64,000 nucleotides of DNA from Methanosarcina thermophila TM-1 (GTDB lineage: Archaea; Halobacteriota; Methanosarcinia; Methanosarcinales; Methanosarcinaceae): contig NZ_CP009501.1 of the NCBI RefSeq assembly GCF_000969885.1, forward strand, positions 2,370,908 to 2,434,907, given 5' to 3'. The notes beneath the pieces are model-generated. The model saw nothing but the letters and a program-made list of their open reading frames with translations, was not told the origin of the DNA and made no database searches. Of the stretch, positions 1 to 64,000 are shown one piece after another. How positions within the stretch are numbered: position 1 is the stretch's first letter; the number at the start of each line of letters is the position of its first letter. The position numbers and the translations under genes are program-made.

Positions 1-352
1 GAGGTTTTGGAGCCCTTGAGACCGATTTTGGCATGGCTTTTTTTACCTTCGGAGTAGAAATCACCTTAACTTTCACACTTGTACTGTTTTCGGCTGGTTT
101 TGTGAGGAAATTGCTGATATCTTCATCCGAAACCTTACAGTGCTTGCAGGTTTTCCTGTACTTGTGATGCCTGAATGCTCGGGCTGTTCGGCTGTTCCTT
201 GAATTATTTACAACAAGTCGGTCTCCGCACGCCATTTCAATATAGATTTTCCTTTTTGAGACTTCGTGATGCTTGATCTTGTGGAGTGTGCCAGTTCTGG
301 ACATCCAGAGCCCGGTCGCAGATATTAGAACATCTAATGGTTTTTTATCCAT
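1..352 (-). CDS. pylS: Pyrrolysyl-tRNA synthetase, N-terminal part (runs off the left edge)
   Basis: PylS charges tRNA-Pyl with pyrrolysine so that UAG can be read as the 22nd amino acid. The visible 117 codons begin [18 protein letters not shown] and continue through the tRNA-binding N-terminal domain, with the [12 protein letters not shown] segment and the basic [14 protein letters not shown] linker that follows it. From memory this matches PylS of Methanosarcina barkeri, mazei and acetivorans closely. The catalytic domain lies outside the window. The start ATG at 350-352 lies about 220 bases downstream of tRNA-Pyl on the same strand, the usual pylT-pylS arrangement; pylBCD would be expected further left. 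Identification is by family recall and is very secure. Confidence 0.97.
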
Positions 353-575
353 AGTGTCACCCCTGGTGAATTAAAAGCCCGGATGATCTCCAAGAAATAG
401 TATTTCAGAATCCCGGCTTACTGAATAAGCACGGAGCAGTAATTTGCTAACAGCTACCCGGAAATAAAAGCGGTTCCGTGAAGAAGAAACAATTTATAGG
501 CTCTGGGGAAAAAATCTCCAGATTCATAAAATATTTCAGTGGAATGTCACATTACCATTCCGGGATTCAGAAATA

Positions 576-647
576 TGGCGGAAACCCCGGGAATCTAACC
601 CGGCTGAACGGATTTAGAGTCCATTCGATCTACATGATCAGGTTTCC
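576..647 (-). tRNA. pylT: tRNA-Pyl, anticodon CUA, CCA encoded
   Basis: Amber-decoding tRNA. Read on the minus strand, the 7-bp acceptor stem is GGAAACC (647-641) with GGTTTCC (586-580). The anticodon stem ATGGA/TCCGT encloses the loop CTCTAAA, so the anticodon is CUA (bases 615-617 on the plus strand read TAG). The molecule shows the known oddities of tRNA-Pyl: a very short D region, a small variable loop and a total of 72 nt including the encoded CCA. As recalled it matches the M. mazei tRNA-Pyl. It stands directly upstream of pylS on the same strand. Confidence 0.98.
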
Positions 648-831
648 TCCTAGATAAAATAAGTTTAACAAAGCGTTTTGCTTCCTGTTATAGTTATCTT
701 ATTATCTTAATCAGTATTATAAAATAATATTGTCTAATATATATGTTTATTGGTGAAATCCCAGAGGAATTCACAATTCTTATTTATAGTTGTCGCACTC
801 CCGTATCCTGTTTCGCCTGAGTCTCGTCTCG

Positions 832-930
832 CCCGAATTGCGCTTCGGGATCACAGAAAATCTTCGATTTTCTGGGAGTTGCACTGCAAGTGCAACAGCA
901 CGCTGCCCTTTTCGCTTCGCTCAAGAGGGC
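832..930. repeat. Cluster of four adjacent inverted repeats
   Basis: Four hairpins in 99 bases. CCCGAA (832-837) pairs with TTCGGG (844-849). CAGAAAATC (854-862) pairs with GATTTTCTG (866-874), loop TTC. GTTGCACT (878-885) pairs with AGTGCAAC (889-896), loop GCA. An imperfect stem starting GCCCTTTT spans 905-930. The first three are perfect and have short loops. Function is unknown; it could be a palindromic dispersed element or a structured terminator region. Confidence 0.75.
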
Positions 931-972
931 TTAATTTACGGGATAGATTTTTACTTATTTTTAAGTCCCCGT

Positions 973-1085
973 AAGCCTTTTCACTAGCTCTTCAAAAAAA
1001 GCTTGAGCGCAAACTTTTTAGAAAAAAAGTTTGATCAAAAACCATACTTTAACTAAAACGACGTGGTCAGGCGGCGCAGCGGTTT
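973..1085. repeat. Dispersed intergenic repeat, copy 1 of 3
   Basis: The core at 1001-1042 reads GCTTGAGCGCAAACTTTTTA followed by GAAAAAAAGTTTGATCAAAA. Near-identical cores occur at 21936-21977 and 62522-62563, all in intergenic DNA. A flank rich in GGCGGCGCAGCGG follows here, and a similar flank (CCGGTGCAACGGTCGCGG) follows copy 2. No ORF is present. It looks like a genus-specific repeat; whether it is mobile cannot be judged here. Confidence 0.7.
1001..1042. repeat. Core of dispersed repeat, copy 1
   Basis: 42-bp core shared with 21936-21977 and 62522-62563. It contains the partly self-complementary halves AAACTTTTT and AAAAAAGTTT, so it can fold as a hairpin. Confidence 0.7.
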
Positions 1086-1161
1086 TGATTTTATAATATC
1101 ATAGCCTTGATCAATTCATTGCTCAAAAAACAGGTAACATAATTTCTGAGGAGATATTCCA

Positions 1162-1974
1162 ATGTCTACTATGAGTATTATTTCATGCAAGATACTGCAG
1201 GACGAAATTGTCTGGATTCTTGAAAATGATTCTTCTATTGATGAAATTATTATAGTTGATAATAAAAATATTCAGGAGTTTATTGAAAAACTGGATAAAG
1301 CGGGTCTTCAGTATAAAGTACTCTCTCTGGAAGATATCTCCTCTTTTCCTGAAATCAAGAATGAATGTAAGAAATATAGAATTTTGATACATCTCATGGA
1401 GTTGGGTCTTCATAGAAGCCCTAAAGAGTTAAAAATTAAGGTATATGAAACTATAGAGATCCTTGCTCCTTTTTCGTCGGGGATATTGCTTTTTTACGGT
1501 CTATGTGGGAATGTACTTGGGAACGTTGAAAAAGACTTTGAACATAGTTCAATCTCATGTCCGGTCCGTATTCTTAAAGACAAAGATCACAGGATTGTGG
1601 ATGACTGCATAGGGGCTACTGTGGGAGGAGTCAAGAATTATCTAAGGATACTCAAAAGTGTCAGTGATGCTGGAACATACCTCTTTACTCCCATGTACAG
1701 CAAGGGATGGAGGGAACTGCTTGACCTGAATAAGCTAAATAAAGATCCTGCTAAAGCATTGGAATTAATGAAAAAGACCCATGAAATGCTTGGTTACAAA
1801 AGAGTTGCTAAGATTAATACTGGGCTCAAATACACTGAAAATTTCGACGCTTCTATTCGGGAATTTGCAGAATTGTTTGATTTCGAGATTCTGGAATTCG
1901 ATGAGGGGGATCAAGAAATTTTTAAAGATTGTTATAAAGAACTTAAAATGGAGATTGAGAATAAAAAATGTTGA
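1162..1974 (+). CDS. DUF1638 family protein
   Basis: A 270-residue protein beginning MSTMSIISCKILQDEI. The pattern of an N-terminal SIISCKILQDEIVW segment, the GILLFYGLCGN motif near residue 110 and the CPVRILKDKDHRIVDDCIG segment near 130-150 fits DUF1638. These proteins are common in Methanosarcina and anaerobic bacteria and often lie beside corrinoid methyltransferase genes. The biochemical role is unknown. The start is supported by GAGGAGAT about 8 bases upstream of ATG. Its position next to pylT-pylS may be meaningful because methylamine methyltransferases are the main pyrrolysine proteins, but that link is inference. No methyltransferase gene is in the window. Confidence 0.75.
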   Translation: MSTMSIISCKILQDEIVWILENDSSIDEIIIVDNKNIQEFIEKLDKAGLQYKVLSLEDISSFPEIKNECKKYRILIHLMELGLHRSPKELKIKVYETIEILAPFSSGILLFYGLCGNVLGNVEKDFEHSSISCPVRILKDKDHRIVDDCIGATVGGVKNYLRILKSVSDAGTYLFTPMYSKGWRELLDLNKLNKDPAKALELMKKTHEMLGYKRVAKINTGLKYTENFDASIREFAELFDFEILEFDEGDQEIFKDCYKELKMEIENKKC

Positions 1975-2121
1975 GACTTTTGTATTTTAAATACACGGTG
2001 AATGGATGGATAACGATACTTCTGATCTCAATGAAGATCTCTTGAAAAACATAACAGCTGGTGGGTGCGCTGAAAATAAATGAAAGGAAATAACAAAATA
2101 AGGAAGACAAATTTTTCCTTT

Positions 2122-2841
2122 TCAAGTCTTATTATAAAGCCCCAGGGTGCTTAGAGTCAGTGCAGTAGCGTTTACATCGTCGGTCTGATTTCCCCAAGAA
2201 CCATTTTCGTGGACATTTTTAAGGAGCCAGCGGATCGAGGGTTCAAGTTCATCTTTAAAGCCTGTGAGGAGCAGAGCCTGAATTGCCAGATTGCTTGTGG
2301 AGATGTATTGCCAGCCGCCATCGTTTGCTCTTTTTGAAAGGATCCATTCTGCTCTTTCCCGGATAAAAGTCTCAAAGTCTTTGCTTTTTGCCAGATTATC
2401 CTGTTTTTTAAGAGCAGTAATGAGGAGAGATGTTGTGCCTACCTGTTCCCAGGAAGGGCAATAGTGCTCATATAGCCAGTTGCACCCGTCTCTGTCCTGA
2501 GTTCCAGTATCTGCAAGAGCTGCAAGGGCATAGGATGTATCATAAACATCCTTGTTCCAGGAATTTTTTCTTTTTCTGGCAAGCAGCCATTTTACTGAGG
2601 ACATAAACACAATTCCTTCCATTGAAAGGGCTGAGCACGCTCTTGCAGTATCTCTTATTGAAAAGCTCCAGGAACCATCGTTTTCCTATTCAATAATCAG
2701 ACGGATTATGTAAGGATTGGGAAGCCCCCAGAGAGCGTGTGCGGATAAAGTACTTGAAAGTTCTTTAACTGAATCAATTTTTTGGGCAGAAAGCCATTCA
2801 AAGCTTTTTTTCACGATATTGAGTTCCAGGTTGCTTAACAT
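2122..2841 (-). CDS. Prenyltransferase/squalene-cyclase-repeat protein with an in-frame UAG
   Basis: One open frame of 240 codons runs from ATG at 2841 to TGA at 2122, broken only by TAG at 2686-2688 (codon 52). Both sides read as one alpha/alpha-barrel repeat protein. Before the stop: SFEWLSAQKIDSVKELSSTL. After it: ENDGSWSFSIRDTARACSAL, then NSWNKDVYDTSYALAALADT, DGGWQYISTSNLAIQALLLT and NGSWGNQTDDVNATALTLST. These are GSW/GGW-type repeats of the prenyltransferase and squalene oxidase superfamily. The codon before END is often glutamine in such repeats. Because tRNA-Pyl is encoded 2 kb away, UAG may be read as pyrrolysine; decay of a CAG codon is the alternative. The substrate is unknown. 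The second half alone could start at ATG 2622. Confidence 0.65.
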
Positions 2842-2968
2842 TTATCTGTGCTTTTCGGGCTCCATCTATTAAAACTTGACCGAACACCTTGATGAAAGAT
2901 TTATTCTCTTCTGCAATTGCTTTTCTGGAAATCGGGGATTCTTTTCCCCTCACTTTTTCTCTTACAGG

Positions 2969-3466
2969 TTATCTCAGAGCAGGTCTTTTTGCCAGTTCCT
3001 GATCAACTGAGGAAATTACATATTCATTTTTATCAATGCCCCTCAGTTTGGCAATAATTTCTTTAACGTTTTCTTCCTCTTCTTCCTGCTCTTTAACGTA
3101 CCACTGCAGAAATGAAGCCGTAGTCCCATCCTGTTCAGCATTAGCAAGCTCTACCAGTTCATTGATTGAGCGAGTGATAAACTGTTCATGCTCCAGCACC
3201 TGATGGAACATTTCCACAGCTGTTCCGAATCCCGCTGGTGGCTCTTTGATCTCCTTCAGCTTAATTTTCCCATCCTGATTGTTTATATAATCAAAAAGCC
3301 TCATTGCGTGCATATATTCCTCTTCTGCCTGGACTCTGAACCAGTGAGCGAAACCCGGAAGCCCTACCGATGAACTATATGCTGACATAGCAAGGTAGAG
3401 ATAAGACGAATACATTTCTTTATTGATCTGCTCATTCAGGGCTTCCTGTATCTTCTCCTTCAACAT
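2969..3466 (-). CDS. ftnA: Ferritin (FtnA type)
   Basis: Iron-storage ferritin of 165 residues that oxidises Fe(II) and stores it as ferric mineral in a 24-mer. The ferroxidase ligands fall where they do in E. coli FtnA: Glu17 (NKEMYSS), Glu50 and His53 (EEEYMH), Glu94 (EHEQF), Gln127 and Glu130. I chose the ATG at 3466 (MLKEKIQEALNEQ), preceded by a GGGGG run, over an upstream in-frame start at 3496 that adds ten residues. The upstream region has a 21-bp tandem repeat (3514-3555) that could be part of its control region. The adjacent UspA genes suggest a stress-related neighbourhood. Confidence 0.93.
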   Translation of the reverse strand: MLKEKIQEALNEQINKEMYSSYLYLAMSAYSSSVGLPGFAHWFRVQAEEEYMHAMRLFDYINNQDGKIKLKEIKEPPAGFGTAVEMFHQVLEHEQFITRSINELVELANAEQDGTTASFLQWYVKEQEEEEENVKEIIAKLRGIDKNEYVISSVDQELAKRPALR

Positions 3467-3513
3467 TGATTTTCCCCCATTCTTAAATTCGCCCACTGGC
3501 AGATATATTCTAC

Positions 3514-3555
3514 TATTCCTTTTCCAGAGTCTGTTATTCCCTTTCCAGAGGCTGT
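3514..3555. repeat. Two tandem 21-bp copies upstream of ferritin
   Basis: TATTCCTTTTCCAGAGTCTG (3514-3533) is followed by TATTCCCTTTCCAGAGGCTG (3535-3554) with two mismatches. It lies 48-89 bases upstream of the ferritin start, where promoter or operator DNA would be. No known operator consensus is recognised. Confidence 0.5.
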
Positions 3556-3688
3556 TTGATGCACAACCACTATTTTTTGGTTAAGCTTTTTTCCAAAAAG
3601 ATTATTTCGAAGCTCAAATCTTCCCTATAAAGTTTCTTTTTATAAGTTCCCTTCTTGATCCAGCTTTCTTATCTTGAACTTGATTTTT

Positions 3689-4246
3689 TCACGGCGTCTC
3701 CTCACGAGCGGCACTGGTCGGGATTTTTTCACTCTCCTTGCTATAACTGAAGAAACTCTCAGGTTTAATCCTCTCACGTGCGACAAGTACCGGGATTTTT
3801 GAGTGCCTCACAACCTTTTCGGATACGCTTCCAAGCATGAAACGTTTAATCCCGCTTTTCCCAGTAGAACCCATAACAATCATGTCAACTTTCTGGTTCT
3901 CTGCAAAATCCAGAATTTTTTCAGCAGGATTTCCTTTAAGGATTATGGGAGCAGCTTCTACTCCTGCAGCTTTTGCATTCCTTTCTATACAACATATTGC
4001 TTCACGGCCAACTCTCTCAAGCTCTGCACAGGCATTTTTTACCCACGAGTCATCCATCAAAATTGAACCAAAAGGAGTTAAATCGATAACGTATAAGGCA
4101 TAAATTTTCGCCCCACTCAACTTTGCAATCTCTACCCCGAGATCCGCTACGTTTTCACAGGCTTTTGAGCCGTCAGTAGCGATGAGGATTCTCTTTTGAG
4201 GCTCAGATTCAAGTTCACTGCTCTCCTCTATACCTAACCCCCCAAT
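3689..4246 (-). CDS. Universal stress protein (UspA family), start unclear
   Basis: Nucleotide-binding universal stress protein. The reading frame gives RILIATDGSKACENVADLGV, then AKIYALYVIDLTPFG, IILKGNPAEKILDFAE and the ATP-binding signature GSTGKSGIKRFMLGSVSEKV. It is close to the intact copy at 4761-5255. The frame extends upstream to an ATT at 4244-4246 and is then closed by TAG ACT TAA, without ATG, GTG or TTG in a useful place. A TTG just before the G6 run would be in frame if the run had seven Gs. Either the start is unusual, the run has mutated, or translation begins at the internal TTG at 4120, which would lose the first beta strand. Confidence 0.7.
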   Translation of the reverse strand: MGGLGIEESSELESEPQKRILIATDGSKACENVADLGVEIAKLSGAKIYALYVIDLTPFGSILMDDSWVKNACAELERVGREAICCIERNAKAAGVEAAPIILKGNPAEKILDFAENQKVDMIVMGSTGKSGIKRFMLGSVSEKVVRHSKIPVLVARERIKPESFFSYSKESEKIPTSAAREETP

Positions 4247-4295
4247 ATTCTAAGTTTATTATTGAGCTGATACCAGAATCTATTTATTGTATTCA

Positions 4296-4626
4296 GATTC
4301 CGTATTTTCGTGCTTCATACGTGGTTTCCCATGCACGGCAAGAACCGGAATTTTTGCATTTCTCACTGCTTCTTCGAATACACCTCTAGGCAGGAAACAT
4401 TCAAAAATCGTTTTTCCCGAGTTAGCCCACAACAATCATATTCACAGCCTGTTATTCTGCAAAATCAAGAATCTCCCTTACTGAAGGATAACTACTGGTA
4501 TCAATAATATGCAAAGCATAGATCTTTTCCTGATTTAGCCTTGCAATTTCCATCCCTGCGCTTATTGCCTGTATGCCATTCTCTGAGCCGTCAGTAGCAA
4601 TAAGATCTTTCTGTACAGCCTCTCTC
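4296..4626 (-). pseudogene. Decayed UspA copy
   Basis: The minus strand reads IATDGSENGIQAISAGMEIA, then LNQEKIYALHIIDTSSYPSV, and jumps directly to REILDFAE, stop, QAVNMIVVG, stop, LGKNDF, stop. Compared with the two neighbouring UspA genes about 60 central residues are missing and at least three stop codons are present. It is clearly a remnant of a third tandem copy. Confidence 0.85.
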
Positions 4627-4760
4627 TATACCCTCTCTTCTCCCCACTTACTCTTTTAAAGCTGATTAATTTTAACGAGCTGATTCTGTAGGCAAGAGCT
4701 CTACTCAGAATCAGCTGTTTTATTTATCCTCTCACAGGGCTTATTATGCCCATAATGGGA

Positions 4761-5255
4761 TTATGCCTGTATCAACTTCTTCTCACTTTTGTGCCTTTCC
4801 CGGACAACCAGCACAGGAACTTTCGCGTGCCTTACGACTTTTTCGGACACACTTCCAAGTACGATTCTTTCATATCCTCCTTTCCCAAGTGACCCCACTA
4901 CAATCATATCGATATTATTGTCTTCTGCAAAAGACATAATCTTTTCTGCCGGGTTCCCCCTTAGTACCCTGGTTTCAACCTCCACTCCCGCAGCTTTTCC
5001 AATTTTCTCTACATAAGAGGTTGCTTCTTGCCCGGCTTTCTCGAATTCGTCAAGTGTTTCTTTTGACCATATCTTATCCAGCGAAATTGACCGATAGGGT
5101 GTCGTGTCGATGACATACACGGCGTACACTTTTGCCCCACTGCACCCAAACATTTCCATTGCAAAATCAGCGGCTTCATTTGCGGTCTCTGAGCCATCTG
5201 TAGCGATCAATATCTTTCTTGGAGTACTAGATACGACATTAATGTTTCCTTCCAT
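4761..5255 (-). CDS. Universal stress protein (UspA family)
   Basis: An intact 164-residue UspA-fold protein, probably ATP-binding. It has KILIATDGSETANEAADFAM at the N-terminus, AKVYAVYVIDTTPY after the first helix, RVLRGNPAEKIMSFAE in the middle, and the G-x2-G-x9-G(S/T) type loop GSLGKGGYERIVLGSVSEKV near residues 125-145. The start ATG is preceded by AAATGAGGGG. It is one of three adjacent copies, one decayed and one with a doubtful start, so this is probably the functional member. It probably acts in the cytoplasm under stress; the specific signal is unknown. Confidence 0.9.
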   Translation of the reverse strand: MEGNINVVSSTPRKILIATDGSETANEAADFAMEMFGCSGAKVYAVYVIDTTPYRSISLDKIWSKETLDEFEKAGQEATSYVEKIGKAAGVEVETRVLRGNPAEKIMSFAEDNNIDMIVVGSLGKGGYERIVLGSVSEKVVRHAKVPVLVVRERHKSEKKLIQA

Positions 5256-5621
5256 AACTACCCCTCATTTTCTATTTCATTATCTCTTGATTGTGCTCCC
5301 GTATTCTGGATTTCCATCCTTTCTACAGGTCTGTGTTCTTCCAGTAAATTTAGAGCTACAAATCGCAATTAGAACCTTTCAAGCTTGTGCTTTATGCTCT
5401 AATCACAATATTTTACTCTTTATCTGAATATTGATGTGTTCATATTAATAATTTTCATCCATTTGTTTCCCAAGGAAAGGAAGAAGTCCACATGAAGGCA
5501 AAAAGCATATACATTAGTATATAATTATTCAGTAGCACACAGAAGGAGATAGAACTCAGAATGCTAAAAAAATTGATACGAAATCAGTGAGGAAACGAGA
5601 TTAAGATTCCTGAAATGGACT
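5256..5621. other. Intergenic region between uspA and tfuA
   Basis: No convincing gene. Around 5510-5560 there is a TATA-like TAGTATATAATTA followed by AGAAGGAGATAG and an ATG at 5561, but the frame gives only nine residues before TGA. This may be the remains of a gene start or a very small leader peptide. Confidence 0.5.
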
Positions 5622-6281
5622 TCAGGCTTCTTCAATGAGCTTTTTTACGGTTTCAAGCACAAGAATTGCATCTTCCCTTTTTACGTCAACCTCGTTATTT
5701 GTACAGAAATCCAGAATAATTTTTTTCTTTTCTTCCGGGATCAATCCTCTTTTTGCTCCTTCTTTTACAAGCCCCAGATAGCTCCTATCAGGGTAGTAAG
5801 TGTCAATCGCAAGTTGCAGGAGACCGTTATGTTCTTCTTTGCTCAAAAGACCTGAGGCAAGTGCAGCTTTCAGGGTTTCCCTTATATTAACAAGGGGCAC
5901 AGAAATGGGCTCGAAAGTATCAGGGTTTGTGCTCACTGCGACCTCGTCATCGGATTCGATAACACCGTCTCTGTACCATTCATATATTTTTCCTACACCT
6001 ATCATCCCATGGGTATCAAGCTCAGAAGCTCGGAGAGCTCCCATGCTGGCGCCTCCTACTACCTTTATTCCTGCATTAAGTGCTGACAGAATCTCCCTGT
6101 GCCCAACAGCAGCCCTATCAAAAAATATCCCGTCTATTATTCCTATGACCTTATACCCTTTTTGAACGAATTTCTCAAGTTGGAACCTGCGTACAGGAGG
6201 CTGGTAATTTGCCCTCAGGATTTTTCTTGCGTCCTCATGGCTTATGCTATTGCCTGTAAAGATTACTGCTCTTGCTTTCAT
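5622..6281 (-). CDS. tfuA: TfuA-like protein, McrA thioglycine formation
   Basis: Partner of YcaO in forming the thioglycine residue at the active site of methyl-coenzyme M reductase alpha subunit; genetic work in M. acetivorans established the need for this gene pair. The 219-residue protein reads KARAVIFTGNSISHEDARKI, GYKVIGIIDGIFFDRAAVGH and KVVGGASMGALRASELDTHG, the conserved TfuA core with a SMGALRA motif, and a helical C-terminal half. I chose ATG at 6281 because it overlaps the ycaO stop as ATGA, a sign of translational coupling; an upstream ATG at 6293 would add MEET. Confidence 0.93.
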   Translation of the reverse strand: MKARAVIFTGNSISHEDARKILRANYQPPVRRFQLEKFVQKGYKVIGIIDGIFFDRAAVGHREILSALNAGIKVVGGASMGALRASELDTHGMIGVGKIYEWYRDGVIESDDEVAVSTNPDTFEPISVPLVNIRETLKAALASGLLSKEEHNGLLQLAIDTYYPDRSYLGLVKEGAKRGLIPEEKKKIILDFCTNNEVDVKREDAILVLETVKKLIEEA

Positions 6282-7552
6282 CGTCTCTTCCACGGCTTTT
6301 CAGTTCTATCTCTGGAAAATTCTTTTTTTCTCTGGGAGCCGATCCTTTTTCCTTTCCTGTCCCGATCAATGGTGAAAAGTTCAAAGCCAGGAATTATCAC
6401 ACGGACGACTGGCACATTAACCTCTTCTCTTGAGAGGTCTACTACCAGCGCTCTCTCGGCAATGCCCTTAAGTTTTTCGAGTACAACATCAATGTTCTCT
6501 GCAGGGCTTTTCTTGGACAGATCCTGGACTTCTGAAAGTGAAATTTTTTCTCCTTCTTCGAACCAGAACTTGTTCAAACGTTTCATACGGTCATACCCAA
6601 TACTTCGGATGAAACTTTCCCTATCCGTATCTTCCCTTGCACCCTGAATCTGGACTACCCGCGACTGGGCAGCTTCAGTTATTGCTCGTGCAACCGCAAT
6701 TTCGGGTTTCAGATGGGAGCCTGCCCCCATGACAAGAAGAGCCGGGTCTTTGAGTTTTACATCATCAGTTACCGCAATTACTGTGGGAATGCCGGTATCG
6801 GTCGGAACCAGCCAGACCTTGAGTTCTATTCCTGCGTTTTTGAATTTGCTGGAAAGTTCATACAGGTACCCATCCTCTTCAGTCAGCACGATTTCCTTTC
6901 CCAGGTTGCGGGAAAACTGCGCTATGCTGATTGCATCCCTTTCTATAACCTCTAGCAGCCCATGGAGAATAGCTTCCTCAATCACATTTCCGGAAGCCAG
7001 CCCATTTGTGTTGCTCAGGAAAAGTTTCTGGCACTGTCCAGGTGCGTCATATGGATGGTAAACTGCATTTGCGCTTACAAACACCTCTTCGCCGTTGATC
7101 AAATCGTATGCTCCAACCCACTCACATAGGGACTGGGGAAGATAGGGCTGGGGCAGAAGCAGTGTTGCTGGATCTATCACTGTATAGCTTTCTTTGGCGA
7201 CATTATAGGATTCCACAAGTGAAGGGGCTGAAATCCCGTCTTCAATGTCTGCGTTCAAGCCAGGCCTTTCTGCCAAGCAGCGTTCAAAGCTCTCCATTAT
7301 TGCTGAGATTCGAGCTCTCTGCTCGGTCGAACCCTTGCCTGAGTAAATACTGATCGCTCCTTTTGCGGCACTGGGACGGATTGCCGAGAAAATCGGAATT
7401 CCAAGCCTGTCCAGGTTCGTAATATCAGCAATTCGGGTGACGCCTGTCTTTTTTATCTCATCTTTGGTGTTTTCTAGGGTTGTGGCTTCGTCATATACTC
7501 GCTGTGTGCCTTCGAGATATGAGATCGATCTGTCAATTTTTATTTCAGGCAT
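6278..7552 (-). CDS. ycaO: YcaO-type cyclodehydratase/thioamidation enzyme for McrA glycine
   Basis: ATP-dependent YcaO enzyme that activates a backbone amide; in methanogens it installs thioglycine in McrA with a sulfur donor and TfuA. Features are the SIYSGKGSTEQRARISAIME segment with ATP-binding glutamates near residues 70-95, LLEVIERDAISIAQF in the middle, and VARAITEAAQSRVVQIQGAR near residue 290. The C-terminus VPVVRVIIPGFE is typical of YcaO. The ATG at 7552 (MPEIKIDRSISYLEG) has GGAAGG about 10 bases upstream; an in-frame ATG at 7600 would add 16 unconserved residues. It forms a two-gene operon with tfuA. Confidence 0.94.
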   Translation of the reverse strand: MPEIKIDRSISYLEGTQRVYDEATTLENTKDEIKKTGVTRIADITNLDRLGIPIFSAIRPSAAKGAISIYSGKGSTEQRARISAIMESFERCLAERPGLNADIEDGISAPSLVESYNVAKESYTVIDPATLLLPQPYLPQSLCEWVGAYDLINGEEVFVSANAVYHPYDAPGQCQKLFLSNTNGLASGNVIEEAILHGLLEVIERDAISIAQFSRNLGKEIVLTEEDGYLYELSSKFKNAGIELKVWLVPTDTGIPTVIAVTDDVKLKDPALLVMGAGSHLKPEIAVARAITEAAQSRVVQIQGAREDTDRESFIRSIGYDRMKRLNKFWFEEGEKISLSEVQDLSKKSPAENIDVVLEKLKGIAERALVVDLSREEVNVPVVRVIIPGFELFTIDRDRKGKRIGSQRKKEFSRDRTEKPWKRR

Positions 7553-7835
7553 AATAGAAACCTTCCATCTCTTGTTATATATTTTGTGATTTTTGGGCAT
7601 CGAGTTTTATCAGGGGATCCTACGTAATTCTCTCTGCAGATTCTTCAGTGATTACATAATACAAACACAACGCAAAAATGTACAAATATATCACAAATAT
7701 GATTGCAGACTTATTACTCTTATAATACAAACATAACACAAACTGAAACAGAATAATACTATATACTGAAGATTCTATTAGTATGTAATAGGGTTTATAA
7801 GGGGGTTTTGTCCAACGAATCTCAAGAAATTATTT

Positions 7836-8093
7836 CTGGAAGAAAATGTAGGAGGCTTTGATCTCCTGTTCCGGACTGTATTTGGAATACTTGCAACTCT
7901 CGCACTGTCAACAGGAGTTGTGAGAAAATCTCCCTGGAAGTGGATTGTTGCGGGTATAGCTTTTACAGGGCTTTATAGCTCAATCCTCAGACATTGTACT
8001 CCCTATGCAATTCTCGGGATAAGTACTGCAGAAAAGAAGAAAGCTTCTGTACAGGAAACCTGTATTAGTGAACAGTATATCAAGAAATGTTAA
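7836..8093 (+). CDS. Small DUF2892 (YgaP transmembrane-type) protein, start uncertain
   Basis: The frame ending at TAA 8091-8093 reads EENVGGFDLLFRTVFGILAT, LALSTGVVRKSPWKWIVAG and IAFTGLYSSILRHCTPYAIL. This is the two-helix DUF2892 domain seen in YgaP: NVGGFDxxFR at the start, two hydrophobic segments, then R-C-PYxxLG with a single Cys. There is no ATG; CTG at 7836 or an upstream codon would have to serve, so the gene may have lost its start. The 3' end lies in a 20-21 bp tandem repeat (8080-8141). It is too short for the full YgaP rhodanese protein. Confidence 0.6.
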   Translation: MEENVGGFDLLFRTVFGILATLALSTGVVRKSPWKWIVAGIAFTGLYSSILRHCTPYAILGISTAEKKKASVQETCISEQYIKKC

Positions 8094-8141
8094 TTCTCAA
8101 TCAAAAATGATAATTCTCAATCAAGAAATGTCAATTCTCAA
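8080..8141 (+). repeat. Three tandem 20-21 bp units
   Basis: The unit TCAAGAAATGTTAATTCTCA A occurs at 8080-8100, with variants at 8101-8120 and 8121-8141. The first unit contains the stop codon of the preceding DUF2892 frame, so the gene's end has been duplicated downstream. Confidence 0.7.
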
Positions 8142-8622
8142 ATTTCTTTCTCAACGCATGCTTTAAGGCAAAACAGACATCAAAGTTACTACATTAAAGT
8201 TATTAGTTTTTCTAGCCTCTTTTTTTGATTGAAACTTATCCTTATTCCTGCAGGATACATGAAAATTAGATCTATAGGAGGCTTACTAATTTTCATACAC
8301 TATTAGTACAACTAAATTTTTATAAAAATCATTAATTTATGTGAAGACCAGGTATAAGGATTATAGAAAAAAGGATTATAGAGATAAAAAAGGGAATTTT
8401 AGATACTGTCTTATCTTAAAATCATGCTGGAATGAGACATCCCTCAGGCTAACCTGCTGGAAAAAGTATTTTCATCACTCGGGAACCCCGAGTGGGAACG
8501 GTAACCGCACCTATGGCGGCTACAGATTACTTCAGGGTCCAGCGTAAATAGTATATATAAATACTGCATAATTGCTGACGAATGCACTTGTGAAGCCTCC
8601 GGGACGGCTAAATGAATCAAAG
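8094..8622 (+). other. Intergenic leader region of the cation ATPase
   Basis: No gene is supported. Two hairpins lie 100-145 bases upstream of the ATPase start: CACTCGGG-AAC-CCCGAGTG (8477-8495) and CCGC-ACCTAT-GGCGG close behind it. A TATA-like TATATAAATA lies at 8551-8560. The hairpins resemble a structured leader, but I could not match them to a known riboswitch class. Confidence 0.45.
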
Positions 8623-11436
8623 ATGAATTCCATGACCATTGAACATGATAAGATTGTTCCTTATCGGCTGTCGGTTAACGAAGTATTAACTGCGCTAGGT
8701 ACGGATGCACGAAACGGCTTGAGTAAAGAGGAAGCACAGGCGCGGCTCGAAAGATACGGCAAGAATGAATTGACAGCAGAAAAGCCCGTGCCTGCGTGGA
8801 GAAAATTCCTGGCGCAGTTCCAGGACATGCTTGTTATCCTGTTGCTCATCGCAACATTGATTTCGGCAGGATTATGGCTGTATGAGCGCGATTCTGCACT
8901 GCCTTATGAAGCCATTGCCATTTTTGCTGTTGTACTGCTAAATGCGATCATGGGCTACGTTCAGCAGTCACGGGCTGAGGAAGCGATGGCTGCACTGCGC
9001 CAGATGACGGCAGCACAAGCAAACGTTTTTCGGGACGGGATACGGCAGAGCATTCCGGCAACTGATATCGTACCCGGTGACATTATAATCATCGAAGAAG
9101 GCAATACTATCCCGGCAGACGCTAGAGTGATTCAATCAACTGCACTGCAAACAGCCGAGGCAGCACTGACAGGTGAGAGCCTTCCTGTTTTAAAAGACAA
9201 TCTTACGATTACGGAAGAAGTAGGGCTCGGCGACCGGGACAATATGATCTTTAGCGGCACTGTGGCTGTCTACGGACACGGGCGTGCAGTGGTCACAGCA
9301 ACTGGAATGCAAACCGAAATGGGACGCATTGCCGGTATGCTTAAAGAAACGCCAGTAGAAACCACTCCTTTACAGGAGGAGCTTCACCGCGTTGGCAAAC
9401 TGCTCGGAATTGTTGTTATTGCTATCGCTGTCGTGATAATCTCAACAATCATCTTGATTGAAGATGTAAGAGGCTTCTCAGCCCTTTTTGACGTGCTCAT
9501 TTTAGGTGTGGCACTTGCTGTAGCGGCGGTACCGGAAAGCCTGCCCGCGGTAGTGACAGTTGTCCTCTCACTCGGTGTGCAGCGTATGGCACGGAAAAAT
9601 GCCATAGTGCGCCACCTTGCAGCTGTCGAGACTCTCGGCTCGGCTAATGTCATTGCCTCCGACAAAACAGGAACCCTCACAAAGAACGAAATGACAGTAC
9701 TTGCAGTAGTTACAGCAAGCGGTCGAGTTAATTTTGAAGGTACGGGTTATGCTCCTGAAGGTGAGGTGCGCAGGGAAGGTGGAGGGAAAATTGATGGTGC
9801 ACTTGAGTTCGAGTTTGTGCGTACACTTGCAGCTGCCGACAGGGCTAGCAATGCTGTGCTACATGAGCGTAATGGTCGGTGGGTGGTGTATGGCGACCCA
9901 ACAGAAGGGGCATTGATAGTAGCTGCACGTAAAGCCGGGCTGGAAGCTGAGGTGCTCAATGCGCGGCTGGAACGCATTGGAGAAGTGCCTTTCTCCTCCG
10001 AACGTAAACTGATGAGTACGGTCCATACTGATACAGAGCAAAAGGAACGCTTCCTTGCATTTACCAAAGGTGCACCGGATGTATTGCTTGCCCGCTGTAC
10101 CCAGGAACTTGTAGGAGAAGAGATCAAACCTCTTACTGCGGAACGCCGTGCAGAGATCTTGAAGAAGAACGAGGAACTGGCAGGTGAAGCTCTGCGGACA
10201 ATTGCTGTTGCTTTTCGCACGATGTCAAAAGCTACGTTTGAGCAAGAGGGACTTGATGAGGATGTCGAGAAAGAGCTCGTCTTCCTGGGATTGATCGGCA
10301 TGATCGATCCGCCGCGCAGTGAGGCAAAAGATGCAGTTGCACGCGCAATGTCTGCAGGAGTTCGCCCGATTATGATTACAGGCGACCATCCTAAAACTGC
10401 TACGGTCATTGCTGAGAGTCTCGGCATTCCAGCTCACGGGAAGGCTGTCACAGGCACTGAGCTTGAGAAGATGTCGGAGGAGGAACTTGACCAGACAGTT
10501 CAAACGGTATCGGTCTATGCCCGCGTTAATCCGGAACATAAACTTCGAATCGTGGAAGCATTAAAACGTACAGGAGCTATCGTGGCGATGACGGGTGATG
10601 GTGTCAACGATGCACCAGCTTTGAAAACCGCCGATATAGGGATAGCAATGGGTATTACCGGAACAGATGTCTCCAAAGAGGCATCTGATGTTGTGCTTGC
10701 TGATGATAATTTCGCAACTATTGTGGGGGCTGTCGAAGAGGGAAGAGCGATTTTTTCCAATATCCGCAAATTCTTACGTTACCTGCTCTCATCAAACCTC
10801 GGGGAAGTAATGATAATGTTCTTCGGCTTGCTGCTGGCAGACGTAATCGGATTAACTGCCAACGGCGGAACCGGGATAGTGTTACCATTACTTGCTACTC
10901 AGATTCTGTGGATCAATCTTATTTCAGACGGCCCACCCGCGCTCGCTCTCGGGGTTGACCCTGCGGACCCGGGATTAATGAGAGAGCCTCCACGCCCGCG
11001 GGAAGAAGGAGTGATAACTCACAGCATGTGGACAGGCATCATCTTTACTGGCGTAATCATGGCAGCTGGGACTCTGCTAGTACTGGATGCCAGCTTACCT
11101 GAGGGTTTGATCGAGGGTTCGGGCAGCCTGCAATACGCGCAAACAATGGCCTTTAACACAGTGGTCTTCTTTTCGTTATTCGTCGTTTTCAATTCACGTT
11201 CGGATAAACAGAGCGCATTCGTCGGTTTGTTCTCAAACAAATGGCTGTGGGGAGCAGTCCTGTTGTCCGTCTTACTGCAGGTAGCAGTAATTTACATCCC
11301 GTTTCTGCAGCAGGCATTTTCGACCGTTAGCCTTAGCCTTGGGGACTGGCTGCTCTGTGCGGCAGTAGCAAGCTCGGCACTGTGGCTGCGCGAATTAAGC
11401 AAAATTATTGTACGCGCAATGGAGAATCGAAAATAA
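8623..11436 (+). CDS. SERCA-type P-type cation ATPase (probably Ca2+)
   Basis: A P-type ATPase of about 937 residues with ten predicted membrane segments, a P2A pump that exports Ca2+ or Mn2+. Domains in order: cation-ATPase N-terminus (YRLSVNEVLTALGTDARNGL), actuator loop LTGES near residue 180, M4 motif VAAVPESLPAVV, phosphorylation motif SDKTGTLT, nucleotide domain with KGAPDV, hinge TGDGVNDAPALK, and a C-terminal membrane block with the LWINLISDGPPALALG signature. The M4 motif reads PESLP where calcium pumps usually have PEGLP. Start choice among ATG 8623, ATG 8632 and TTG 8572 is open because no clear ribosome site is seen. Codon use looks more GC-rich than the neighbours, so acquisition from bacteria is possible. 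Confidence 0.9.
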   Translation: MNSMTIEHDKIVPYRLSVNEVLTALGTDARNGLSKEEAQARLERYGKNELTAEKPVPAWRKFLAQFQDMLVILLLIATLISAGLWLYERDSALPYEAIAIFAVVLLNAIMGYVQQSRAEEAMAALRQMTAAQANVFRDGIRQSIPATDIVPGDIIIIEEGNTIPADARVIQSTALQTAEAALTGESLPVLKDNLTITEEVGLGDRDNMIFSGTVAVYGHGRAVVTATGMQTEMGRIAGMLKETPVETTPLQEELHRVGKLLGIVVIAIAVVIISTIILIEDVRGFSALFDVLILGVALAVAAVPESLPAVVTVVLSLGVQRMARKNAIVRHLAAVETLGSANVIASDKTGTLTKNEMTVLAVVTASGRVNFEGTGYAPEGEVRREGGGKIDGALEFEFVRTLAAADRASNAVLHERNGRWVVYGDPTEGALIVAARKAGLEAEVLNARLERIGEVPFSSERKLMSTVHTDTEQKERFLAFTKGAPDVLLARCTQELVGEEIKPLTAERRAEILKKNEELAGEALRTIAVAFRTMSKATFEQEGLDEDVEKELVFLGLIGMIDPPRSEAKDAVARAMSAGVRPIMITGDHPKTATVIAESLGIPAHGKAVTGTELEKMSEEELDQTVQTVSVYARVNPEHKLRIVEALKRTGAIVAMTGDGVNDAPALKTADIGIAMGITGTDVSKEASDVVLADDNFATIVGAVEEGRAIFSNIRKFLRYLLSSNLGEVMIMFFGLLLADVIGLTANGGTGIVLPLLATQILWINLISDGPPALALGVDPADPGLMREPPRPREEGVITHSMWTGIIFTGVIMAAGTLLVLDASLPEGLIEGSGSLQYAQTMAFNTVVFFSLFVVFNSRSDKQSAFVGLFSNKWLWGAVLLSVLLQVAVIYIPFLQQAFSTVSLSLGDWLLCAAVASSALWLRELSKIIVRAMENRK

Positions 11437-11985
11437 GGAAGTCTTGCTTGCCGATTTATGCTGCACTTCTCAAGACATTTAAGGCAGGCAGCCCACATAA
11501 CCGGAATCTTCCTCTCCAGACAAACGAATAAAGAGTTTCTAACTTCTTCTATTTTTCAACCACGCCTTTAAGCTAATGAAGCTTCATGACAATGTAAAAT
11601 AAACACTCAAAAGTTTTTTAATTAATAGGAAAGTTTAATGTTTTGATAAGAAAAGAGAAAGTTATCCCCTCCATGTTCTCTTTTCTTTTCCTTTTTTCAA
11701 CTTCACTTTTGGAGCGAGGGGTTAGAGCCTGTATAACCTGTTCTCAGTGGAGATAAGTATGACTCAGAAAATCGGTTATTCTTAGCTTAACTACAGTTCA
11801 CATACCGTTGTTATAAAAACGGAACCAAATGACTTAGAATCCTAAAATGTACGAAAGTTTCACCCGTAAATTTAGATTTATGCATGGCGCATGGCGCATT
11901 TTTGAATTTTGAAACTTTAAAGCATTTATTTTCCTGTATAAGACAATTAGATAAGTTTATCATGTCCGAGCACTTAGATTAAAAT
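11437..11985. other. Intergenic region after the cation ATPase
   Basis: AT-rich DNA without a convincing ORF. There is a pyrimidine-rich stretch at 11660-11705 and a short duplication (GCATGGCGCATGGCGCAT, 11882-11899). Nothing else is recognised. Confidence 0.5.
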
Positions 11986-12141
11986 ATGTCCGTATTGCTT
12001 GAGGATTACGGGTCTATCAGTCACATTCCTCTGGATGTAGCCTTTAGGGATGCCATTTTCATCGGGATCTTTAGCATCATTATTTTCTTTATTCTGGTCC
12101 TTGCTGTGCGTAGTGGTATCCGGAAAGCGCAGAGCAGTTAA
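11986..12141 (+). CDS. Small single-span membrane protein
   Basis: A 51-residue ORF, MSVLLEDYGSISHIPLDVAF then RDAIFIGIFSIIIFFILVLA and RSGIRKAQSS. It has one strong transmembrane helix (residues 22-42) with a basic C-terminal tail, so the tail is probably cytoplasmic. No ribosome binding site is obvious, and leaderless translation is possible. It lies 270 bases upstream of the CopB-type ATPase leader. No family is recognised. Codon content and the clear membrane topology favour a real gene, but this is not proven. Confidence 0.5.
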   Translation: MSVLLEDYGSISHIPLDVAFRDAIFIGIFSIIIFFILVLAVRSGIRKAQSS

Positions 12142-12412
12142 ATCCTATCATATGCATGCTTTTCTTTTATTTTCCCTTTCAGGATGGCTTAAAGTAGCTT
12201 TGCTCTGGTTCTTTTTTCCTTTGTTTGTTTAGAGTATTTTGAGTGTTCTTCTCGTGTTTTTCCTGCTTTTTATCCTTTAGATATTAATCTTCTGGACTGG
12301 CTGGTCGTAAAGGGTTTATCCTTCCTGACTCAGGATATTTGGTTCTTTTATTTTCAAATATATTAGAAATTATAATACTTAATAATATCAAAATCAGGGG
12401 AATTGGGTAGAT

Positions 12413-12481
12413 ATGCAGGCTGAAAAGAGGGGAGTAGATACTGATAGTTCTAGAACTGAGGTAATGATCCTCCTCTCATGA
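12413..12481 (+). CDS. Upstream ORF overlapping the copB start (ATGA)
   Basis: A 22-codon ORF, MQAEKRGVDTDSSRTEVMIL plus LS, whose TGA (12479-12481) overlaps the ATG of the metal ATPase (12478-12480). The ATPase start itself has no good ribosome site within 10 bases, so translation of this leader would feed ribosomes onto it. It contains no His or Cys cluster, so a metal-sensing attenuator is not evident. Confidence 0.45.
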   Translation: MQAEKRGVDTDSSRTEVMILLS

Positions 12482-14814
12482 ATAAAAGTCATATCTCGGG
12501 AAGAGATGCGCCAGGGAATTCCTATGAATCTCATGGAGAAAGTGAGAATAAACCTTCTTGGAATAAACCTGCGGGAAATACGATACATCAGGGACATTCT
12601 GAGGATCAAACAATGCGTACCGAAGAGAAATCGTTGGATCACGGACAACATGAAAAAATGGGACATGGAAGCCCTGAGCAGCACGAAGAGATGAAGCAGG
12701 CAGAGATGAAACACGGACAACATGGTGAGATGGAACACAAAGGTCACGAGCCACATGTGGAAATGGAGCACGAAGGTCACGAACCATATGCAGAAATGAA
12801 ACATGAAGGTACGGACCATGAGGGTCACGGAGCTGCCGGCGGGAAAGGACACGGAAACCATCATGCCCATATGCTTGAAGATTTCAGAAAGAGATTTATT
12901 GTTTCCTTAGTGTTGACTTTCCCGGTTTTGCTGCTTTCACCTACGATCCAGGATTTTTTCAACTTTGAGCTTCGCGTGCCGGGTTCGGATTATCTCTCCT
13001 TCTTATTTTCCTCAGTCGTTTATTTTTATGGCGGGTACCCATTTCTCAGGGGGATAAAAGAGGAGCTTTCCGAAAAGTCGCCCGGAATGATGACCCTAAT
13101 AGCCATTGCAATCAGTGTGGCTTATTTTTACAGCTCTGCCGTAGTTTTTGGACTGCATGGCGAGGTCTTTTTCTGGGAGCTTGTGACCCTTATCGATGTA
13201 ATGCTGCTCGGGCACTGGCTTGAGATGCGTTCTGTAATGGGAGCCTCAAGAGCCCTTGAAGAGCTTGTAAGGATCATGCCTTCAGTCGCCCACCTGAAAA
13301 AAAATGGAGACTTTGTCGATGTGGAGGTTGACAAGCTAAAAATCGGAGATGAAGTTCTGATCAAGCCCGGAGAAAAGGTGCCTGTGGATGGGATAGTTGT
13401 TGAGGGGACAAGCAGCGTTAACGAGTCCATGCTTACCGGGGAGTCGAAACCTGTCACAAAAAGCCCTGGAGGCGAAGTTATTGGCGGCTCGATTAATGGG
13501 GAGGCAGCTTTTGTTGTCAGAGTAGAAAAGACCGGCAAGGATACTTATCTCAGCCAGGTTATTGAGCTTGTCAGGACTGCCCAGGAAAGCAAGTCAAAAA
13601 CTCAGGATCTGGCAAACCGAGCTGCCCTTTATCTCACAATAATAGCCCTGACTGTAGGAACTCTCACCTTTATTCTCTGGATTCTTTTCGGTCAACAGCT
13701 TGTCTTTGCGCTTGAAAGGTCAGTGACTGTAATGGTTATTACCTGCCCGCACGCCCTGGGGCTTGCAATCCCTCTCGTAGTTGCAGTTTCAACATCCCTT
13801 GCCGCAAAATCCGGTCTTCTTATTCGGGACAGGCAGGCATTTGAAAAAGCACGCAATCTTCAAGCTATCATTTTTGACAAAACCGGTACACTAACCGAAG
13901 GACGGTTTGGGGTTACAGACGTAGTTTCTCTTTCAGGCGAAGAGAACAGAACTGGAGAGGATAATGACAGAATTTTAAGCCTCGCTGCTTCTCTGGAAGC
14001 CAGTTCGGAACATCCTATTGCAACAGGCATTCTGGAAAGTGCACGGGAAAAAGGGCTGAAAATCCAGCCTGTTGAAGAATTCAGTGCGATTCCAGGAAAA
14101 GGGATACAGGGTATGGTTGAAGGAAAAAAGTTCTTTGTTGTGAGTCCTGGCTATCTTGAGGAAAAAGGGATTACCCTCAAGAACGAGAAGATTGAGGAAA
14201 TCAAAGCGCAGGGAAAGACTGTCGTGTTCTTGCTTGAGGGAGATAAGGTACTTGGAGCTGTTGCACTTGCCGATATTATCAGGAAAGAATCGAGGGAGGC
14301 TATCTCGAGGCTTAAAGGTATGGGAATCAGATGCATCATGCTTACAGGGGACAACCGTTATGTGGCAGCCTGGGTAGCCCGGGAGCTTGAGCTTGATGAT
14401 TATTTTGCAGAAGTCCTTCCTCATGAGAAAGCCGAAAAGGTTAAAGAAGTCCAGGCTCAGTACATCACAGGCATGGTCGGAGACGGGGTTAACGATGCGC
14501 CTGCTTTGGCTCAGGCGGATGTCGGAATAGCCATTGGAGCCGGTACGGACGTTGCAATCGAAACTGCTGATATAGTTCTGGTAAAAAATGACCCAAGAGA
14601 TGTAGTTTATATTATCGGGCTTTCAAGGAAAACTTACTCCAAGATGTATCAAAACCTCCTCTGGGCAACAGGATATAACGTTTTTGCAATTCCTCTTGCA
14701 GCAGGGATACTCTATGGATATGGAATCTTACTGAGCCCTGCCGTGGGTGCAGTTCTAATGAGCCTGAGTACTATAATAGTAGCAATAAACGCGAGAACTT
14801 TAAGGATGGGGTGA
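12478..14814 (+). CDS. copB: CopB-type heavy-metal P1B ATPase with a His-rich N-terminus
   Basis: A 778-residue heavy-metal exporter of the P1B-3 type. The first 130 residues are a hydrophilic tail very rich in His, Met, Glu and Gly (repeats such as HGQHGEMEHKGHEPHVEMEH), typical of CopB and likely to bind Cu or Ag. Then come membrane helices, the actuator LTGES near residue 320, the transmembrane metal site CPH in VMVITCPHALGLAIPL (CPC would mean CopA), the phosphorylation motif FDKTGTLTEG, the HP motif SSEHPIATG and GDGVNDAPALAQAD. It overlaps the upstream leader ORF and is followed after four bases by a 35-residue ORF. Copper or silver export is inferred from family. Confidence 0.93.
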   Translation: MNKSHISGRDAPGNSYESHGESENKPSWNKPAGNTIHQGHSEDQTMRTEEKSLDHGQHEKMGHGSPEQHEEMKQAEMKHGQHGEMEHKGHEPHVEMEHEGHEPYAEMKHEGTDHEGHGAAGGKGHGNHHAHMLEDFRKRFIVSLVLTFPVLLLSPTIQDFFNFELRVPGSDYLSFLFSSVVYFYGGYPFLRGIKEELSEKSPGMMTLIAIAISVAYFYSSAVVFGLHGEVFFWELVTLIDVMLLGHWLEMRSVMGASRALEELVRIMPSVAHLKKNGDFVDVEVDKLKIGDEVLIKPGEKVPVDGIVVEGTSSVNESMLTGESKPVTKSPGGEVIGGSINGEAAFVVRVEKTGKDTYLSQVIELVRTAQESKSKTQDLANRAALYLTIIALTVGTLTFILWILFGQQLVFALERSVTVMVITCPHALGLAIPLVVAVSTSLAAKSGLLIRDRQAFEKARNLQAIIFDKTGTLTEGRFGVTDVVSLSGEENRTGEDNDRILSLAASLEASSEHPIATGILESAREKGLKIQPVEEFSAIPGKGIQGMVEGKKFFVVSPGYLEEKGITLKNEKIEEIKAQGKTVVFLLEGDKVLGAVALADIIRKESREAISRLKGMGIRCIMLTGDNRYVAAWVARELELDDYFAEVLPHEKAEKVKEVQAQYITGMVGDGVNDAPALAQADVGIAIGAGTDVAIETADIVLVKNDPRDVVYIIGLSRKTYSKMYQNLLWATGYNVFAIPLAAGILYGYGILLSPAVGAVLMSLSTIIVAINARTLRMG

Positions 14815-14818
14815 TTTG

Positions 14819-14926
14819 ATGTTTGGAATATTCCGCAGTATAAAGAAGTTAATCGCTTTAGCTGCACTGGCTTCCGCAGTAGTCGGATTCATTTCAAGAT
14901 TTACTGGGAAGAAAAGGAAAAGATAA
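14819..14926 (+). CDS. 35-residue basic membrane-associated peptide downstream of copB
   Basis: MFGIFRSIKKLIALAALASA followed by VVGFISRFTGKKRKR. One hydrophobic helix is flanked by basic residues. It begins four bases after the copB stop, which suggests coupled translation and a small accessory subunit of the ATPase, like other micro-peptides that bind P-type pumps. No homologue is recognised. Confidence 0.5.
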   Translation: MFGIFRSIKKLIALAALASAVVGFISRFTGKKRKR

Positions 14927-15086
14927 ATTTAAAGTTTTAGACCAGAGGTTATATCGGAAAAATCAAAAAGGCTGCTGGGAAAGGATTCATTCCAGAAATA
15001 GCTGCTAGAAGCAGGTAGATTTTATTTTTCAACTTATACATAACCTTCTGGTAACTACGGATTCAAACATTTTTTATCAAACTCTT

Positions 15087-15150
15087 ATCTTTTTTATTTA
15101 ATTTCAGTTTCATTTCGAGTTCATCTTTTTTATTTAATCTCAGTTTCATT
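15087..15150 (-). repeat. Duplicated 28-bp 3' end of the neighbouring gene
   Basis: ATCTTTTTTATTTAATCTCA at 15123 onward (ending 15150) recurs at 15087-15114 with one difference, 36 bases apart. The copy at 15123 carries the last codons (ETEIK, stop) of the gene at 15130-15579. The other copy lies just downstream and can encode the same residues. Confidence 0.75.
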
Positions 15151-15579
15151 CTCTATAGTCGACGGGGAAATTTTGATCTCGCTTTTATACAGGTTGATTC
15201 CGCTTTTATCCTCAATTAGAGTTTTCAGTTCATAGGTAGAATTTTCCTTTCTTGGAAATTCGAGCACAATCGGATTTTCAACCGAGACATTTTCGTAAAA
15301 CTTTTCACTAACGTTTTCGAGGGCATTTCCGTTTTCCCTGAACTCATAACTCATGTAGCAGTTAAATCTGGAATCTGGATTTTTTGGGGTATAGGTAAAC
15401 AAAAACCTGTCTTCGTAGTTGTGGGATTCACTTACGAATGCATCCAGAGAACCCTTCCCCATAATTATTTCTTGCTGTACTGCTCCCTTTTCTCCCATAG
15501 GCTGATTAATCAGTTGTACAACTACTACTGCAGTCACAACCATGAGAATAATCATCAATAACTTGGTTGTATTACTCAT
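15130..15579 (-). CDS. Hypothetical membrane-anchored exported protein
   Basis: A 149-residue protein with an uncleaved N-terminal anchor (LLMIILMVVTAVVVVQLI, residues 7-24) and an extracytoplasmic domain rich in Asn, Glu and beta-forming segments, with NVSEKF/NVSV-type sequons that could be glycosylated in archaea. No family is recognised. The stop lies in a duplicated 28-bp sequence. It is transcribed alone. A cell-surface role is inferred only from topology. Confidence 0.6.
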   Translation of the reverse strand: MSNTTKLLMIILMVVTAVVVVQLINQPMGEKGAVQQEIIMGKGSLDAFVSESHNYEDRFLFTYTPKNPDSRFNCYMSYEFRENGNALENVSEKFYENVSVENPIVLEFPRKENSTYELKTLIEDKSGINLYKSEIKISPSTIENETEIK

Positions 15580-15756
15580 ACTAAACCTCGGTCTAAGATT
15601 TCATTTTATTCGCCGGAAATATAAGGTTAGATTTTTTAGTTACAGTCGCTTCTCAAGATGTAGCTTATCTAGTTTAAAGCATGCGATTTAGATATGTGAC
15701 TCAAACTTTCTCTGGAATTCAGACTCAGGCAATGAAAATATCGAATCTGTTTCTGA

Positions 15757-16047
15757 TCAATGTTTCAACTTTTTTTTCAAAATTTGAGTCCGAATATTTT
15801 CTTGAAGCCCTGTGAAGCACATTACCCTGCATTCCGGCTTCTTTTCCCTTCTGTGGTAATCAGCCAGATAGGAGTTGATCACTGAAATGTTTCCCCCAGT
15901 AAACCCGTCAAGAACTCTGGCGAAAAAGAGCACTGCAAGGGGCAGCGTAACCATAAAAACTCCGAAGATTTTGGAATCTGCCTTAAAGAGGTTTATAACC
16001 GGAAGAAAAAGCATCCCAAGAAAGATTACTGAACCCGGGAGCACCTA
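15757..16047 (-). pseudogene. Fragment of a TetA-like MFS transporter
   Basis: Minus-strand translation gives VTLPLAVLFFARVLDGFTGG followed by NISVINSYLADYHRREKK. This is the TM4 region of drug/H+ MFS transporters, whose consensus is FxARxLDGxTGGNISVAxAYxAD. About 60 residues precede it and the frame is lost soon after. A full transporter would have some 400 residues, so this is a remnant. A frameshifted continuation of the upstream part is visible around 15983-16100. Confidence 0.75.
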
Positions 16048-16227
16048 TAAAATTGAAAAAAGGATTGGAAGGAGGGAAACGTTTTCTCTGGTACGGGGCG
16101 CTGGATTGTTTTTCTGTCTTCTTTTTTCTTTTTCCACGTTTCTTCTGGGTTTGTTTTTGGAAATCTTTTCTCCAGATCTTCAAGTTACTTCTTTCCACGA
16201 ACGGTGTACCCAGCTTTCTGATAACGG

Positions 16228-16521
16228 TTACTTCTTGTGGATAGGTTGCTCTTTAATTCTCAGAATATCAGCCCAGGCTCGTTTCCTACACTGCGGGCAT
16301 TTCACATATTTTTTACTCCCACCATTGGGGCTGAGCAAATCTTCAAGCATTGAGACCTCAAAGACATCGCCGCATCTGGGACAGAGGTAGGCGAAATTTT
16401 TTGTATGCCATGTTACAAGCAGGGCAGCGCCCCCGACTAATACAGTAAGCCAGAGATACCAGCGGTGAGGAAGAAGGAAAACCGATGTTATCCCAATCAA
16501 TGCTATGAATGCAAAAAGCAT
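16228..16521 (-). CDS. Membrane protein with a C-terminal zinc ribbon
   Basis: 97 residues: two hydrophobic segments (LFAFIALIGITSVFLLP and YLWLTVLVGGAALLVTW) followed by a cytoplasmic ribbon with CPRC and CPQC pairs (residues 48-51 and 75-78), the spacing of a rubredoxin-like zinc knuckle. The frame stays open upstream for about 25 more codons (SDWYGKAP before the Met) but lacks a start codon, so the N-terminus may have been longer or have used an unusual start. Function is unknown. Confidence 0.6.
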   Translation of the reverse strand: MLFAFIALIGITSVFLLPHRWYLWLTVLVGGAALLVTWHTKNFAYLCPRCGDVFEVSMLEDLLSPNGGSKKYVKCPQCRKRAWADILRIKEQPIHKK

Positions 16522-16786
16522 TGGAGCTTTTCCATACCAGTCGCTTTTCGAAATCTCAATATACTTGTCTCTCGAAATCTCACTATACCTGTTTCTATCC
16601 GTAGCTTACCCCCCGACTGTGCACTTTCCCGGATATTTTATGCTAGAAAATTGGGTTTGAGTTTATTTAATGGTATTTTTTCCTCTCTTCGAGTTAAGAT
16701 GCGGAAAAACTTTGTAAATCGTAAAGTATTTTAAAAACTTGTGCTGACATAAAGAAATTCTGAATGGAGCAATCATTTAAGTTTAT

Positions 16787-17104
16787 TTATTTTGTTCTTA
16801 CTAGCAGTCCCCGAATCACGTCTTCAGAGTACCATACCTGAACTTCCAGACGTCCTTGACATTTGCAGAAGGCATCCTGCACTGTGATCTGAGTACTGGG
16901 ATCTGGGTTATCCAGATGCCTCCAATCATTATTAACAAAAAGCCATAAACTTCTGGTACTGCCTTCAGGATAGGGCAGCAACTCAAGCCAGTATCGAGTT
17001 GCTATGCCAGTTTCCACAGTCTCTGACTCGTTTTTCTTCTGGCTTTCCGGATTATTCGGCAAGCCTTTAGGTAAATCCTCAGGCTCTGATGAGTTATCTG
17101 TCAT
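16787..17104 (-). CDS. Hypothetical protein, 105 residues
   Basis: The N-terminal third is acidic and disordered (SSEPEDLPKGLPNNPESQKK). The rest has a compact beta-rich pattern, RYWLELLPYPEGSTRSLWLF then VNNDWRHLDNPDPSTQ and LEVQVWYSEDVIRGLLVRTK. A GGGGGTGAATAA ribosome-site region precedes the ATG. No family is recognised. It is transcribed alone between the aminoacyl-tRNA synthetase cluster and the hypothetical genes. Confidence 0.6.
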   Translation of the reverse strand: MTDNSSEPEDLPKGLPNNPESQKKNESETVETGIATRYWLELLPYPEGSTRSLWLFVNNDWRHLDNPDPSTQITVQDAFCKCQGRLEVQVWYSEDVIRGLLVRTK

Positions 17105-17344
17105 TTATTCACCCCCCTTTTAGTCAACTGCAGATATCATCTAATCACACCTAATTTACCAACTAATACTCATATATAATTTATATTTACTAAAGGAAAT
17201 ATGTTTAGAAACTAAAATCTCGCAAGGTATATACCCCCTAAATTTTTACCTCACCGATTTTCGTGACCTTACTCGTCTTAGATTTTTATCGAGGTTAAAA
17301 AATTTTAACCTGAGATTTTCAGGTTACAAGCCTGGATTTAGATC

Positions 17345-18823
17345 TCAGGTTCTGCAAACTTCACTCTTCCTGAGCCAGTCAATATCAGACTGGTAAAGGA
17401 GCCTGAGATCCTTGAGTCCCAGCTTCAGCATGGCAAGCCGGCTGACCCCCAGCCCCCATGCAAGGACAGGTTCTTTAATTCCTAAAGGCTCAGTAACTTC
17501 TTTTCTGAAAACGCCTGCACCTCCAAGTTCAATCCAACCCAGACCATCCACGTAAACCTCGGGTTCTACGCTCGGCTCGGTATATGGGAAGTATCCCGGG
17601 CGGAAACGAACTTCTTCGAATCCCATCCTGTGGTAGAATTCTGCAAGCAAACCCAGCAGGTCTGCAAAGGACATATCCTTGTCCATTACAACCCCTTCAA
17701 GCTGTTCGAACTCCGGGGTATGGGTAGGATCGATAGTTTCCCTGCGGTAAGCCCTGTCAATGCAGAAAGCTTTTACAGGCGGTTTGGGATTGTCAGCCAG
17801 ATATTTGATAGTGACGGCTGTTGTGTGTGTTCTCAGAACATTGCGTTCTGCAAGTTCCCTGTCCCAGACCCCACCCCAACCGCAGGAGTCAATATCTCCT
17901 CCGTATTCGTGCATTGCAGCTACCTTTTCGGTAAAGTCAGCTGGAAGCAGGCAGGTTGTATCAAGGTGGAATGTGTCCTGCATATCTCTTGCAGGGTGAT
18001 CCTGCGGCTGGAAAAGGGCGTCGAAGTTCCAGAAAGAACTCTGGATTATTCCGCCTTTAATCTCAGTAAAGCCCATTTCCAGGAAGATCTGGCGCATCTG
18101 CTCAATAAGGCGCCTGTAAGGATGAATTTTGGCACCGTAAAGAGGTTTTGGGATAATATCAAGACGGTAAGGCCTGAATTTTTTTCCCTTCCAGGCACCA
18201 CTTTTCAATAAGTCAGGTGTAAGCTGGGCAATTTCCTCTTCAAGCACAAGCCCCTGAGCTGCAAGTGCGCTCCCGGCATCAGTTATGGAAACAGTCCTTA
18301 ACTTTTCTTCGTGTTTTACGATAAGTTTGCGTTTGAGCAGGTCTTTTATTGTCCCTTCATCGGATGCAAGTTCTTCGAGCGTCTTTGCTTTGCCTGTGAA
18401 AGCTGCAAGAGTTTCCTCATCTTTTCCTGTATACACATTTCCCGATGGTACCATTATCCCGTTTTCAACCTTTGCCCATCCTTTTTTTACGAGCCAGCCT
18501 GTTGCAATTCCAACTATCTTCGGAGAGAAATGGCTTCTAAGTTCTTCAAGTGAGGTCGGAGCTTTGAGGGAGTCGATAATCTGGCGTTCGGGGAGCCCGT
18601 TTTTTGCGTATTCTTCCCCTTCCTTTGTAAGGGAATAACGTTCTACGACATTTTCGGAGATTGAAACCAGCCCTTTTTCTTCAAGCATGAAAGCTGCCTG
18701 CATTGCTGCATCTACCTGCAACCCCGATTTCTCCTCCAGTTTTTCGGGAGATGCGGACCCCAGGGCTTCAAGGGCAAGCAGGACTTTTTTCTCGTTGATT
18801 GTGAGGTTTTCCTGAACACTCAT
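17345..18823 (-). CDS. pheS: Phenylalanyl-tRNA synthetase alpha subunit
   Basis: Class II synthetase subunit (492 residues, the archaeal length) that charges tRNA-Phe as an alpha2beta2 enzyme. The N-terminal half holds winged-helix domains ([20 protein letters not shown]). The catalytic part has motif 2-like [20 protein letters not shown] and motif 3-like [17 protein letters not shown], with [13 protein letters not shown] between. Start ATG at 18823 ([15 protein letters not shown]). It lies immediately downstream of trpS on the same strand (64 bases), so the two are probably cotranscribed. The beta subunit gene is not in the window. Confidence 0.97.
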
Positions 18824-18887
18824 CTTATGATCACATCCTGAAATTCTGAAATCTTAAATCCAGTATTATAATTGAATCCTCTAAATT

Positions 18888-20363
18888 TTACTTTTTGTAA
18901 ATTATTCTGTATTCGTCAAGGTGCTCTCTTGCAAGCTCTCTCTTCTCCTGATGGTCTTTAAGGAACTCGGACATTTTTTCGGCTGCTAACTGCTTGCATG
19001 ACCCGCACATCCTGGTACCGGAGACACATTCCTGCCTGATTTCCAGCAACTCCTCATCGTCTCCAATCAGGTGGAAGAGCATTAATTCAAAGACCGAACA
19101 TTCTTCTGGTATTCCACCCAGCTTTTTCTGCTCTTCAAGAGTAACACGGCCTCCTGTTTTTGCCCTTTTTACCTTTTTTGCACCTTCCTTCGGGTCGTCA
19201 GTAAGAGCTATGTAACTGTCAGGAACACTGCTTGACATCTTTCCTCCCTGCAGTCCGCTCATAAAACGATGATAGGTAGATGCAGGAGGAATGAAGGCAT
19301 ATCCTCCGAATTCAGCGGCTATTTCGGCAACGATCTGCTCCAGTATTTTTCTGGTGAGTTTCCAGATTTTTCTGAAAACGAAGTACTTTTCGTACTCAGC
19401 GAATTCAGGTGGCTTTGTGTTTTCCATAAACCTGGAGACACTTTCGATTTCAGCCAGATACTGGCTTTTTCTATCAGCTTTTCTGACCTCTGAGACCAGC
19501 CTCATAAGGAATGGGTAGTCAGGAGTCTGGAGTACATCAATATGTTCTTCATAGAGTTTAACTTTTCCAGGAATGCGTTTTTTGAGTTCCTGTAAGGCTT
19601 CCTTAGGAGCTCCTTTTCCCCTGACACTGAAATATTTCCATCCGTTTGTGTTTTCTCTTTCTTCAATCCTGAACATATTCATTTTGCCTGCAAGTCCCCT
19701 TGTAAGGCGAAGGTGAGGATCCTGGTCTGGACCAACAGGAACTACAACCGGTTTTGGACCTCCGAATTCTTCAAGCTGGGGCTGGAGGATATCAGCAGCC
19801 TGGGTTGCCACACTGATCATATGAGAGAGGTTAGTTTCTCCTGAAAATCCATAAATTGCGCTGAGTTCTGAGAAATTTACCTTGACCCCGAGTTCAAATG
19901 CCAGGTCTTTAACGCTTTCACAGCCTGACTGGAAATAAATAAGGCCATCTGGCTTGAAACCGAGAGCGATCAGGCTTAATATGTATTCATCTATCCCGAT
20001 TTCCCTGCATTTCTGCCAGGAAAATCCGCGTACTGAGAAAGCCTCTCTATCCGCAATCCCCACAAAAGCAGATGCTCCCATTTGCTGGTGCCAGATTATC
20101 TGATCCATAACCATCTTGTGTCCGAGATGAACTTTTCCGGAGGGCATAAACCCATCCATTACGGAAAATGGGGCACCTGTTCTCATGGCCTCTACAATCT
20201 GCTCGTAATCCCGGTGCCCGAAGATGACCCTTCTCCGCATATACGTGCTGGGGGAAGGAACTTCCGGAAGAATCTCATCAAAAGGAGAAATCCCGAATTC
20301 TTCGAATAACTTGGAATAGTCAGTAATGTCGCTTGAGCTCCAGGGGTCAAGTGTATTAGTCAT
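18888..20363 (-). CDS. trpS: Tryptophanyl-tRNA synthetase
   Basis: Class I synthetase, 491 residues, of archaeal/eukaryotic type. The HIGH-like signature is [15 protein letters not shown] (near residue 75) and the KMSKS-like loop is [11 protein letters not shown] (near residue 375). [16 protein letters not shown] is the conserved tRNA/Trp pocket segment. A C-terminal tail carries [11 protein letters not shown]. Start ATG at 20363 ([12 protein letters not shown]). It precedes pheS on the same strand. Confidence 0.97.
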
Positions 20364-20649
20364 GAAAATCCCTCATTACTGCCGTCTTATGAAGAATAAG
20401 CTTCAGAAGACAGCCTTTTTTTGTTGAAAACAATTAAAGGTATGACACAGTTACAACTAATCTGTTCTTTAAAAATACCTGCTTATATGTAAATGTTTAT
20501 CTCCAGGCAGGTAATTTCAGGCTGATACCGACGCTCCAGTGGCAATCTGCTTTCAATTTTCCTGGCTTATAGCCCAGCTGAAAAAAACTAAAAGGAAACT
20601 AAATGTTCCAGAGAGAAAGCGGTAAAGAGATAACGACAGATTATCAATT

Positions 20650-21876
20650 TCATCTTATATAGACTTTCTCAAAAGGATACGGCAGTTTTGCTCCTTCAGG
20701 AATTCTGTCAACAAACTCCAGAAATTCCGGGTCATGCATAGGACTCAGGATTTTCTGTTTCTGGAAGTAAGGGTAACTCCGAATTTTCTGCCAGGCATCT
20801 TTTAAGGATTCTTCTTTTATATTCCCGAAACTGAAAGGCGGATAAGGACCAGGTTTTACGTCTCCATCTGCTGTTATATGCATCCAGCGCCTGCCTTCCA
20901 TTGCGCCCAGCATCTGTCCTTCAAAGTAAGTATTCGCAAACATACGTGGACCGTTTGAACTGGCGTTTATTCTTTGATACATATCAAGAATGGTTTTTCT
21001 GTCTTTATCTGTAATTACAGGCTCCTTACCACTTTTTGGCATTGCTTCCCATACAGAAAATTCATGTACTCCAAGTTGCGATGCAAGGGAGTAAAGAGCA
21101 GACAGCTCCTCAAGGTTTGAGGGAGAAACATGTGTTGTCATCACAACCATAATCCCGGCTTCAAGTGCAAGTTTTATTGCAGAGACTGCTCTATAATATG
21201 CTCCTTTGGATTTTCGGACAGCATCATGTTTCTCAGGGTCAGTGGAATAAATTCCCACCATAAGGGAATGGAGCCCTGCTTCTTTCAGGCGGAAAGCAGT
21301 TTCTTTTGTAAAATCCGTGCCCCAGGTTGAACAGTTTACTATAGCCCGCTTCTTATCCACATACCTGATTAGCTCAAATATTTCTCCGCGCAGCAGGGGG
21401 TCATTCTCGGTAAATGTGATAATGAAAGTACCGTAGTCAAGGGCTTCATCTATTATTCTCTTTACAGTGTTTGCATCCAGTTCGTCTGTAACCGTCCCTG
21501 GCGGATATCTCGAACTATTCTGGCGGGTAAGTTCGATGGACACAGTTTCAGGAATGTATCTCCCAAGAGCAATCTGTATCTCCGCAAAAATAAGACGTGT
21601 GAAGACCGGACCTGGTATAGGTGGGAGCCAGGCTGAGGGAATGACTTTGTCCTCCTCTATAAGGGCTAGCTTTTCCTCTTTCAGGCGGGAATTGATTTTT
21701 TTCAGAATGGGGCTACAGGCTGCTTTCAGAGTCCCGCTTGCTGACAACTCTAAGCTTTCTCCTGCTTGCCGAAGTTTCACTGACAGCCCGGGCATTGAAA
21801 GAATTTCTATATTTCTTTCCTTTGCTGAAATATCTTTCAATGAGACCTCCGATGCATTCTTTTCTTCAGAAGTCAT
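20650..21876 (-). CDS. Radical-SAM-fold protein that lacks the cluster cysteines
   Basis: A 408-residue protein that follows a radical SAM/SPASM enzyme from end to end: VSIELTRQNSSRYPPG where such enzymes have the cluster loop, TFIITFTENDPLLRGEIFEL where TGGEPLLR is usual, LKEAGLHSLMVGIYSTDPEK, then a SPASM-like ITADGDVKPGPYPPFSFGNI. The three cysteines of CxxxCxxC are Asn, Tyr and Gly, the GGE motif is END, and the SPASM Cys in VKPCP is Gly. Only two cysteines remain (near residues 55 and 188). It therefore cannot bind the usual [4Fe-4S] cluster there. The frame is intact and full-length, so it looks like a maintained pseudoenzyme rather than decay. Confidence 0.8.
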   Translation of the reverse strand: MTSEEKNASEVSLKDISAKERNIEILSMPGLSVKLRQAGESLELSASGTLKAACSPILKKINSRLKEEKLALIEEDKVIPSAWLPPIPGPVFTRLIFAEIQIALGRYIPETVSIELTRQNSSRYPPGTVTDELDANTVKRIIDEALDYGTFIITFTENDPLLRGEIFELIRYVDKKRAIVNCSTWGTDFTKETAFRLKEAGLHSLMVGIYSTDPEKHDAVRKSKGAYYRAVSAIKLALEAGIMVVMTTHVSPSNLEELSALYSLASQLGVHEFSVWEAMPKSGKEPVITDKDRKTILDMYQRINASSNGPRMFANTYFEGQMLGAMEGRRWMHITADGDVKPGPYPPFSFGNIKEESLKDAWQKIRSYPYFQKQKILSPMHDPEFLEFVDRIPEGAKLPYPFEKVYIR

Positions 21877-21889
21877 TTATCCTCACCGC

Positions 21890-22030
21890 AAACCTTCTCA
21901 AAAAGCTGCTTGACCACAAGCCTTTTCAAAAAACTGCTTGAGCGCAAACTATTTGGAAAAAAGTTTGATCAAAAATCAGCGTGACGATATGATCGACCGG
22001 TGCAACGGTCGCGGTTCAATGGTTGAATTT
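21890..22030. repeat. Dispersed intergenic repeat, copy 2 of 3
   Basis: The core at 21936-21977 matches 1001-1042 and 62522-62563. A partial extra copy of the left part (CTGCTTGACCACAAGCC) precedes it. The right flank CCGGTGCAACGGTCGCGG resembles the flank of copy 1. It lies between the radical-SAM-like gene and the aIF2-beta gene. Confidence 0.7.
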
Positions 22031-22115
22031 AAGCTGCCCGGGCATGAAAACGAATGTAATCGGCCTGAGCTGCTTAAGTATTTAAAGTGCTTACTTAAAA
22101 AATAAGCTTTAAACC

Positions 22116-22724
22116 TCAGACCCTTTCCGAGAAGGCGAGGTTTCCGCTGATTTTCTTGATTTTTATTTTGACCACGTCGCCTTTTGCGGCTCCGGGCACG
22201 AAAACCGTATACTTATCGATCTTTGCTATACCGTCACCTTTGGACCCGACAGCATCGACCCGGAGTTCATAGGTTCCGCCTTCTTCGATGGCATCCCTGA
22301 CAACCACATTACTTACCTTTCTCTTCTTGACAGGTCTGTGAGCCCCGCAAGCAGAACATCTCAGGACAAGTACTCTTTCCACCTTGACAAGCTGGGTGTC
22401 CGGACGTCCGCATTCCGAACACGTAACATATTCGTCCACATAAGCCTGAATGTTATCTGCAATCTGGGCTCTCGTAAACCTTCCCTGGAAGACTGCGCGT
22501 GTGCCTTCTATTTTCCCTGCAGTCCCCAGTTCCCTTGTGAGATATTTCATCAGGTGATCAGGGTCCCGGTTAAGGATATCTGCAATATTTCCGAAGTTTT
22601 CCAGAATTGTGGTCTTGCCTTCAGAGAAGAGTCTGGGTTCAGGGATTACGAATCGAGCATCCGTAGTCTCGGTTTCAGGCATTTTTGCCATTGCACGATT
22701 TAAAAGCTCTTCGTAATCGTACAT
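22116..22724 (-). CDS. Translation initiation factor aIF2 beta subunit with a C-terminal TRAM domain
   Basis: The beta subunit of the archaeal eIF2-like complex that delivers initiator Met-tRNA. Residues 1-140 are the aIF2-beta fold ending in the zinc ribbon [13 protein letters not shown]...[11 protein letters not shown] (CxxC...CxxC). Residues 145-202 ([20 protein letters not shown] then [18 protein letters not shown]) are a TRAM RNA-binding domain, a fusion known in methanosarcinal and related archaea. Start ATG 22724. It sits between L10e and a dispersed repeat on the same strand as L10e. Confidence 0.95.
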
Positions 22725-22756
22725 ATTATACTCCTTTTATGTTAACAATTAACTGA

Positions 22757-23644
<888 letters not shown>

Positions 23645-24778
23645 CTAGTGGTTTATAAATTTAATTGATGATCCCGGATATTTTTCAAAAAATCCTGCAA
23701 GCAGCCCAAAACAACCTGATAGCATCATGCTTCCAAAAGGCGCGGCAAAGTGCAGCTTATTTGAGATCTCCTTCCTGAGTTCCGATTCTGAGAGCTTTTC
23801 AAGCATTTGCCTTTTTGGACCGGTAACCATTATAGATCTAACCTGCTCAAAGCCTACCGCTTCTTTTATATATGCACCATGTCCTCCATCCTCAAATACT
23901 TCATCAAAATCAAGGCTTCCGTCGGCAAGCTTTATTATATAATCCTGAAGTTTTTCCGGGTTCATACTGGAACTGTGGTGCTCAAAAAGTGCAGTTATCC
24001 TGTTTTCAAGCACAAGGGCTCCCAAAGTATGCCCATTTCCTATATTGACCACGATTGAAGGCTGGAGTGCGGCGGGGTCGGTAAGAGCTCCGAAAATAGC
24101 TGCAGGACCGGTGTCCATGAAGACAGAGCGGATTTCAGGGTTTCCTACGGATTTTAGAAGAGAATCTGCTTGAGCCTTCATTCGCGTAAAAGCCTCGGGA
24201 ATCTCTTCGGGCGTAAATACAAAATTCTTTAGCTTGCCTCCCCTGTCAATAAATTCCCTGAAAAGTTCAAAACGGTAAACCCTGTTACTTTTCTCAGGGG
24301 CATTTCCGTGATCCTGCACTGCTACAGCATAGTTTTCAGGCATGGAAACGTCAAAAGCTGAAAGTGCAGATGAAACGGATTTCGGATTGAAGTCCTGCAT
24401 AACAATATTTACTTTATCTTTCTTTGCTTTTCCTTCGCAAGTAAGCTGCTTTGCCTCCTCTTCCGAGACAATCTGGATTCCAAAAGCCTTTATCTTCTCA
24501 ATACTATCGTGGATAGTTAAAGCAGCCTTTTCAGTAGCATATACCGGAAAGCCTGCCTTCAGATGGGTTCTGACAGCAAACGCAGAAGGTCCCCCACCCA
24601 TTATGTTTCCGGTAAGCACTATTGCTTTTCTTTCTCTGGTAGCTTTCTTAATTCTCTCTGCAATAATCCTGGTCGGAGCAGGCATGACCATAAGCAGGCT
24701 GTTTTCCGGCTCTTTTTCCGAATCAAAAAGCAGGATATCCTGTGTCCCTGTTCCTATATCTGCTGCAAGTATGCGCAT
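23645..24778 (-). CDS. DUF1786 family ASKHA-fold protein
   Basis: 377 residues with an N-terminal phosphate-1-type loop MRILAADIGTGTQDILLFDS and a second ATPase-like loop FMDTGPAAIFGALTD near residue 210, followed by PSIVVNIGNGHTLGALVLEN. This is the actin/Hsp70/sugar-kinase fold of DUF1786, found in methanogens and some clostridia. The substrate is unknown; it is sometimes annotated as a pyruvate formate-lyase-activating-like protein without evidence. Start ATG 24778. It is divergent from moaB with a 158-base shared promoter region. Confidence 0.8.
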   Translation of the reverse strand: MRILAADIGTGTQDILLFDSEKEPENSLLMVMPAPTRIIAERIKKATRERKAIVLTGNIMGGGPSAFAVRTHLKAGFPVYATEKAALTIHDSIEKIKAFGIQIVSEEEAKQLTCEGKAKKDKVNIVMQDFNPKSVSSALSAFDVSMPENYAVAVQDHGNAPEKSNRVYRFELFREFIDRGGKLKNFVFTPEEIPEAFTRMKAQADSLLKSVGNPEIRSVFMDTGPAAIFGALTDPAALQPSIVVNIGNGHTLGALVLENRITALFEHHSSSMNPEKLQDYIIKLADGSLDFDEVFEDGGHGAYIKEAVGFEQVRSIMVTGPKRQMLEKLSESELRKEISNKLHFAAPFGSMMLSGCFGLLAGFFEKYPGSSIKFINH

Positions 24779-24936
24779 ACCTGTGCATTGGCTGATAAGA
24801 TATTAAAATATAGGCAGGTTAGTAGAAGTAAACATGAGACTGGATAACAGGAACATATAAACAGAAATCCGGATAAAATAGAATTCAGATAATAAAAAGC
24901 CGGATAAAAGGAACAAAAATTGAGAGTGTTATTTTC

Positions 24937-25476
24937 ATGAAAGAATCCATCCCGGAAATCCACAAGAAAGAAGCAAAAAGATCCTTTTCTTTTGCCCTGA
25001 TTACAATTTCTACCTCCAGGTATGAAAAGTACGGAGACTCTACTTCGCCTGAGGAAGCCGAAGATCTTTCAGGAAAGGCTATGAAAGAGCTTCTTGAAGC
25101 GGCTAACCATGAAGTTATATTCTACAGGCTCATTCCCGATGGAAAAATCCCGATTATAGAAGCTGTGCTTTTCGCTCTTGAAAGTCCCGCAGATATCGTA
25201 ATTACAAGCGGAGGCACTGGGCTTGCACCAAAAGACCTTACAATCGAGTCGATAACTCCTTTTTTTGAGAAGGAACTCCCAGGCTTTGGAGAATTGTTCA
25301 GGTACAAAAGCCTTGAAGACATAGGGACATCCGTAATCCTTACAAGAGCCTCAGCAGGTGTAATTAAAGGAAAAGCAGTATTCTGCCTGCCGGGTTCGCC
25401 AAATGCTGTAAGACTGGCTCTCTCCGAGATCATAATTCCCGAAGCAGGTCATATTGTCAGGCATGTAAGGGAATAA
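24937..25476 (+). CDS. moaB: Molybdopterin adenylyltransferase-type MoaB/Mog protein
   Basis: A 179-residue MoaB protein of the molybdenum/tungsten cofactor pathway that adenylylates molybdopterin before metal insertion. It has SFALITISTSRYEKYGD at the N-terminus, IVITSGGTGLAPKDLTIES (TSGGTG, the MPT-binding loop) near residue 90, and VFCLPGSPNAVRLALSEI (LPGSPxAV) near residue 145. Methanogens need the cofactor for formylmethanofuran dehydrogenase. Transcribed alone, divergent from the DUF1786 gene. Confidence 0.94.
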   Translation: MKESIPEIHKKEAKRSFSFALITISTSRYEKYGDSTSPEEAEDLSGKAMKELLEAANHEVIFYRLIPDGKIPIIEAVLFALESPADIVITSGGTGLAPKDLTIESITPFFEKELPGFGELFRYKSLEDIGTSVILTRASAGVIKGKAVFCLPGSPNAVRLALSEIIIPEAGHIVRHVRE

Positions 25477-25563
25477 GCTTCCCTTTTTGTCATGCTCTTT
25501 CTAATGCGTTTTTGCATTTTTTTCTTTTTATTACTTTTCCTTATATTTTCATAAACTGGCGGA

Positions 25564-25815
25564 TCAATACCTAACATAAATATGGTTAGCGATTTCCCTG
25601 TCAACGGCATACCTTGTCTGGTCAACCTCAAATAGGTATGACGGAGACCGCCGGAGCAAAGTAACGGGCATGCCTGGCAGAATGCCCATTGATACGAGTT
25701 TCTGCAGGATGCCGGGGTTTTTAGTCTCAAGATGTGAGATTTTACCGGTTTTTCTGGGTTCCATTGTGCAGAGTGTTGTAGTTTTCAGGGTAGGATGTGC
25801 ATTTTTTGTTACCAT
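25564..25815 (-). CDS. feoA: FeoA ferrous-iron transport accessory protein
   Basis: An 83-residue SH3-like FeoA protein that assists FeoB. Typical FeoA features are LQKLVSMGILPGMPVTLLRR in the middle and YLFEVDQTRYAVDREIANHI at the C-terminus. The ATG (25813-25815) overlaps the stop of the preceding zinc-ribbon gene, so the three feo genes are translationally linked. It is the last gene of the feoB operon; in many bacteria feoA comes first. Confidence 0.92.
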   Translation of the reverse strand: MVTKNAHPTLKTTTLCTMEPRKTGKISHLETKNPGILQKLVSMGILPGMPVTLLRRSPSYLFEVDQTRYAVDREIANHIYVRY

Positions 25816-25976
25816 TTGAATAGCTTCCTTATGGATTGTATTATCTTTGCTTCTTTTACAAGTTCGTATCCGCAGTTAGGACAGCACTGCTTGTTGCAGT
25901 TGTGAAGCTTTCCGCAGCCGGTACATTTTGCTTCATCAGCTTTTTCAAATTCATTTCCGCAAAGGGGACATTTCAC
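25809..25976 (-). CDS. 55-residue zinc-ribbon protein between feoB and feoA
   Basis: Starts at GTG 25976, which overlaps the feoB stop (GTGA), and ends at TAA 25809, which overlaps the feoA ATG. The sequence KCPLCGNEFEKADEAKCTGC then GKLHNCNKQCCPNCGYELVK has CxxC pairs at the N-terminus, in the middle and before the C-terminus (nine Cys in total), like a double zinc ribbon or Fe-S knuckle. A basic tail KIIQSIRKLFKW follows. Double overlap shows it is a real operon member. By position it could play the part of FeoC, but it has no winged helix, so that is inference. Confidence 0.75.
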   Translation of the reverse strand: MKCPLCGNEFEKADEAKCTGCGKLHNCNKQCCPNCGYELVKEAKIIQSIRKLFKW

Positions 25977-28135
25977 AGGTTCACTCCCAGCGCGGTCAGT
26001 AAAGTATTTACAATAAAGCCTGTGAGAAACGCAAACGGGAAAATGAATCCTGAGATTACAAGGGCTGTTTTCAATCCTCTCTCTTTTATTGTCATCATGA
26101 ACTGAGCTATGCAGGGCATAAAGAGGGTCAAAGTAACGGCTGCAACTAAAAGCTGCAAACCTGTCAGCAGTCCTGAATCATGCATTCCGTAAAGTCCGGC
26201 TGCTCCGAAATCTCTCCTGAAGAAGCCGAAGAGAAAAACATCAGCCGCATTGGGGGGCAAGCCAATCCAGACTGTCGGGTATTCCATTACTTTTAAGGCA
26301 AGGTCAAAAATGCCTGTCAATCTTCCTATCCAGATCAGAATACTTGCCACAACAAAAAGGGGCAGGACTTCAAGGAAGTACCAGTGCATCCTTGAGTAAG
26401 TTTTTACCAGTATATTCGAGAGTTTTGGACGCCTTAGAGGAGGCATTTCAAGTATGAATGTAGGAGCATCTCCTGGAAGGATTCTTGAAGCCAGGTAGCC
26501 TATCAGTATAAATTCAAGCACAATAACACCTGCCCATACAGACAATCCTCTGGGGTTTCCTGAGAGGATTGAAAGGATTATGCCCAGCTGTGCTGAGCAA
26601 GGAATTGCAAGTGCCAGCAAGATATTTGCAATAAGCCTTTCCCTTTTAGTTTCAAGGGTTCTGGTGACCATAGTAGCCATTGTGGAGCAGCCAAATCCAA
26701 GCACCATAGGAATTACTGCCCTTCCGCTGAGTCCTATTTTTTTGAACATGCCGTCCAGAAGCAGGCTAAGCCTGGGCAGATATCCGGTGTCCTCAATAAT
26801 GGAGAATACCAGGAAAAAGGCTCCAACTATGGGAAGTATGAGAGCTATTGCGTATGTTACTGCCTGGGTGAAAATACCATATTCTCCCACAAAGAGATCC
26901 TGCAAAGCAGGATAGGGTACAAGCGACACAAACCTGGCAGTCACCAGCGGATTTATATATTGCCCAAATAACGTGTTTTCCAGGAAATCAACAACAGTTC
27001 CAGCTGCAAAGACACCTACAAACTGGTAGAACCCGAGGTACAGAATTAAAAATAAAACGGGTATCCCGAATACAGGATGGATAAGAATGCTATCTATTTT
27101 CTCGGAGAAACCAGGGTTTTTCTTCGTAGTTTCTGTCTTTTTACCCGTTCTTATTCCTGCTTTCTCGCTGCTTCTCTCTGTCCCCGCTATTCCGGTTTTT
27201 CCGAGAGTTTTTCTCTTCGTCCTGTCAGGCATTTCCATTACCTGTTCCACGATTTCGTTCACACGTTCCTGGCGTTTCAGAGTGAACAGGTAGGAAAGAG
27301 GGACTGCCGCTGCCTTTGAAGCTGCTTCTACAAGTTTACGGATTTTTTCATTATTTTTTACACTGCCTGCTTTCCCATATTCAGGCGATTTTTCAGCCCT
27401 GAGGAGGTATTCAAGAGCTGTTCTGTCTTTCTGGAGCAACAGAAGTGAGAAAGCTCTCTTTGAGATTCTGAATTCTTTTGCAGGACCAAGTAAATTTTCG
27501 ACACTCTCAATGTATGGCTCAATTTCTGTTCCATAATCAAGTTTCTGGAATTTTTGGATACCCGGGGTATTGTTCCCGGGGACAAATTCTGATATTGCGG
27601 TCTTAAGTTCATCTATCCCTTTCCCCTCGCTTGAAACTGTTCCGATAACTGGAATTCCCAGAAGTCGGCTGAGTTCAGGTATATCGATTTCAATTCCCCT
27701 TTCTTCAGCCTCGTCCATCATGTTTAGAACAAGGATGAGAGGAAGCCCGGCTTCAAGAAGCTGCAAGGTGAAGGAGAGCATGCGCCTGAGATTCCTGGCA
27801 TCTACCACATGGAGGTAAACCAGAGGGGTTTCCTCAAAAATTAAAAGCTGGGAAACCCTTTCTTCCTCACTTACGGGAAGTAAAGAATACATTCCTGGCG
27901 TGTCAATGATTTCATACTCCCTTTCTCCTATCTTTGACTTCCCACGGCTGATTTCGACTGAAGTTCCTGGATAATTGGAAACCAGTGTATAGCTTCCGGA
28001 AAGAGCATTAAAAAGGCTGCTTTTCCCAACGTTAGGACTGCCAACAAGCACAATTTTCGGAAGCCCTTTTCCTGGAACGCATCCCCTGCTTCCATGGCAA
28101 CACTCTCCATCAGGGCAGATGACTGGGAGTTTCAT
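25973..28135 (-). CDS. feoB: FeoB ferrous-iron transporter with a Cys-rich N-terminus
   Basis: A 720-residue GTPase-coupled Fe(II) importer. The N-terminus MKLPVICPDGECCHGSRGC carries five cysteines before the GTPase domain. G1 is GSPNVGKSSLFNALSG, G3 DTPGMYSL, G4 NMMDEAEE. A helical linker near residues 260-340 ends in a basic, low-complexity stretch (AGIRTGKKTETTKKNPGFS). The membrane part has the Gate motifs PMVLGFGCSTMATMVTRTLE and AIPCSAQLGIILSILSG. Two DtxR-like operators lie just upstream (28152-28197), so iron repression is likely. Confidence 0.95.
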   Translation of the reverse strand: MKLPVICPDGECCHGSRGCVPGKGLPKIVLVGSPNVGKSSLFNALSGSYTLVSNYPGTSVEISRGKSKIGEREYEIIDTPGMYSLLPVSEEERVSQLLIFEETPLVYLHVVDARNLRRMLSFTLQLLEAGLPLILVLNMMDEAEERGIEIDIPELSRLLGIPVIGTVSSEGKGIDELKTAISEFVPGNNTPGIQKFQKLDYGTEIEPYIESVENLLGPAKEFRISKRAFSLLLLQKDRTALEYLLRAEKSPEYGKAGSVKNNEKIRKLVEAASKAAAVPLSYLFTLKRQERVNEIVEQVMEMPDRTKRKTLGKTGIAGTERSSEKAGIRTGKKTETTKKNPGFSEKIDSILIHPVFGIPVLFLILYLGFYQFVGVFAAGTVVDFLENTLFGQYINPLVTARFVSLVPYPALQDLFVGEYGIFTQAVTYAIALILPIVGAFFLVFSIIEDTGYLPRLSLLLDGMFKKIGLSGRAVIPMVLGFGCSTMATMVTRTLETKRERLIANILLALAIPCSAQLGIILSILSGNPRGLSVWAGVIVLEFILIGYLASRILPGDAPTFILEMPPLRRPKLSNILVKTYSRMHWYFLEVLPLFVVASILIWIGRLTGIFDLALKVMEYPTVWIGLPPNAADVFLFGFFRRDFGAAGLYGMHDSGLLTGLQLLVAAVTLTLFMPCIAQFMMTIKERGLKTALVISGFIFPFAFLTGFIVNTLLTALGVNL

Positions 28136-28151
28136 ATTTTCACGCTCATTT

Positions 28152-28165
28152 TTAGGTGAACCTAA
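28152..28165. promoter_or_regulatory. DtxR/IdeR-like operator 1 upstream of feoB
   Basis: TTAGGTGAACCTAA: perfect inverted TTAGGT/ACCTAA half sites with a two-base centre, 17 bases upstream of the feoB start. The form matches iron-responsive DtxR-family boxes. The regulator gene is not in the window. Confidence 0.75.
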
Positions 28166-28183
28166 TTTCAGATTTATTCATAT

Positions 28184-28197
28184 TTAGGCATACCTAA
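28184..28197. promoter_or_regulatory. DtxR/IdeR-like operator 2 upstream of feoB
   Basis: TTAGGCATACCTAA, a near-perfect palindrome 32 bases from operator 1 (three helical turns centre to centre), so two dimers could bind the same face of the DNA. Confidence 0.75.
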
Positions 28198-28340
28198 TAT
28201 TTAAGGCTAATGCAATTGCATCATTCTCTTAAACAGCGTCTCAAAAACAAGATTATTTAAACAGTTCTTAAGCTAAAAAGTCTTTAAATTAAATTAACTT
28301 ATATTATGAGCCGGCTACCTGCGGGTTGATACGTTGCCAT

Positions 28341-29132
28341 TTATTCGATTTTAATTTCCCTGCTCATAGCTCTGTAGTATTCGAACAGCTCTTCTCCCCA
28401 TTTTATTGCTCGAGGTTCGAAACTTCTTATGTACTGGCGGTCAAACCTCCCGTTTTCGTTAAACAAACCAAGAACCATTATCCTGTCAGTCACAGCAATA
28501 AGCGCTGGAATATCCACTCCTTTTTTTTCAAAGAGATAAAGGTTTGTGTTTCCCATCTTAAGGAATTCTTTCCCTTCTTCTTTGAAATCTTCTATAAGCC
28601 GTGAGTATACAGCCTCACTCAGGACAAGGGAAACCTCAATGCCTTTTTTTGCAAGGTTGAGAAAAAGCGCTGGAAACTGAGGGTGGAAATAAGAGAAAAA
28701 GACGCGAGTACAGCTTGAATTTGAAAGATGCTCTACAAATTTCGGGTTCAAGTCAAATGTATGGCTGAGGTCTGGCTCTATAATGCGATAGTCTCCAAGC
28801 TCATTGATTCTTTTTACAAGGTTGGGTGGAATAGAGGCAAGCTTTCGGTTAGCCCAAAATTCTTCATTTTTCTCGAACACTGCTAGAGTATCAAGTAGAG
28901 GCTGCATTCTTTCTACAATAATTTCCCCTATTGCGCTGAGCCGGTACATTCCATCTTCATATATTACCAGTTCTTCTTCTTTCAATTTTTTTATCTGGGG
29001 GAGAAGAGCTGTCCTGGGAACCTGAAGTCTCTCAAGTACCTCTTCAATATCCTTTGGACCTTCTTTCAGGAGCAGGAGAAAATTTTTTCTTTTCTCTGAA
29101 AACAGGATAAGATCAAGCAAGCCGGGGTTCAT
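28341..29132 (-). CDS. Winged-helix regulator with a FilR1-type domain (DUF1724)
   Basis: A 263-residue archaeal transcription regulator. The N-terminal winged helix is LDLILFSEKRKNFLLLLKEG...DIEEVLERLQVPRTALLPQI (residues 5-75). The C-terminal domain (FilR1/DUF1724) includes DLSHTFDLNPKFVEHLSNSS and FRSFEP-like RSFEPRAIKWGEELFEYYR. Methanosarcina genomes carry many such paralogues, some controlling methyltransferase isozymes. It is convergent in orientation with nothing downstream except the feo promoter region. The effector is unknown. Confidence 0.85.
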   Translation of the reverse strand: MNPGLLDLILFSEKRKNFLLLLKEGPKDIEEVLERLQVPRTALLPQIKKLKEEELVIYEDGMYRLSAIGEIIVERMQPLLDTLAVFEKNEEFWANRKLASIPPNLVKRINELGDYRIIEPDLSHTFDLNPKFVEHLSNSSCTRVFFSYFHPQFPALFLNLAKKGIEVSLVLSEAVYSRLIEDFKEEGKEFLKMGNTNLYLFEKKGVDIPALIAVTDRIMVLGLFNENGRFDRQYIRSFEPRAIKWGEELFEYYRAMSREIKIE

Positions 29133-29609
29133 TTTACATTCGCCGTCCTGAACTCAGAAAAAGAGCTTTGTTCACGGGCTCCGTTTTTATGGTTCAATTT
29201 TTTATAATCCTTAATGAATGACGAATTACTAATAAATGTGTCGAAATTATTTGAGAACTCTAGGCTGCCTTATTTGAGAACTCTGGGTTGTCTCTTCTCA
29301 ACTCGAGGGAGCAGTCATATCTATAAAGTTAACTGGCTTCTTTCCAGTTTGCTAGGAAATGTTGATATAGGTGCTGATTAGAAAAGGGAGAGAACTGGAT
29401 AAATGGTAAACTGTTCAGGATATATGACAGGATACATGATAGATATCTTTCTATGACAGGATACATGATAGATAACTTTCAAAATCAAGTACTCTTTTTA
29501 TTATAAATTATGTAATTTTTCATAATAGAATTATAATAATATGAGTACCAATATAGGTGTTTCATAATTGACAGAATGAGTTTTATGCCTGTAAATGTGA
29601 GGAAAGATA
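29133..29609. other. Intergenic region between the regulator and the YhbY gene
   Basis: No gene seen. A 23-bp direct repeat, TATGACAGGATACATGATAG ATA, stands at 29423-29445 and 29452-29474. A pair of similar TTATTTGAGAACTCT(A/G)GG-like words occurs near 29247-29290. The last 100 bases are AT-rich and should hold the promoter of the YhbY gene. Confidence 0.5.
29423..29474. repeat. 23-bp direct repeat
   Basis: Two identical copies beginning TATGACAGGATACATG at 29423 and 29452, separated by six bases, about 135 bases upstream of the YhbY start. Could be an operator pair or a simple duplication. Confidence 0.6.
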
Positions 29610-29870
29610 ATGGAAAAAGAAAAGTTATACAGGTTGAAAGCCGAAGCAAACCAGCTTTCTCCAATTCTTAATATAGGGAAGAACGGGGTAACGGACGCTC
29701 TGATCGAAGAACTGAACAAGCAGATAAAGGCTAACAGGCTTGTGAAGGTAAGGGTGCTGAAAAGCGCTGAGGATGGGAAAGACTTAAAAGACATCGCGGA
29801 AGAAATCGCAGCCGCTACAAAATCCAATCTGATAGAAGTACGTGGAAGGACAGTGGTTCTTTACAAATGA
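29610..29870 (+). CDS. YhbY/CRM-domain RNA-binding protein
   Basis: An 86-residue protein made of a single CRM domain: YRLKAEANQLSPILNIGKNG with the conserved GKNG(V) loop near residue 24, and RGRTVVLYK at the C-terminus. Bacterial YhbY associates with pre-50S ribosomal particles; the archaeal protein is expected to bind rRNA or tRNA, possibly in ribosome assembly. GAGG about eight bases before the ATG supports the start. It is transcribed towards alaS. Confidence 0.92.
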   Translation: MEKEKLYRLKAEANQLSPILNIGKNGVTDALIEELNKQIKANRLVKVRVLKSAEDGKDLKDIAEEIAAATKSNLIEVRGRTVVLYK

Positions 29871-30350
29871 GAAATAAGGCGCAGAAACACCTTTTTCCCG
29901 ACTCTGATTTTTAACAGACCTAGTATACTGCCTATCTATGTTCTAATAAAAATAGCTCCCGGCTTTTTAAAATGAAGAATAAGGTTTTTGTATAGAATAT
30001 CGTATAGGTTAAGATCTATCTGTATAGGTTAAGATCTGTATGTATGAAACTACTTAATATAAAATTATTATTTTGTTATCTTGGTAAGTTATTTATGTTG
30101 CAAAGGTGACATCAAGTTGCTAACTTGGTAGTACATCATTTACGGACATTTCATTATTTCCGGTTAATCCCCTATGTCTTGTACAAAAGTTAATGGATGA
30201 ATCAAAAATTACCGAAATAAACTTAAATTTCCACCGTATGTGCACTTAAAGTGCCTGGAAGTTTCTTGAAACGGTTGAGTTGGGGTATTTCTCCTTTTGT
30301 TATCAGACACACCAGGGCAGAGCAAACCCCCACCCTCCGGAGAGATTGTT
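29871..30350 (+). other. Intergenic region upstream of alaS
   Basis: No ORF with coding character. A 16-bp direct repeat GTATAGGTTAAGATCT occurs at 30002-30017 and 30022-30037. AAATATAAAATTATTATTTTG-like AT runs near 30055-30075 could supply a promoter, giving a leader of over 200 bases for alaS. No riboswitch or T-box-like element is recognised. Confidence 0.45.
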
Positions 30351-33137
30351 ATGCTTGAAGATGAATATCAACTTGAATTTTTCAAAAACAACGGGTTCGT
30401 TCGGAAGCAGTGCCCGTCATGTGGCAAGTTCTTCTGGACACGCGATCTTGATAGAGAGACATGCGGAGATGCGCCCTGTGATCCTTATTCCTTTATAGGG
30501 AACCCGGTATTTTCCAGGGAATTTGATATCTCCCAGATGCGTGAGTATTATCTTTCCTTTTTTGAGGAGAGAGGGCATACAAGGATTGATCGTTACCCTG
30601 TAGTTGCCCGCTGGAGGGACGACATTTATCTTACCATTGCATCTATTGCAGACTTCCAGCCTTTTGTAACCTCAGGGCAGGTTCCCCCACCTGCAAATCC
30701 TCTCACGATCTCCCAGCCCTGCATTCGCTTAAACGACCTGGACTCAGTGGGCAGAAGTGGACGCCATCTTACAAATTTTGAGATGATGGCACATCACGCC
30801 TTCAATAAAAGGGATCACGAGATTTACTGGAAAGAACATACCCTGGAACTTTGCGACGAGCTCTTGAACTCACTTAAAGTAGACCCCTTTGCCGTAAGTT
30901 ACAAGGAAGAACCCTGGGCAGGCGGAGGAAATGCGGGACCCTGTGTCGAGGTAATTGTTCACGGGCTTGAGCTTGCTACCCTTGTTTTCATGGATCTGAA
31001 AGCCGATAAAAAAGGCGATATCCTGATCAAGGGCGAGACATATTCGAAGATGGACAATTACATCGTGGATACGGGATACGGGCTTGAGCGTTTCGTCTGG
31101 GCTTCAAAGGGTTCCCCTACAATTTATGATGCACTTTTCCCTGGCATAGTGAACGAACTTATGGGACTTGCAGGGCTCGAGCATGAACTGGATAATTCCG
31201 AGTATGCAAACATCCTGGCTCAGAATGCAAGGCTTGCAGGGCTTATGGATGTCAGTGAGAAGGCAAACCTTATGGAATTAAGGAAACAGGTTGCCTCTAG
31301 CATTGGAATGACCGTGGATAAACTCTCGGCTATAATGGAACCTGTAGAAAAGGTCTATGCGATTACTGACCATACACGCTGTCTGACTTTCATGCTTGGG
31401 GATGGAGTTATTCCCTCGAATGTAAAAGCAGGATACCTTGCAAGGCTTGTCCTCAGGCGGACTTTGCGCATGATGGACGATCTTGATATCCGTATCCCGC
31501 TTTCTGAAATTGTGGATATGCATATAAGAAACATGCCTGAGTACCCCGAATTCAGGGATAATTTCCCGATCATACAGGATATCCTGGAATTGGAAGAAGA
31601 GAAATTTAACAATACAATGGAGAGAGGACGCAGGATCATTCAGAAATCAGCATCCCACTTCAAGAAAACCGGAGGAAAAATTCCTCTCTCCCAGTTAACC
31701 GAACTTTACGATTCTCACGGAATCCCGCCCGAGATGGCGAAAGAAGTTGCAGCCGAAATCGGGGTAGATGTGGAATTCCCTGACAATTTCTATTCCCTGA
31801 TCGGTGAGCTGCATAACAAGGCAGAAGAAAAGGAAGAGGACATTGTTCCATTTGCAGACCGCATTAAACACCTCCCGAAGACGAAGCGGAGTTTCTATGA
31901 CGAGCCAACACGCATGGAATTTGAAGCTGTTGTGCTGGACGTTTTTGATAACAATATAGTGCTGGATAACACATTCTTCTATGCTGAAGGCGGAGGTCAA
32001 CCTTCAGATCTCGGGACAATTACTGCCGGGTATGTAGTATACAAGGTAGTGGATGTCCAGGTATACGATGGCGTAATTGTACATACTGTAGAAAGTCCTG
32101 ATGGTGAGCTTGAGATTTCCAAAGGTGATATTGTCACCGGAAAGGTGGATGAAAGGCGCAGGATGACCCTTGCCAGGCACCACACGGCAACTCATATAGT
32201 AAACGATGCAGCCAGGAAGGTTCTTGGAAAACACATCTGGCAGGCAGGTGCCCAGAAGTTTGAGGATCATTCGAGGCTTGACCTCTCGCATTATAAGCAT
32301 ATTTCCCCTGAAGAAATCCGTCAAATCGAACTTCTGGCAAACCTCACGGTTATGGAAAACAAAAGGGTTGTTACGGAATGGATGCCAAGAACAGAAGCCG
32401 AGCAGCAGTACGGTTTTGGGCTCTATCAGGGCGGAGTGCCTCCAGGAGATAAGATCAGGATAGTAAAAGTCGGAGACGATGTTGAAGCCTGTGGAGGTAC
32501 GCACTGTGTCAGCACAGGTGTTGTTGGCCCGATCAAAATCCTGAAAACCGAGAGAATTCAGGATGGCGTGGAAAGGATCGAGTTTGCGGCTGGAACTGCA
32601 GCCGTACGCGCCATGCAGAAGATAGATTCTCTGCTTACCGATTCGGCAAAAATTCTGAGTGTGCCTCCTGAGCAGCTTCCTGCAAGCGTTGAGCGGTTCT
32701 TTGGGGAATGGAAAGACCTCAAGAAGGAAAATGAGAGACTCAAGGAAGAACTTGCCCGTGCAAGGGTTTACAAGCTGCTGGGAGAAGCTTATGAGACCGC
32801 AGGCCTTAAGGTCATTGCCGAATTCATTCCAGGGTCCGATTCCCTCGAACTCCAGAAAATCGCCACTGAATTCCTGAAACACGAAGATGTGGTAACTCTG
32901 CTTGCAAGCGATGTAGGAGGAGCCAAACTCGTAGCATCTGCCGGGCAAAAAGCCCTTAACTGCGGAATCAATGCTGGCACCCTTGTCCGCGAAATGTCAA
33001 AGCTTGTCAGCGGAGGCGGAGGCGGAAAGCCTGCCCTTGCTATGGGCGGTGGAACTGACCCTTCAAGAATTCAGGATGCACTTGCCCGTGGGCTAGAACT
33101 TGTAAAAGAAACCGTCTACAAGGAAGCTTGCAGGTAA
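30351..33137 (+). CDS. alaS: Alanyl-tRNA synthetase, archaeal type
   Basis: A 928-residue class II synthetase. The N-terminal part has archaeal-specific CPSCGKFFWTRDLDRETCGD (a zinc-binding CxxC...C motif). The aminoacylation core contains GRSGRHLTNFEMMAHHAFNK. The editing domain has TLARHHTATHIVNDAA (HxxxH) and VEACGGTHCVSTG (CGGTHC), which together hold the editing zinc. The C-Ala end carries the GGGGGKPALAMGGG segment. I chose ATG at 30351 with GGAGAG upstream; the frame is open further up but not conserved. It is transcribed alone. Confidence 0.97.
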   Translation: MLEDEYQLEFFKNNGFVRKQCPSCGKFFWTRDLDRETCGDAPCDPYSFIGNPVFSREFDISQMREYYLSFFEERGHTRIDRYPVVARWRDDIYLTIASIADFQPFVTSGQVPPPANPLTISQPCIRLNDLDSVGRSGRHLTNFEMMAHHAFNKRDHEIYWKEHTLELCDELLNSLKVDPFAVSYKEEPWAGGGNAGPCVEVIVHGLELATLVFMDLKADKKGDILIKGETYSKMDNYIVDTGYGLERFVWASKGSPTIYDALFPGIVNELMGLAGLEHELDNSEYANILAQNARLAGLMDVSEKANLMELRKQVASSIGMTVDKLSAIMEPVEKVYAITDHTRCLTFMLGDGVIPSNVKAGYLARLVLRRTLRMMDDLDIRIPLSEIVDMHIRNMPEYPEFRDNFPIIQDILELEEEKFNNTMERGRRIIQKSASHFKKTGGKIPLSQLTELYDSHGIPPEMAKEVAAEIGVDVEFPDNFYSLIGELHNKAEEKEEDIVPFADRIKHLPKTKRSFYDEPTRMEFEAVVLDVFDNNIVLDNTFFYAEGGGQPSDLGTITAGYVVYKVVDVQVYDGVIVHTVESPDGELEISKGDIVTGKVDERRRMTLARHHTATHIVNDAARKVLGKHIWQAGAQKFEDHSRLDLSHYKHISPEEIRQIELLANLTVMENKRVVTEWMPRTEAEQQYGFGLYQGGVPPGDKIRIVKVGDDVEACGGTHCVSTGVVGPIKILKTERIQDGVERIEFAAGTAAVRAMQKIDSLLTDSAKILSVPPEQLPASVERFFGEWKDLKKENERLKEELARARVYKLLGEAYETAGLKVIAEFIPGSDSLELQKIATEFLKHEDVVTLLASDVGGAKLVASAGQKALNCGINAGTLVREMSKLVSGGGGGKPALAMGGGTDPSRIQDALARGLELVKETVYKEACR

Positions 33138-33429
33138 ATTGAAAGGAAGTCAACGGGTAAATCTGAGAGTAAAATCTGAGAGTACCGGGCTTCTAAATCC
33201 CGGCATTTTCTTCTTCTCTTTTTTCAATTTTCTTTTTCTGTTCTTTCTTTCCTTTTTTCGATTCTTTTTTCCTGTTTTCTTCTTCCCTTTTTAAATTCTC
33301 TTTTCCTATTTTTTCTTTTCTTTTTTCCAATTTTCTTTTTCTGTTTTCTTCTTTTCTTTTTTCTAATTTTTGTTTTTCCAATTCTTTGACAGATTTTCTA
33401 TTTCTCTCAAATCCCCGGCCAACACTTTT
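33138..33429. repeat. Pyrimidine/purine-biased low-complexity tract
   Basis: Bases 33205-33380 are almost entirely C and T on the plus strand (units like TTTTCTTCTTTTCTTTTTTC), hence purine-rich on the other strand, where a Lys/Glu-only frame is open. It lies between convergent alaS and the methyltransferase gene. The tract might form triplex or slipped structures or end transcription on both sides (T runs on one strand). I do not regard the Lys/Glu frame as a gene. Confidence 0.65.
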
Positions 33430-34512
33430 TCATTCGTTAAAAATAACTTCACAAAGGATTGCAGTTCTATCTTTTACAAAGAGATGTACGGTTTTATTTC
33501 CTTCGAGACCCTTCTCAACTTCGTTCCGGACTTTCCAGTAATCTTCGGGTTTTACGCCTGCCCTGAGCACAACATTTCCTATATTCCGGTCTTTAAGGAA
33601 TTTGTTAATTTTTTTTGGTTCAAAGGGGCAGACTTTAAGCACAAGATAGTGATTTTTGATCATAGCCTGCTTTATCAGGGCATCCGAGGTTAATAGAAGC
33701 CTCTTCTTGTCAACCCTGAAGAGTTCGAAAACCCCCATAAACGGCCCTGCCACCTGCATCATGGATTCCACAAGTTCAGGCAGCAATTTGGCTGCAACCA
33801 CCGACGGCTCTGGTTCATAGGCATAGAGTTTCATTTTATCGGTTTCTTTTATCTGCGGAAGCATCCCGTATTTTGAAACCAGCCCTTCCCCTGCAGGCAG
33901 AGCCACAGCCATGCGGTCATGCTGTTTCAGCCCGCCGAAGTAAAGGGTAAGCCGGTTGAGTTGCCCATCCAGTGAGATGTATTCTTTTTCGCAGTCGAAA
34001 GGAATCCTTTCAGGCGGCATCTGGGGAGGAGCTTCAAAAGCGAAATTCCTGGTCTTTTCTCCATACGCAGCCAGCACATTCGGAATTCCCGGCTCAAGGC
34101 TTGAGACCTGCCTTTTGCTTTCTTCAGCCGGACGGAAAGGATCCGAAAATATCACATCAACAGCCGGAATCTGCTCTATTACTTTCGGGTCAAGGGCGTC
34201 CCCGCAAATGAATTTAACGTTGTTGAGCCCGTACATCGCGCAGTTCTGTTTTGCATACTCGATTTTTTTGGGGTCGATTTCCACTGCATACACGAACTCG
34301 CACTGCTGTGCAAAAAAAACAGTCTGCCCTCCTATCCCGCAACTGATATCGGCAAGAGTTCTTGCTCTCAGGCGCTGCGCCCTGTAGCGGGCAATGGGCT
34401 CAGGGGTCGCAAAGCGAAGGCTTTCCTTATCCCCATGCAGGGGCTTCTCAAATTGCTTTTTCCTTGCCACGTCGATCAGGAATAGTAGATAGGTTATGGG
34501 ATTTAAAGGCAA
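33430..34512 (-). CDS. SAM-dependent methyltransferase with a THUMP-like C-terminal domain
   Basis: 360 residues. A Rossmann methyltransferase domain shows motif I as ADISCGIGGQTVFFAQQ (residues 53-70), the acidic loop VYAVEIDPKKIEYAKQNC and GDALDPKVIEQIPAVDVIFSDPF (motif IV, DPF). The C-terminal 120 residues match the THUMP-like domain found after it in archaeal proteins of this family (LLLTSDALIKQAMIKNHYLV...). An RNA substrate is likely because of the THUMP-like part, but it is not known. It is convergent with alaS and lies 23 bases downstream of the next gene on the same strand. Confidence 0.8.
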   Translation of the reverse strand: MPLNPITYLLFLIDVARKKQFEKPLHGDKESLRFATPEPIARYRAQRLRARTLADISCGIGGQTVFFAQQCEFVYAVEIDPKKIEYAKQNCAMYGLNNVKFICGDALDPKVIEQIPAVDVIFSDPFRPAEESKRQVSSLEPGIPNVLAAYGEKTRNFAFEAPPQMPPERIPFDCEKEYISLDGQLNRLTLYFGGLKQHDRMAVALPAGEGLVSKYGMLPQIKETDKMKLYAYEPEPSVVAAKLLPELVESMMQVAGPFMGVFELFRVDKKRLLLTSDALIKQAMIKNHYLVLKVCPFEPKKINKFLKDRNIGNVVLRAGVKPEDYWKVRNEVEKGLEGNKTVHLFVKDRTAILCEVIFNE

Positions 34513-34535
34513 CTGAAAAAAGTATAGTTGAATTT

Positions 34536-35018
34536 TTATTCCACTTCAGAAATAATTACAACATAATTCTTCCCATATTTTTCAGCACAGGCGGGACAGG
34601 TGGTGTACCACATATACCATTTTTTGACTGCAAGCCCTTTACTTTTTGCATAATTTTCAAAGTCGCTGCACCATTCTGCAGTCTTCTCGAAATCTCCCTC
34701 ATACACTTTGCTCAGAAATTTCCCGCTGAGTGTTACGTTTTCGGCGCCGTCAACTTCTTTATCGACAGCCAAGTAAAGGTCCATATTGCTTTCCGAGGTA
34801 TGGTCTGACAGGCAGAGCCAATCCGGCATTTCTGCACCAGCCCTGGTGACTTTCTCGCTCATCCTTGTTATTACCTCTCCAAAATTTAGAGGCATATAAA
34901 ACTGTGTGGTAACCGAATCTTTGATGAATCTTTTATTGTTCCATTCAAAGAGTTTTCCGTCCCAGGGGACGGGGTCGAATCGAGGACAACATTCCTGAGT
35001 CTGAATTTGGCTGCTCAT
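34536..35018 (-). CDS. Conserved hypothetical protein with C-terminal CPxC motif
   Basis: 160 residues: a short leader with CCPRFDPVPWDGKLFEWNNK, an NFGEVITRMSEKV helix, LSGKFLSKVYEGDFEKTAEW, and the ending WYTTCPACAEKYGKNYVVII. Proteins of this pattern are widespread in bacteria and archaea, often loosely annotated as hydrolase; the beta-strand layout resembles GyrI-like ligand-binding folds. I do not assign a function. The CCP and CPAC motifs might bind metal or undergo redox change. It is probably cotranscribed with the methyltransferase gene (23-base gap). Confidence 0.65.
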   Translation of the reverse strand: MSSQIQTQECCPRFDPVPWDGKLFEWNNKRFIKDSVTTQFYMPLNFGEVITRMSEKVTRAGAEMPDWLCLSDHTSESNMDLYLAVDKEVDGAENVTLSGKFLSKVYEGDFEKTAEWCSDFENYAKSKGLAVKKWYMWYTTCPACAEKYGKNYVVIISEVE

Positions 35019-35398
35019 AATTTTTCACCCTGTTAATAATGACTTTTAAGGTTATTTTAGGTTTTGGTTTTTAGATTTTGGTTGGTGAGACCTAATTTGA
35101 ATTATTTCTGTAAACAACTGTTTGAAACAAAAACTTGTTATGAAAGATATCAAAAAGCTTAAATAATTAAAAAAGTATTCTTCTGTATTTATGAATAATT
35201 TGAAAATTTTTGTCAAAAAGTTAGCTGTTAAGATGCATTGTTGTAGCTTTCTTGTTAAAAGCTTGAATAATAGGCTCATTTGCGAGCAAGCTCAACTGAG
35301 ACAAAGATTAAGGCTTGGGTTATACACAAACTATTTTGAACAGATTAAATCTGAAAATTTTCATTACTGGGTTAAGGTAAACTTGTGGAGGTAAAAAT
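35019..35398. other. Divergent promoter region at the left edge of the CRISPR island
   Basis: AT-rich DNA without a supported gene. It separates the conserved hypothetical (minus) from the CARF-HEPN gene (plus). The word TTTTAGGTT/TTTTAGG is repeated at 35045-35090. GGAGG ends five bases before the ATG at 35399. Confidence 0.5.
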
Positions 35399-36775
35399 AT
35401 GAAAGTACTCGTTATGACAGTAGGAGGCTCTTGTGCCCCTCTAGTTACGTCAATCCGACAAAATAGGCCTGATATAATACATTTTCTCTGTTCAGAAAAT
35501 AGTAAGAAAAGTATTGATGGAGAGGGAAAAGTTTGCGGAAAGGATCCGGAGAATCCAGATCAGCCGAATGTATTAACACAATGTGGGATAGCTGAAAATG
35601 AGAAAAACAAACGGTTTTTCATTCATCTTATTAGAAACGAAGACAGTTTAAATGACTGCTATGTAGATAGCCTTAAAATTCTAAACGAGATCTTGCGGGA
35701 TAATATAAACACTGAAATAATTGTGGATTATACAGGCGGAACGAAATCAATGTCTGGAGGACTTGCTGTAGCATCTCATGATTTTTGTGGTATTAAGCTT
35801 TGTGTAGTATCAGGTAAGAGAAATGATCTTATAAAAGTTCAGGATGGAACTCAGCGAATAAAATTAACTCAGGCAAATTTTGCTTTTCTCAATAGGCAAT
35901 TTGAACAGGTTAAAAAATTAATAGACAGATACGACTATGTGGGAGCTTTAACTATTTTTGACGAGATCATTATGGTTCCTGACATTCCAGAAGATTTCGA
36001 TAAAAAAATCCAAAGGCTTTTTTTGTTTTCAAGAGCTTATTTAGCTTGGGATCATTTTGATCACGTTAAAGCATGGGAACTATTGTACCAAAACCGTGGA
36101 GTTGCTCCTGAAAATATTATGTTTTTAGAGGCTGTGGTGAATAGTAGAATCAGATTTGATGAAGGGTTGAATAATTGTAAAGTTGAGGGAATTAGCTTAT
36201 CCCCAAAGGGTTGTGGGTATGAACTCGTTGAGGATCTTGTATTGAATGCAGAGCGACGGGCAAGTCAAGGCAGATACGATGATGCTGTCGGAAGGCTGTA
36301 CCGAGCAATGGAAATGCTTGTGCAGATTCATTTATTTAAGAACTATTCGATCGATACTGGGAATGTAGATCTTGAGAGGCTTCCTGATGCATTAAAAGCA
36401 GAATACGAAGCCAGAAAAGGAGCAAATGGGAAGGTAGAAATAGGACTTCGAAATAGTTATGAACTTTTGAATAAGCTAAACTCAGAAGATGAACTGGGGA
36501 AGCTTTATATCAGAAACCAGAAGAAGCTAATTAATTCTCTTTCCATCCGCAATAAATCGCTATTCGCACATGGAATGACCCCGATTTCCAATGAACAATA
36601 TGAAATATTCTATGAAGCTTTTGTAAAAGAAGTTCTTGATCCTTTTCTCAATACTTTAGGGAAAAGGTACGCTAAAAGAAACCAATTTGCGACCGCAGAA
36701 AAATTGTTGGAAAATTTAAGAGAGGAAAATCGGGATTGTTTCTCAACAAAAGCTTATTCTATGTTAACACCTTAA
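35399..36775 (+). CDS. CARF-HEPN CRISPR ancillary protein (TIGR02710-like)
   Basis: A 458-residue protein with an N-terminal Rossmann-like CARF domain (VLVMTVGGSCAPLVTSIRQN and DIIHFLCSENSKKS, then IIVDYTGGTKSMSGGLAVAS), a helical middle, and a C-terminal HEPN motif RNKSLFAH (Arg384-x6-His391). In type III systems Cas10 makes cyclic oligoadenylate, CARF binds it and HEPN cleaves RNA. The family is TIGR02710 (Cas_Cas02710). It is transcribed divergently from the hypothetical gene and convergently with cmr6. The ring size it senses cannot be read from the sequence. Confidence 0.85.
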   Translation: MKVLVMTVGGSCAPLVTSIRQNRPDIIHFLCSENSKKSIDGEGKVCGKDPENPDQPNVLTQCGIAENEKNKRFFIHLIRNEDSLNDCYVDSLKILNEILRDNINTEIIVDYTGGTKSMSGGLAVASHDFCGIKLCVVSGKRNDLIKVQDGTQRIKLTQANFAFLNRQFEQVKKLIDRYDYVGALTIFDEIIMVPDIPEDFDKKIQRLFLFSRAYLAWDHFDHVKAWELLYQNRGVAPENIMFLEAVVNSRIRFDEGLNNCKVEGISLSPKGCGYELVEDLVLNAERRASQGRYDDAVGRLYRAMEMLVQIHLFKNYSIDTGNVDLERLPDALKAEYEARKGANGKVEIGLRNSYELLNKLNSEDELGKLYIRNQKKLINSLSIRNKSLFAHGMTPISNEQYEIFYEAFVKEVLDPFLNTLGKRYAKRNQFATAEKLLENLREENRDCFSTKAYSMLTP

Positions 36776-36853
36776 CTGCATCTTTGTATTCAGGCATGAG
36801 TTAATTTCTTTTTTTGAAGTGTATTTTATATTTCCAATTTTTCTATTTAATTT

Positions 36854-37819
36854 TTAAACATTTTTTATAGTAGATTCTAAATCAATATTTTCCTCGAAGT
36901 ACCCGTATCCAACAGAAGTTTTAGCCCCAATACCATGTTCTTTGAGAGTTTTATTCATCCAATCGTAGGCAACTGATAACAAATTTGTGTTTTTTGATCC
37001 AACTGTAAATTCAAATTTCGTATCTTTCACAACTAAAAAGAATATGGGCTTTGGATCGTGATAATCAGCAGGAGGTACCGTGTTTGAACTATCAGAATAG
37101 TATTCAGAAAAATGAGGGTTCATTATTTCAGGTTCAATTTTAGGTTTGGATAAGGGTAAAGCATCAAAAAATATCACTTTTCCCTGCCTGCTTTCTTCAT
37201 ATAAACTCTCTTTTGGACACCCGAATATATCACAGAATTCTTGATCTTCTAATGCACGAGCTTCAGCCTTTTTTAAATCAAGGTTTCCATTTTTATCTTT
37301 ACCGAATTTCTCTAAAATTATATGACTTCGAATAGCGCCCTTAATTGAACTTCCAGGAATGTATGGGATGCCATATATGTGATGAAGCTTTATCGATGTT
37401 TCATAAACGGATTCATTCCCAAGACCAATTGCAAGTTTCCAATCAATTTTATAGATGCCTGATTTAACTTCTAAACCTAATTTTTTGAGGCTGTCTCTAT
37501 ATCTATCTGAAAGAGCCGAAAAGTTTATGCCAGAAAAATTGGGTTCGATGTTTATCAAGACATCTTTCTTATCCTTTTCAAAAAGCTTAAATTTCTCCTC
37601 TTTATAGTCAAAAGGAGAGGCTTTGTTTAATTTTAAAGCATAATTGTCAATTGAGCCAATATTTCCCTCAATTAACTTTCTAGTATCCGAGGGCATGATA
37701 TATTCAAAATACTCATTGTTGCGCCTGTTTTTCCTAGAATTATTTTCAGTACGTTTTTTTCCATTGGAATTAGGATGAGTGGACTTAGACTTGCTTTTCA
37801 TCTTCGGGTTCTCCTTCAA
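36854..37819 (-). CDS. cmr6: Type III-B RAMP protein Cmr6
   Basis: 321 residues. The N-terminal 35 are Lys/Asn/Ser-rich and probably disordered. The RAMP part contains KLHHIYGIPYIPGSSIKGAI (the G-rich SSIKGAIR loop) near residue 180, DIFGCPKESLYEE and IFFDALPL, and ends GAKTSVGYGYFEE, a typical RAMP glycine-rich end. Cmr6 caps the Cmr backbone at the 3' end of the crRNA. The first codons overlap the end of cmr5 by 35 bases. It is the last gene of the cas operon. Confidence 0.9.
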   Translation of the reverse strand: MKENPKMKSKSKSTHPNSNGKKRTENNSRKNRRNNEYFEYIMPSDTRKLIEGNIGSIDNYALKLNKASPFDYKEEKFKLFEKDKKDVLINIEPNFSGINFSALSDRYRDSLKKLGLEVKSGIYKIDWKLAIGLGNESVYETSIKLHHIYGIPYIPGSSIKGAIRSHIILEKFGKDKNGNLDLKKAEARALEDQEFCDIFGCPKESLYEESRQGKVIFFDALPLSKPKIEPEIMNPHFSEYYSDSSNTVPPADYHDPKPIFFLVVKDTKFEFTVGSKNTNLLSVAYDWMNKTLKEHGIGAKTSVGYGYFEENIDLESTIKNV

Positions 37820-38213
37820 TTAGTCCTTCTGAAAAACGAGAAAGCCATTTAAAGAGGGATAAAACCTCGTTTGTGACAGCGCGATAAGTTGGAGAATCAA
37901 GTGAAATTATCCATTCTACCAGATCTTTTTCTTGTTTTAAAAACCCACTTTCTTTTAACCACTGAGAAGTCTGGTCATATATTAAATAATAGGCATAGCC
38001 CGGCTTATCAGTTTCTTCAGCCCTTTTGACTTTCTTTGCTTTTACAAAAGCAAAAGTTTCACCCAGTCCATTAGTCTTAATCAATGTTGGTATCTTTCTT
38101 ACGTAGGCTTTATACTCTTTTTTTCTTTCTTCTTTGCTCCCTTCCAAAGCTTTCTCATATGCAAATTTCGCTCTTCCCTGCTCAAGCCCTTTTCTTGTAC
38201 TTATTTCACTCAT
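37785..38213 (-). CDS. cmr5: Type III-B small subunit Cmr5
   Basis: A 142-residue helical protein that stacks along the target RNA in the Cmr complex. The pattern EQGRAKFAYEKALEGSKEER then YRKIPTLIKTNGLGETFAFV, and a C-terminal LDSPTYRAVTNEVLSLFKWL RFSEGLIEG-like end, is typical of Cmr5 (the first helix, TNGLG loop, and YRxxTxExLxxLxWLxRFxEG). Sixteen bases after cmr4 and overlapping cmr6. Confidence 0.92.
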   Translation of the reverse strand: MSEISTRKGLEQGRAKFAYEKALEGSKEERKKEYKAYVRKIPTLIKTNGLGETFAFVKAKKVKRAEETDKPGYAYYLIYDQTSQWLKESGFLKQEKDLVEWIISLDSPTYRAVTNEVLSLFKWLSRFSEGLIEGEPEDEKQV

Positions 38214-38228
38214 CCAATGCTACCCCCA

Positions 38229-39173
38229 TTAGAGATCCATTATTCTGGTTCTGACAATTCCTTTGCCAATAGTAGAGTTTCCTCCCAGCTGGATTACAGG
38301 AGGTAGTCCTTTGATAAAGTACTCCATCACCAAATCTTCTTCATTTTTCCCGTTATTTTTTGCAAAAACTTTTTTGTTTTTGTCTTTACCTACAAAAATG
38401 GGACTTGTTAAAATCAGAGAGTAAAGAATAGTTTCACTTGGAAGGTATTCTTCAGTGAACAAAGCGCCTGTTTGGACAGTTCCAGTTTCGTTATTGATCT
38501 TGACTCTTGTAATCACTTCAGTTGAAAGATTTACAAAATCTTTAAAATCATCGTCACTCAAAATAACAAGATCTTTTTGCAGTTTTTGTGTCCAGTAATT
38601 GAAAATCTGACCCTTTGGAATCACATTCTTTGAAAGCCAGTGAGCAAACTTTGAGCATTTCTCATCCATTTTCACTTCAAAAGTGTATTCTTCTAAGATG
38701 ACCTTATTCCCCTCAAATAATAATTTACAGTCATCTGGAACTGTATTCTCTTCTGGCAATTTTGGAATTCCTTGGACATTAGCTAGACTGAGATCAGTAA
38801 TAAAACGCCCTAATACCTTTGGACATGTAATCCATGCAAAAACTCCTTTCATTGATTTCACTGGGAAGAGTAAAAGCCTAGCGTCTGTAAAACCAATTGC
38901 AGATCCATGATCATCTCCATTTTCCGGCCCAAAAACCAGTGAAATAACATCTTTATCTGATATTTTGACCTCCTGAGAATTTACTTTTATTTCAGCATGA
39001 TTAGTTTCAAATGCTTCTCTTATCCCTCCTTTTAAACCGGAGCCCTCAAATTTAGGAAACCCGGTATGTCTTTCTCTTTGAATGGGTAAGTCTACAACAC
39101 CAAGGTCAGTACCACTTCCAGCATGGAGAGGGGTTTCTACAGTCAAGAAAAAAGGCCTTACTCTTTTGAACAT
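38229..39173 (-). CDS. cmr4: Type III-B backbone RNase Cmr4
   Basis: 314 residues; the repeated backbone subunit that cleaves target RNA every six bases. The N-terminal segment ETPLHAGSGTDLGVVDLPIQ carries the conserved Asp (Asp28 here, in GVVDLP) that corresponds to the catalytic Asp of known Cmr4. It is followed by GFPKFEGSGLKGGIREAFE, the RAMP glycine loop, and the C-terminal PPVIQLGGNSTIGKGIVR loop. RNase activity should therefore be intact. It lies 28 bases after cmr3. Confidence 0.93.
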   Translation of the reverse strand: MFKRVRPFFLTVETPLHAGSGTDLGVVDLPIQRERHTGFPKFEGSGLKGGIREAFETNHAEIKVNSQEVKISDKDVISLVFGPENGDDHGSAIGFTDARLLLFPVKSMKGVFAWITCPKVLGRFITDLSLANVQGIPKLPEENTVPDDCKLLFEGNKVILEEYTFEVKMDEKCSKFAHWLSKNVIPKGQIFNYWTQKLQKDLVILSDDDFKDFVNLSTEVITRVKINNETGTVQTGALFTEEYLPSETILYSLILTSPIFVGKDKNKKVFAKNNGKNEEDLVMEYFIKGLPPVIQLGGNSTIGKGIVRTRIMDL

Positions 39174-39201
39174 TTTCCCACCAGTAATCCGAATTTATTT
39201 T

Positions 39202-40281
39202 TTATTCATTTACTTTTCCAACAAATGTTATACCAAATCCCTGTTTAGCATACTCGTCTGAAATTGATTGTTTATTGAACAAAGAATAAATTTCCTTGAT
39301 ATCTCCTTCGATAATTTTAAAGTAATAAACACTCCCAGCAGGAGTAGCCCTCCACATAGGTTTGGGTTTCTTCTGTTTAAGGTCAAAGCCTCCAATGTTC
39401 TGATATTTTCCGATTGAAGCCGTCAACAACTTAAATTTCAAATTTTTGTACTTACCTTCTAAACTATTCATATCTATCCAAGAGGGGAGCCATCCTTGGT
39501 GGAAGATTGCAGGAGTTGACAAATATAATTTGAATTTTTCAATATCTTTATTGAGATTCTTTTCAGAATAATTACAATTTATTAATTGCTCCGAAATTTT
39601 TTCGTAAGAAGCAGCTTTACCTTCTCCCCCTAATTTTAGCAAGCCCTTCTCAGGAATCTCCAGACCCTCAAATTCAACCAAAAAGCTGAGATTTTTTAGT
39701 CTTTTCATACCCACCCTGTATATTTTAGATTCATCGGCTGTGTGGGTCTCTCCGCTCAAGCCTATACCTATCTTCGGCTCAGTAATAACTCTCGAATTCA
39801 ATCGTAGAATGGAAAAATTTTTGCTATTACAAGATAGATACCCTTTCAATAATTCCCCACTTATCAGACCATTATCAATAGCTTGTACTCCTTGATCTCC
39901 TTTCAAAACATGAGAAGTAGGACAGGAACTTTTCAGTTTTAGCTCAACAAGAGAAAGAAGGTTTACTTCATTTTCCATCTCAGCTTCTACATCCTTTTTT
40001 TGGACCAAATCAAGAGGCAATGGTAAATACAAAGTATTCTTATTTTCTAAATTATCTAAGAAGTAAATCCCTCTTATTACCAGATTGTTAGTAGGGTCTT
40101 CTTCAGTGTTTGCTTTTTCAAGCAGATCAATGTGATTTGAAAAATAAACAGTCCTTATAGCACCGTATATTACTGAGGGAGAAGGCGGGAATATGCAATT
40201 TCCCCAACTGTCTTCTCCCATAGAGAAGGGTTTTCCATCTCTAAAGAAAATTGTATCCAAAGGATCAATTTTTATCAGCAT
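39202..40281 (-). CDS. cmr3: Type III-B RAMP protein Cmr3
   Basis: 359 residues. Cmr3 pairs with Cmr2 and holds the 5' tag of the crRNA. It shows IDPLDTIFFRDGKPFSMGED (the FFRDGKPF signature) at residues 5-24, FPPSPSVIYGAIRTVYFS, and ENIGIGLS-like EPKIGIGLSGETHTADESKI. The C-terminal QGFGITFVGKV is the last glycine-rich loop. Start ATG at 40281 touches the cmr2 stop. Confidence 0.92.
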   Translation of the reverse strand: MLIKIDPLDTIFFRDGKPFSMGEDSWGNCIFPPSPSVIYGAIRTVYFSNHIDLLEKANTEEDPTNNLVIRGIYFLDNLENKNTLYLPLPLDLVQKKDVEAEMENEVNLLSLVELKLKSSCPTSHVLKGDQGVQAIDNGLISGELLKGYLSCNSKNFSILRLNSRVITEPKIGIGLSGETHTADESKIYRVGMKRLKNLSFLVEFEGLEIPEKGLLKLGGEGKAASYEKISEQLINCNYSEKNLNKDIEKFKLYLSTPAIFHQGWLPSWIDMNSLEGKYKNLKFKLLTASIGKYQNIGGFDLKQKKPKPMWRATPAGSVYYFKIIEGDIKEIYSLFNKQSISDEYAKQGFGITFVGKVNE

Positions 40282-42053
40282 TAATTAGACCCCCGTTCAA
40301 TAAAAACCGCAGTATTTAAAAGAGACAGGAAGTTCTCCAAAGATTTGCTTTCTCTAGCTAATGCATATAACTTCTCTGTTATATCTTCAATTGTTTGCTC
40401 TTTTCTGGTGTAAAAATCTGTTTCTGTTTCTCCTGTTTTCTTAACCATCATACAGGACCTACTTATTAATCTTTTAATCTCAGTCTTGAGCAGTTTAAAC
40501 TCGGAATAGTTGCCATTTTCATCCATTAATAAATTAAATTCTTCATTTAGTTTTTTTACAAAACTATCTGAAAAGGATGGATTTCCTGAAGAATTTGGGG
40601 ATCTTAAAAGGTTAATTAATTCTTCTAAAACTTCGATAGTATCGAAAGTTCCATACTTCCATTTGAATACAGTTTTGTGTATTTCTCCAGATCTTTTGAG
40701 CACAGCAATTGCAAACGCGTCTTTCTCATTATTGCCATCAATCGACTTCGCCTCATGTTCCATTTTTCTTGCCCATGAAAGGACTTCCTGAAGGGGCGTT
40801 TTGTAATGAGCAATGCAAACACCACATGAAGCCGATGATTTTTTTCCTTGTTTTATGTAAGAAAATTCTTCAAATGCTGGGAAGTTCTTCCTTAATTCTT
40901 TCATTACAGGTAACAAATAATTAAGGTTGATAAAAGCAAGAACATCATCCCCACCTGAATAAACCAGTTTACCTTTTGGATTAACTTCTGAATCAACAAT
41001 GTTTTTTACTTCATTTGCATATCTACCAAGTTTTTCCGTCAGATAACTATGAAATCTCTCAAGTTCTGATTTCCCCTTGTCTTCCAAAAATTCTCCAGAG
41101 AGCCACTTCCCCATGTTATCTCCATCAAGACAAAGCAAAGCATAATAGTTTGAAAATTTTAATCCCATTTGTTCTGCAGTGTTTGTGATTTTAGCTAATT
41201 TTTCCAAGCTAACTTCTGGATCGGCTTTAATTCCATTTTTTTCAAAGTATTTTTTAGTCAAATTATCTTTAAAGTACAGCTGTTCATCAAAGTCTTTACC
41301 AAAAAAACTCTTATACTCTTTTAATAGCGAGGAATCAAGTTTTGAGAGTGTATCCATTAATGCAATTTCAGCCGTTGATGGATAATTTCTCTGATATTTT
41401 TTCTTAAAATGTTCGCCAGCAAAGCGTTTGGAAAGGCACACTGCACATAGACCCTCTCCATCACTAATAAATTTGTTAGAAACGTGGGTTACTTTTTTCG
41501 CATCTTGAACATATGCTCTCTTCTCGTCACCACCATAAAAGAGTACGTTTCTTTCACCACATAGTGAGCATTTTCTGCCAGATTCTTGAAATTGTTGAAA
41601 ACGGCGTATATTTTTTACTGCTCCTAAATAACTTTCAAGCTCACTAAATTTTGAAGCATAATCTCCTTCTTTAAAGTCCAATGCAATCCAGTGTAAGTCC
41701 AATAAATTGTCTATTTGCTGGCCAAAACCATCTGGAATATTTAAATTTAATTTTACAACTATATCTCCGCATATTTTCCTGTATTCATTTTGGACAAAGT
41801 TGCACAATTCAGAGCCAATTTTTTCAGGATCTTCACATTCAATTTTGGCAATAAAACGACTTGGTTTAGAATCTATCTCTTTATCTGGGAATATTATATC
41901 GCATGAGTCGACTAATCTACTCAATTCATCTATCGCTGCATCTGATAGATGTGATAATAGGAAGCTTCCTGCGTAAAGATCCTGTGTTTTTCTGGCTTGG
42001 GAAATATAAGATTGAACCGGTCCTATTGTAAAAAGAAAAAGAAATTGACTCAT
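40281..42053 (-). CDS. cmr2: Cas10/Cmr2, cyclic oligoadenylate synthase subunit
   Basis: 590 residues, the large subunit. It begins directly with FLFLFTIGPVQSYISQARKT, so no HD nuclease domain precedes the first palm; DNA cleavage by HD is therefore not expected. A zinc finger uses CSLC (162-165) and CAVC (203-206). The first catalytic strand is CLDGDNMGKW (309-317) and the palm motif GGDD is intact at residues 367-370 (VYSGGDDVLAF). This predicts cOA synthesis, in line with the CARF-HEPN gene nearby. ATG overlaps the cmr1 stop by four bases. Confidence 0.94.
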   Translation of the reverse strand: MSQFLFLFTIGPVQSYISQARKTQDLYAGSFLLSHLSDAAIDELSRLVDSCDIIFPDKEIDSKPSRFIAKIECEDPEKIGSELCNFVQNEYRKICGDIVVKLNLNIPDGFGQQIDNLLDLHWIALDFKEGDYASKFSELESYLGAVKNIRRFQQFQESGRKCSLCGERNVLFYGGDEKRAYVQDAKKVTHVSNKFISDGEGLCAVCLSKRFAGEHFKKKYQRNYPSTAEIALMDTLSKLDSSLLKEYKSFFGKDFDEQLYFKDNLTKKYFEKNGIKADPEVSLEKLAKITNTAEQMGLKFSNYYALLCLDGDNMGKWLSGEFLEDKGKSELERFHSYLTEKLGRYANEVKNIVDSEVNPKGKLVYSGGDDVLAFINLNYLLPVMKELRKNFPAFEEFSYIKQGKKSSASCGVCIAHYKTPLQEVLSWARKMEHEAKSIDGNNEKDAFAIAVLKRSGEIHKTVFKWKYGTFDTIEVLEELINLLRSPNSSGNPSFSDSFVKKLNEEFNLLMDENGNYSEFKLLKTEIKRLISRSCMMVKKTGETETDFYTRKEQTIEDITEKLYALARESKSLENFLSLLNTAVFIERGSN

Positions 42054-42895
42054 AATATCATCGCCTTGAACTTATCCTGAACCAGCTTATCCTGAACCGA
42101 GAAGTTCGCTTTTTTAGTAGAATCTTTATTAAAGACTGTGTTCAAAGTTGAGATAATTGGGAAATACCTTCCATTTGAGTTTTTCAATACTGATACATAT
42201 ATTGGTGAAGCAAGCCTGCCTTTAGATGAAGTAAATCCTAAAGAGCGATTACAACATTTGCTTGAAGCTGTTCCTATACTCTCAAGTACTTCCTCCCACT
42301 TCTCATATTCTCCTCCAAAAATTACTTCTTTTAAATAGGGGTATTGAGACTCTTGGAGGAAGCTTTCCTTTAAAACTATCTTCTCACCCTTCATGTCATA
42401 ATTGCTCGAGCCTACACGATTGATTAATTCTAAGATATCTTCAATTTCAAGATTGATATCCTCGGGCTCTAAACTCCCAAAACCTCGCCGAGACCTTTTA
42501 CCAAATCCGCCCAAAATAAGACATAGGTTTAAAATATCGCTATAATCTTGAATATTAGAATAGCTCGATAAAATTATTGAAAGATCTTGATTAGGAGATA
42601 TAACCTTAACACGTCCCATATTCTTATGAGGTAGCAAGAAGTAATTGCCTTGGTCTAATTCCCCACTTTGGATCCGAATCCTGATCTTGGATTTTCCTAC
42701 TTTTTCATTGCTCGCACCAAAAAGATCAGATTCCCTCTTTTTTAATTCTTCAAGGGACAAATGTCCGTTTACAGCTCTCCACCAGAATCTCATCATACCT
42801 TTAATTGAAGGAGGTCTTAACTCTGGAGTACGACCATCTGCCCCAGTCATGAGAAGAGGAGTAATAATTTTACATTTTATTTTTTCTATTTCCAA
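42050..42895 (-). CDS. cmr1: Type III-B RAMP protein Cmr1
   Basis: 281 residues; binds the 3' part of the crRNA-target duplex. It opens with IKCKIITPLLMTGADGRTPE followed by LRPPSIKGMMRFWWRAVNGH, the Cmr1 signature (RxxSIKGxxRFWWRA). LGGFGKRSRRGFGSLE near residue 130 is the second conserved loop. It is a little short for Cmr1, because the C-terminal part after residue 250 is brief. It is the first gene of the cmr1-6 block and follows cas6b by about 45 bases. Confidence 0.92.
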   Translation of the reverse strand: MEIEKIKCKIITPLLMTGADGRTPELRPPSIKGMMRFWWRAVNGHLSLEELKKRESDLFGASNEKVGKSKIRIRIQSGELDQGNYFLLPHKNMGRVKVISPNQDLSIILSSYSNIQDYSDILNLCLILGGFGKRSRRGFGSLEPEDINLEIEDILELINRVGSSNYDMKGEKIVLKESFLQESQYPYLKEVIFGGEYEKWEEVLESIGTASSKCCNRSLGFTSSKGRLASPIYVSVLKNSNGRYFPIISTLNTVFNKDSTKKANFSVQDKLVQDKFKAMIL

Positions 42896-42942
42896 CTCGT
42901 GCCCTCCAAAATAAAATTATTAAACTTATATCGATTGAGTTT

Positions 42943-43617
42943 TCACATCCTTATTTTCCTCACAGTCCCAAACCCTTTTGCAACTCCCTTTCCTATCCCA
43001 ATAAAATCCGGAATCAGAAAATTGGTCATAAAACCGCCTGTAAAAGAAGTAAAATCCAGATTTTTGTACTTTGAACGGTTGATCTCCACATTGACATCAC
43101 ATTTTATGGTATCAGGAACTGTATATCCAAAAGCCTTTGACATAGAGAGCAGGTTTCCCACAAGCGTCTTCCTGAGGATTTCCTTTTGTTCTTCAGGGTT
43201 TCTAGTCTCAAAGAACCTCTCTTTGTTTTCTTTGTTGAGAGCAAGCCAGGGAGTGAGAAATTCGTAAAAGTAAAGGCTTTTTGTCAGGCCGAAATCCTGT
43301 TTTTTAAGCCTCAGAGACCGCTCTGTGATTTCAAAATTTTGATGAGGAAGGGTGACGGTATCAAATTTGTCAAATAAACCTTTCAAAATTTCTGCTCCTT
43401 CATTTATGCCAACTACAAGTGGTATCCTATCAAGAACTTTATATTGTACCAGAGGGTAGCGGTAATAAAATCTGTCAGTATTATGGTTATGGAGCTGGTC
43501 GTATTCATTGAATTTTGACGCAAAGAAACCGCGGATCTGATTTGCATCACCCCTGAATTCCTCTGGTCCTTCAAAAGTCATCTCAAGAGTCTTGAGTTTA
43601 ATATTTTCCTGAGTCAT
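42943..43617 (-). CDS. cas6b: CRISPR pre-crRNA endonuclease Cas6b
   Basis: A 224-residue RAMP nuclease that cuts pre-crRNA inside the repeat. The N-terminal domain reads KLKTLEMTFEGPEEFRGDAN then FNEYDQLHNHNTDRFYYRYP; the C-terminal end PDFIGIGKGVAKGFGTVRKI is the Cas6 glycine-rich loop. This layout fits Cas6b (Cas6b_N plus Cas6b_C) known from methanogens. The paired His in LHNHN is a candidate active-site region, which I cannot confirm. ATG 43617 is preferred; an in-frame ATG at 43716 adds 33 poorly conserved residues. It heads the cas operon. Confidence 0.82.
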   Translation of the reverse strand: MTQENIKLKTLEMTFEGPEEFRGDANQIRGFFASKFNEYDQLHNHNTDRFYYRYPLVQYKVLDRIPLVVGINEGAEILKGLFDKFDTVTLPHQNFEITERSLRLKKQDFGLTKSLYFYEFLTPWLALNKENKERFFETRNPEEQKEILRKTLVGNLLSMSKAFGYTVPDTIKCDVNVEINRSKYKNLDFTSFTGGFMTNFLIPDFIGIGKGVAKGFGTVRKIRM

Positions 43618-43736
43618 GAAATATGGATAATTTTTTAATAATATCTTTTCTAATTTTGATATTATTACTCTTATCATATATACATTTTGATATTTATAGA
43701 AGAGAATCTGTAACAAAATAAAATCTTCGTATATAT

Positions 43737-44003
43737 TTAAATAACGTTTTGTATTTTCTCGCCAAGACTCCGCTCAATATTTTCAATTCCAGCCGCACAA
43801 TCCGTATGCTTGTAACAGTTTATCCAGAGAACAATAACTTTGTATATATTTTTGATCTTATTATTGAGCGACTTATCTTCTTCTTTATAGACAAAGTCTT
43901 CTTTTTCTGTGCGTTCAATCTCTTCTATGCTTTCACTTATCTTTTCAATCGACTCTTCAGTGGGTATAACTCTTATACTACTTCCTGTCCCATTTTCCTC
44001 CAA
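43737..44003 (-). CDS. Small hypothetical protein at the head of the cas operon
   Basis: 88 residues. The N-terminal half is a very acidic, probably coiled or disordered stretch (TEESIEKISESIEEIERTEK). The second half is KIKNIYKVIVLWINCYKHTD followed by CAAGIENIERSLGEKIQNVI. No family is recognised. It lies 120 bases upstream of cas6b on the same strand and may be an uncharacterised ancillary gene, possibly an anti-CRISPR or regulatory protein, but this is guesswork from position. Confidence 0.5.
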   Translation of the reverse strand: MEENGTGSSIRVIPTEESIEKISESIEEIERTEKEDFVYKEEDKSLNNKIKNIYKVIVLWINCYKHTDCAAGIENIERSLGEKIQNVI

Positions 44004-44178
44004 ACTTATTAATAAAACAGAGAAAGAACTATATACTTAATAACTAAATAATTTTAAACAGAATGTTGTCTTTTGCCAGAATATGTCTGCATAATTCAAA
44101 GACTCCTTTGAATAATTAATGATTTAATCGTATTTGCATGGTATAGTCTTACAAATAAACTTTTACGGAGAGAACTTG

Positions 44179-44670
44179 ATGTACAGGAGATATGTGATAG
44201 ATATTACTTCTGAACCTAAAAACGATGTTTATAGGCACCTGATTGATCTGGCTTTTGATTTATGTGATAGGTTTACTCTCGTTGTACATGAAGAAACTAA
44301 ATTAGACGATAAGGGTAAATCCATATTGGAAAAGCTAAATGATCATTTAATAGAAATGAAAAAGCAATCAGAATGGCCAGGTACAATACTATGTGACCAG
44401 TTTGCATATGTTTATTATTACCGTGCCAGTCCGGAAGCCAGAGAGATAATAAAAGAGGTTTCAAGTTCACTTTACAGTAGTTGGATATGGCCTCTCGAAG
44501 ACTTGAGTTTTTATAAGAATGGTAAACCATGGCTAGTAAACACAGCTCATGAAAATATTAGCTATATTCTTAGCGACGACGAGTCTGAGATCGACAGAAT
44601 CATGAACATAGAAGGCCTTAAGGCAAGAAAAGCAAGCGGGGCGTTTAAAACCCTGTCTAATTGGTATTGA
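44179..44670 (+). CDS. Hypothetical protein in the defence island
   Basis: 163 residues starting MYRRYVIDITSEPKNDVYRH, with GGAGAG nine bases before ATG 44179 (an in-frame ATG at 44134 is less likely). Features are a YVYYYRASPEAREIIKEVSS block and ENISYILSDDESEIDRIMNI near the end, a mixed alpha/beta soluble protein without membrane segments. No family is recognised. The small cytoplasmic form and position beside the cas operon and a toxin remnant would fit an immunity or defence accessory gene, but there is no direct evidence. Confidence 0.6.
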   Translation: MYRRYVIDITSEPKNDVYRHLIDLAFDLCDRFTLVVHEETKLDDKGKSILEKLNDHLIEMKKQSEWPGTILCDQFAYVYYYRASPEAREIIKEVSSSLYSSWIWPLEDLSFYKNGKPWLVNTAHENISYILSDDESEIDRIMNIEGLKARKASGAFKTLSNWY

Positions 44671-44697
44671 TGAAGATCGAGGTTTCAATTCTTGTTT

Positions 44698-44850
44698 TTA
44701 CAGCAGCTTATATCTTCTATATTTCTTATGTGCCTGTTCAGCGGCCAAAATATCGAAGATATGTACTTTCTTTTCTTCTTCATCAATTTTATAGAAAACC
44801 CGGTAGTTACAAACCCACAGTGGCAAGTAACTATTCGAGTTCTTTTGAAT
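44698..44850 (-). pseudogene. RelE/ParE-family toxin remnant
   Basis: The minus-strand frame gives PLWVCNYRVFYKIDEEEKKV then HIFDILAAEQAHKKYRRYKL, which is the C-terminal half of a RelE/ParE toxin (the vgxYRVxYxIDxxxxxVxIxxIxxR core). No start codon precedes it, since a stop closes the frame, and no antitoxin gene is next to it. A decayed toxin-antitoxin module. Confidence 0.7.
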
Positions 44851-44979
44851 TCTTTTTTATCTCCATAACTATCCAGAAATTTTGCTGATTATAAAATCCC
44901 GGAGTTGGATTGAGATCCCTGCAGTCCTTCGGCCATGTTTTTATTTACTCCAAATTATTAACTTCTATCAACAGCCATC

Positions 44980-46423
44980 TCAGGTTAATCTGTAAGCTCC
45001 CACCGGCGTCTGGGGACAGTCTGGCGGTGGGTGGTGTATTCTTCCGTAGGCGAATAATGCATCTCTGAAGCAGTAGCCTTTATCATGGATACAATTATTG
45101 AAATCCGTACAGAGTTGACACGGGGTGCCGACAAAATTCTCCCTCGGCGGGCAGATGAATCTGAGAAGCTCTGGGGAGTTCCAGACTTCCATTATCGACT
45201 GTCTTTTAAGGTCTCCAAAGAAGTACTTTGCATCAAGGGGCATCTGTTCGCACAATACAGCGCTTCCATCAGGTGCGATCCCAAGCGTAGTTCTGCCTGC
45301 AGAACAACCTGCTCTGGACTCCCATTTTTTTTCTCCTCTCTTTTTGGCTCTCAGGACTAGGGAGAGTATACTTTACTGCATCTCCTTCTATTATCAGGTC
45401 AGGCCAGCTCTCCTTTGCAGCTTTCAAGAGATCTGAAGCCTTCAATTTCATTTCATCAGTGAGGAACAGATGATCATCATGACGGTAGTGACTTCTTGCA
45501 TAGCTGGTGAACTGGAAGTTTCTAATACCAAGCTCAGAAAAGGTTTCGACATGATCATAGGCCTGATGGTAATTGATTGGGGTTAAAACGGCCTTGACTT
45601 TTGGCTCTATGCCTGCATCCATGAGATTCTGCAGCGTCTCTGTCGCTCTGCTGAGGTAGCCTTTACACCTCATTAAACGATCAGCTGTTTCCGGGTCCGG
45701 GCTATCAATGCTGACCTGAAATTCTCTGTTGACGCCATTTACGGGGTTATTCCATCCAGCTTCAGCCAGTCGATTAGCATCATCCAGACTGACATAGCAC
45801 TTTGTAGATGCCAGGAATATGAATCCCATCTCTGTAAGCTTTGCCAGAAACTCCGCTGAGTCCGGTCTACTCATCGGGTCTCCCCCTGTAAGCTGGAGCA
45901 TACGTATGCCGAGATCCCTGGCCTGCTCCATTATCTCCATCCATTGTCCCAGGGACATGTGATTAAGCTTACGCATGTTAGTAAGATCTGCATAGCAGTA
46001 GATACAGTTTGTCTGGCACCAGCCGCTGAAGTACAGCATCAAAGTCAAGGGCCTGGCTAGCCTGTGCTGGCATACGAACTCTTCCGGGGATACGAGGAAA
46101 TCCAGAGGATTATATTCTACAGCCGTGGTGTCTGGAACGTCAAGTACATCGATTTTCTCTAGCTTATCGTTGAGCACGTTAACTATGTTTTCTAATAGTG
46201 ATCTGGATGAGTCTGTGGATATATCGAACAGGAAGCCTATTGTCTTTGTCAGATCCCCTACACAGCGCCTGCCGTTTATCAGGCTTATAACCGTGGCTGT
46301 TACTGGATCTAATATCTGGTATTCTATGTTCTTGGTGGAGGTTAGGTAAAGTATGACCTTGTTACCGTCGTTTCTTAAAACCCATTCAGGTTTCAGCTTG
46401 AGGTAATTATCATCTTTCAGCAT
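44980..46423 (-). CDS. Radical SAM-SPASM peptide maturase with PqqD-like domain, frameshifted
   Basis: Likely RiPP-modifying enzyme. Residues 1-95 are a PqqD/RRE-like peptide-binding domain (VILYLTSTKNIEYQILDPVT). The radical SAM core has GWCQTNCIYCYADL (C136, C140, C143) and LTGGDPMSRP. The frame breaks at an A8 run (45325-45332): as written it gives KKMGVQSRL and stops at 45269. Reading seven As gives KKWESRAGCSAGRTTLGIAP, then ICPPRENFVGTPCQLCTDFN, a full SPASM domain ending at 44980. The joined protein has about 478 residues. This is a slippage site, a recent mutation or a sequencing error. It follows the Cys-rich peptide gene by 120 bases. Confidence 0.8.
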
Positions 46424-46544
46424 GTCAGGTCTCCAATCATTCCGTCAAATCATTCCGTCAAATGTGAGCCCTTGGTTAAGCTTTGGGTAAAAATAGTTGG
46501 ATAAGGGGTTTTGTACCCATCTATCCCTAATTGATCGCTTCCTT
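46424..46544. other. Gap between the peptide gene and its maturase gene
   Basis: Contains two copies of ATCATTCCGTCAA(A) about 16 bases apart (near 46436-46462), directly upstream of the maturase start. No terminator-like T run on the minus strand is clear, so a single transcript with the precursor is possible. Confidence 0.45.
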
Positions 46545-46802
46545 TTAAGAATAGGCTACGCAGTCAGTGCAGGCAGTTATGCATACTTCACAGAAGCCGC
46601 AGCCCACAGCAAGAGATGGCTGACTGCCAGGGGTTCGTCCGCTTTCTAATCTGATGCCTTTGCTACGAATCGCCTCTTTTATCAAGCCCATGGCACTCCT
46701 GTCAAACTCAGCTTTCAACTCTTGGTACTCTTTTATGCCTGACAGCTTGCTTTCAAATTCCATCTTCAGCTCTATAAGCCCTGGTATTTCACGTTCCTTC
46801 AC
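46545..46802 (-). CDS. Candidate RiPP precursor peptide with a Cys-rich C-terminus
   Basis: 85 residues. The start GTG 46802 follows GGAGGGG at good spacing. The first 55 residues are a charged helical leader (GLIELKMEFESKLSGIKEYQ). A small linker GRTPGSQPSLAVG leads to a core GCGFCEVCITACTDCVAYS with five cysteines spaced C-x2-C-x2-C-x3-C-x2-C. This leader-linker-core plan, plus a PqqD-radical SAM-SPASM gene next door, suggests a thioether-crosslinked peptide (sactipeptide or ranthipeptide type). A small metal- or Fe-S-binding protein is the alternative. No known family is recognised. Confidence 0.65.
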   Translation of the reverse strand: MKEREIPGLIELKMEFESKLSGIKEYQELKAEFDRSAMGLIKEAIRSKGIRLESGRTPGSQPSLAVGCGFCEVCITACTDCVAYS

Positions 46803-47223
46803 TCTAATACCCCTCCAATTATTTGTATAGTCTGTCCTTTTTATAAACAGAGTTTATGCAATTGAAGCTCAAAAACAAGCACATAGACATTAAGGTTTTA
46901 ATGTAAATTTAATAATTTAAAGGTCTAAAACCATTATTTTAAATCCAATCGCATAAGCTCTGCTAAACCCCTATACGTGTAATTATATAAGAAAAGTAAA
47001 GAATAAATCTTCAGGATTATAAGTATCTTATATTAGCCTACATGCTTGTGTATATTATATCTGACAATATACTTAGACTATATCAGGTACATTACAGGAT
47101 CTTATTTTCAGAAGGTTATCCTGAATTCTATTTCATTCGACAATTAATATATAGTATCTGACAGATCTGATAGGTTTGTTCACGAATATGATATCTCCAT
47201 GCAAAAACATTACGAAGTAAAAT
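46803..47223. other. AT-rich region between the peptide gene and the CRISPR array (trailer side)
   Basis: No gene. It holds the probable promoter of the Cys-rich peptide gene on the minus strand and the distal end of the CRISPR array. TATTATATCTGACAATATAC and similar AT words occur at 47050-47080, and TATCTGACAGATCTGATAG at 47153-47172 is a short imperfect palindrome. Confidence 0.45.
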
Positions 47224-49474
47224 GCTTCAATCCTTGTTTTAATGGATCTTGCATTCGAATATCAAACTGCCAGCACTCGTCTATTTATTTTTCATGCGGT
47301 TTCAATCCTTGTTTTAATGGATCTTGCATTCGAATATATTCCCAGGCGAGACCACCAAAGACGATTACAAGAAGTTTCAATCCTTGTTTTAATGGATCTT
47401 GCATTCGAATCAGAAGGTGCTCTCGTTACAGCAATGACGTTTATTTCGTTTCAATCCTTGTTTTAATGGATCTTGCATTCGAATAAACTGGCCTTCTTAC
47501 GGAGATTGGCGGCGGACATGGTTTCAATCCTTGTTTTAATGGATCTTGCATTCGAATAGAAATGTAAACCTGTACAACTCAATGTTTGACTATGGTTTCA
47601 ATCCTTGTTTTAATGGATCTTGCATTCGAATAGCCAAAAAAGATGAGTTTTAAAATCGGTCAAACAGGTTTCAATCCTTGTTTTAATGGATCTTGCATTC
47701 GAATCGTATAATGATGCTACTGTTCTCGCTTCACAAATGAGTTTCAATCCTTGTTTTAATGGATCTTGCATTCGAATACAGACTTCCACACCGAGATGGT
47801 TATTTATTCGGTGTTTCAATCCTTGTTTTAATGGATCTTGCATTCGAATCCCTTGAGATCGTTATCAGTCTAATTTCTTAATATGTTTCAATCCTTGTTT
47901 TAATGGATCTTGCATTCGAATCTGAATGGGCGTGTGTACTCGGCTGGGGTCCTGAGGATGTTTCAATCCTTGTTTTAATGGATCTTGCATTCGAATGTAT
48001 CGGTAGAATTCAGGAACGGACACTTTCACACAGGTTTCAATCCTTGTTTTAATGGATCTTGCATTCGAATCCTTAAACGGGTCTATATCTGCAACGACAA
48101 CGAAGCAAAGTTTCAATCCTTGTTTTAATGGATCTTGCATTCGAATAAATCCTTTTCGCTATCGGTAGAAGTGTAACCATGTGGTTTCAATCCTTGTTTT
48201 AATGGATCTTGCATTCGAATCAGAAGATTTTAAGACACTTACCGCAGCCGATCTTAACGTTTCAATCCTTGTTTTAATGGATCTTGCATTCGAATTCAGA
48301 GAACCTAACCGTTAATTAGGCATCCCTAATATTGTTTCAATCCTTGTTTTAATGGATCTTGCATTCGAATACCATAATATAACATCTCTCAATTTACTTG
48401 CTGAATAGTTTCAATCCTTGTTTTAATGGATCTTGCATTCGAATTTATTCTTCTTTGTAGTATCATCTAGAAGCCGTTTAGTTTCAATCCTTGTTTTAAT
48501 GGATCTTGCATTCGAATTTCTCAAACTTTTGTGCGACTTCTTCAGGGAGCTCGTTTCAATCCTTGTTTTAATGGATCTTGCATTCGAATTGATATGAAGA
48601 ATTCGGCGGATGAGACTTACCAGGCAGGTTTCAATCCTTGTTTTAATGGATCTTGCATTCGAATCACCAGACAGCTTGGACGGATTAATCTTAAAATTAG
48701 GAGTTTCAATCCTTGTTTTAATGGATCTTGCATTCGAATGGCAGGATAACGGTATCATTTTCGGCGACTTGAGTAGTTTCAATCCTTGTTTTAATGGATC
48801 TTGCATTCGAATCCTGCCCCGCTTCGCAGCTTCTTCCAGGCAGAGATGATAGTTTCAATCCTTGTTTTAATGGATCTTGCATTCGAATAAAACTGATAAT
48901 TGTAGATACATTAAGTTGAAAGGTAGTTTCAATCCTTGTTTTAATGGATCTTGCATTCGAATCAGTGAGAGGCATTTATTCAGCCTCCATAACAGCCTGT
49001 TTCAATCCTTGTTTTAATGGATCTTGCATTCGAATCCTGTACTGCTGCCTGATGTGCATCATGGATGATCTGGTTTCAATCCTTGTTTTAATGGATCTTG
49101 CATTCGAATATCAACGAAAGAGTACGAATATTCAGGAACTTTCAGTTTCAATCCTTGTTTTAATGGATCTTGCATTCGAATCTTGCAAAACAAACGTGAT
49201 GCTCTGGAATTAATGACGTTTCAATCCTTGTTTTAATGGATCTTGCATTCGAATGTCAATCCAAACCGTGAAAAAAGAGCTTCGAGAACTGTTTCAATCC
49301 TTGTTTTAATGGATCTTGCATTCGAATCTTTTTTTCACGGTTCACCTCCTGTGTAAAGTGTTAGTTTCAATCCTTGTTTTAATGGATCTTGCATTCGAAT
49401 ACTAAAACTGATTATATCACGGTAGCTGCAAAATCGGGTTTCAATCCTTGTTTTAATGGATCTTGCATTCGAAT
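47224..49474 (-). CRISPR. CRISPR array, 31 repeats of 37 bp and 30 spacers
   Basis: Repeats begin GTTTCAATCC and end TTGCATTCGAAT on the plus strand; spacers are 35-38 bp. Repeat starts run from 47224 to 49438 at about 74-bp steps. The first repeat (47224) has C instead of T at position 2; the others I read appear identical. Read on the minus strand the repeat ends ATTGAAAC, the usual 8-base 5' handle, so transcription runs leftward from a leader right of 49474, and the degenerate repeat at 47224 is the old end. Cas6b (42943-43617) would process it and Cmr would use the crRNAs. Apparent short proteins in both strands here are only repeat translations. Confidence 0.97.
48296..48333 (-). other. 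CRISPR spacer resembling a DtxR-like operator region
   Basis: The 38-bp spacer contains TTAGGCATCCCTAATATT, which differs at one of 18 positions from TTAGGCATACCTAATATT at operator 2 upstream of feoB (28184-28201), and it also contains GAACCTAA, which occurs in operator 1. It is not identical, so it probably derives from a similar iron-regulated promoter elsewhere, for example on a plasmid, virus or another feo gene. Confidence 0.6.
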
Positions 49475-49740
49475 AGGGGAAATTTTTCCTCTATTTGGCT
49501 AGAAAAAGCCTGAGATTACTACTATATTAAAACTAAATTTCTTGTTGGGATATTATCAAACCCTTTATAAATACAAGAAAAACAGCGTTTTTTAGAGGTT
49601 TGGAAATATCTCAGTATACGCCTTTCTTTTTATTAAACTTTTGTATCTAAAGTCATCTTAGATAAATTCAAAGAACAGTTTATATAGTAATTTTTAACAT
49701 TTCAAAGACGATGATATTTAAACAACTCCGTTACTAAACT
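49475..49740 (-). promoter_or_regulatory. CRISPR leader and promoter
   Basis: AT-rich region next to the conserved end of the array. On the minus strand TTTATAAAG (49564-49572) is a TATA-like box about 90 bases before the first-transcribed repeat, and ACTATATAAAC further out (near 49680) is a second candidate. Position and composition, together with the orientation shown by the ATTGAAAC handle, support a leader role. New spacers would be inserted at this end, but no cas1-cas2 is in the window. Confidence 0.65.
49564..49572 (-). promoter_or_regulatory. Putative TATA box of the CRISPR transcript
   Basis: TTTATAAAG on the minus strand, in the leader. The spacing to the first repeat (about 90 bases) leaves room for a normal leader RNA. 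Confidence 0.5.
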
Positions 49741-49925
49741 TTCTTGCTCTTAGGCTTTCTCCAAATTTCATTGAGCCTTAAAAAGAGTTTTTGAATAAAA
49801 CAGATCTAAATCTCGATTTTTTGTGCATCTTTTGATTCGCAGCCTTGCTCGTAGGTTAAAAATGGGATAAGAAGGCTGATAATAGCAGAAGATTAAAAAA
49901 TGGGGAAAGGGGTGTTCAACTACAC
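49741..49925. other. Region between CRISPR leader and acetyltransferase gene
   Basis: No ORF or RNA gene recognised; TTTAAACAACTCCGTTACTA and similar low-complexity DNA. Confidence 0.4.
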
Positions 49926-50579
49926 CTAAAACAATAACAATTTACTGAACAATGCCTTTTTACTGCTTGATTTTCCAGTCGGATTAATTAGATTAACCAT
50001 GCTCAAAAAGTTCGTACCAGCCTGTTTCAGTTTCCCTCTTACAGAATATCCATGCTTTTTATATAATTTTAGAGCCCCTTTGTTTTCGGGTTTAACAATC
50101 AATGAGATTTTAGAAATGCCAAGTTTATGAGATTTGAGAGCAGCTGCTTTTAGCAATTTACTTCCAATCCCACATGCTCGGTACTGTGGATAAACGGCAA
50201 GTGAATCTATATAATATTCGCCAGGTTCCGCCTCTTTTGTTTTTAACATGGGGACTACTTTTCTTTGATAATCCTTAGCATCGGATTTATATAGCTTAGG
50301 AAGTTTTTCCACCAAAAGCTTACTCAAACGTGGAAAATTGTCTGAAGGAAATGATAAAATCAAGCCTGCTGTGCGGTTACGTACCTCAGCGACATAGATA
50401 TTTTGATAACTTAAAATATTATCTGGCTGCTAATAGAATTTCTTTATAACCTCTTGTGCATCCTTCTGATTATTAGAACCTGCGAGCACATAAGCACATT
50501 CTCCCCAGGCCATGCAAATTAATTCTGCCGCTTCTTCTGCATCTTCAATTTTTGCCTGTCGAATATTCAAACATATCAT
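49926..50579 (-). CDS. GNAT N-acetyltransferase with an in-frame UAG
   Basis: The minus-strand frame from ATG 50579 to stop 49926 has 218 codons with a single TAG at 50430-50432 (codon 50). Before it: MICLNIRQAKIEDAEEAAEL...EVIKKFY; after it: QPDNILSYQNIYVAEVRNRT. The acetyl-CoA site YRACGIGSKLLKAA (RxxGIG motif) and ALKLYKKHGYSVRGKLKQ show a full GNAT domain. Both parts are in the same frame and join naturally, so the UAG may be read as pyrrolysine by the tRNA-Pyl encoded in this window, or may be a fresh nonsense mutation. The substrate is unknown. An 18-bp tandem repeat lies just upstream. Confidence 0.72.
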
Positions 50580-50650
50580 GCCTCATAAATAAAAACACTA
50601 TAGTTTTTATTTTATTTTCATTATCTTTTTCCGATATTTTATTTTTTACA

Positions 50651-50740
50651 TTTCTCAAATTATTTATATTTCTCAAACTATTTATATTTCTCAAACTATT
50701 TATATTTCTCAAACTATTTATATTTCTCAAATTGTCTGCA
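50651..50740. repeat. 18-bp tandem repeat upstream of the acetyltransferase
   Basis: Five copies of TTTCTCAAACTATTTATA with an 18-bp period (starts near 50651, 50669, 50687, 50705, 50723). It lies 72-160 bases upstream of the acetyltransferase start, where copy number could affect promoter strength. On the minus strand it can be read as the repeat SLRNIN. Confidence 0.85.
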
Positions 50741-50766
50741 TTTATTAATCTGTTTTTATAACTCAA

Positions 50767-51283
50767 CCTTAAATAAAAATTTCAGAATTACTTTTTCATG
50801 GTCAGAAAATGATAATTTTCAAATTCAAAATTACAGAAATAACTTTGAGTCAAGGATCAATTAATTGTTTTCACCTGCTCTTTTTAAACTTTGAAGAGTA
50901 ATCCAGACCTTTTTGAGCTGTATTCAATACCGAACTCCTGAAAAATCAGATCCTGTACTTCTCGAGTTAGCCAATTATCCCGTTCATTAAGCATTTCCTT
51001 CAAAATCATGATCACGAATAAAGGAATACTGTATCTATCATGGGTCAGATTTTGTAACACAATTTTCTCTAAAACTACTAATTAGTATTATCTATATTTA
51101 GGAAAGTATTTATAACAAAGGGTTTTAGTCTATGTAATCTTAATTTTAGCTTAAAAAGTATTGCTATAGTATTAATTTTTATTTTATACGTGTTATTTTA
51201 TAGGTTATAAATTATTTAAAACGCCCCCAGTAACGTAATACTATTGCAATAACTCAAATAACTGAGAGAAAGGAGGAGTTTAA
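50767..51283. other. Intergenic region with an IS remnant, upstream of the transporter operon
   Basis: Apart from the IS630 remnant no gene is present. The last 100 bases are the promoter and leader of the binding-protein gene: AAATTATTTAAAACG near 51208-51222 is a TATA candidate and AAGGAGGAG gives a strong ribosome site at 51270. Confidence 0.5.
50884..51009 (-). pseudogene. IS630-family transposase fragment
   Basis: The frame from ATG 51009 gives MILKEMLNERDNWLTREVQD then LIFQEFGIEYSSKRSGLLFK V. This resembles the second helix-turn-helix of IS630-type transposases (a W-T-x-x-E-V-x-x-L-I-x-E-x-F-G-V-x-Y-S pattern). The catalytic DDE part and inverted repeats are absent; only 41 residues remain. 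Confidence 0.6.
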
Positions 51284-52951
51284 ATTAAGAAAAACCAGCA
51301 ATATCTCTTAATAGGGGTAATAGCTCTAATTGTCGCAGCTGCTTTTGCTTTCATGCCGGCTGGCGAGTCAGTAAGCCCCATCTCCCAGGTTTCTGATGAA
51401 TCTGTATCCGAAGGTTCGGATAAATTGGTTTCTGAGGGTTCGGAGGAACTTGTGGTAGCAGTAGGTACACACGGAGGAGAACCAGAAGCAGGTTTTGACC
51501 CGATTGCCGGTTGGGGAAACAGCAGAGAACCTCTGGTTCAGAGCACTCTTTTCAAAAGGGATAGCGAGGCAAACCTGATCAATGATCTGGCTACAAATTA
51601 TACGATCAGCAGCGATGGACTGAAGTGGACCGTTACAATACGGGACGATGTTAAGTTCCATGATGGAGTGCCTTTAACAGCCAGAGACGTGGCATTCACA
51701 TTTAATACAGCAGCAAATGCAGGTGGAAATATAGATTTGTCCATGCTGAAAAAGGCAACAGCAATCGATAATTATACCATTGAATTTGAGTTGAACGATC
51801 CTCAATCTACCTTCATCAATAAACTGGTAGCTCTTGGCATTGTCCCTGAGCATGCTTACAACGCTGAAACTTACGGATCCAATCCAATAGGTTCGGGTCC
51901 ATATAAGTTTGTGCAGTGGGATAAAGGGCAGCAGGTAATCTTTGAAGCAAATCCGGATTACTACGGACAGAAGCCGTACTTCAAAAAGTTGACTATGCTC
52001 TTTATGGGATCAGACTCTGCTTTTGCAGCAGCAAAGGCAGGACAGGTCGATCTAGCTGAAATTCCTGCTTCTTACGCCAATCAGGAAGTACCTGGGATGA
52101 AAATAGTGTCCCTTGATTCCATAGATGCCCGTGGGATAAGTTTCCCCATGAATCCGAATACTGGAGAAAAAACCGAAAACAGCTATGCAATCGGAAATAA
52201 TGTGACTTCTGACCCTGCAATAAGAAAAGCTCTGAACATCGGGATAGACAGGCAGGCACTGATTGAAGGGGCTTTAAACGGGCAGGGAAAAGAAGAATTC
52301 ACTGGCGTAGATAAGCTGCCATGGGGTAATAAGGAAGCTATTTTCGAAGACGGAGATATAGAGGAAGCAAAGAAAATTTTAACCGAAGGCGGCTGGATTG
52401 ATACTGATGGAGACGGCATTGTTGAGAAAAATGGCTTGGAAGCCGAATTTACCCTTCTGTATCCTGCAAATGCTCAGGATAGGCAGGCATTAGCAATTGC
52501 ATTGAGTGAGGAAGCCAGAAAATTGGGTATAAATATTAAAATCGTAGGTAAAAGCTGGAACGAGATAGATACCCTGGCGCACTCAACTCCAGTACTTTTC
52601 GGTTTTGGTTCGCTGGATCCGGCTGACCTGTATCTGAAATATTACAGTAAAAGTTACGATCCTTCAAGCTACAACAATATAATAATGTACAGCAATCCAG
52701 TCGTTGATAATTATCTGAGGAAAGCCATAACCAGTGTTGATCTGGAAACAGCTAATAAAAACTGGCAACTGGCTGCCTGGGATGGAACGACGGGTTTCTC
52801 TGCAAAGGGAGATGCCACATGGCTCTGGATTGCAACTATTAACTATGTGTATATTATGGATGAGAATTTAGATATCGGGACTCCCAGAATACAGCCGCAT
52901 GGCGCAGATATTTTCGGCAACATTCTGGAATGGAAGCGTACAGCAAATTAA
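51284..52951 (+). CDS. ABC transporter substrate-binding protein (nickel/peptide family), AUU start
   Basis: 555 residues, exported solute-binding protein of the SBP_bac_5 family. The hydrophobic N-terminus KKNQQYLLIGVIALIVAAAF is preceded by GGAGG, seven bases and ATT (51284); the codon before ATT is TAA, and no ATG, GTG or TTG occurs until 51353, after the signal segment. AUU initiation is thus the simplest reading. The mature part has TNYTISSDGLKWTVTIRDDV, FNTAANAGGNIDLSMLKKAT and IRKALNIGIDRQALIEGAL. It is followed by a second binding-protein gene (about 60 per cent identical by eye), then permeases and ATPases. Nickel or peptide uptake is by family; the substrate is not proven. Confidence 0.85.
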   Translation: MKKNQQYLLIGVIALIVAAAFAFMPAGESVSPISQVSDESVSEGSDKLVSEGSEELVVAVGTHGGEPEAGFDPIAGWGNSREPLVQSTLFKRDSEANLINDLATNYTISSDGLKWTVTIRDDVKFHDGVPLTARDVAFTFNTAANAGGNIDLSMLKKATAIDNYTIEFELNDPQSTFINKLVALGIVPEHAYNAETYGSNPIGSGPYKFVQWDKGQQVIFEANPDYYGQKPYFKKLTMLFMGSDSAFAAAKAGQVDLAEIPASYANQEVPGMKIVSLDSIDARGISFPMNPNTGEKTENSYAIGNNVTSDPAIRKALNIGIDRQALIEGALNGQGKEEFTGVDKLPWGNKEAIFEDGDIEEAKKILTEGGWIDTDGDGIVEKNGLEAEFTLLYPANAQDRQALAIALSEEARKLGINIKIVGKSWNEIDTLAHSTPVLFGFGSLDPADLYLKYYSKSYDPSSYNNIIMYSNPVVDNYLRKAITSVDLETANKNWQLAAWDGTTGFSAKGDATWLWIATINYVYIMDENLDIGTPRIQPHGADIFGNILEWKRTAN

Positions 52952-53406
52952 ACCGAAAAGTGAGTCTCAGCGCACAAACTGTTTCTGTGCTCTTTTTATT
53001 AAAGCTGAGGATGCAAAACTCCTCAGTATGACTCTTTTTGATGATTCATTTTGATGATTCATTACATTTTACATTTTTCGCTCCTTAATCCTTAATATTT
53101 CAACCAATTAAATATACAGAATAAAAAGATATTTTCTATTTAGTAATACTAGCTTACTTAAAAACAAGGATTTAGTAACACATACATTTCGGAATTTATT
53201 TATAGTAAGATTGGTTTAATTTAGTTGTCTTAACTTCCTAGTAATAAGTAACATTCGTTACCACTTTTAGTCAGAAAAATAATATTCAATAAATTATTTT
53301 CATGTTTACTTATGACAGTTAAAAATCTTTCCAAATAGTTCATTCTTATTTAACAGCTCAATCTTGCTCAGATGTTTTGAATTTTGGTAAAGAAGGAGGA
53401 ATTCAA
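52952..53406. other. Intergenic region between the two binding-protein genes
   Basis: No gene. GTAACATTCGTTAC (53248-53261) is a perfect GTAAC-N4-GTTAC inverted repeat 145 bases upstream of the second start and could be an operator (metal or otherwise). AT-rich sequences follow. The gap is long enough for its own promoter. Confidence 0.5.
53248..53261. promoter_or_regulatory. Candidate operator GTAAC-N4-GTTAC
   Basis: Perfect 5-bp inverted repeat upstream of the second binding-protein gene. The related AGTAACGTAATACTATTG stands before the first gene (near 51230), which suggests shared control, but I cannot tie it to NikR or another named regulator. Confidence 0.4.
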
Positions 53407-55095
53407 ATTAAGAAAGACCAGCAGTATTTGTTCATAGGGGCAGTAGCCTTAATTATTGCGCTTGCTCTTATTTTCGTACAAGGGGATGTGCCAGCAAGCT
53501 CAACTTCTCAGGTTTCTGATGAATCAATATTCAGAAGTTCTGAAGAATTAGTTTCTCAGGGTTCGGATGAACTGGTTGTGAATGTATATGGGCACACAGG
53601 CGAGCCGGAAACTGGATTTGACCCGCTTCTTGGATGGGGTTGCGGTCATGTGAACTTCGAGCCGCTGATACAGAGTACTCTTTTTAAATCAGCTGACGAT
53701 GGAAGCATGATAAACGATCTTGCTACGAATTATTCAATTAGCTCGGATGGAAAAATCTGGACTGTAAATATAAGAGATGACGTCAGGTTCACGGACGGTG
53801 AAAAGCTAACCGCAGAAGATGTGGCATTTACATTTAATACAGCAATCGGAAGTAACTCCGAGCTGGATATGAGTAATCTCAAGAAAGCTACTGCGATAAA
53901 TGATACTGCTGTTGAATTTGAATTAAAAGAACCTCAATCCAGTTTCATATGGAAACTCAGGTATGTTGGGATTGTGCCGGAACATGCATACGAAAAAGAA
54001 ACCTATGGCTCCAATCCAATAGGGTCAGGACCATATAAACTGGTGCAATGGGACAAAGGTCAACAGGCAATCTTCGAACTAAACGAAGATTACTACAGAG
54101 AAAAACCGTATTTCAAAAAAATAACCATGCTGTTTCTGGATAAAGATACTGCATTTGCAGCCGCAAAGTCTGGTGAAGTGGATATAGCCGAGATCGAAAT
54201 TAGCCATGCAAATCAGACTATAGACGGATATAGATTAGTAGCTCTCCCGGCATCAAGAGCACTGGGAGTTTCGTTCCCAATGCAGAATGACACCGGTGAA
54301 AAGAGCCTCAAGGGAGATCCCATAGGCAATAATGTAACAGCCGATATAGCAATTCGAAAAGCTTTGAACATAGGTATAGATAGAAAAGCCCTGCTTGAAG
54401 GAGTACTCTCTGGAAAAGGAGACGTAGAATATACTGGAGTAGATCAACGGGAATATGGAAACCCCGAAGCCAGAATTAATGACTCAAATCCCGAAGAAGC
54501 CAAAAAAATATTGGAGAATGCGGGATGGAAAGACACTGACGGCGATGGAATTCGAGAAAAGAACGGAACTAAAGCACAGTTTAAACTGTACTATTCTTCC
54601 GATGACCCGATAAGGCAGGCTCTGTCTGTAGCTGTAAGCGAACAAGCCAGAAAATTAGGTATAAAAATAGACCTTGTAGGCGCAAGCTGGGATGAAATAT
54701 ATGCCAATCAATACAATTCAGCTGTCTTATACGCTTTCAGCAATATCGATACCCATACCTTATACCTGCAATACCACAGCAAAGAGCCAGATGATACATA
54801 CAGAAATCCGGGACTTTACAGTAATCCTGTTGTAGATGGATATCTGGAGGCAGCTTTAAAATCGGAAGATCAAGATGAGGCTATAAAATACTGGCAGTTA
54901 GCTGCATACGATGGAAATACGGGTTTTGGGCCTGCGGGAGATGCACCCTGGCTCTGGCTGGTGACAACTGACTATCTCTATATGATAGATGAGACTCTGG
55001 ATATAGGAACTCCTCAAAAAAACGCAGGATCTGATATTCTAGGAAATATCTATGAGTGGAAAAGGGTAGACCCAGCCAACCCGACCTTGGAATGA
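53407..55095 (+). CDS. ABC transporter substrate-binding protein (nickel/peptide family), second paralogue, AUU start
   Basis: 562 residues, the same family as the preceding gene. GGAGG (53395-53399), seven bases and ATT at 53407 repeat the arrangement of the first gene, followed by KKDQQYLFIGAVALIIALAL. A TTG at 53377 is in frame upstream but would place the ribosome site inside the coding region. The mature part matches the first protein: NYSISSDGKIWTVNIRDDVR, EHAYEKETYGSNPIGSGPYK, IRKALNIGIDRKALLEGVLS. Differences are concentrated in the ligand-facing loops, so the two copies may serve different substrates for one permease. 241 bases separate it from the permease gene. Confidence 0.86.
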   Translation: MKKDQQYLFIGAVALIIALALIFVQGDVPASSTSQVSDESIFRSSEELVSQGSDELVVNVYGHTGEPETGFDPLLGWGCGHVNFEPLIQSTLFKSADDGSMINDLATNYSISSDGKIWTVNIRDDVRFTDGEKLTAEDVAFTFNTAIGSNSELDMSNLKKATAINDTAVEFELKEPQSSFIWKLRYVGIVPEHAYEKETYGSNPIGSGPYKLVQWDKGQQAIFELNEDYYREKPYFKKITMLFLDKDTAFAAAKSGEVDIAEIEISHANQTIDGYRLVALPASRALGVSFPMQNDTGEKSLKGDPIGNNVTADIAIRKALNIGIDRKALLEGVLSGKGDVEYTGVDQREYGNPEARINDSNPEEAKKILENAGWKDTDGDGIREKNGTKAQFKLYYSSDDPIRQALSVAVSEQARKLGIKIDLVGASWDEIYANQYNSAVLYAFSNIDTHTLYLQYHSKEPDDTYRNPGLYSNPVVDGYLEAALKSEDQDEAIKYWQLAAYDGNTGFGPAGDAPWLWLVTTDYLYMIDETLDIGTPQKNAGSDILGNIYEWKRVDPANPTLE

Positions 55096-55336
55096 GTGGT
55101 TGAGCCTGTATCTATAATGTACAGATATCACTCATTTCTACCATTTTTCTTATTTCAAGGTGGAAATCTGGGGAAAAATAATCCAGTGGGATGGTAAAAC
55201 ATCGTCTTTGTCAGATTTAATCCAATGATGGTTTGAAATGATACGGGAGCTTCTGAAAGTCTCTGAAAACCATTCATAGTTCTGTAGTCATGATAAAAGA
55301 GCCTTCATTGTAACAGTTAATGTACGAGGGAATAAC

Positions 55337-56329
55337 GTGTCAAATAATGAGAAAATAGTGGGTTTTATAGGGAAAAAAACCTTCAGGTTGATAAGCCTCT
55401 TGGTTTTTGTCTGTTTTGCAAGTTTCATGCTTATTCAATATTCACCTATAGATCCTGTTAGAGCTTATATTGGCGAAATGCCTGTAACTCCAGAGCACAA
55501 AGCCAAACTTGAAGAGTACTGGGGGGTTAACACGCCTCCACAGGAAAAATTTCTGAACTGGGCTGGAGATATTATCAAAGGTGATTTCGGAACTTCATTG
55601 ATTTATAGAGTGCCTGTAATTGATGTCATTAAAGAAAGATTTACAGCTTCCCTTGTTTTAATGGGAGTCTCATGGCTTTTTGCAGGAATCCTGGGTTTTA
55701 TTTTAGGAATAGTAGCGGGTGCGAAACAGGGAACCTGGGTAGATAAGGCGATAAAAACTTATTGTTACACTCTGGCTGCTGCACCGACTTTCTGGCTGGC
55801 ACTGGTGTTTCTGATGATCTTTTCAGTATATCTTGGCTGGTTCCCAATAGGGTTAAGTGTGCCTATAGGTGTTAGAGCTGAAGATGTGACCTTTTTTGAC
55901 TGGCTTGAGCGTTTAATTCTCCCTGCACTGACTTTGAGTTTACTGGACATTGCCAAAATTACAATGTTCACTCGAGAAAAATTAATAGAAGTCCTGTCCA
56001 GCGACTACGTATTATTTGCAAAAGCAAGAGGCGAAAAAGGACTGGATCTGGTATTAAGGCATGGGGTCCGGAATGTCGCATTTCCAGCAATTACCCTGCA
56101 GTTTTTAAGTTTCAGTGAATTATTCGGAGGGACAGTCCTTGTTGAACAGGTTTTCTCATATCCCGGAATCGGGCAGGCTGCAGTAGCTGCAGGATTACGG
56201 TCTGATGTGCCTCTGCTCCTGGGAATAGTAATTTTCAGTGCTATATTTGTTTTCTTTGGGAATCTGATTGCTGATATTATCTATGAATTCATTGATCCAA
56301 GGATAAAGCAGCAGGAGGCATCGATATGA
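55337..56329 (+). CDS. nikB: ABC transporter permease (NikB/OppB type)
   Basis: 330 residues with six predicted membrane helices. The first periplasmic segment is long, as in NikB/DppB (PIDPVRAYIGEMPVTPEHKA). The EAA loop that docks to the ATPase is SDYVLFAKARGEKGLDLVLR HGVRN (near residue 225), followed by GGTVLVEQVFSYPGIGQAAV. GTG start at 55337. The stop TGA overlaps the next ATG (ATGA), coupling it to the second permease. Nickel versus peptide substrate is not settled. Confidence 0.9.
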   Translation: MSNNEKIVGFIGKKTFRLISLLVFVCFASFMLIQYSPIDPVRAYIGEMPVTPEHKAKLEEYWGVNTPPQEKFLNWAGDIIKGDFGTSLIYRVPVIDVIKERFTASLVLMGVSWLFAGILGFILGIVAGAKQGTWVDKAIKTYCYTLAAAPTFWLALVFLMIFSVYLGWFPIGLSVPIGVRAEDVTFFDWLERLILPALTLSLLDIAKITMFTREKLIEVLSSDYVLFAKARGEKGLDLVLRHGVRNVAFPAITLQFLSFSELFGGTVLVEQVFSYPGIGQAAVAAGLRSDVPLLLGIVIFSAIFVFFGNLIADIIYEFIDPRIKQQEASI

Positions 56330-57183
56330 GTACTGCTGTTGTAACAGTTAACAGCGGATTATTCCGAGGATTAAACCTGAGACAGAAAACCCTCTTAATT
56401 ATAGGTTCAACTTCACTTTTATTACTTGCAATTGTAATTTCCAGCATATATCTGGATGGGGAAGCATTACAGACTAATTTTGGTGCAAAAAATCTTGCCC
56501 CCTCTCTGGAGCATCCATTCGGAACGGACTGGATGGGAAGAGATATGTTCGTAAGAACCCTTGAGGGGCTGGGTCTAAGTATACTGGTTGGAGGCTTTGC
56601 TTCCGCTATTAGTACAGTGCTTACTTTAATTTTAGGCTTACTTTCAAGTGCAGGAAAGACAGCAGACGCTTTTGTATCCTGGCTGGTAGACCTGTTTCTT
56701 TCAATTCCTCATCTTCTTTTGATAATTCTCATTTCCATTGGGATTGGTGGAGGAGCAACAGGAGTTATCATCGGAGTTGCATTAACCCACTGGCCGAGCT
56801 TAACAAGGGTCGTAAGAGCAGAAATCAAGCAACTGAAAACCCAGGAGTACATTCATATCTCCAGGAATCTTGGCAGGTCAAAGTGGTGGATAGCTAGAAA
56901 ACACATCCTGCCACATCTGATTCCACAGATACTTCTAGGCACGATTTTAATGTTCCCACATGCGATTTTACACGAAGCCTCGGTAACATTTCTGGGTTTC
57001 GGACTTTCACCGCACGAGCCTGCAATCGGTATAATCCTATCAGAATCTATGCGATACCTCTCAGCAGGATACTGGTGGCTCGCATTTTTCCCAGGATTAT
57101 CCCTGCTAATTGTAGTCCTGGCATTTGATTTGATTGGAGAAAATTTGGGTAAGTTAATGAATCCGAAAAAAGCTCACGAATAA
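56326..57183 (+). CDS. nikC: ABC transporter permease (NikC/OppC type)
   Basis: 285 residues. It has HPFGTDWMGRDMFVRTLEGL (the conserved HxLGTDxxGRDxxxR sequence of OppC/NikC), five to six membrane helices and the EAA loop TQEYIHISRNLGRSKWWIAR KHILPH. The start ATG overlaps the previous stop. It forms the heterodimeric channel with NikB. Confidence 0.9.
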   Translation: MSTAVVTVNSGLFRGLNLRQKTLLIIGSTSLLLLAIVISSIYLDGEALQTNFGAKNLAPSLEHPFGTDWMGRDMFVRTLEGLGLSILVGGFASAISTVLTLILGLLSSAGKTADAFVSWLVDLFLSIPHLLLIILISIGIGGGATGVIIGVALTHWPSLTRVVRAEIKQLKTQEYIHISRNLGRSKWWIARKHILPHLIPQILLGTILMFPHAILHEASVTFLGFGLSPHEPAIGIILSESMRYLSAGYWWLAFFPGLSLLIVVLAFDLIGENLGKLMNPKKAHE

Positions 57184-57217
57184 AAAATATTTTAGTTATG
57201 TTTAGAGGGTGTGAAAT

Positions 57218-58231
57218 ATGGGAAATAAAGTTGAACTAAGGACTAAAGCAGAGCCAGTTACTGCATTTAAGACAGTTGATGGGAAAAAGAGAAAAGCTGA
57301 GGTTTTATTAAATGTAGAGGATCTTTCACTTTCATTCACTCAATATACTTCGGGACTTAGACAAACAGAGTTGAAAGTGATCTCTAATTTAAGTATACAG
57401 GCTTATAGAGGCGAGATCCTGGCTGTTGTTGGATCAAGCGGGTCCGGTAAAAGTCTTCTGGCTCACTCGATTTTAGGAATTTTGCCTTCAAATGCAAAAC
57501 TCAGTGGTAAAATAGAATACGATGGCGAAGAGCTTACCCAGGAAAGAAAGGAAGCATTAAGAGGTAAAGAAATAGCCCTGATTCCGCAGGCTACAACCTA
57601 TCTTGATCCTTTAATGAAAATTTCCGATCAGGTGATAGGGTGCGTTGAGAAGAAAGATAAGGGCTTAATGAGGAAACTCCTGAGAGAGATCTTTCAAAGG
57701 TATAATTTAAAATCGGAAGTTGAAGGAATGCTCCCTCACGAGCTCTCAGGAGGGATGATTCGAAGAGTTCTTGTCTCCACTGCCGTAATACGCTCCTCAA
57801 AACTTATAATTGCAGATGAGCCGACACCGGGGTTAGATGAGAAAACCCTGAATGAGACCCTGAGTTACCTAAAAGACATGGCAGATAGAGGCTGTGCAGT
57901 GATACTCATAACTCATGATATAGAGGCTGCATTAAAAGTCTCTCATAAGATTGCAGTATTCTACGCTGGCACTGTTTTGGAGGTAGCTAATGTTGAGGAT
58001 TTTAAGAATAATGGTGAAAACCTGAGGCATCCATACACCCGTGCACTCTGGAACGCACTTCCCCAGAATAACTTCCAGGTAATTAAAGGTCATCAACCAA
58101 TGCAAGATGAAGTCTTTGATGGATGCATCTTTTATGAAAGATGTTCCAAAAAGAAAGCTCTATGCTCTCAGGGTATCCCTGAGCTTAGGCAGGTCAATGG
58201 AGGAGTGGTGAGGTGCAACAATGTATCTTAA
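57218..58231 (+). CDS. nikD: ABC transporter ATP-binding protein (NikD/OppD type)
   Basis: 337 residues. Walker A is VGSSGSGKSLLAHSILG, the signature LSGGMIRRVLVSTAV, Walker B KLIIADEPTPGLD, and the H-loop ILITHD. The C-terminal extension CIFYERCSKKKALCSQGIPE VRC-like region has four Cys in the pattern found after OppD/DppD domains (a possible Fe-S or zinc site). Its end overlaps the next gene by 11 bases. Confidence 0.92.
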   Translation: MGNKVELRTKAEPVTAFKTVDGKKRKAEVLLNVEDLSLSFTQYTSGLRQTELKVISNLSIQAYRGEILAVVGSSGSGKSLLAHSILGILPSNAKLSGKIEYDGEELTQERKEALRGKEIALIPQATTYLDPLMKISDQVIGCVEKKDKGLMRKLLREIFQRYNLKSEVEGMLPHELSGGMIRRVLVSTAVIRSSKLIIADEPTPGLDEKTLNETLSYLKDMADRGCAVILITHDIEAALKVSHKIAVFYAGTVLEVANVEDFKNNGENLRHPYTRALWNALPQNNFQVIKGHQPMQDEVFDGCIFYERCSKKKALCSQGIPELRQVNGGVVRCNNVS

Positions 58232-58832
58232 AGGCGAAAATATCACTTTCGGATACAAAAAAGATAATTTAATTTTAAAAGATGTTAATATTTCTTTAGG
58301 CAGTGGAGAAATAATGGGACTGGTTGGAGATAGCGGAAGCGGAAAATCAACCTTATGTAAGATATTAGCTGGCTATGAAACCAGGTATAAGGGAAAAGTG
58401 AGTCTAGATGGAAAACCTCTCCCGGCAAAAGGCTATAACCCGGTTCAACTTATCTTCCAGCATCCGGAAAAGGCTGTAAATCCCAAATGGAAAATGAAAG
58501 ATATCTTAAATGAAGGGCATACCGTTTCACAGGATATTTTAGACTCATTCGGGATAAAAAAGAGCTGGCTTAATCGATGGCCAAATGAGCTTTCCGGAGG
58601 CGAACTCCAGAGATTCGCTCTTGCCCGGGCTTTAAGCCCTAAAACCAGGTTTTTAATTGCCGATGAAATAACTACAATGGTAGACGCTATTACTCAGGCT
58701 CAGATCTGGAATGTACTTTTGGGTATAGTTGAGGAGCTTAATATTGGAGTACTGGTCGTAAGCCATGACAGGAATTTAATTAATAGAGTATGCCATGATA
58801 TAATTTATTTAAAAGATATATCCAGTGCTTGA
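58221..58832 (+). CDS. nikE: ABC transporter ATP-binding protein (NikE/OppF type)
   Basis: 203 residues. Walker A GDSGSGKSTLCKILAGYETR, signature LSGGELQRFALARAL, Walker B FLIADEITTMVD and switch HD in VVSHDRN. It is shorter than OppF (about 300) because the C-terminal Cys-rich extension is absent, as in many NikE proteins. Last gene of the operon. Note DEIT where DEPT is common. Confidence 0.9.
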   Translation: MYLKGENITFGYKKDNLILKDVNISLGSGEIMGLVGDSGSGKSTLCKILAGYETRYKGKVSLDGKPLPAKGYNPVQLIFQHPEKAVNPKWKMKDILNEGHTVSQDILDSFGIKKSWLNRWPNELSGGELQRFALARALSPKTRFLIADEITTMVDAITQAQIWNVLLGIVEELNIGVLVVSHDRNLINRVCHDIIYLKDISSA

Positions 58833-59148
58833 GTAAAAATAGAACTTTTAGAGCGGAATATTGTTAATAGTTAAATAAATTACATGAGAATCCCAATAAT
58901 GAGTCCTGGGATTGACGATATCGATGTAAAAGGAATCGGAATTTTCAGCAAAATGAAGAAACCAGAAAATAACGGAGGACGACCCTGCTGTAGAAACGGG
59001 ATCTTTAAATATGAAATTCTTCCATGCAGGAGTTTTCCTGAAAATAAGCTACGAGAAACAAAATGAACTCTTGGGCGAGTTTTTATTCTGGAAGTTCTCT
59101 TTAATCAGAAATTAGTTAAAAAAAGATACAGAATAGGAAGATTTTGAA
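58833..59148. other. Intergenic region after the transporter operon
   Basis: A 60-codon plus-strand frame (58884-59066) has no recognisable domain or ribosome site, so I do not call it. Convergent ends of nikE and the leuB-like gene meet here; ACTCTTGGGCGAGT followed by TTTTTATTC (59067-59088) may be a terminator. Confidence 0.45.
59067..59088 (+). terminator. Possible transcription terminator after the nik operon
   Basis: ACTC-TTGGGC-GAGT stem followed by a T5 run. The stem is only four base pairs, so support is weak. Confidence 0.35.
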
Positions 59149-60276
59149 TTATTCTTCCTTTATTCTCCTTGCAATATCATCCCCGACATCCGAGGTGCTA
59201 CTCCTGCCGCCCATGTCGTAGGTTCTAACTTTGCCGTCCAGGATATTTTTCTGGATTGCGCTTACTATCATATCTGAGGCTTCTTTCTCTCCAAGCTGTT
59301 CTATTAGCATGGCACCTGCCCAGATTGTGGCAATCGGGTTGACTTTATTCTGGCCCTTATATTTCGGAGCTGAACCGTGAATAGGCTCAAACATGCTTGT
59401 GCCTGTTGGGTTGATATTTCCGCCGGGAGCAAGCCCAAGGCCGCCCTGGATCATGGCTCCAAGGTCTGTAATTATATCTCCGAACATATTAGGAGTTACG
59501 ACCACATCAAACCATTCCGGGTTTTTCACAAACCACATGGTTATGGCGTCAACAAAGTTGAAATCTGTGGTAATATCGGGATATTTTGCGGAAACCTCAT
59601 TGAATTCCTCTCTCCAGAAGCCGTAAATGTCGGAAAGTACGTTTGCCTTGTCAACGGACGAAACGTGTTTTTTACGTTTTCCAGCAAGGTCAAAGGCATA
59701 CTCGATAACTCTTCTCGTGCCTTCTTTGGAGATCAAACCTATCTGGTATCCTATTTCTTCGCTGTCTGTCTCGATATCAAGCCCGAATTTTGCGGAATAG
59801 AGTGTTCGCCTGACTTCAAGGAGATCTTTGCTCTCTCCTTTTTTTGCCCTGCCGCCAATTCCTATGTAGAAGTCTTCGGTGTTTTCTCTGACAACCACGA
59901 AGTCGATGTCTTTTGAGGTTTTATCCTTGATAGGGGTCCAGACTCCATCAAGGAGTTTTATGGGGCGGAGGTTAATGTACTGGTCAAAGTAGAAGCGTGC
60001 AGTTAATAAGATTCCTTTCTCAAGAATTCCGGGGGCAACTCTGGGGTCTCCAATGGAACCAAGGTAAATGGCAGGATATCTGGATAATTCCTTTAAGGTT
60101 TCTTCTGAAATCAGTTCACCTGTTTCAAGGTAGTGATCTGCCCCATGCGGGTATTCAATCCATTCTACATCAAAACCGAATCTTTCACCAGCGGCGTCTA
60201 TAACTTTTCTGCCTTCGGCGATAATTTCTGGGCCTATCCCGTCTCCTGGGAGAACCGGAATCTTATACTGCGTCAT
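59149..60276 (-). CDS. leuB: 3-isopropylmalate/homoisocitrate dehydrogenase family enzyme
   Basis: 375 residues of the isocitrate/isopropylmalate dehydrogenase family. The N-terminus [32 protein letters not shown] (substrate loop) near residue 130, DKANVLSDI near 220 and [20 protein letters not shown] near 320 are the standard signatures. [11 protein letters not shown] marks the substrate-side Arg. NAD-dependent oxidative decarboxylation is expected; the substrate may be isopropylmalate (leucine) or a homologous acid of coenzyme B synthesis (AksF). leuD lies directly upstream on the same strand. Confidence 0.88.
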
Positions 60277-60355
60277 ACTTTCACTCCTTTAAAATTTTCG
60301 GGTAAAACTGCCATTTTACCGCGAGCTGTCAAATACGGACAGGTGTGTCTCAGGA

Positions 60356-60859
60356 CTAATTTTCTGTTTTTGAGCGCTCGGTGACCAGTTTCCTGGCATA
60401 TTCTATAAGCCCTCCTTCATCTACGATTTCGCGTACGAAATCAGGGAGAGGGGTCGCCTGGTAAGTCTCACCTTTTGTTTTGTTTATAATAACTCCTGTC
60501 GCAAGGTCTACTTCAAGTTCATCTCCGTCATCGATTTTGTCAGTGTCAGGGCATTCCAGGACAGGGAGTCCGATATTTATTGCATTCCTGAAAAATATCC
60601 TTGCAAAAGACTTTGCAATTACACAGGCTACCTTTGCTCCTTTCAGGGCAAGGGGTGCGTGTTCGCGTGATGAACCGCAACCAAAATTGCTTCCTGCGAC
60701 CACGATGTCATTTTCGTGCACGTTTTTTGCAAATTCGGGGCGCACGCCTTCAAACGTGTACTTTGCAAGCTCTTCAGGGGTATTGTAAATCAGGTACCTT
60801 CCAGGAATTATTGCATCGGTATCCACGTCATCTCCGAACTTCCAGGCTCTTCCTTTCAT
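60356..60859 (-). CDS. leuD: 3-isopropylmalate dehydratase small subunit (or homoaconitase small subunit)
   Basis: 167 residues; the swivel domain of an aconitase-like hydro-lyase. [20 protein letters not shown] at the start, [20 protein letters not shown] (the Gly-Cys-Gly-Ser-Ser-Arg-Glu-His core) in the middle, and [19 protein letters not shown]. The ATG at 60859 is used, with GGTGATG upstream, over a TTG at 60883. In methanogens two paralogous sets exist, for leucine and for coenzyme B; the choice cannot be made from this sequence. The large subunit is not in the window. Confidence 0.88.
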
Positions 60860-61052
60860 ATCATCACCGATCGTTTGCTGCAATTAAATGCTGCTATATT
60901 AGAATTCTTACAGCTTGCACTTAGCTGTATTCACAGGGTTGAAGTATCACAGGTAATATTTAAATTATTTTCTGACATTATATAAAAGCTGGTTAACAAT
61001 TTTCATCTTTTCATTCCTGAGTTTCCTGAAAAACCTTCAGGAACCAGTATCT

Positions 61053-62384
61053 TTATTGCTGGTTTGAATTTTCACTGCTTTCTTCCTCGTAATAAGGCTC
61101 AAGAGCATTCGGTTCTCCTCCTCCGTGCCAGCTTAACCTCGGACGGATGCGTACAAGATGAACTGACTCGGAATGGTCATCCACAATCAGAGCAGCCCCT
61201 CTTTCGCTCCCCATCTTCTTAAGGTAAGCCTGAATGCTTTCCTGCATATAAAGAGGACGCGACGCCTCAAGAGCCAGAATATCATCACTTGCCGTGAGTC
61301 TGTGGCAGATAAGAAGATCACTCTGGGAAACGACATCAGGATGCAGGCTTGCAGGTCTCTGCGTTGCCAGAACCAGGGAGAGTCCAGGCTGTCTGCCCTG
61401 CCTGAGACAGCGGTTAATAAGTACTTTCGAGGCAAGCCCCTCAGTCTTTGCAGGTACGAAAATATGAGCCTCATCTATAAAGAGCCAGACCATGGGAAAC
61501 TCTTCCTCAAAGGATTTTTCTCCCATGAGCTTCTTTTCGTAGGCTCTTCTTGCCTCAAGTCTTGCCTCATACAGCTTACCCGCAAGAATTGACACTGTTG
61601 CTGCACAGACGTTTTCATTTTCAAGTGTACTCACATCAAGAATAGTTGTCTTCCCGCCTGATACAAGTGCTGATAGTGATGTCCCCTCTTTTGAGAAAAG
61701 CCCCCAGGAATTTACTGCCCTGAAGTAATTCTCTACAGCCCCTTTCGAAGCCTCATCCGAGCGTGTGTCCCTGGCTATCTCGCTGAGGATTTCCTCAAAA
61801 GAGTATGTATCTCCTCTTTCTCTGAGAGATTCGACTGCCCTTAACAGAAGAATTCCAGGGGGAGAAACCTCCTCTATATTAAAAATCCTGCACCACTGGT
61901 TTCCTGAAAGTTCTCTCACCGGAATGGAAAAGGGCTTTACATTAATATTCCGTTTCCTGTAAGCCTCAACCTTCCCTTCAGGCACAAAAATCTCAGCCTC
62001 AAGCCCAACAGGAGCACAATTCCAGTTTTTCAGCGTTGGGGCTTCAAACGTATTTGGGTAGTTCATTGTCCAGAAAATTCCCATGGTATCAATAACAAAG
62101 GATGCAAGCCTTCTCTTAATATCCGGCTCAAGAAGAGAAAGTTCTTCAAGTAAGCAGCCCATAGTGTAGGATTTCCCATACCCTCTTTTACCGCAGATCA
62201 AAACAACATGAGGTTTCAAGGCATCGAGATAAACGGCAGCCCCTCTGGAATGATCCAGTGCCATGTAATTTCCAATGGAGAGCAAACCTTTTCCGGGATT
62301 CTCTTCATTTCCGAGCACATGCAAAGTCCCGGCAACCTTCCCCCCAAAAGTAGGTCTGAGCTGTTTGTTTTCGACTTTCTGCAT
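61053..62384 (-). CDS. HerA-like/DUF87 P-loop ATPase
   Basis: 443 residues. An N-terminal beta-barrel-like part precedes VVLICGKRGYGKSYTMGCLL (Walker A) near residue 60. FPMVWLFIDEAHIFVPAKTE (Walker B, DEAH) is near 320 and LSLVLATQRPASLHPDVVSQ (sensor, ATQRP) near 350. These fit archaeal HerA-type translocating ATPases. Typical HerA works with NurA in DNA end resection; no nurA is visible nearby, so this may be a stand-alone HerA-like protein. The acidic tail EEESSENSNQQ looks disordered. Confidence 0.8.
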   Translation of the reverse strand: MQKVENKQLRPTFGGKVAGTLHVLGNEENPGKGLLSIGNYMALDHSRGAAVYLDALKPHVVLICGKRGYGKSYTMGCLLEELSLLEPDIKRRLASFVIDTMGIFWTMNYPNTFEAPTLKNWNCAPVGLEAEIFVPEGKVEAYRKRNINVKPFSIPVRELSGNQWCRIFNIEEVSPPGILLLRAVESLRERGDTYSFEEILSEIARDTRSDEASKGAVENYFRAVNSWGLFSKEGTSLSALVSGGKTTILDVSTLENENVCAATVSILAGKLYEARLEARRAYEKKLMGEKSFEEEFPMVWLFIDEAHIFVPAKTEGLASKVLINRCLRQGRQPGLSLVLATQRPASLHPDVVSQSDLLICHRLTASDDILALEASRPLYMQESIQAYLKKMGSERGAALIVDDHSESVHLVRIRPRLSWHGGGEPNALEPYYEEESSENSNQQ

Positions 62385-62620
62385 CAGACAGTATCGGACT
62401 GAAAACTATTTAAAATAATTTGTTTTGAAGTAATAAAATAAAACTAAACTTTTAAACCCTTACGATCTGATTAAAAACTATTGAATTGAAACCGTTGTGC
62501 TACAACCCTTTTACGAAAAAAGCTTGATCGCAAGCTTTTTAGAAAAAAGTTTGATCAAAAACCTTTTCTCAAAAGGCTTTGAGAAGGTTTGTGAAAAACT
62601 CTTGTGTTCAGGGTATTTGT
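62385..62620. repeat. Dispersed intergenic repeat, copy 3 of 3, and flanks
   Basis: Core at 62522-62563 (GCTTGATCGCAAGCTTTTTA, then GAAAAAAGTTTGATCAAAAA) matches copies at 1001-1042 and 21936-21977. Here the right side continues with CCTTTTCTCAAAAGGCTTTG, which can pair with itself. No gene. Confidence 0.7.
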
Positions 62621-63691
62621 TCAGGATATTATCTGATCCAGCTGGTTGGTCTCGATAGCTATTTTGATTTCCCGAGCGATTCTCCTTCCAGTTGAGAGGT
62701 TTTCTTCCATCAGATCCGAATAAGGTGAGCCTGAAATGTAAAGGTTTGTTCCTGCAACAATTCTAGCCGAGATCTCAAAGACCTTAATCTCAAGTTCATC
62801 TGTAAAGACCGTCTCAAGGCAGAAAGCTCCTATCATCCCTCCAAAAAGATCCAGGGATTCTTCAACTACCCGTTCTCCGAGAGAGAAGATGAGGGGTAGT
62901 AGGGATTCTCTTGCTACAAGGGGTGCGTTCCCTGTGACCACGTATGTCGGGCGAATGCCTGCTTCTATGAGCTCTTTGGGTGAGCCCAGCCTGAAGATCT
63001 CATCGGCATTGGATTCTACCCTGCGGTCCATGCTAAGTAGTTCAAGGCTGCCCTTGCTTAAAGTGTATCCTTCGTTTCTGATAGGTGAGTAGAAATAATG
63101 CAGGTAATAGCGGGTTCCAGTAATGAATTCCTGAATTGTATATTTCTGGGAGCGGTCTATGAGTTCATTGAATTCCTCATAAGTTTTTGCGACGAAGAAA
63201 CCTTTTCCGCCCTTTGCTCCGTCATACTTAACCATTACAGGTCCATTGATATCGCGAGGGTCGTCAATTTTCTTGGGCATGTGGATACCTGCTCCAAGTA
63301 GCCACTCCCGCTCTTTGTTCCTGTCCGACTCCCATTCGAGCACAGCCCGGTTTCCGAAAGTAGGCACAGTCAGCTCTGCAAAATTTTCCGTGCCGAGATA
63401 AGCAACGAATGAGCCATGTGGAATAATAATAGTGTTTTTCTTTCTGAGTTCCTCAGCCTTATTCATTATATCGGCATAGTTATCGACAATAAGGTACTCA
63501 TCAGGTTTTGCTTTGGGAAAAGCTTCATAAAACTTGGGAGGTTTGCCAACGCAGATTCCCAGAGTTCTGAAGCCTTCTTTTCGAGCTCCATCAAAGATTT
63601 GAAGGCTTGAGTGAGAACAGACTGTCGCAATTGTGATGTTTTCTAAATCGTAATCTTTCAGAAATTCCAGAATCTGCTGTTTTGTTATCAT
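62621..63691 (-). CDS. purP: FAICAR synthetase, archaeal PurP
   Basis: A 356-residue ATP-grasp enzyme that formylates AICAR using formate and ATP, the archaeal replacement for the folate-dependent step of purine synthesis. The N-terminus TIATVCSHSSLQIFDGARKE (with the conserved SHSSLQI) and IIIPHGSFVAYLG, then the ATP-grasp part VMVKYDGAKGGKGFFVAKTY, and C-terminal EISARIVAGTNLYISGSPYS are PurP signatures. Start ATG 63691. It is divergent from the gene at the right edge. Confidence 0.95.
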   Translation of the reverse strand: MITKQQILEFLKDYDLENITIATVCSHSSLQIFDGARKEGFRTLGICVGKPPKFYEAFPKAKPDEYLIVDNYADIMNKAEELRKKNTIIIPHGSFVAYLGTENFAELTVPTFGNRAVLEWESDRNKEREWLLGAGIHMPKKIDDPRDINGPVMVKYDGAKGGKGFFVAKTYEEFNELIDRSQKYTIQEFITGTRYYLHYFYSPIRNEGYTLSKGSLELLSMDRRVESNADEIFRLGSPKELIEAGIRPTYVVTGNAPLVARESLLPLIFSLGERVVEESLDLFGGMIGAFCLETVFTDELEIKVFEISARIVAGTNLYISGSPYSDLMEENLSTGRRIAREIKIAIETNQLDQIIS

Positions 63692-63893
63692 GATTGGTAC
63701 CAGCGAAAATTTAGATTAGAATACACAATCTTATATTTAAGTTTAAGGTCCAGATTCTATATATAAACATAGTGGCGCATGTATAATTATATACAAAATA
63801 AAAGTTTATATTAAGATTCACATAAACTAGAGTATGTACTGATTAAAAAAATAGGTAAATTTTTAATCAAGGAAGTAATTATGGATGGGCTTT
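63692..63893. promoter_or_regulatory. Divergent promoter region of purP and the right-edge gene
   Basis: Very AT-rich, with several TATA-like words such as CTATATATAAACA (63756-63768) and TATAATTATATACAAAATAA (63781-63800). Probably provides promoters in both directions. GGAAGTAATT precedes the first ATG at 63881, which opens only eight codons before a TGA. Confidence 0.45.
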
Positions 63894-64000
63894 ATGGATG
63901 GGCTTGAAAATCAAAACGATTTGACGGATGCGAGGGAACCCCCACAGGGGTTAGATACGGTTGAGCAGGGAGGCAGGATACTTGTTCTCCCGGTAAATGG
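63894..64000 (+). CDS. Unidentified protein, N-terminal fragment (runs off the right edge)
   Basis: From ATG 63894 the frame reads MDGLENQNDLTDAREPPQGL DTVEQGGRILVLPVNG and is open to the end of the window (35 codons). A 13-bp duplication places a second ATGGATGGGCTT just before (63881) in another frame, so the start is ambiguous. Too little is present to identify a family; ILVLPVNG suggests the first beta strand of an alpha/beta domain. Confidence 0.55.
   Translation, partial: MDGLENQNDLTDAREPPQGLDTVEQGGRILVLPVN

Follow-up and report, generated by a model that had tools for sequence, protein, structure and literature searches.

A candidate RiPP precursor-maturase pair inserted beside a type III-B CRISPR locus in Methanosarcina thermophila

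Why should a methane-producing archaeon carry a gene for a short, cysteine-rich peptide, and behind it a gene for a radical SAM enzyme, next to a type III-B (Cmr) CRISPR locus with Cas6, Cmr1, Cas10 and Cmr3? The two genes lie in a stretch of 64,000 nt from Methanosarcina thermophila TM-1, which was analysed as a whole and is called the window here; an original prediction had read them as a RiPP precursor and its maturase. We think it probable that this reading is right: that the pair is a minimal RiPP biosynthesis system, made up of an 85-aa precursor and an RRE/radical SAM-SPASM maturase (intact in a sister species), most likely thioether-forming and horizontally acquired, and that its position beside CRISPR is incidental.

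The peptide gene (46545..46802, minus strand) has a GTG start, with a strong Shine-Dalgarno sequence, GGAGGGG (46810..46816, minus strand), 7 nt 5′ of it. The 85-aa product has a helical, charged leader as its N-terminal part and ends in ...LAVGCGFCEVCITACTDCVAYS, in which five cysteines (residues 68, 71, 74, 78 and 81) have the spacing C-x2-C-x2-C-x3-C-x2-C; both the ORF and the spacing are present as first described. The maturase gene follows downstream on this strand after a gap of 121 nt and, in the window, is split. Its first frame (45269..46423, minus strand), recognised from sequence, Pfam and a structure model, encodes the RRE domain and the radical SAM barrel in 384 aa, of which the residues past the frameshift are out of frame, and closes at 45269; the SPASM part, recognised by Pfam, lies in another frame (44980..45339, minus strand; the mechanical ORF starts at TTG 45255), which runs down to 44980. 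In the sister genome (G021) the maturase is a single uninterrupted ORF of 480 aa, continuous through SPASM, and the alignment places the break at a run of eight A (45325..45332, minus strand), where the window has AAAAAAAA and G021 has AAAAAAC. Thus the region 44980-46423, originally taken as one enzyme gene, does hold the PqqD-like RRE, the CxxxCxxC motif and SPASM, but the gene is frameshifted, which had been overlooked.

The frameshift may be either a sequencing error or a real mutation, and the maturase copy in this genome may be inactive. This bears on a reading to which we give somewhat less than an even chance: that what this genome carries is a remnant of the pair, decaying or phase-variable, in which slippage at the A8 run cuts the maturase before SPASM, so that no product forms unless polymerase slippage restores the frame. 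The A8 run opposite A6C, together with the intact ORF in G021, speaks for such a remnant; however, a one-base homopolymer indel is also the commonest sequencing error, and apart from this break the fragments encoding RRE, barrel and SPASM are intact. As this reading concerns the present state of the pair, it is compatible with the explanation as RiPP precursor and maturase.

What kind of enzyme the gene encodes was judged from its domains and from predicted structure. In the window fragments Pfam recognises Radical_SAM (E=2.6e-18) and, in the second fragment, SPASM (E=1.1e-5). The CxxxCxxC cluster motif (residues 136-143; 45995..46018, minus strand) is invariant in 44 relatives, and the intact G021 protein carries both PF04055 and PF13186 (SPASM), with invariant cysteine columns; it is thus on the G021 protein that the CxxxCxxC motif and the SPASM cysteines expected of such a maturase are found together, SPASM being out of frame in the window. 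The leader-binding domain (residues 7-91; 46151..46405, minus strand) was recognised from its predicted fold: when the N-terminal 96 residues were modelled alone (AlphaFold, pLDDT 93.8), the top six Foldseek matches included leader-bound lasso-peptide RREs (TbiB1, lasso B1) and PqqD (5sxy). A Pfam sequence search gave no PqqD match in any of 44 family members, so that the RRE assignment rests on predicted structure.

The model of the 384-aa fragment (pLDDT 88.4) is matched best by SkfB, the maturase of the sactipeptide SKF (PDB 6efn; Z 25.3 over 322 residues), with SuiB of streptide (PDB 5v1q) at Z 22.1; in a comparison of the family profile with PDB sequences, SkfB, PqqE and SuiB rank first. 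SkfB has the same RRE and radical SAM barrel, but is 17% identical, and in place of the SPASM found in the family of the window enzyme it has a twitch domain that holds a [2Fe-2S] cluster (PMC8172795); the SKF system also includes dedicated genes for a protease and for export. SuiB and CteB (of the SCIFF thioether peptide, PDB 5wgg) share the whole layout of RRE, barrel and SPASM, but at 14-17% identity and with other precursors. The window fragments stay below every curated NCBIfam cut-off (the best score is 61.8 bits where 325 are required), including those of equivalogs such as TIGR03962 MftC, TIGR02109 PqqE, TIGR04403 SkfB and TIGR04303 GeoRSP, and the same is true of their relatives. We count against the RiPP explanation that the enzyme resembles not only sactipeptide maturases but also those of cofactor peptides (MftC, PqqE), that the RRE is seen by predicted structure only, that the gene is frameshifted here and that neither a protease nor an exporter gene is adjacent.

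A scan of GTDB contigs found 76 loci of the maturase family, in Bacteroidota, Chlorobi, Planctomycetota, Bacillota, Methanosarcinales and others. The upstream sequence was long enough at 39 loci, and at 30 of these a short ORF carrying CxxC or CxxxC lies on the maturase strand no more than 800 nt upstream of the gene, against 108 of 710 control windows (15%). The contrast is descriptive, because the upstream regions had already been looked at once when the test was designed, and because loci from close relatives do not count independently. With this linkage, and with peptide homologues beside the maturase (see below), the arrangement of a RiPP pair, a short precursor gene adjoining its modifying enzyme, is kept in relatives. 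The cores differ by group: Chlorobi and Brocadia have CxxxC repeats, Bacteroidales have GG-type leaders, and other Methanosarcinales have GCxxCxNGxxW. The leader of the window peptide is not detectably similar to those of the other Methanosarcinales members, and when a profile was built from precursors of Methanosarcinales, Brocadia and Firmicutes, the peptide did not stand out among the 369 ORFs of the window; we therefore do not claim a leader shared with these precursors. TIGR04117 (Cys-Xaa-Xaa-Xaa repeat radical SAM target) and TIGR04149 (rSAM-modified RiPP) are weakly like the precursors at more distant family loci (E 2.5e-4 and 1.2e-3, below the curated cut-offs), but the window peptide itself matches neither.

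Some of these loci deserve a description of their own. In Candidatus Brocadia four paralogous Cys-repeat precursors stand in a row ahead of the maturase (L054:4654-5907). The Chlorobi precursors (L052, L053) are 189 aa long, with many cysteines arranged as CxxxC repeats, and their maturase gene has a convergent ABC transporter gene beside it; the remark that exporter and protease genes are not adjacent, made at the outset, holds for the window locus, whereas these Chlorobi relatives have a neighbouring transporter gene. In Methanoperedens, Methanosarcina and Peptococcaceae (L037-L041, L055-L063) a related maturase accompanies a precursor of about 60 aa ending in GCxxCxNGxxW. What comes next differs between two groups of these clusters: one has a peptide prenyltransferase resembling LynF/TruF/PatF (TIGR04445, E 2.8e-23, below cut-off) together with a flavin amine oxidase, the other a protein of about 280-320 aa, of unknown kind, and a squalene-hopene-cyclase-like protein. 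These clusters are possible sources of a prenylated archaeal RiPP.

The closest parallel to the window pair comes from rhizobia. A tblastn search of plasmids with the maturase found three, Rhizobium sp. CB3171 pCB3171_2, Mesorhizobium sp. L-2-11 MesoLjLa4 and Aminobacter sp. SS-2016, in which an enzyme is 33% identical over its full length and the annotation of the pair goes no further than ‘hypothetical protein’ and ‘radical SAM protein’. On the two plasmids inspected, a ‘hypothetical’ peptide of 77-78 aa lies directly upstream of the maturase; on the third, tblastn places the peptide about 120 bases from it. The rhizobial and window peptides align as LI-E...I..KG....., followed by GCxxCxVC...CxxC. 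None of 2000 shuffles of the Rhizobium peptide, and none of 2000 of the Mesorhizobium peptide, reached the observed score against the window peptide; with cysteine positions kept, 2/2000 and 11/2000 did so, respectively, and with the cysteines masked support was weak (38/2000 and 369/2000), so that the case for homology depends largely on the Cys-rich end and the common gene order. A tree places the window-type maturase together with its rhizobial counterparts (SH-aLRT 94, long branches) and apart from the enzymes of other Methanosarcina. Peptide homology and tree grouping together argue that peptide and enzyme share one history. The rhizobial five-cysteine spacing is nearly that of the window, but their core is CxxCxxCxCxxC and ends in Trp; the two inspected clusters also have a second radical SAM-SPASM gene directly downstream (L135:7511-8872 and L136:7574-8875), nearest to TIGR04463 (below cut-off).

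Thus the original view of the pair as RiPP precursor and maturase is supported by the predicted RRE fold, by the family-wide link to short Cys peptides and by peptide homologues seen so far only beside this maturase. By analogy with RRE-containing sactipeptide maturases (PMC8172795), the maturase would bind the charged N-terminal leader through its RRE domain, and hydrogen abstraction on residues of the five-cysteine core would be started by the radical SAM cluster. The enzyme would then, most likely, join cysteine sulphurs to carbons, giving the thioethers of a sactipeptide or ranthipeptide. We favour such cross-linking as the likely outcome because the cysteine pattern is conserved and SkfB is the best structural match, although SuiB, which forms a C-C bond, is nearly as close.

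It is accordingly worth weighing that the same RiPP architecture works without thioethers, through C-C or C-O cross-links or towards an excised peptide-derived redox cofactor, the cysteines ending as disulphides or metal ligands. SuiB is one of the two closest structures, the best profile matches of the relatives include MftC and PqqE, and related Methanosarcinales clusters have two-cysteine precursors with a conserved C-terminal Trp, one group of them with the TruF-like prenyltransferase gene. However, cysteine spacing motifs are the main feature common to the precursors across the family, and it is a thioether former, SkfB, that fits best in structure; we therefore regard a chemistry without thioethers as unlikely, if well worth keeping in mind.

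Returning to the preferred, thioether-forming pair, how new would it be? The precursor family is new and the maturase family unnamed, and both are of a RiPP kind already known. A more far-reaching idea, that the archaeal and rhizobial five-cysteine peptides are founders of an undescribed RiPP class in two domains of life, with a novel cross-link pattern and possibly intracellular, is speculative and to us rather doubtful; action inside the cell is suggested because the archaeal pair is without export and protease genes. A mining study of 2025 found radical-SAM RiPP clusters to be among the abundant archaeal classes, and noted that earlier work had validated just two archaeal RiPPs, both lanthipeptides from Haloarchaea, to which it adds further lanthipeptides (PMC12144867). 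The pair offers a defined target of two genes, with an intact version in the sister species and homologues in rhizobia, and its RRE and core are open to co-expression in E. coli.

Could the peptide instead be an unmodified small Fe-S or zinc protein which stands by chance beside an enzyme gene? Its CxxC motifs would suit such a protein, but we consider this very improbable: the peptide has no above-chance match to any Pfam, NCBIfam or PDB family, among them the Fe-S and zinc families named at the outset as a possible refutation, and the same pairing recurs on rhizobial plasmids. PDB sequence matches to HIV Tat (E 0.13 and worse) are due to chance. A second possible refutation, peptide homologues away from any radical SAM gene, was also pursued, and the homologues found so far stand only beside a maturase of this family. 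Scanning GTDB contigs for the peptide with back-translated patterns gave no relative, which is at least partly a limit of sensitivity, because tblastn of plasmids with the maturase did find the rhizobial peptides. Among 393 genomes sampled from the phylum no other had the peptide, bar one weak match (L176, E 0.002) taken as chance, its 3.2-kb locus having no radical SAM-like ORF and a histone-like ORF nearby. Searches of viral contigs for maturase and for peptide found neither.

There remains the CRISPR setting. The pair lies between cas6 of the III-B locus (42943..43716, minus strand) and a CRISPR array (approximately 47226..49651, no strand assigned). In seven relatives compared, whose cas6 is 83-92% identical, homology to the window runs from cas6 to about 43800-44000, where it stops; the upstream region of cas6 is the same in five of these, and there the array begins no more than a few hundred bases further on, with nothing in the gap, and in the other two the first repeat is about 1 kb further or was not found. 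In the window and G021 the distance between cas6 and array is longer by about 3.2 kb, the pair is confined to these two species, and its GC content (46.8% in the maturase, 47.7% in the peptide) compares with 34-36% in the cas genes. The pair is thus a GC-rich, lineage-specific insertion, and we infer that it was acquired horizontally; nothing convincing in the way of inverted or direct repeats was seen at the insertion ends. The same insertion holds a 178-aa ORF of unknown function on the opposite strand (44134..44670, plus strand), which has no family match, has homologues in 9 of 31 Methanosarcina genomes (that of the window included) and is absent beside cas6 in the relatives compared; it is probably not part of the RiPP pair. 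Against G021, positions 37786-47226 form a mosaic in which long tracts of 100% identity alternate with diverged ones, flanking genes being 78-89% identical, which points to a recent exchange of the CRISPR-Cas segment between the two species. Since the peptide lies in such an exchanged tract, the identity of its two archaeal copies is no sign of selection, and pS/pN between the two genomes has little weight in a region of this make-up.

This insertion history, the relatives that do without the pair and the other family loci, whose inspected neighbourhoods showed no cas-like families, lead us to regard the CRISPR setting as incidental. Recurrent linkage to defence genes was not found in family neighbourhoods, in pair-less relatives or with PADLOC, which gave for the pair only a generic radical-SAM resemblance to viperins. 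The conflict role once drawn from the defence island, with the pair as a module coupled to type III CRISPR, for example as a peptide effector inside infected cells, can point to its place between cas6 and array, on the cas6 strand, in two species, but deserves scarcely any credence beside five relatives with the same cas6 upstream region and no pair, inspected family loci without cas genes and the lack of a specific PADLOC match. The case shows that CRISPR adjacency can mislead. Further along, past the array, a small ORF with repeated LRNINS units lies at 50545-50766 of the window.
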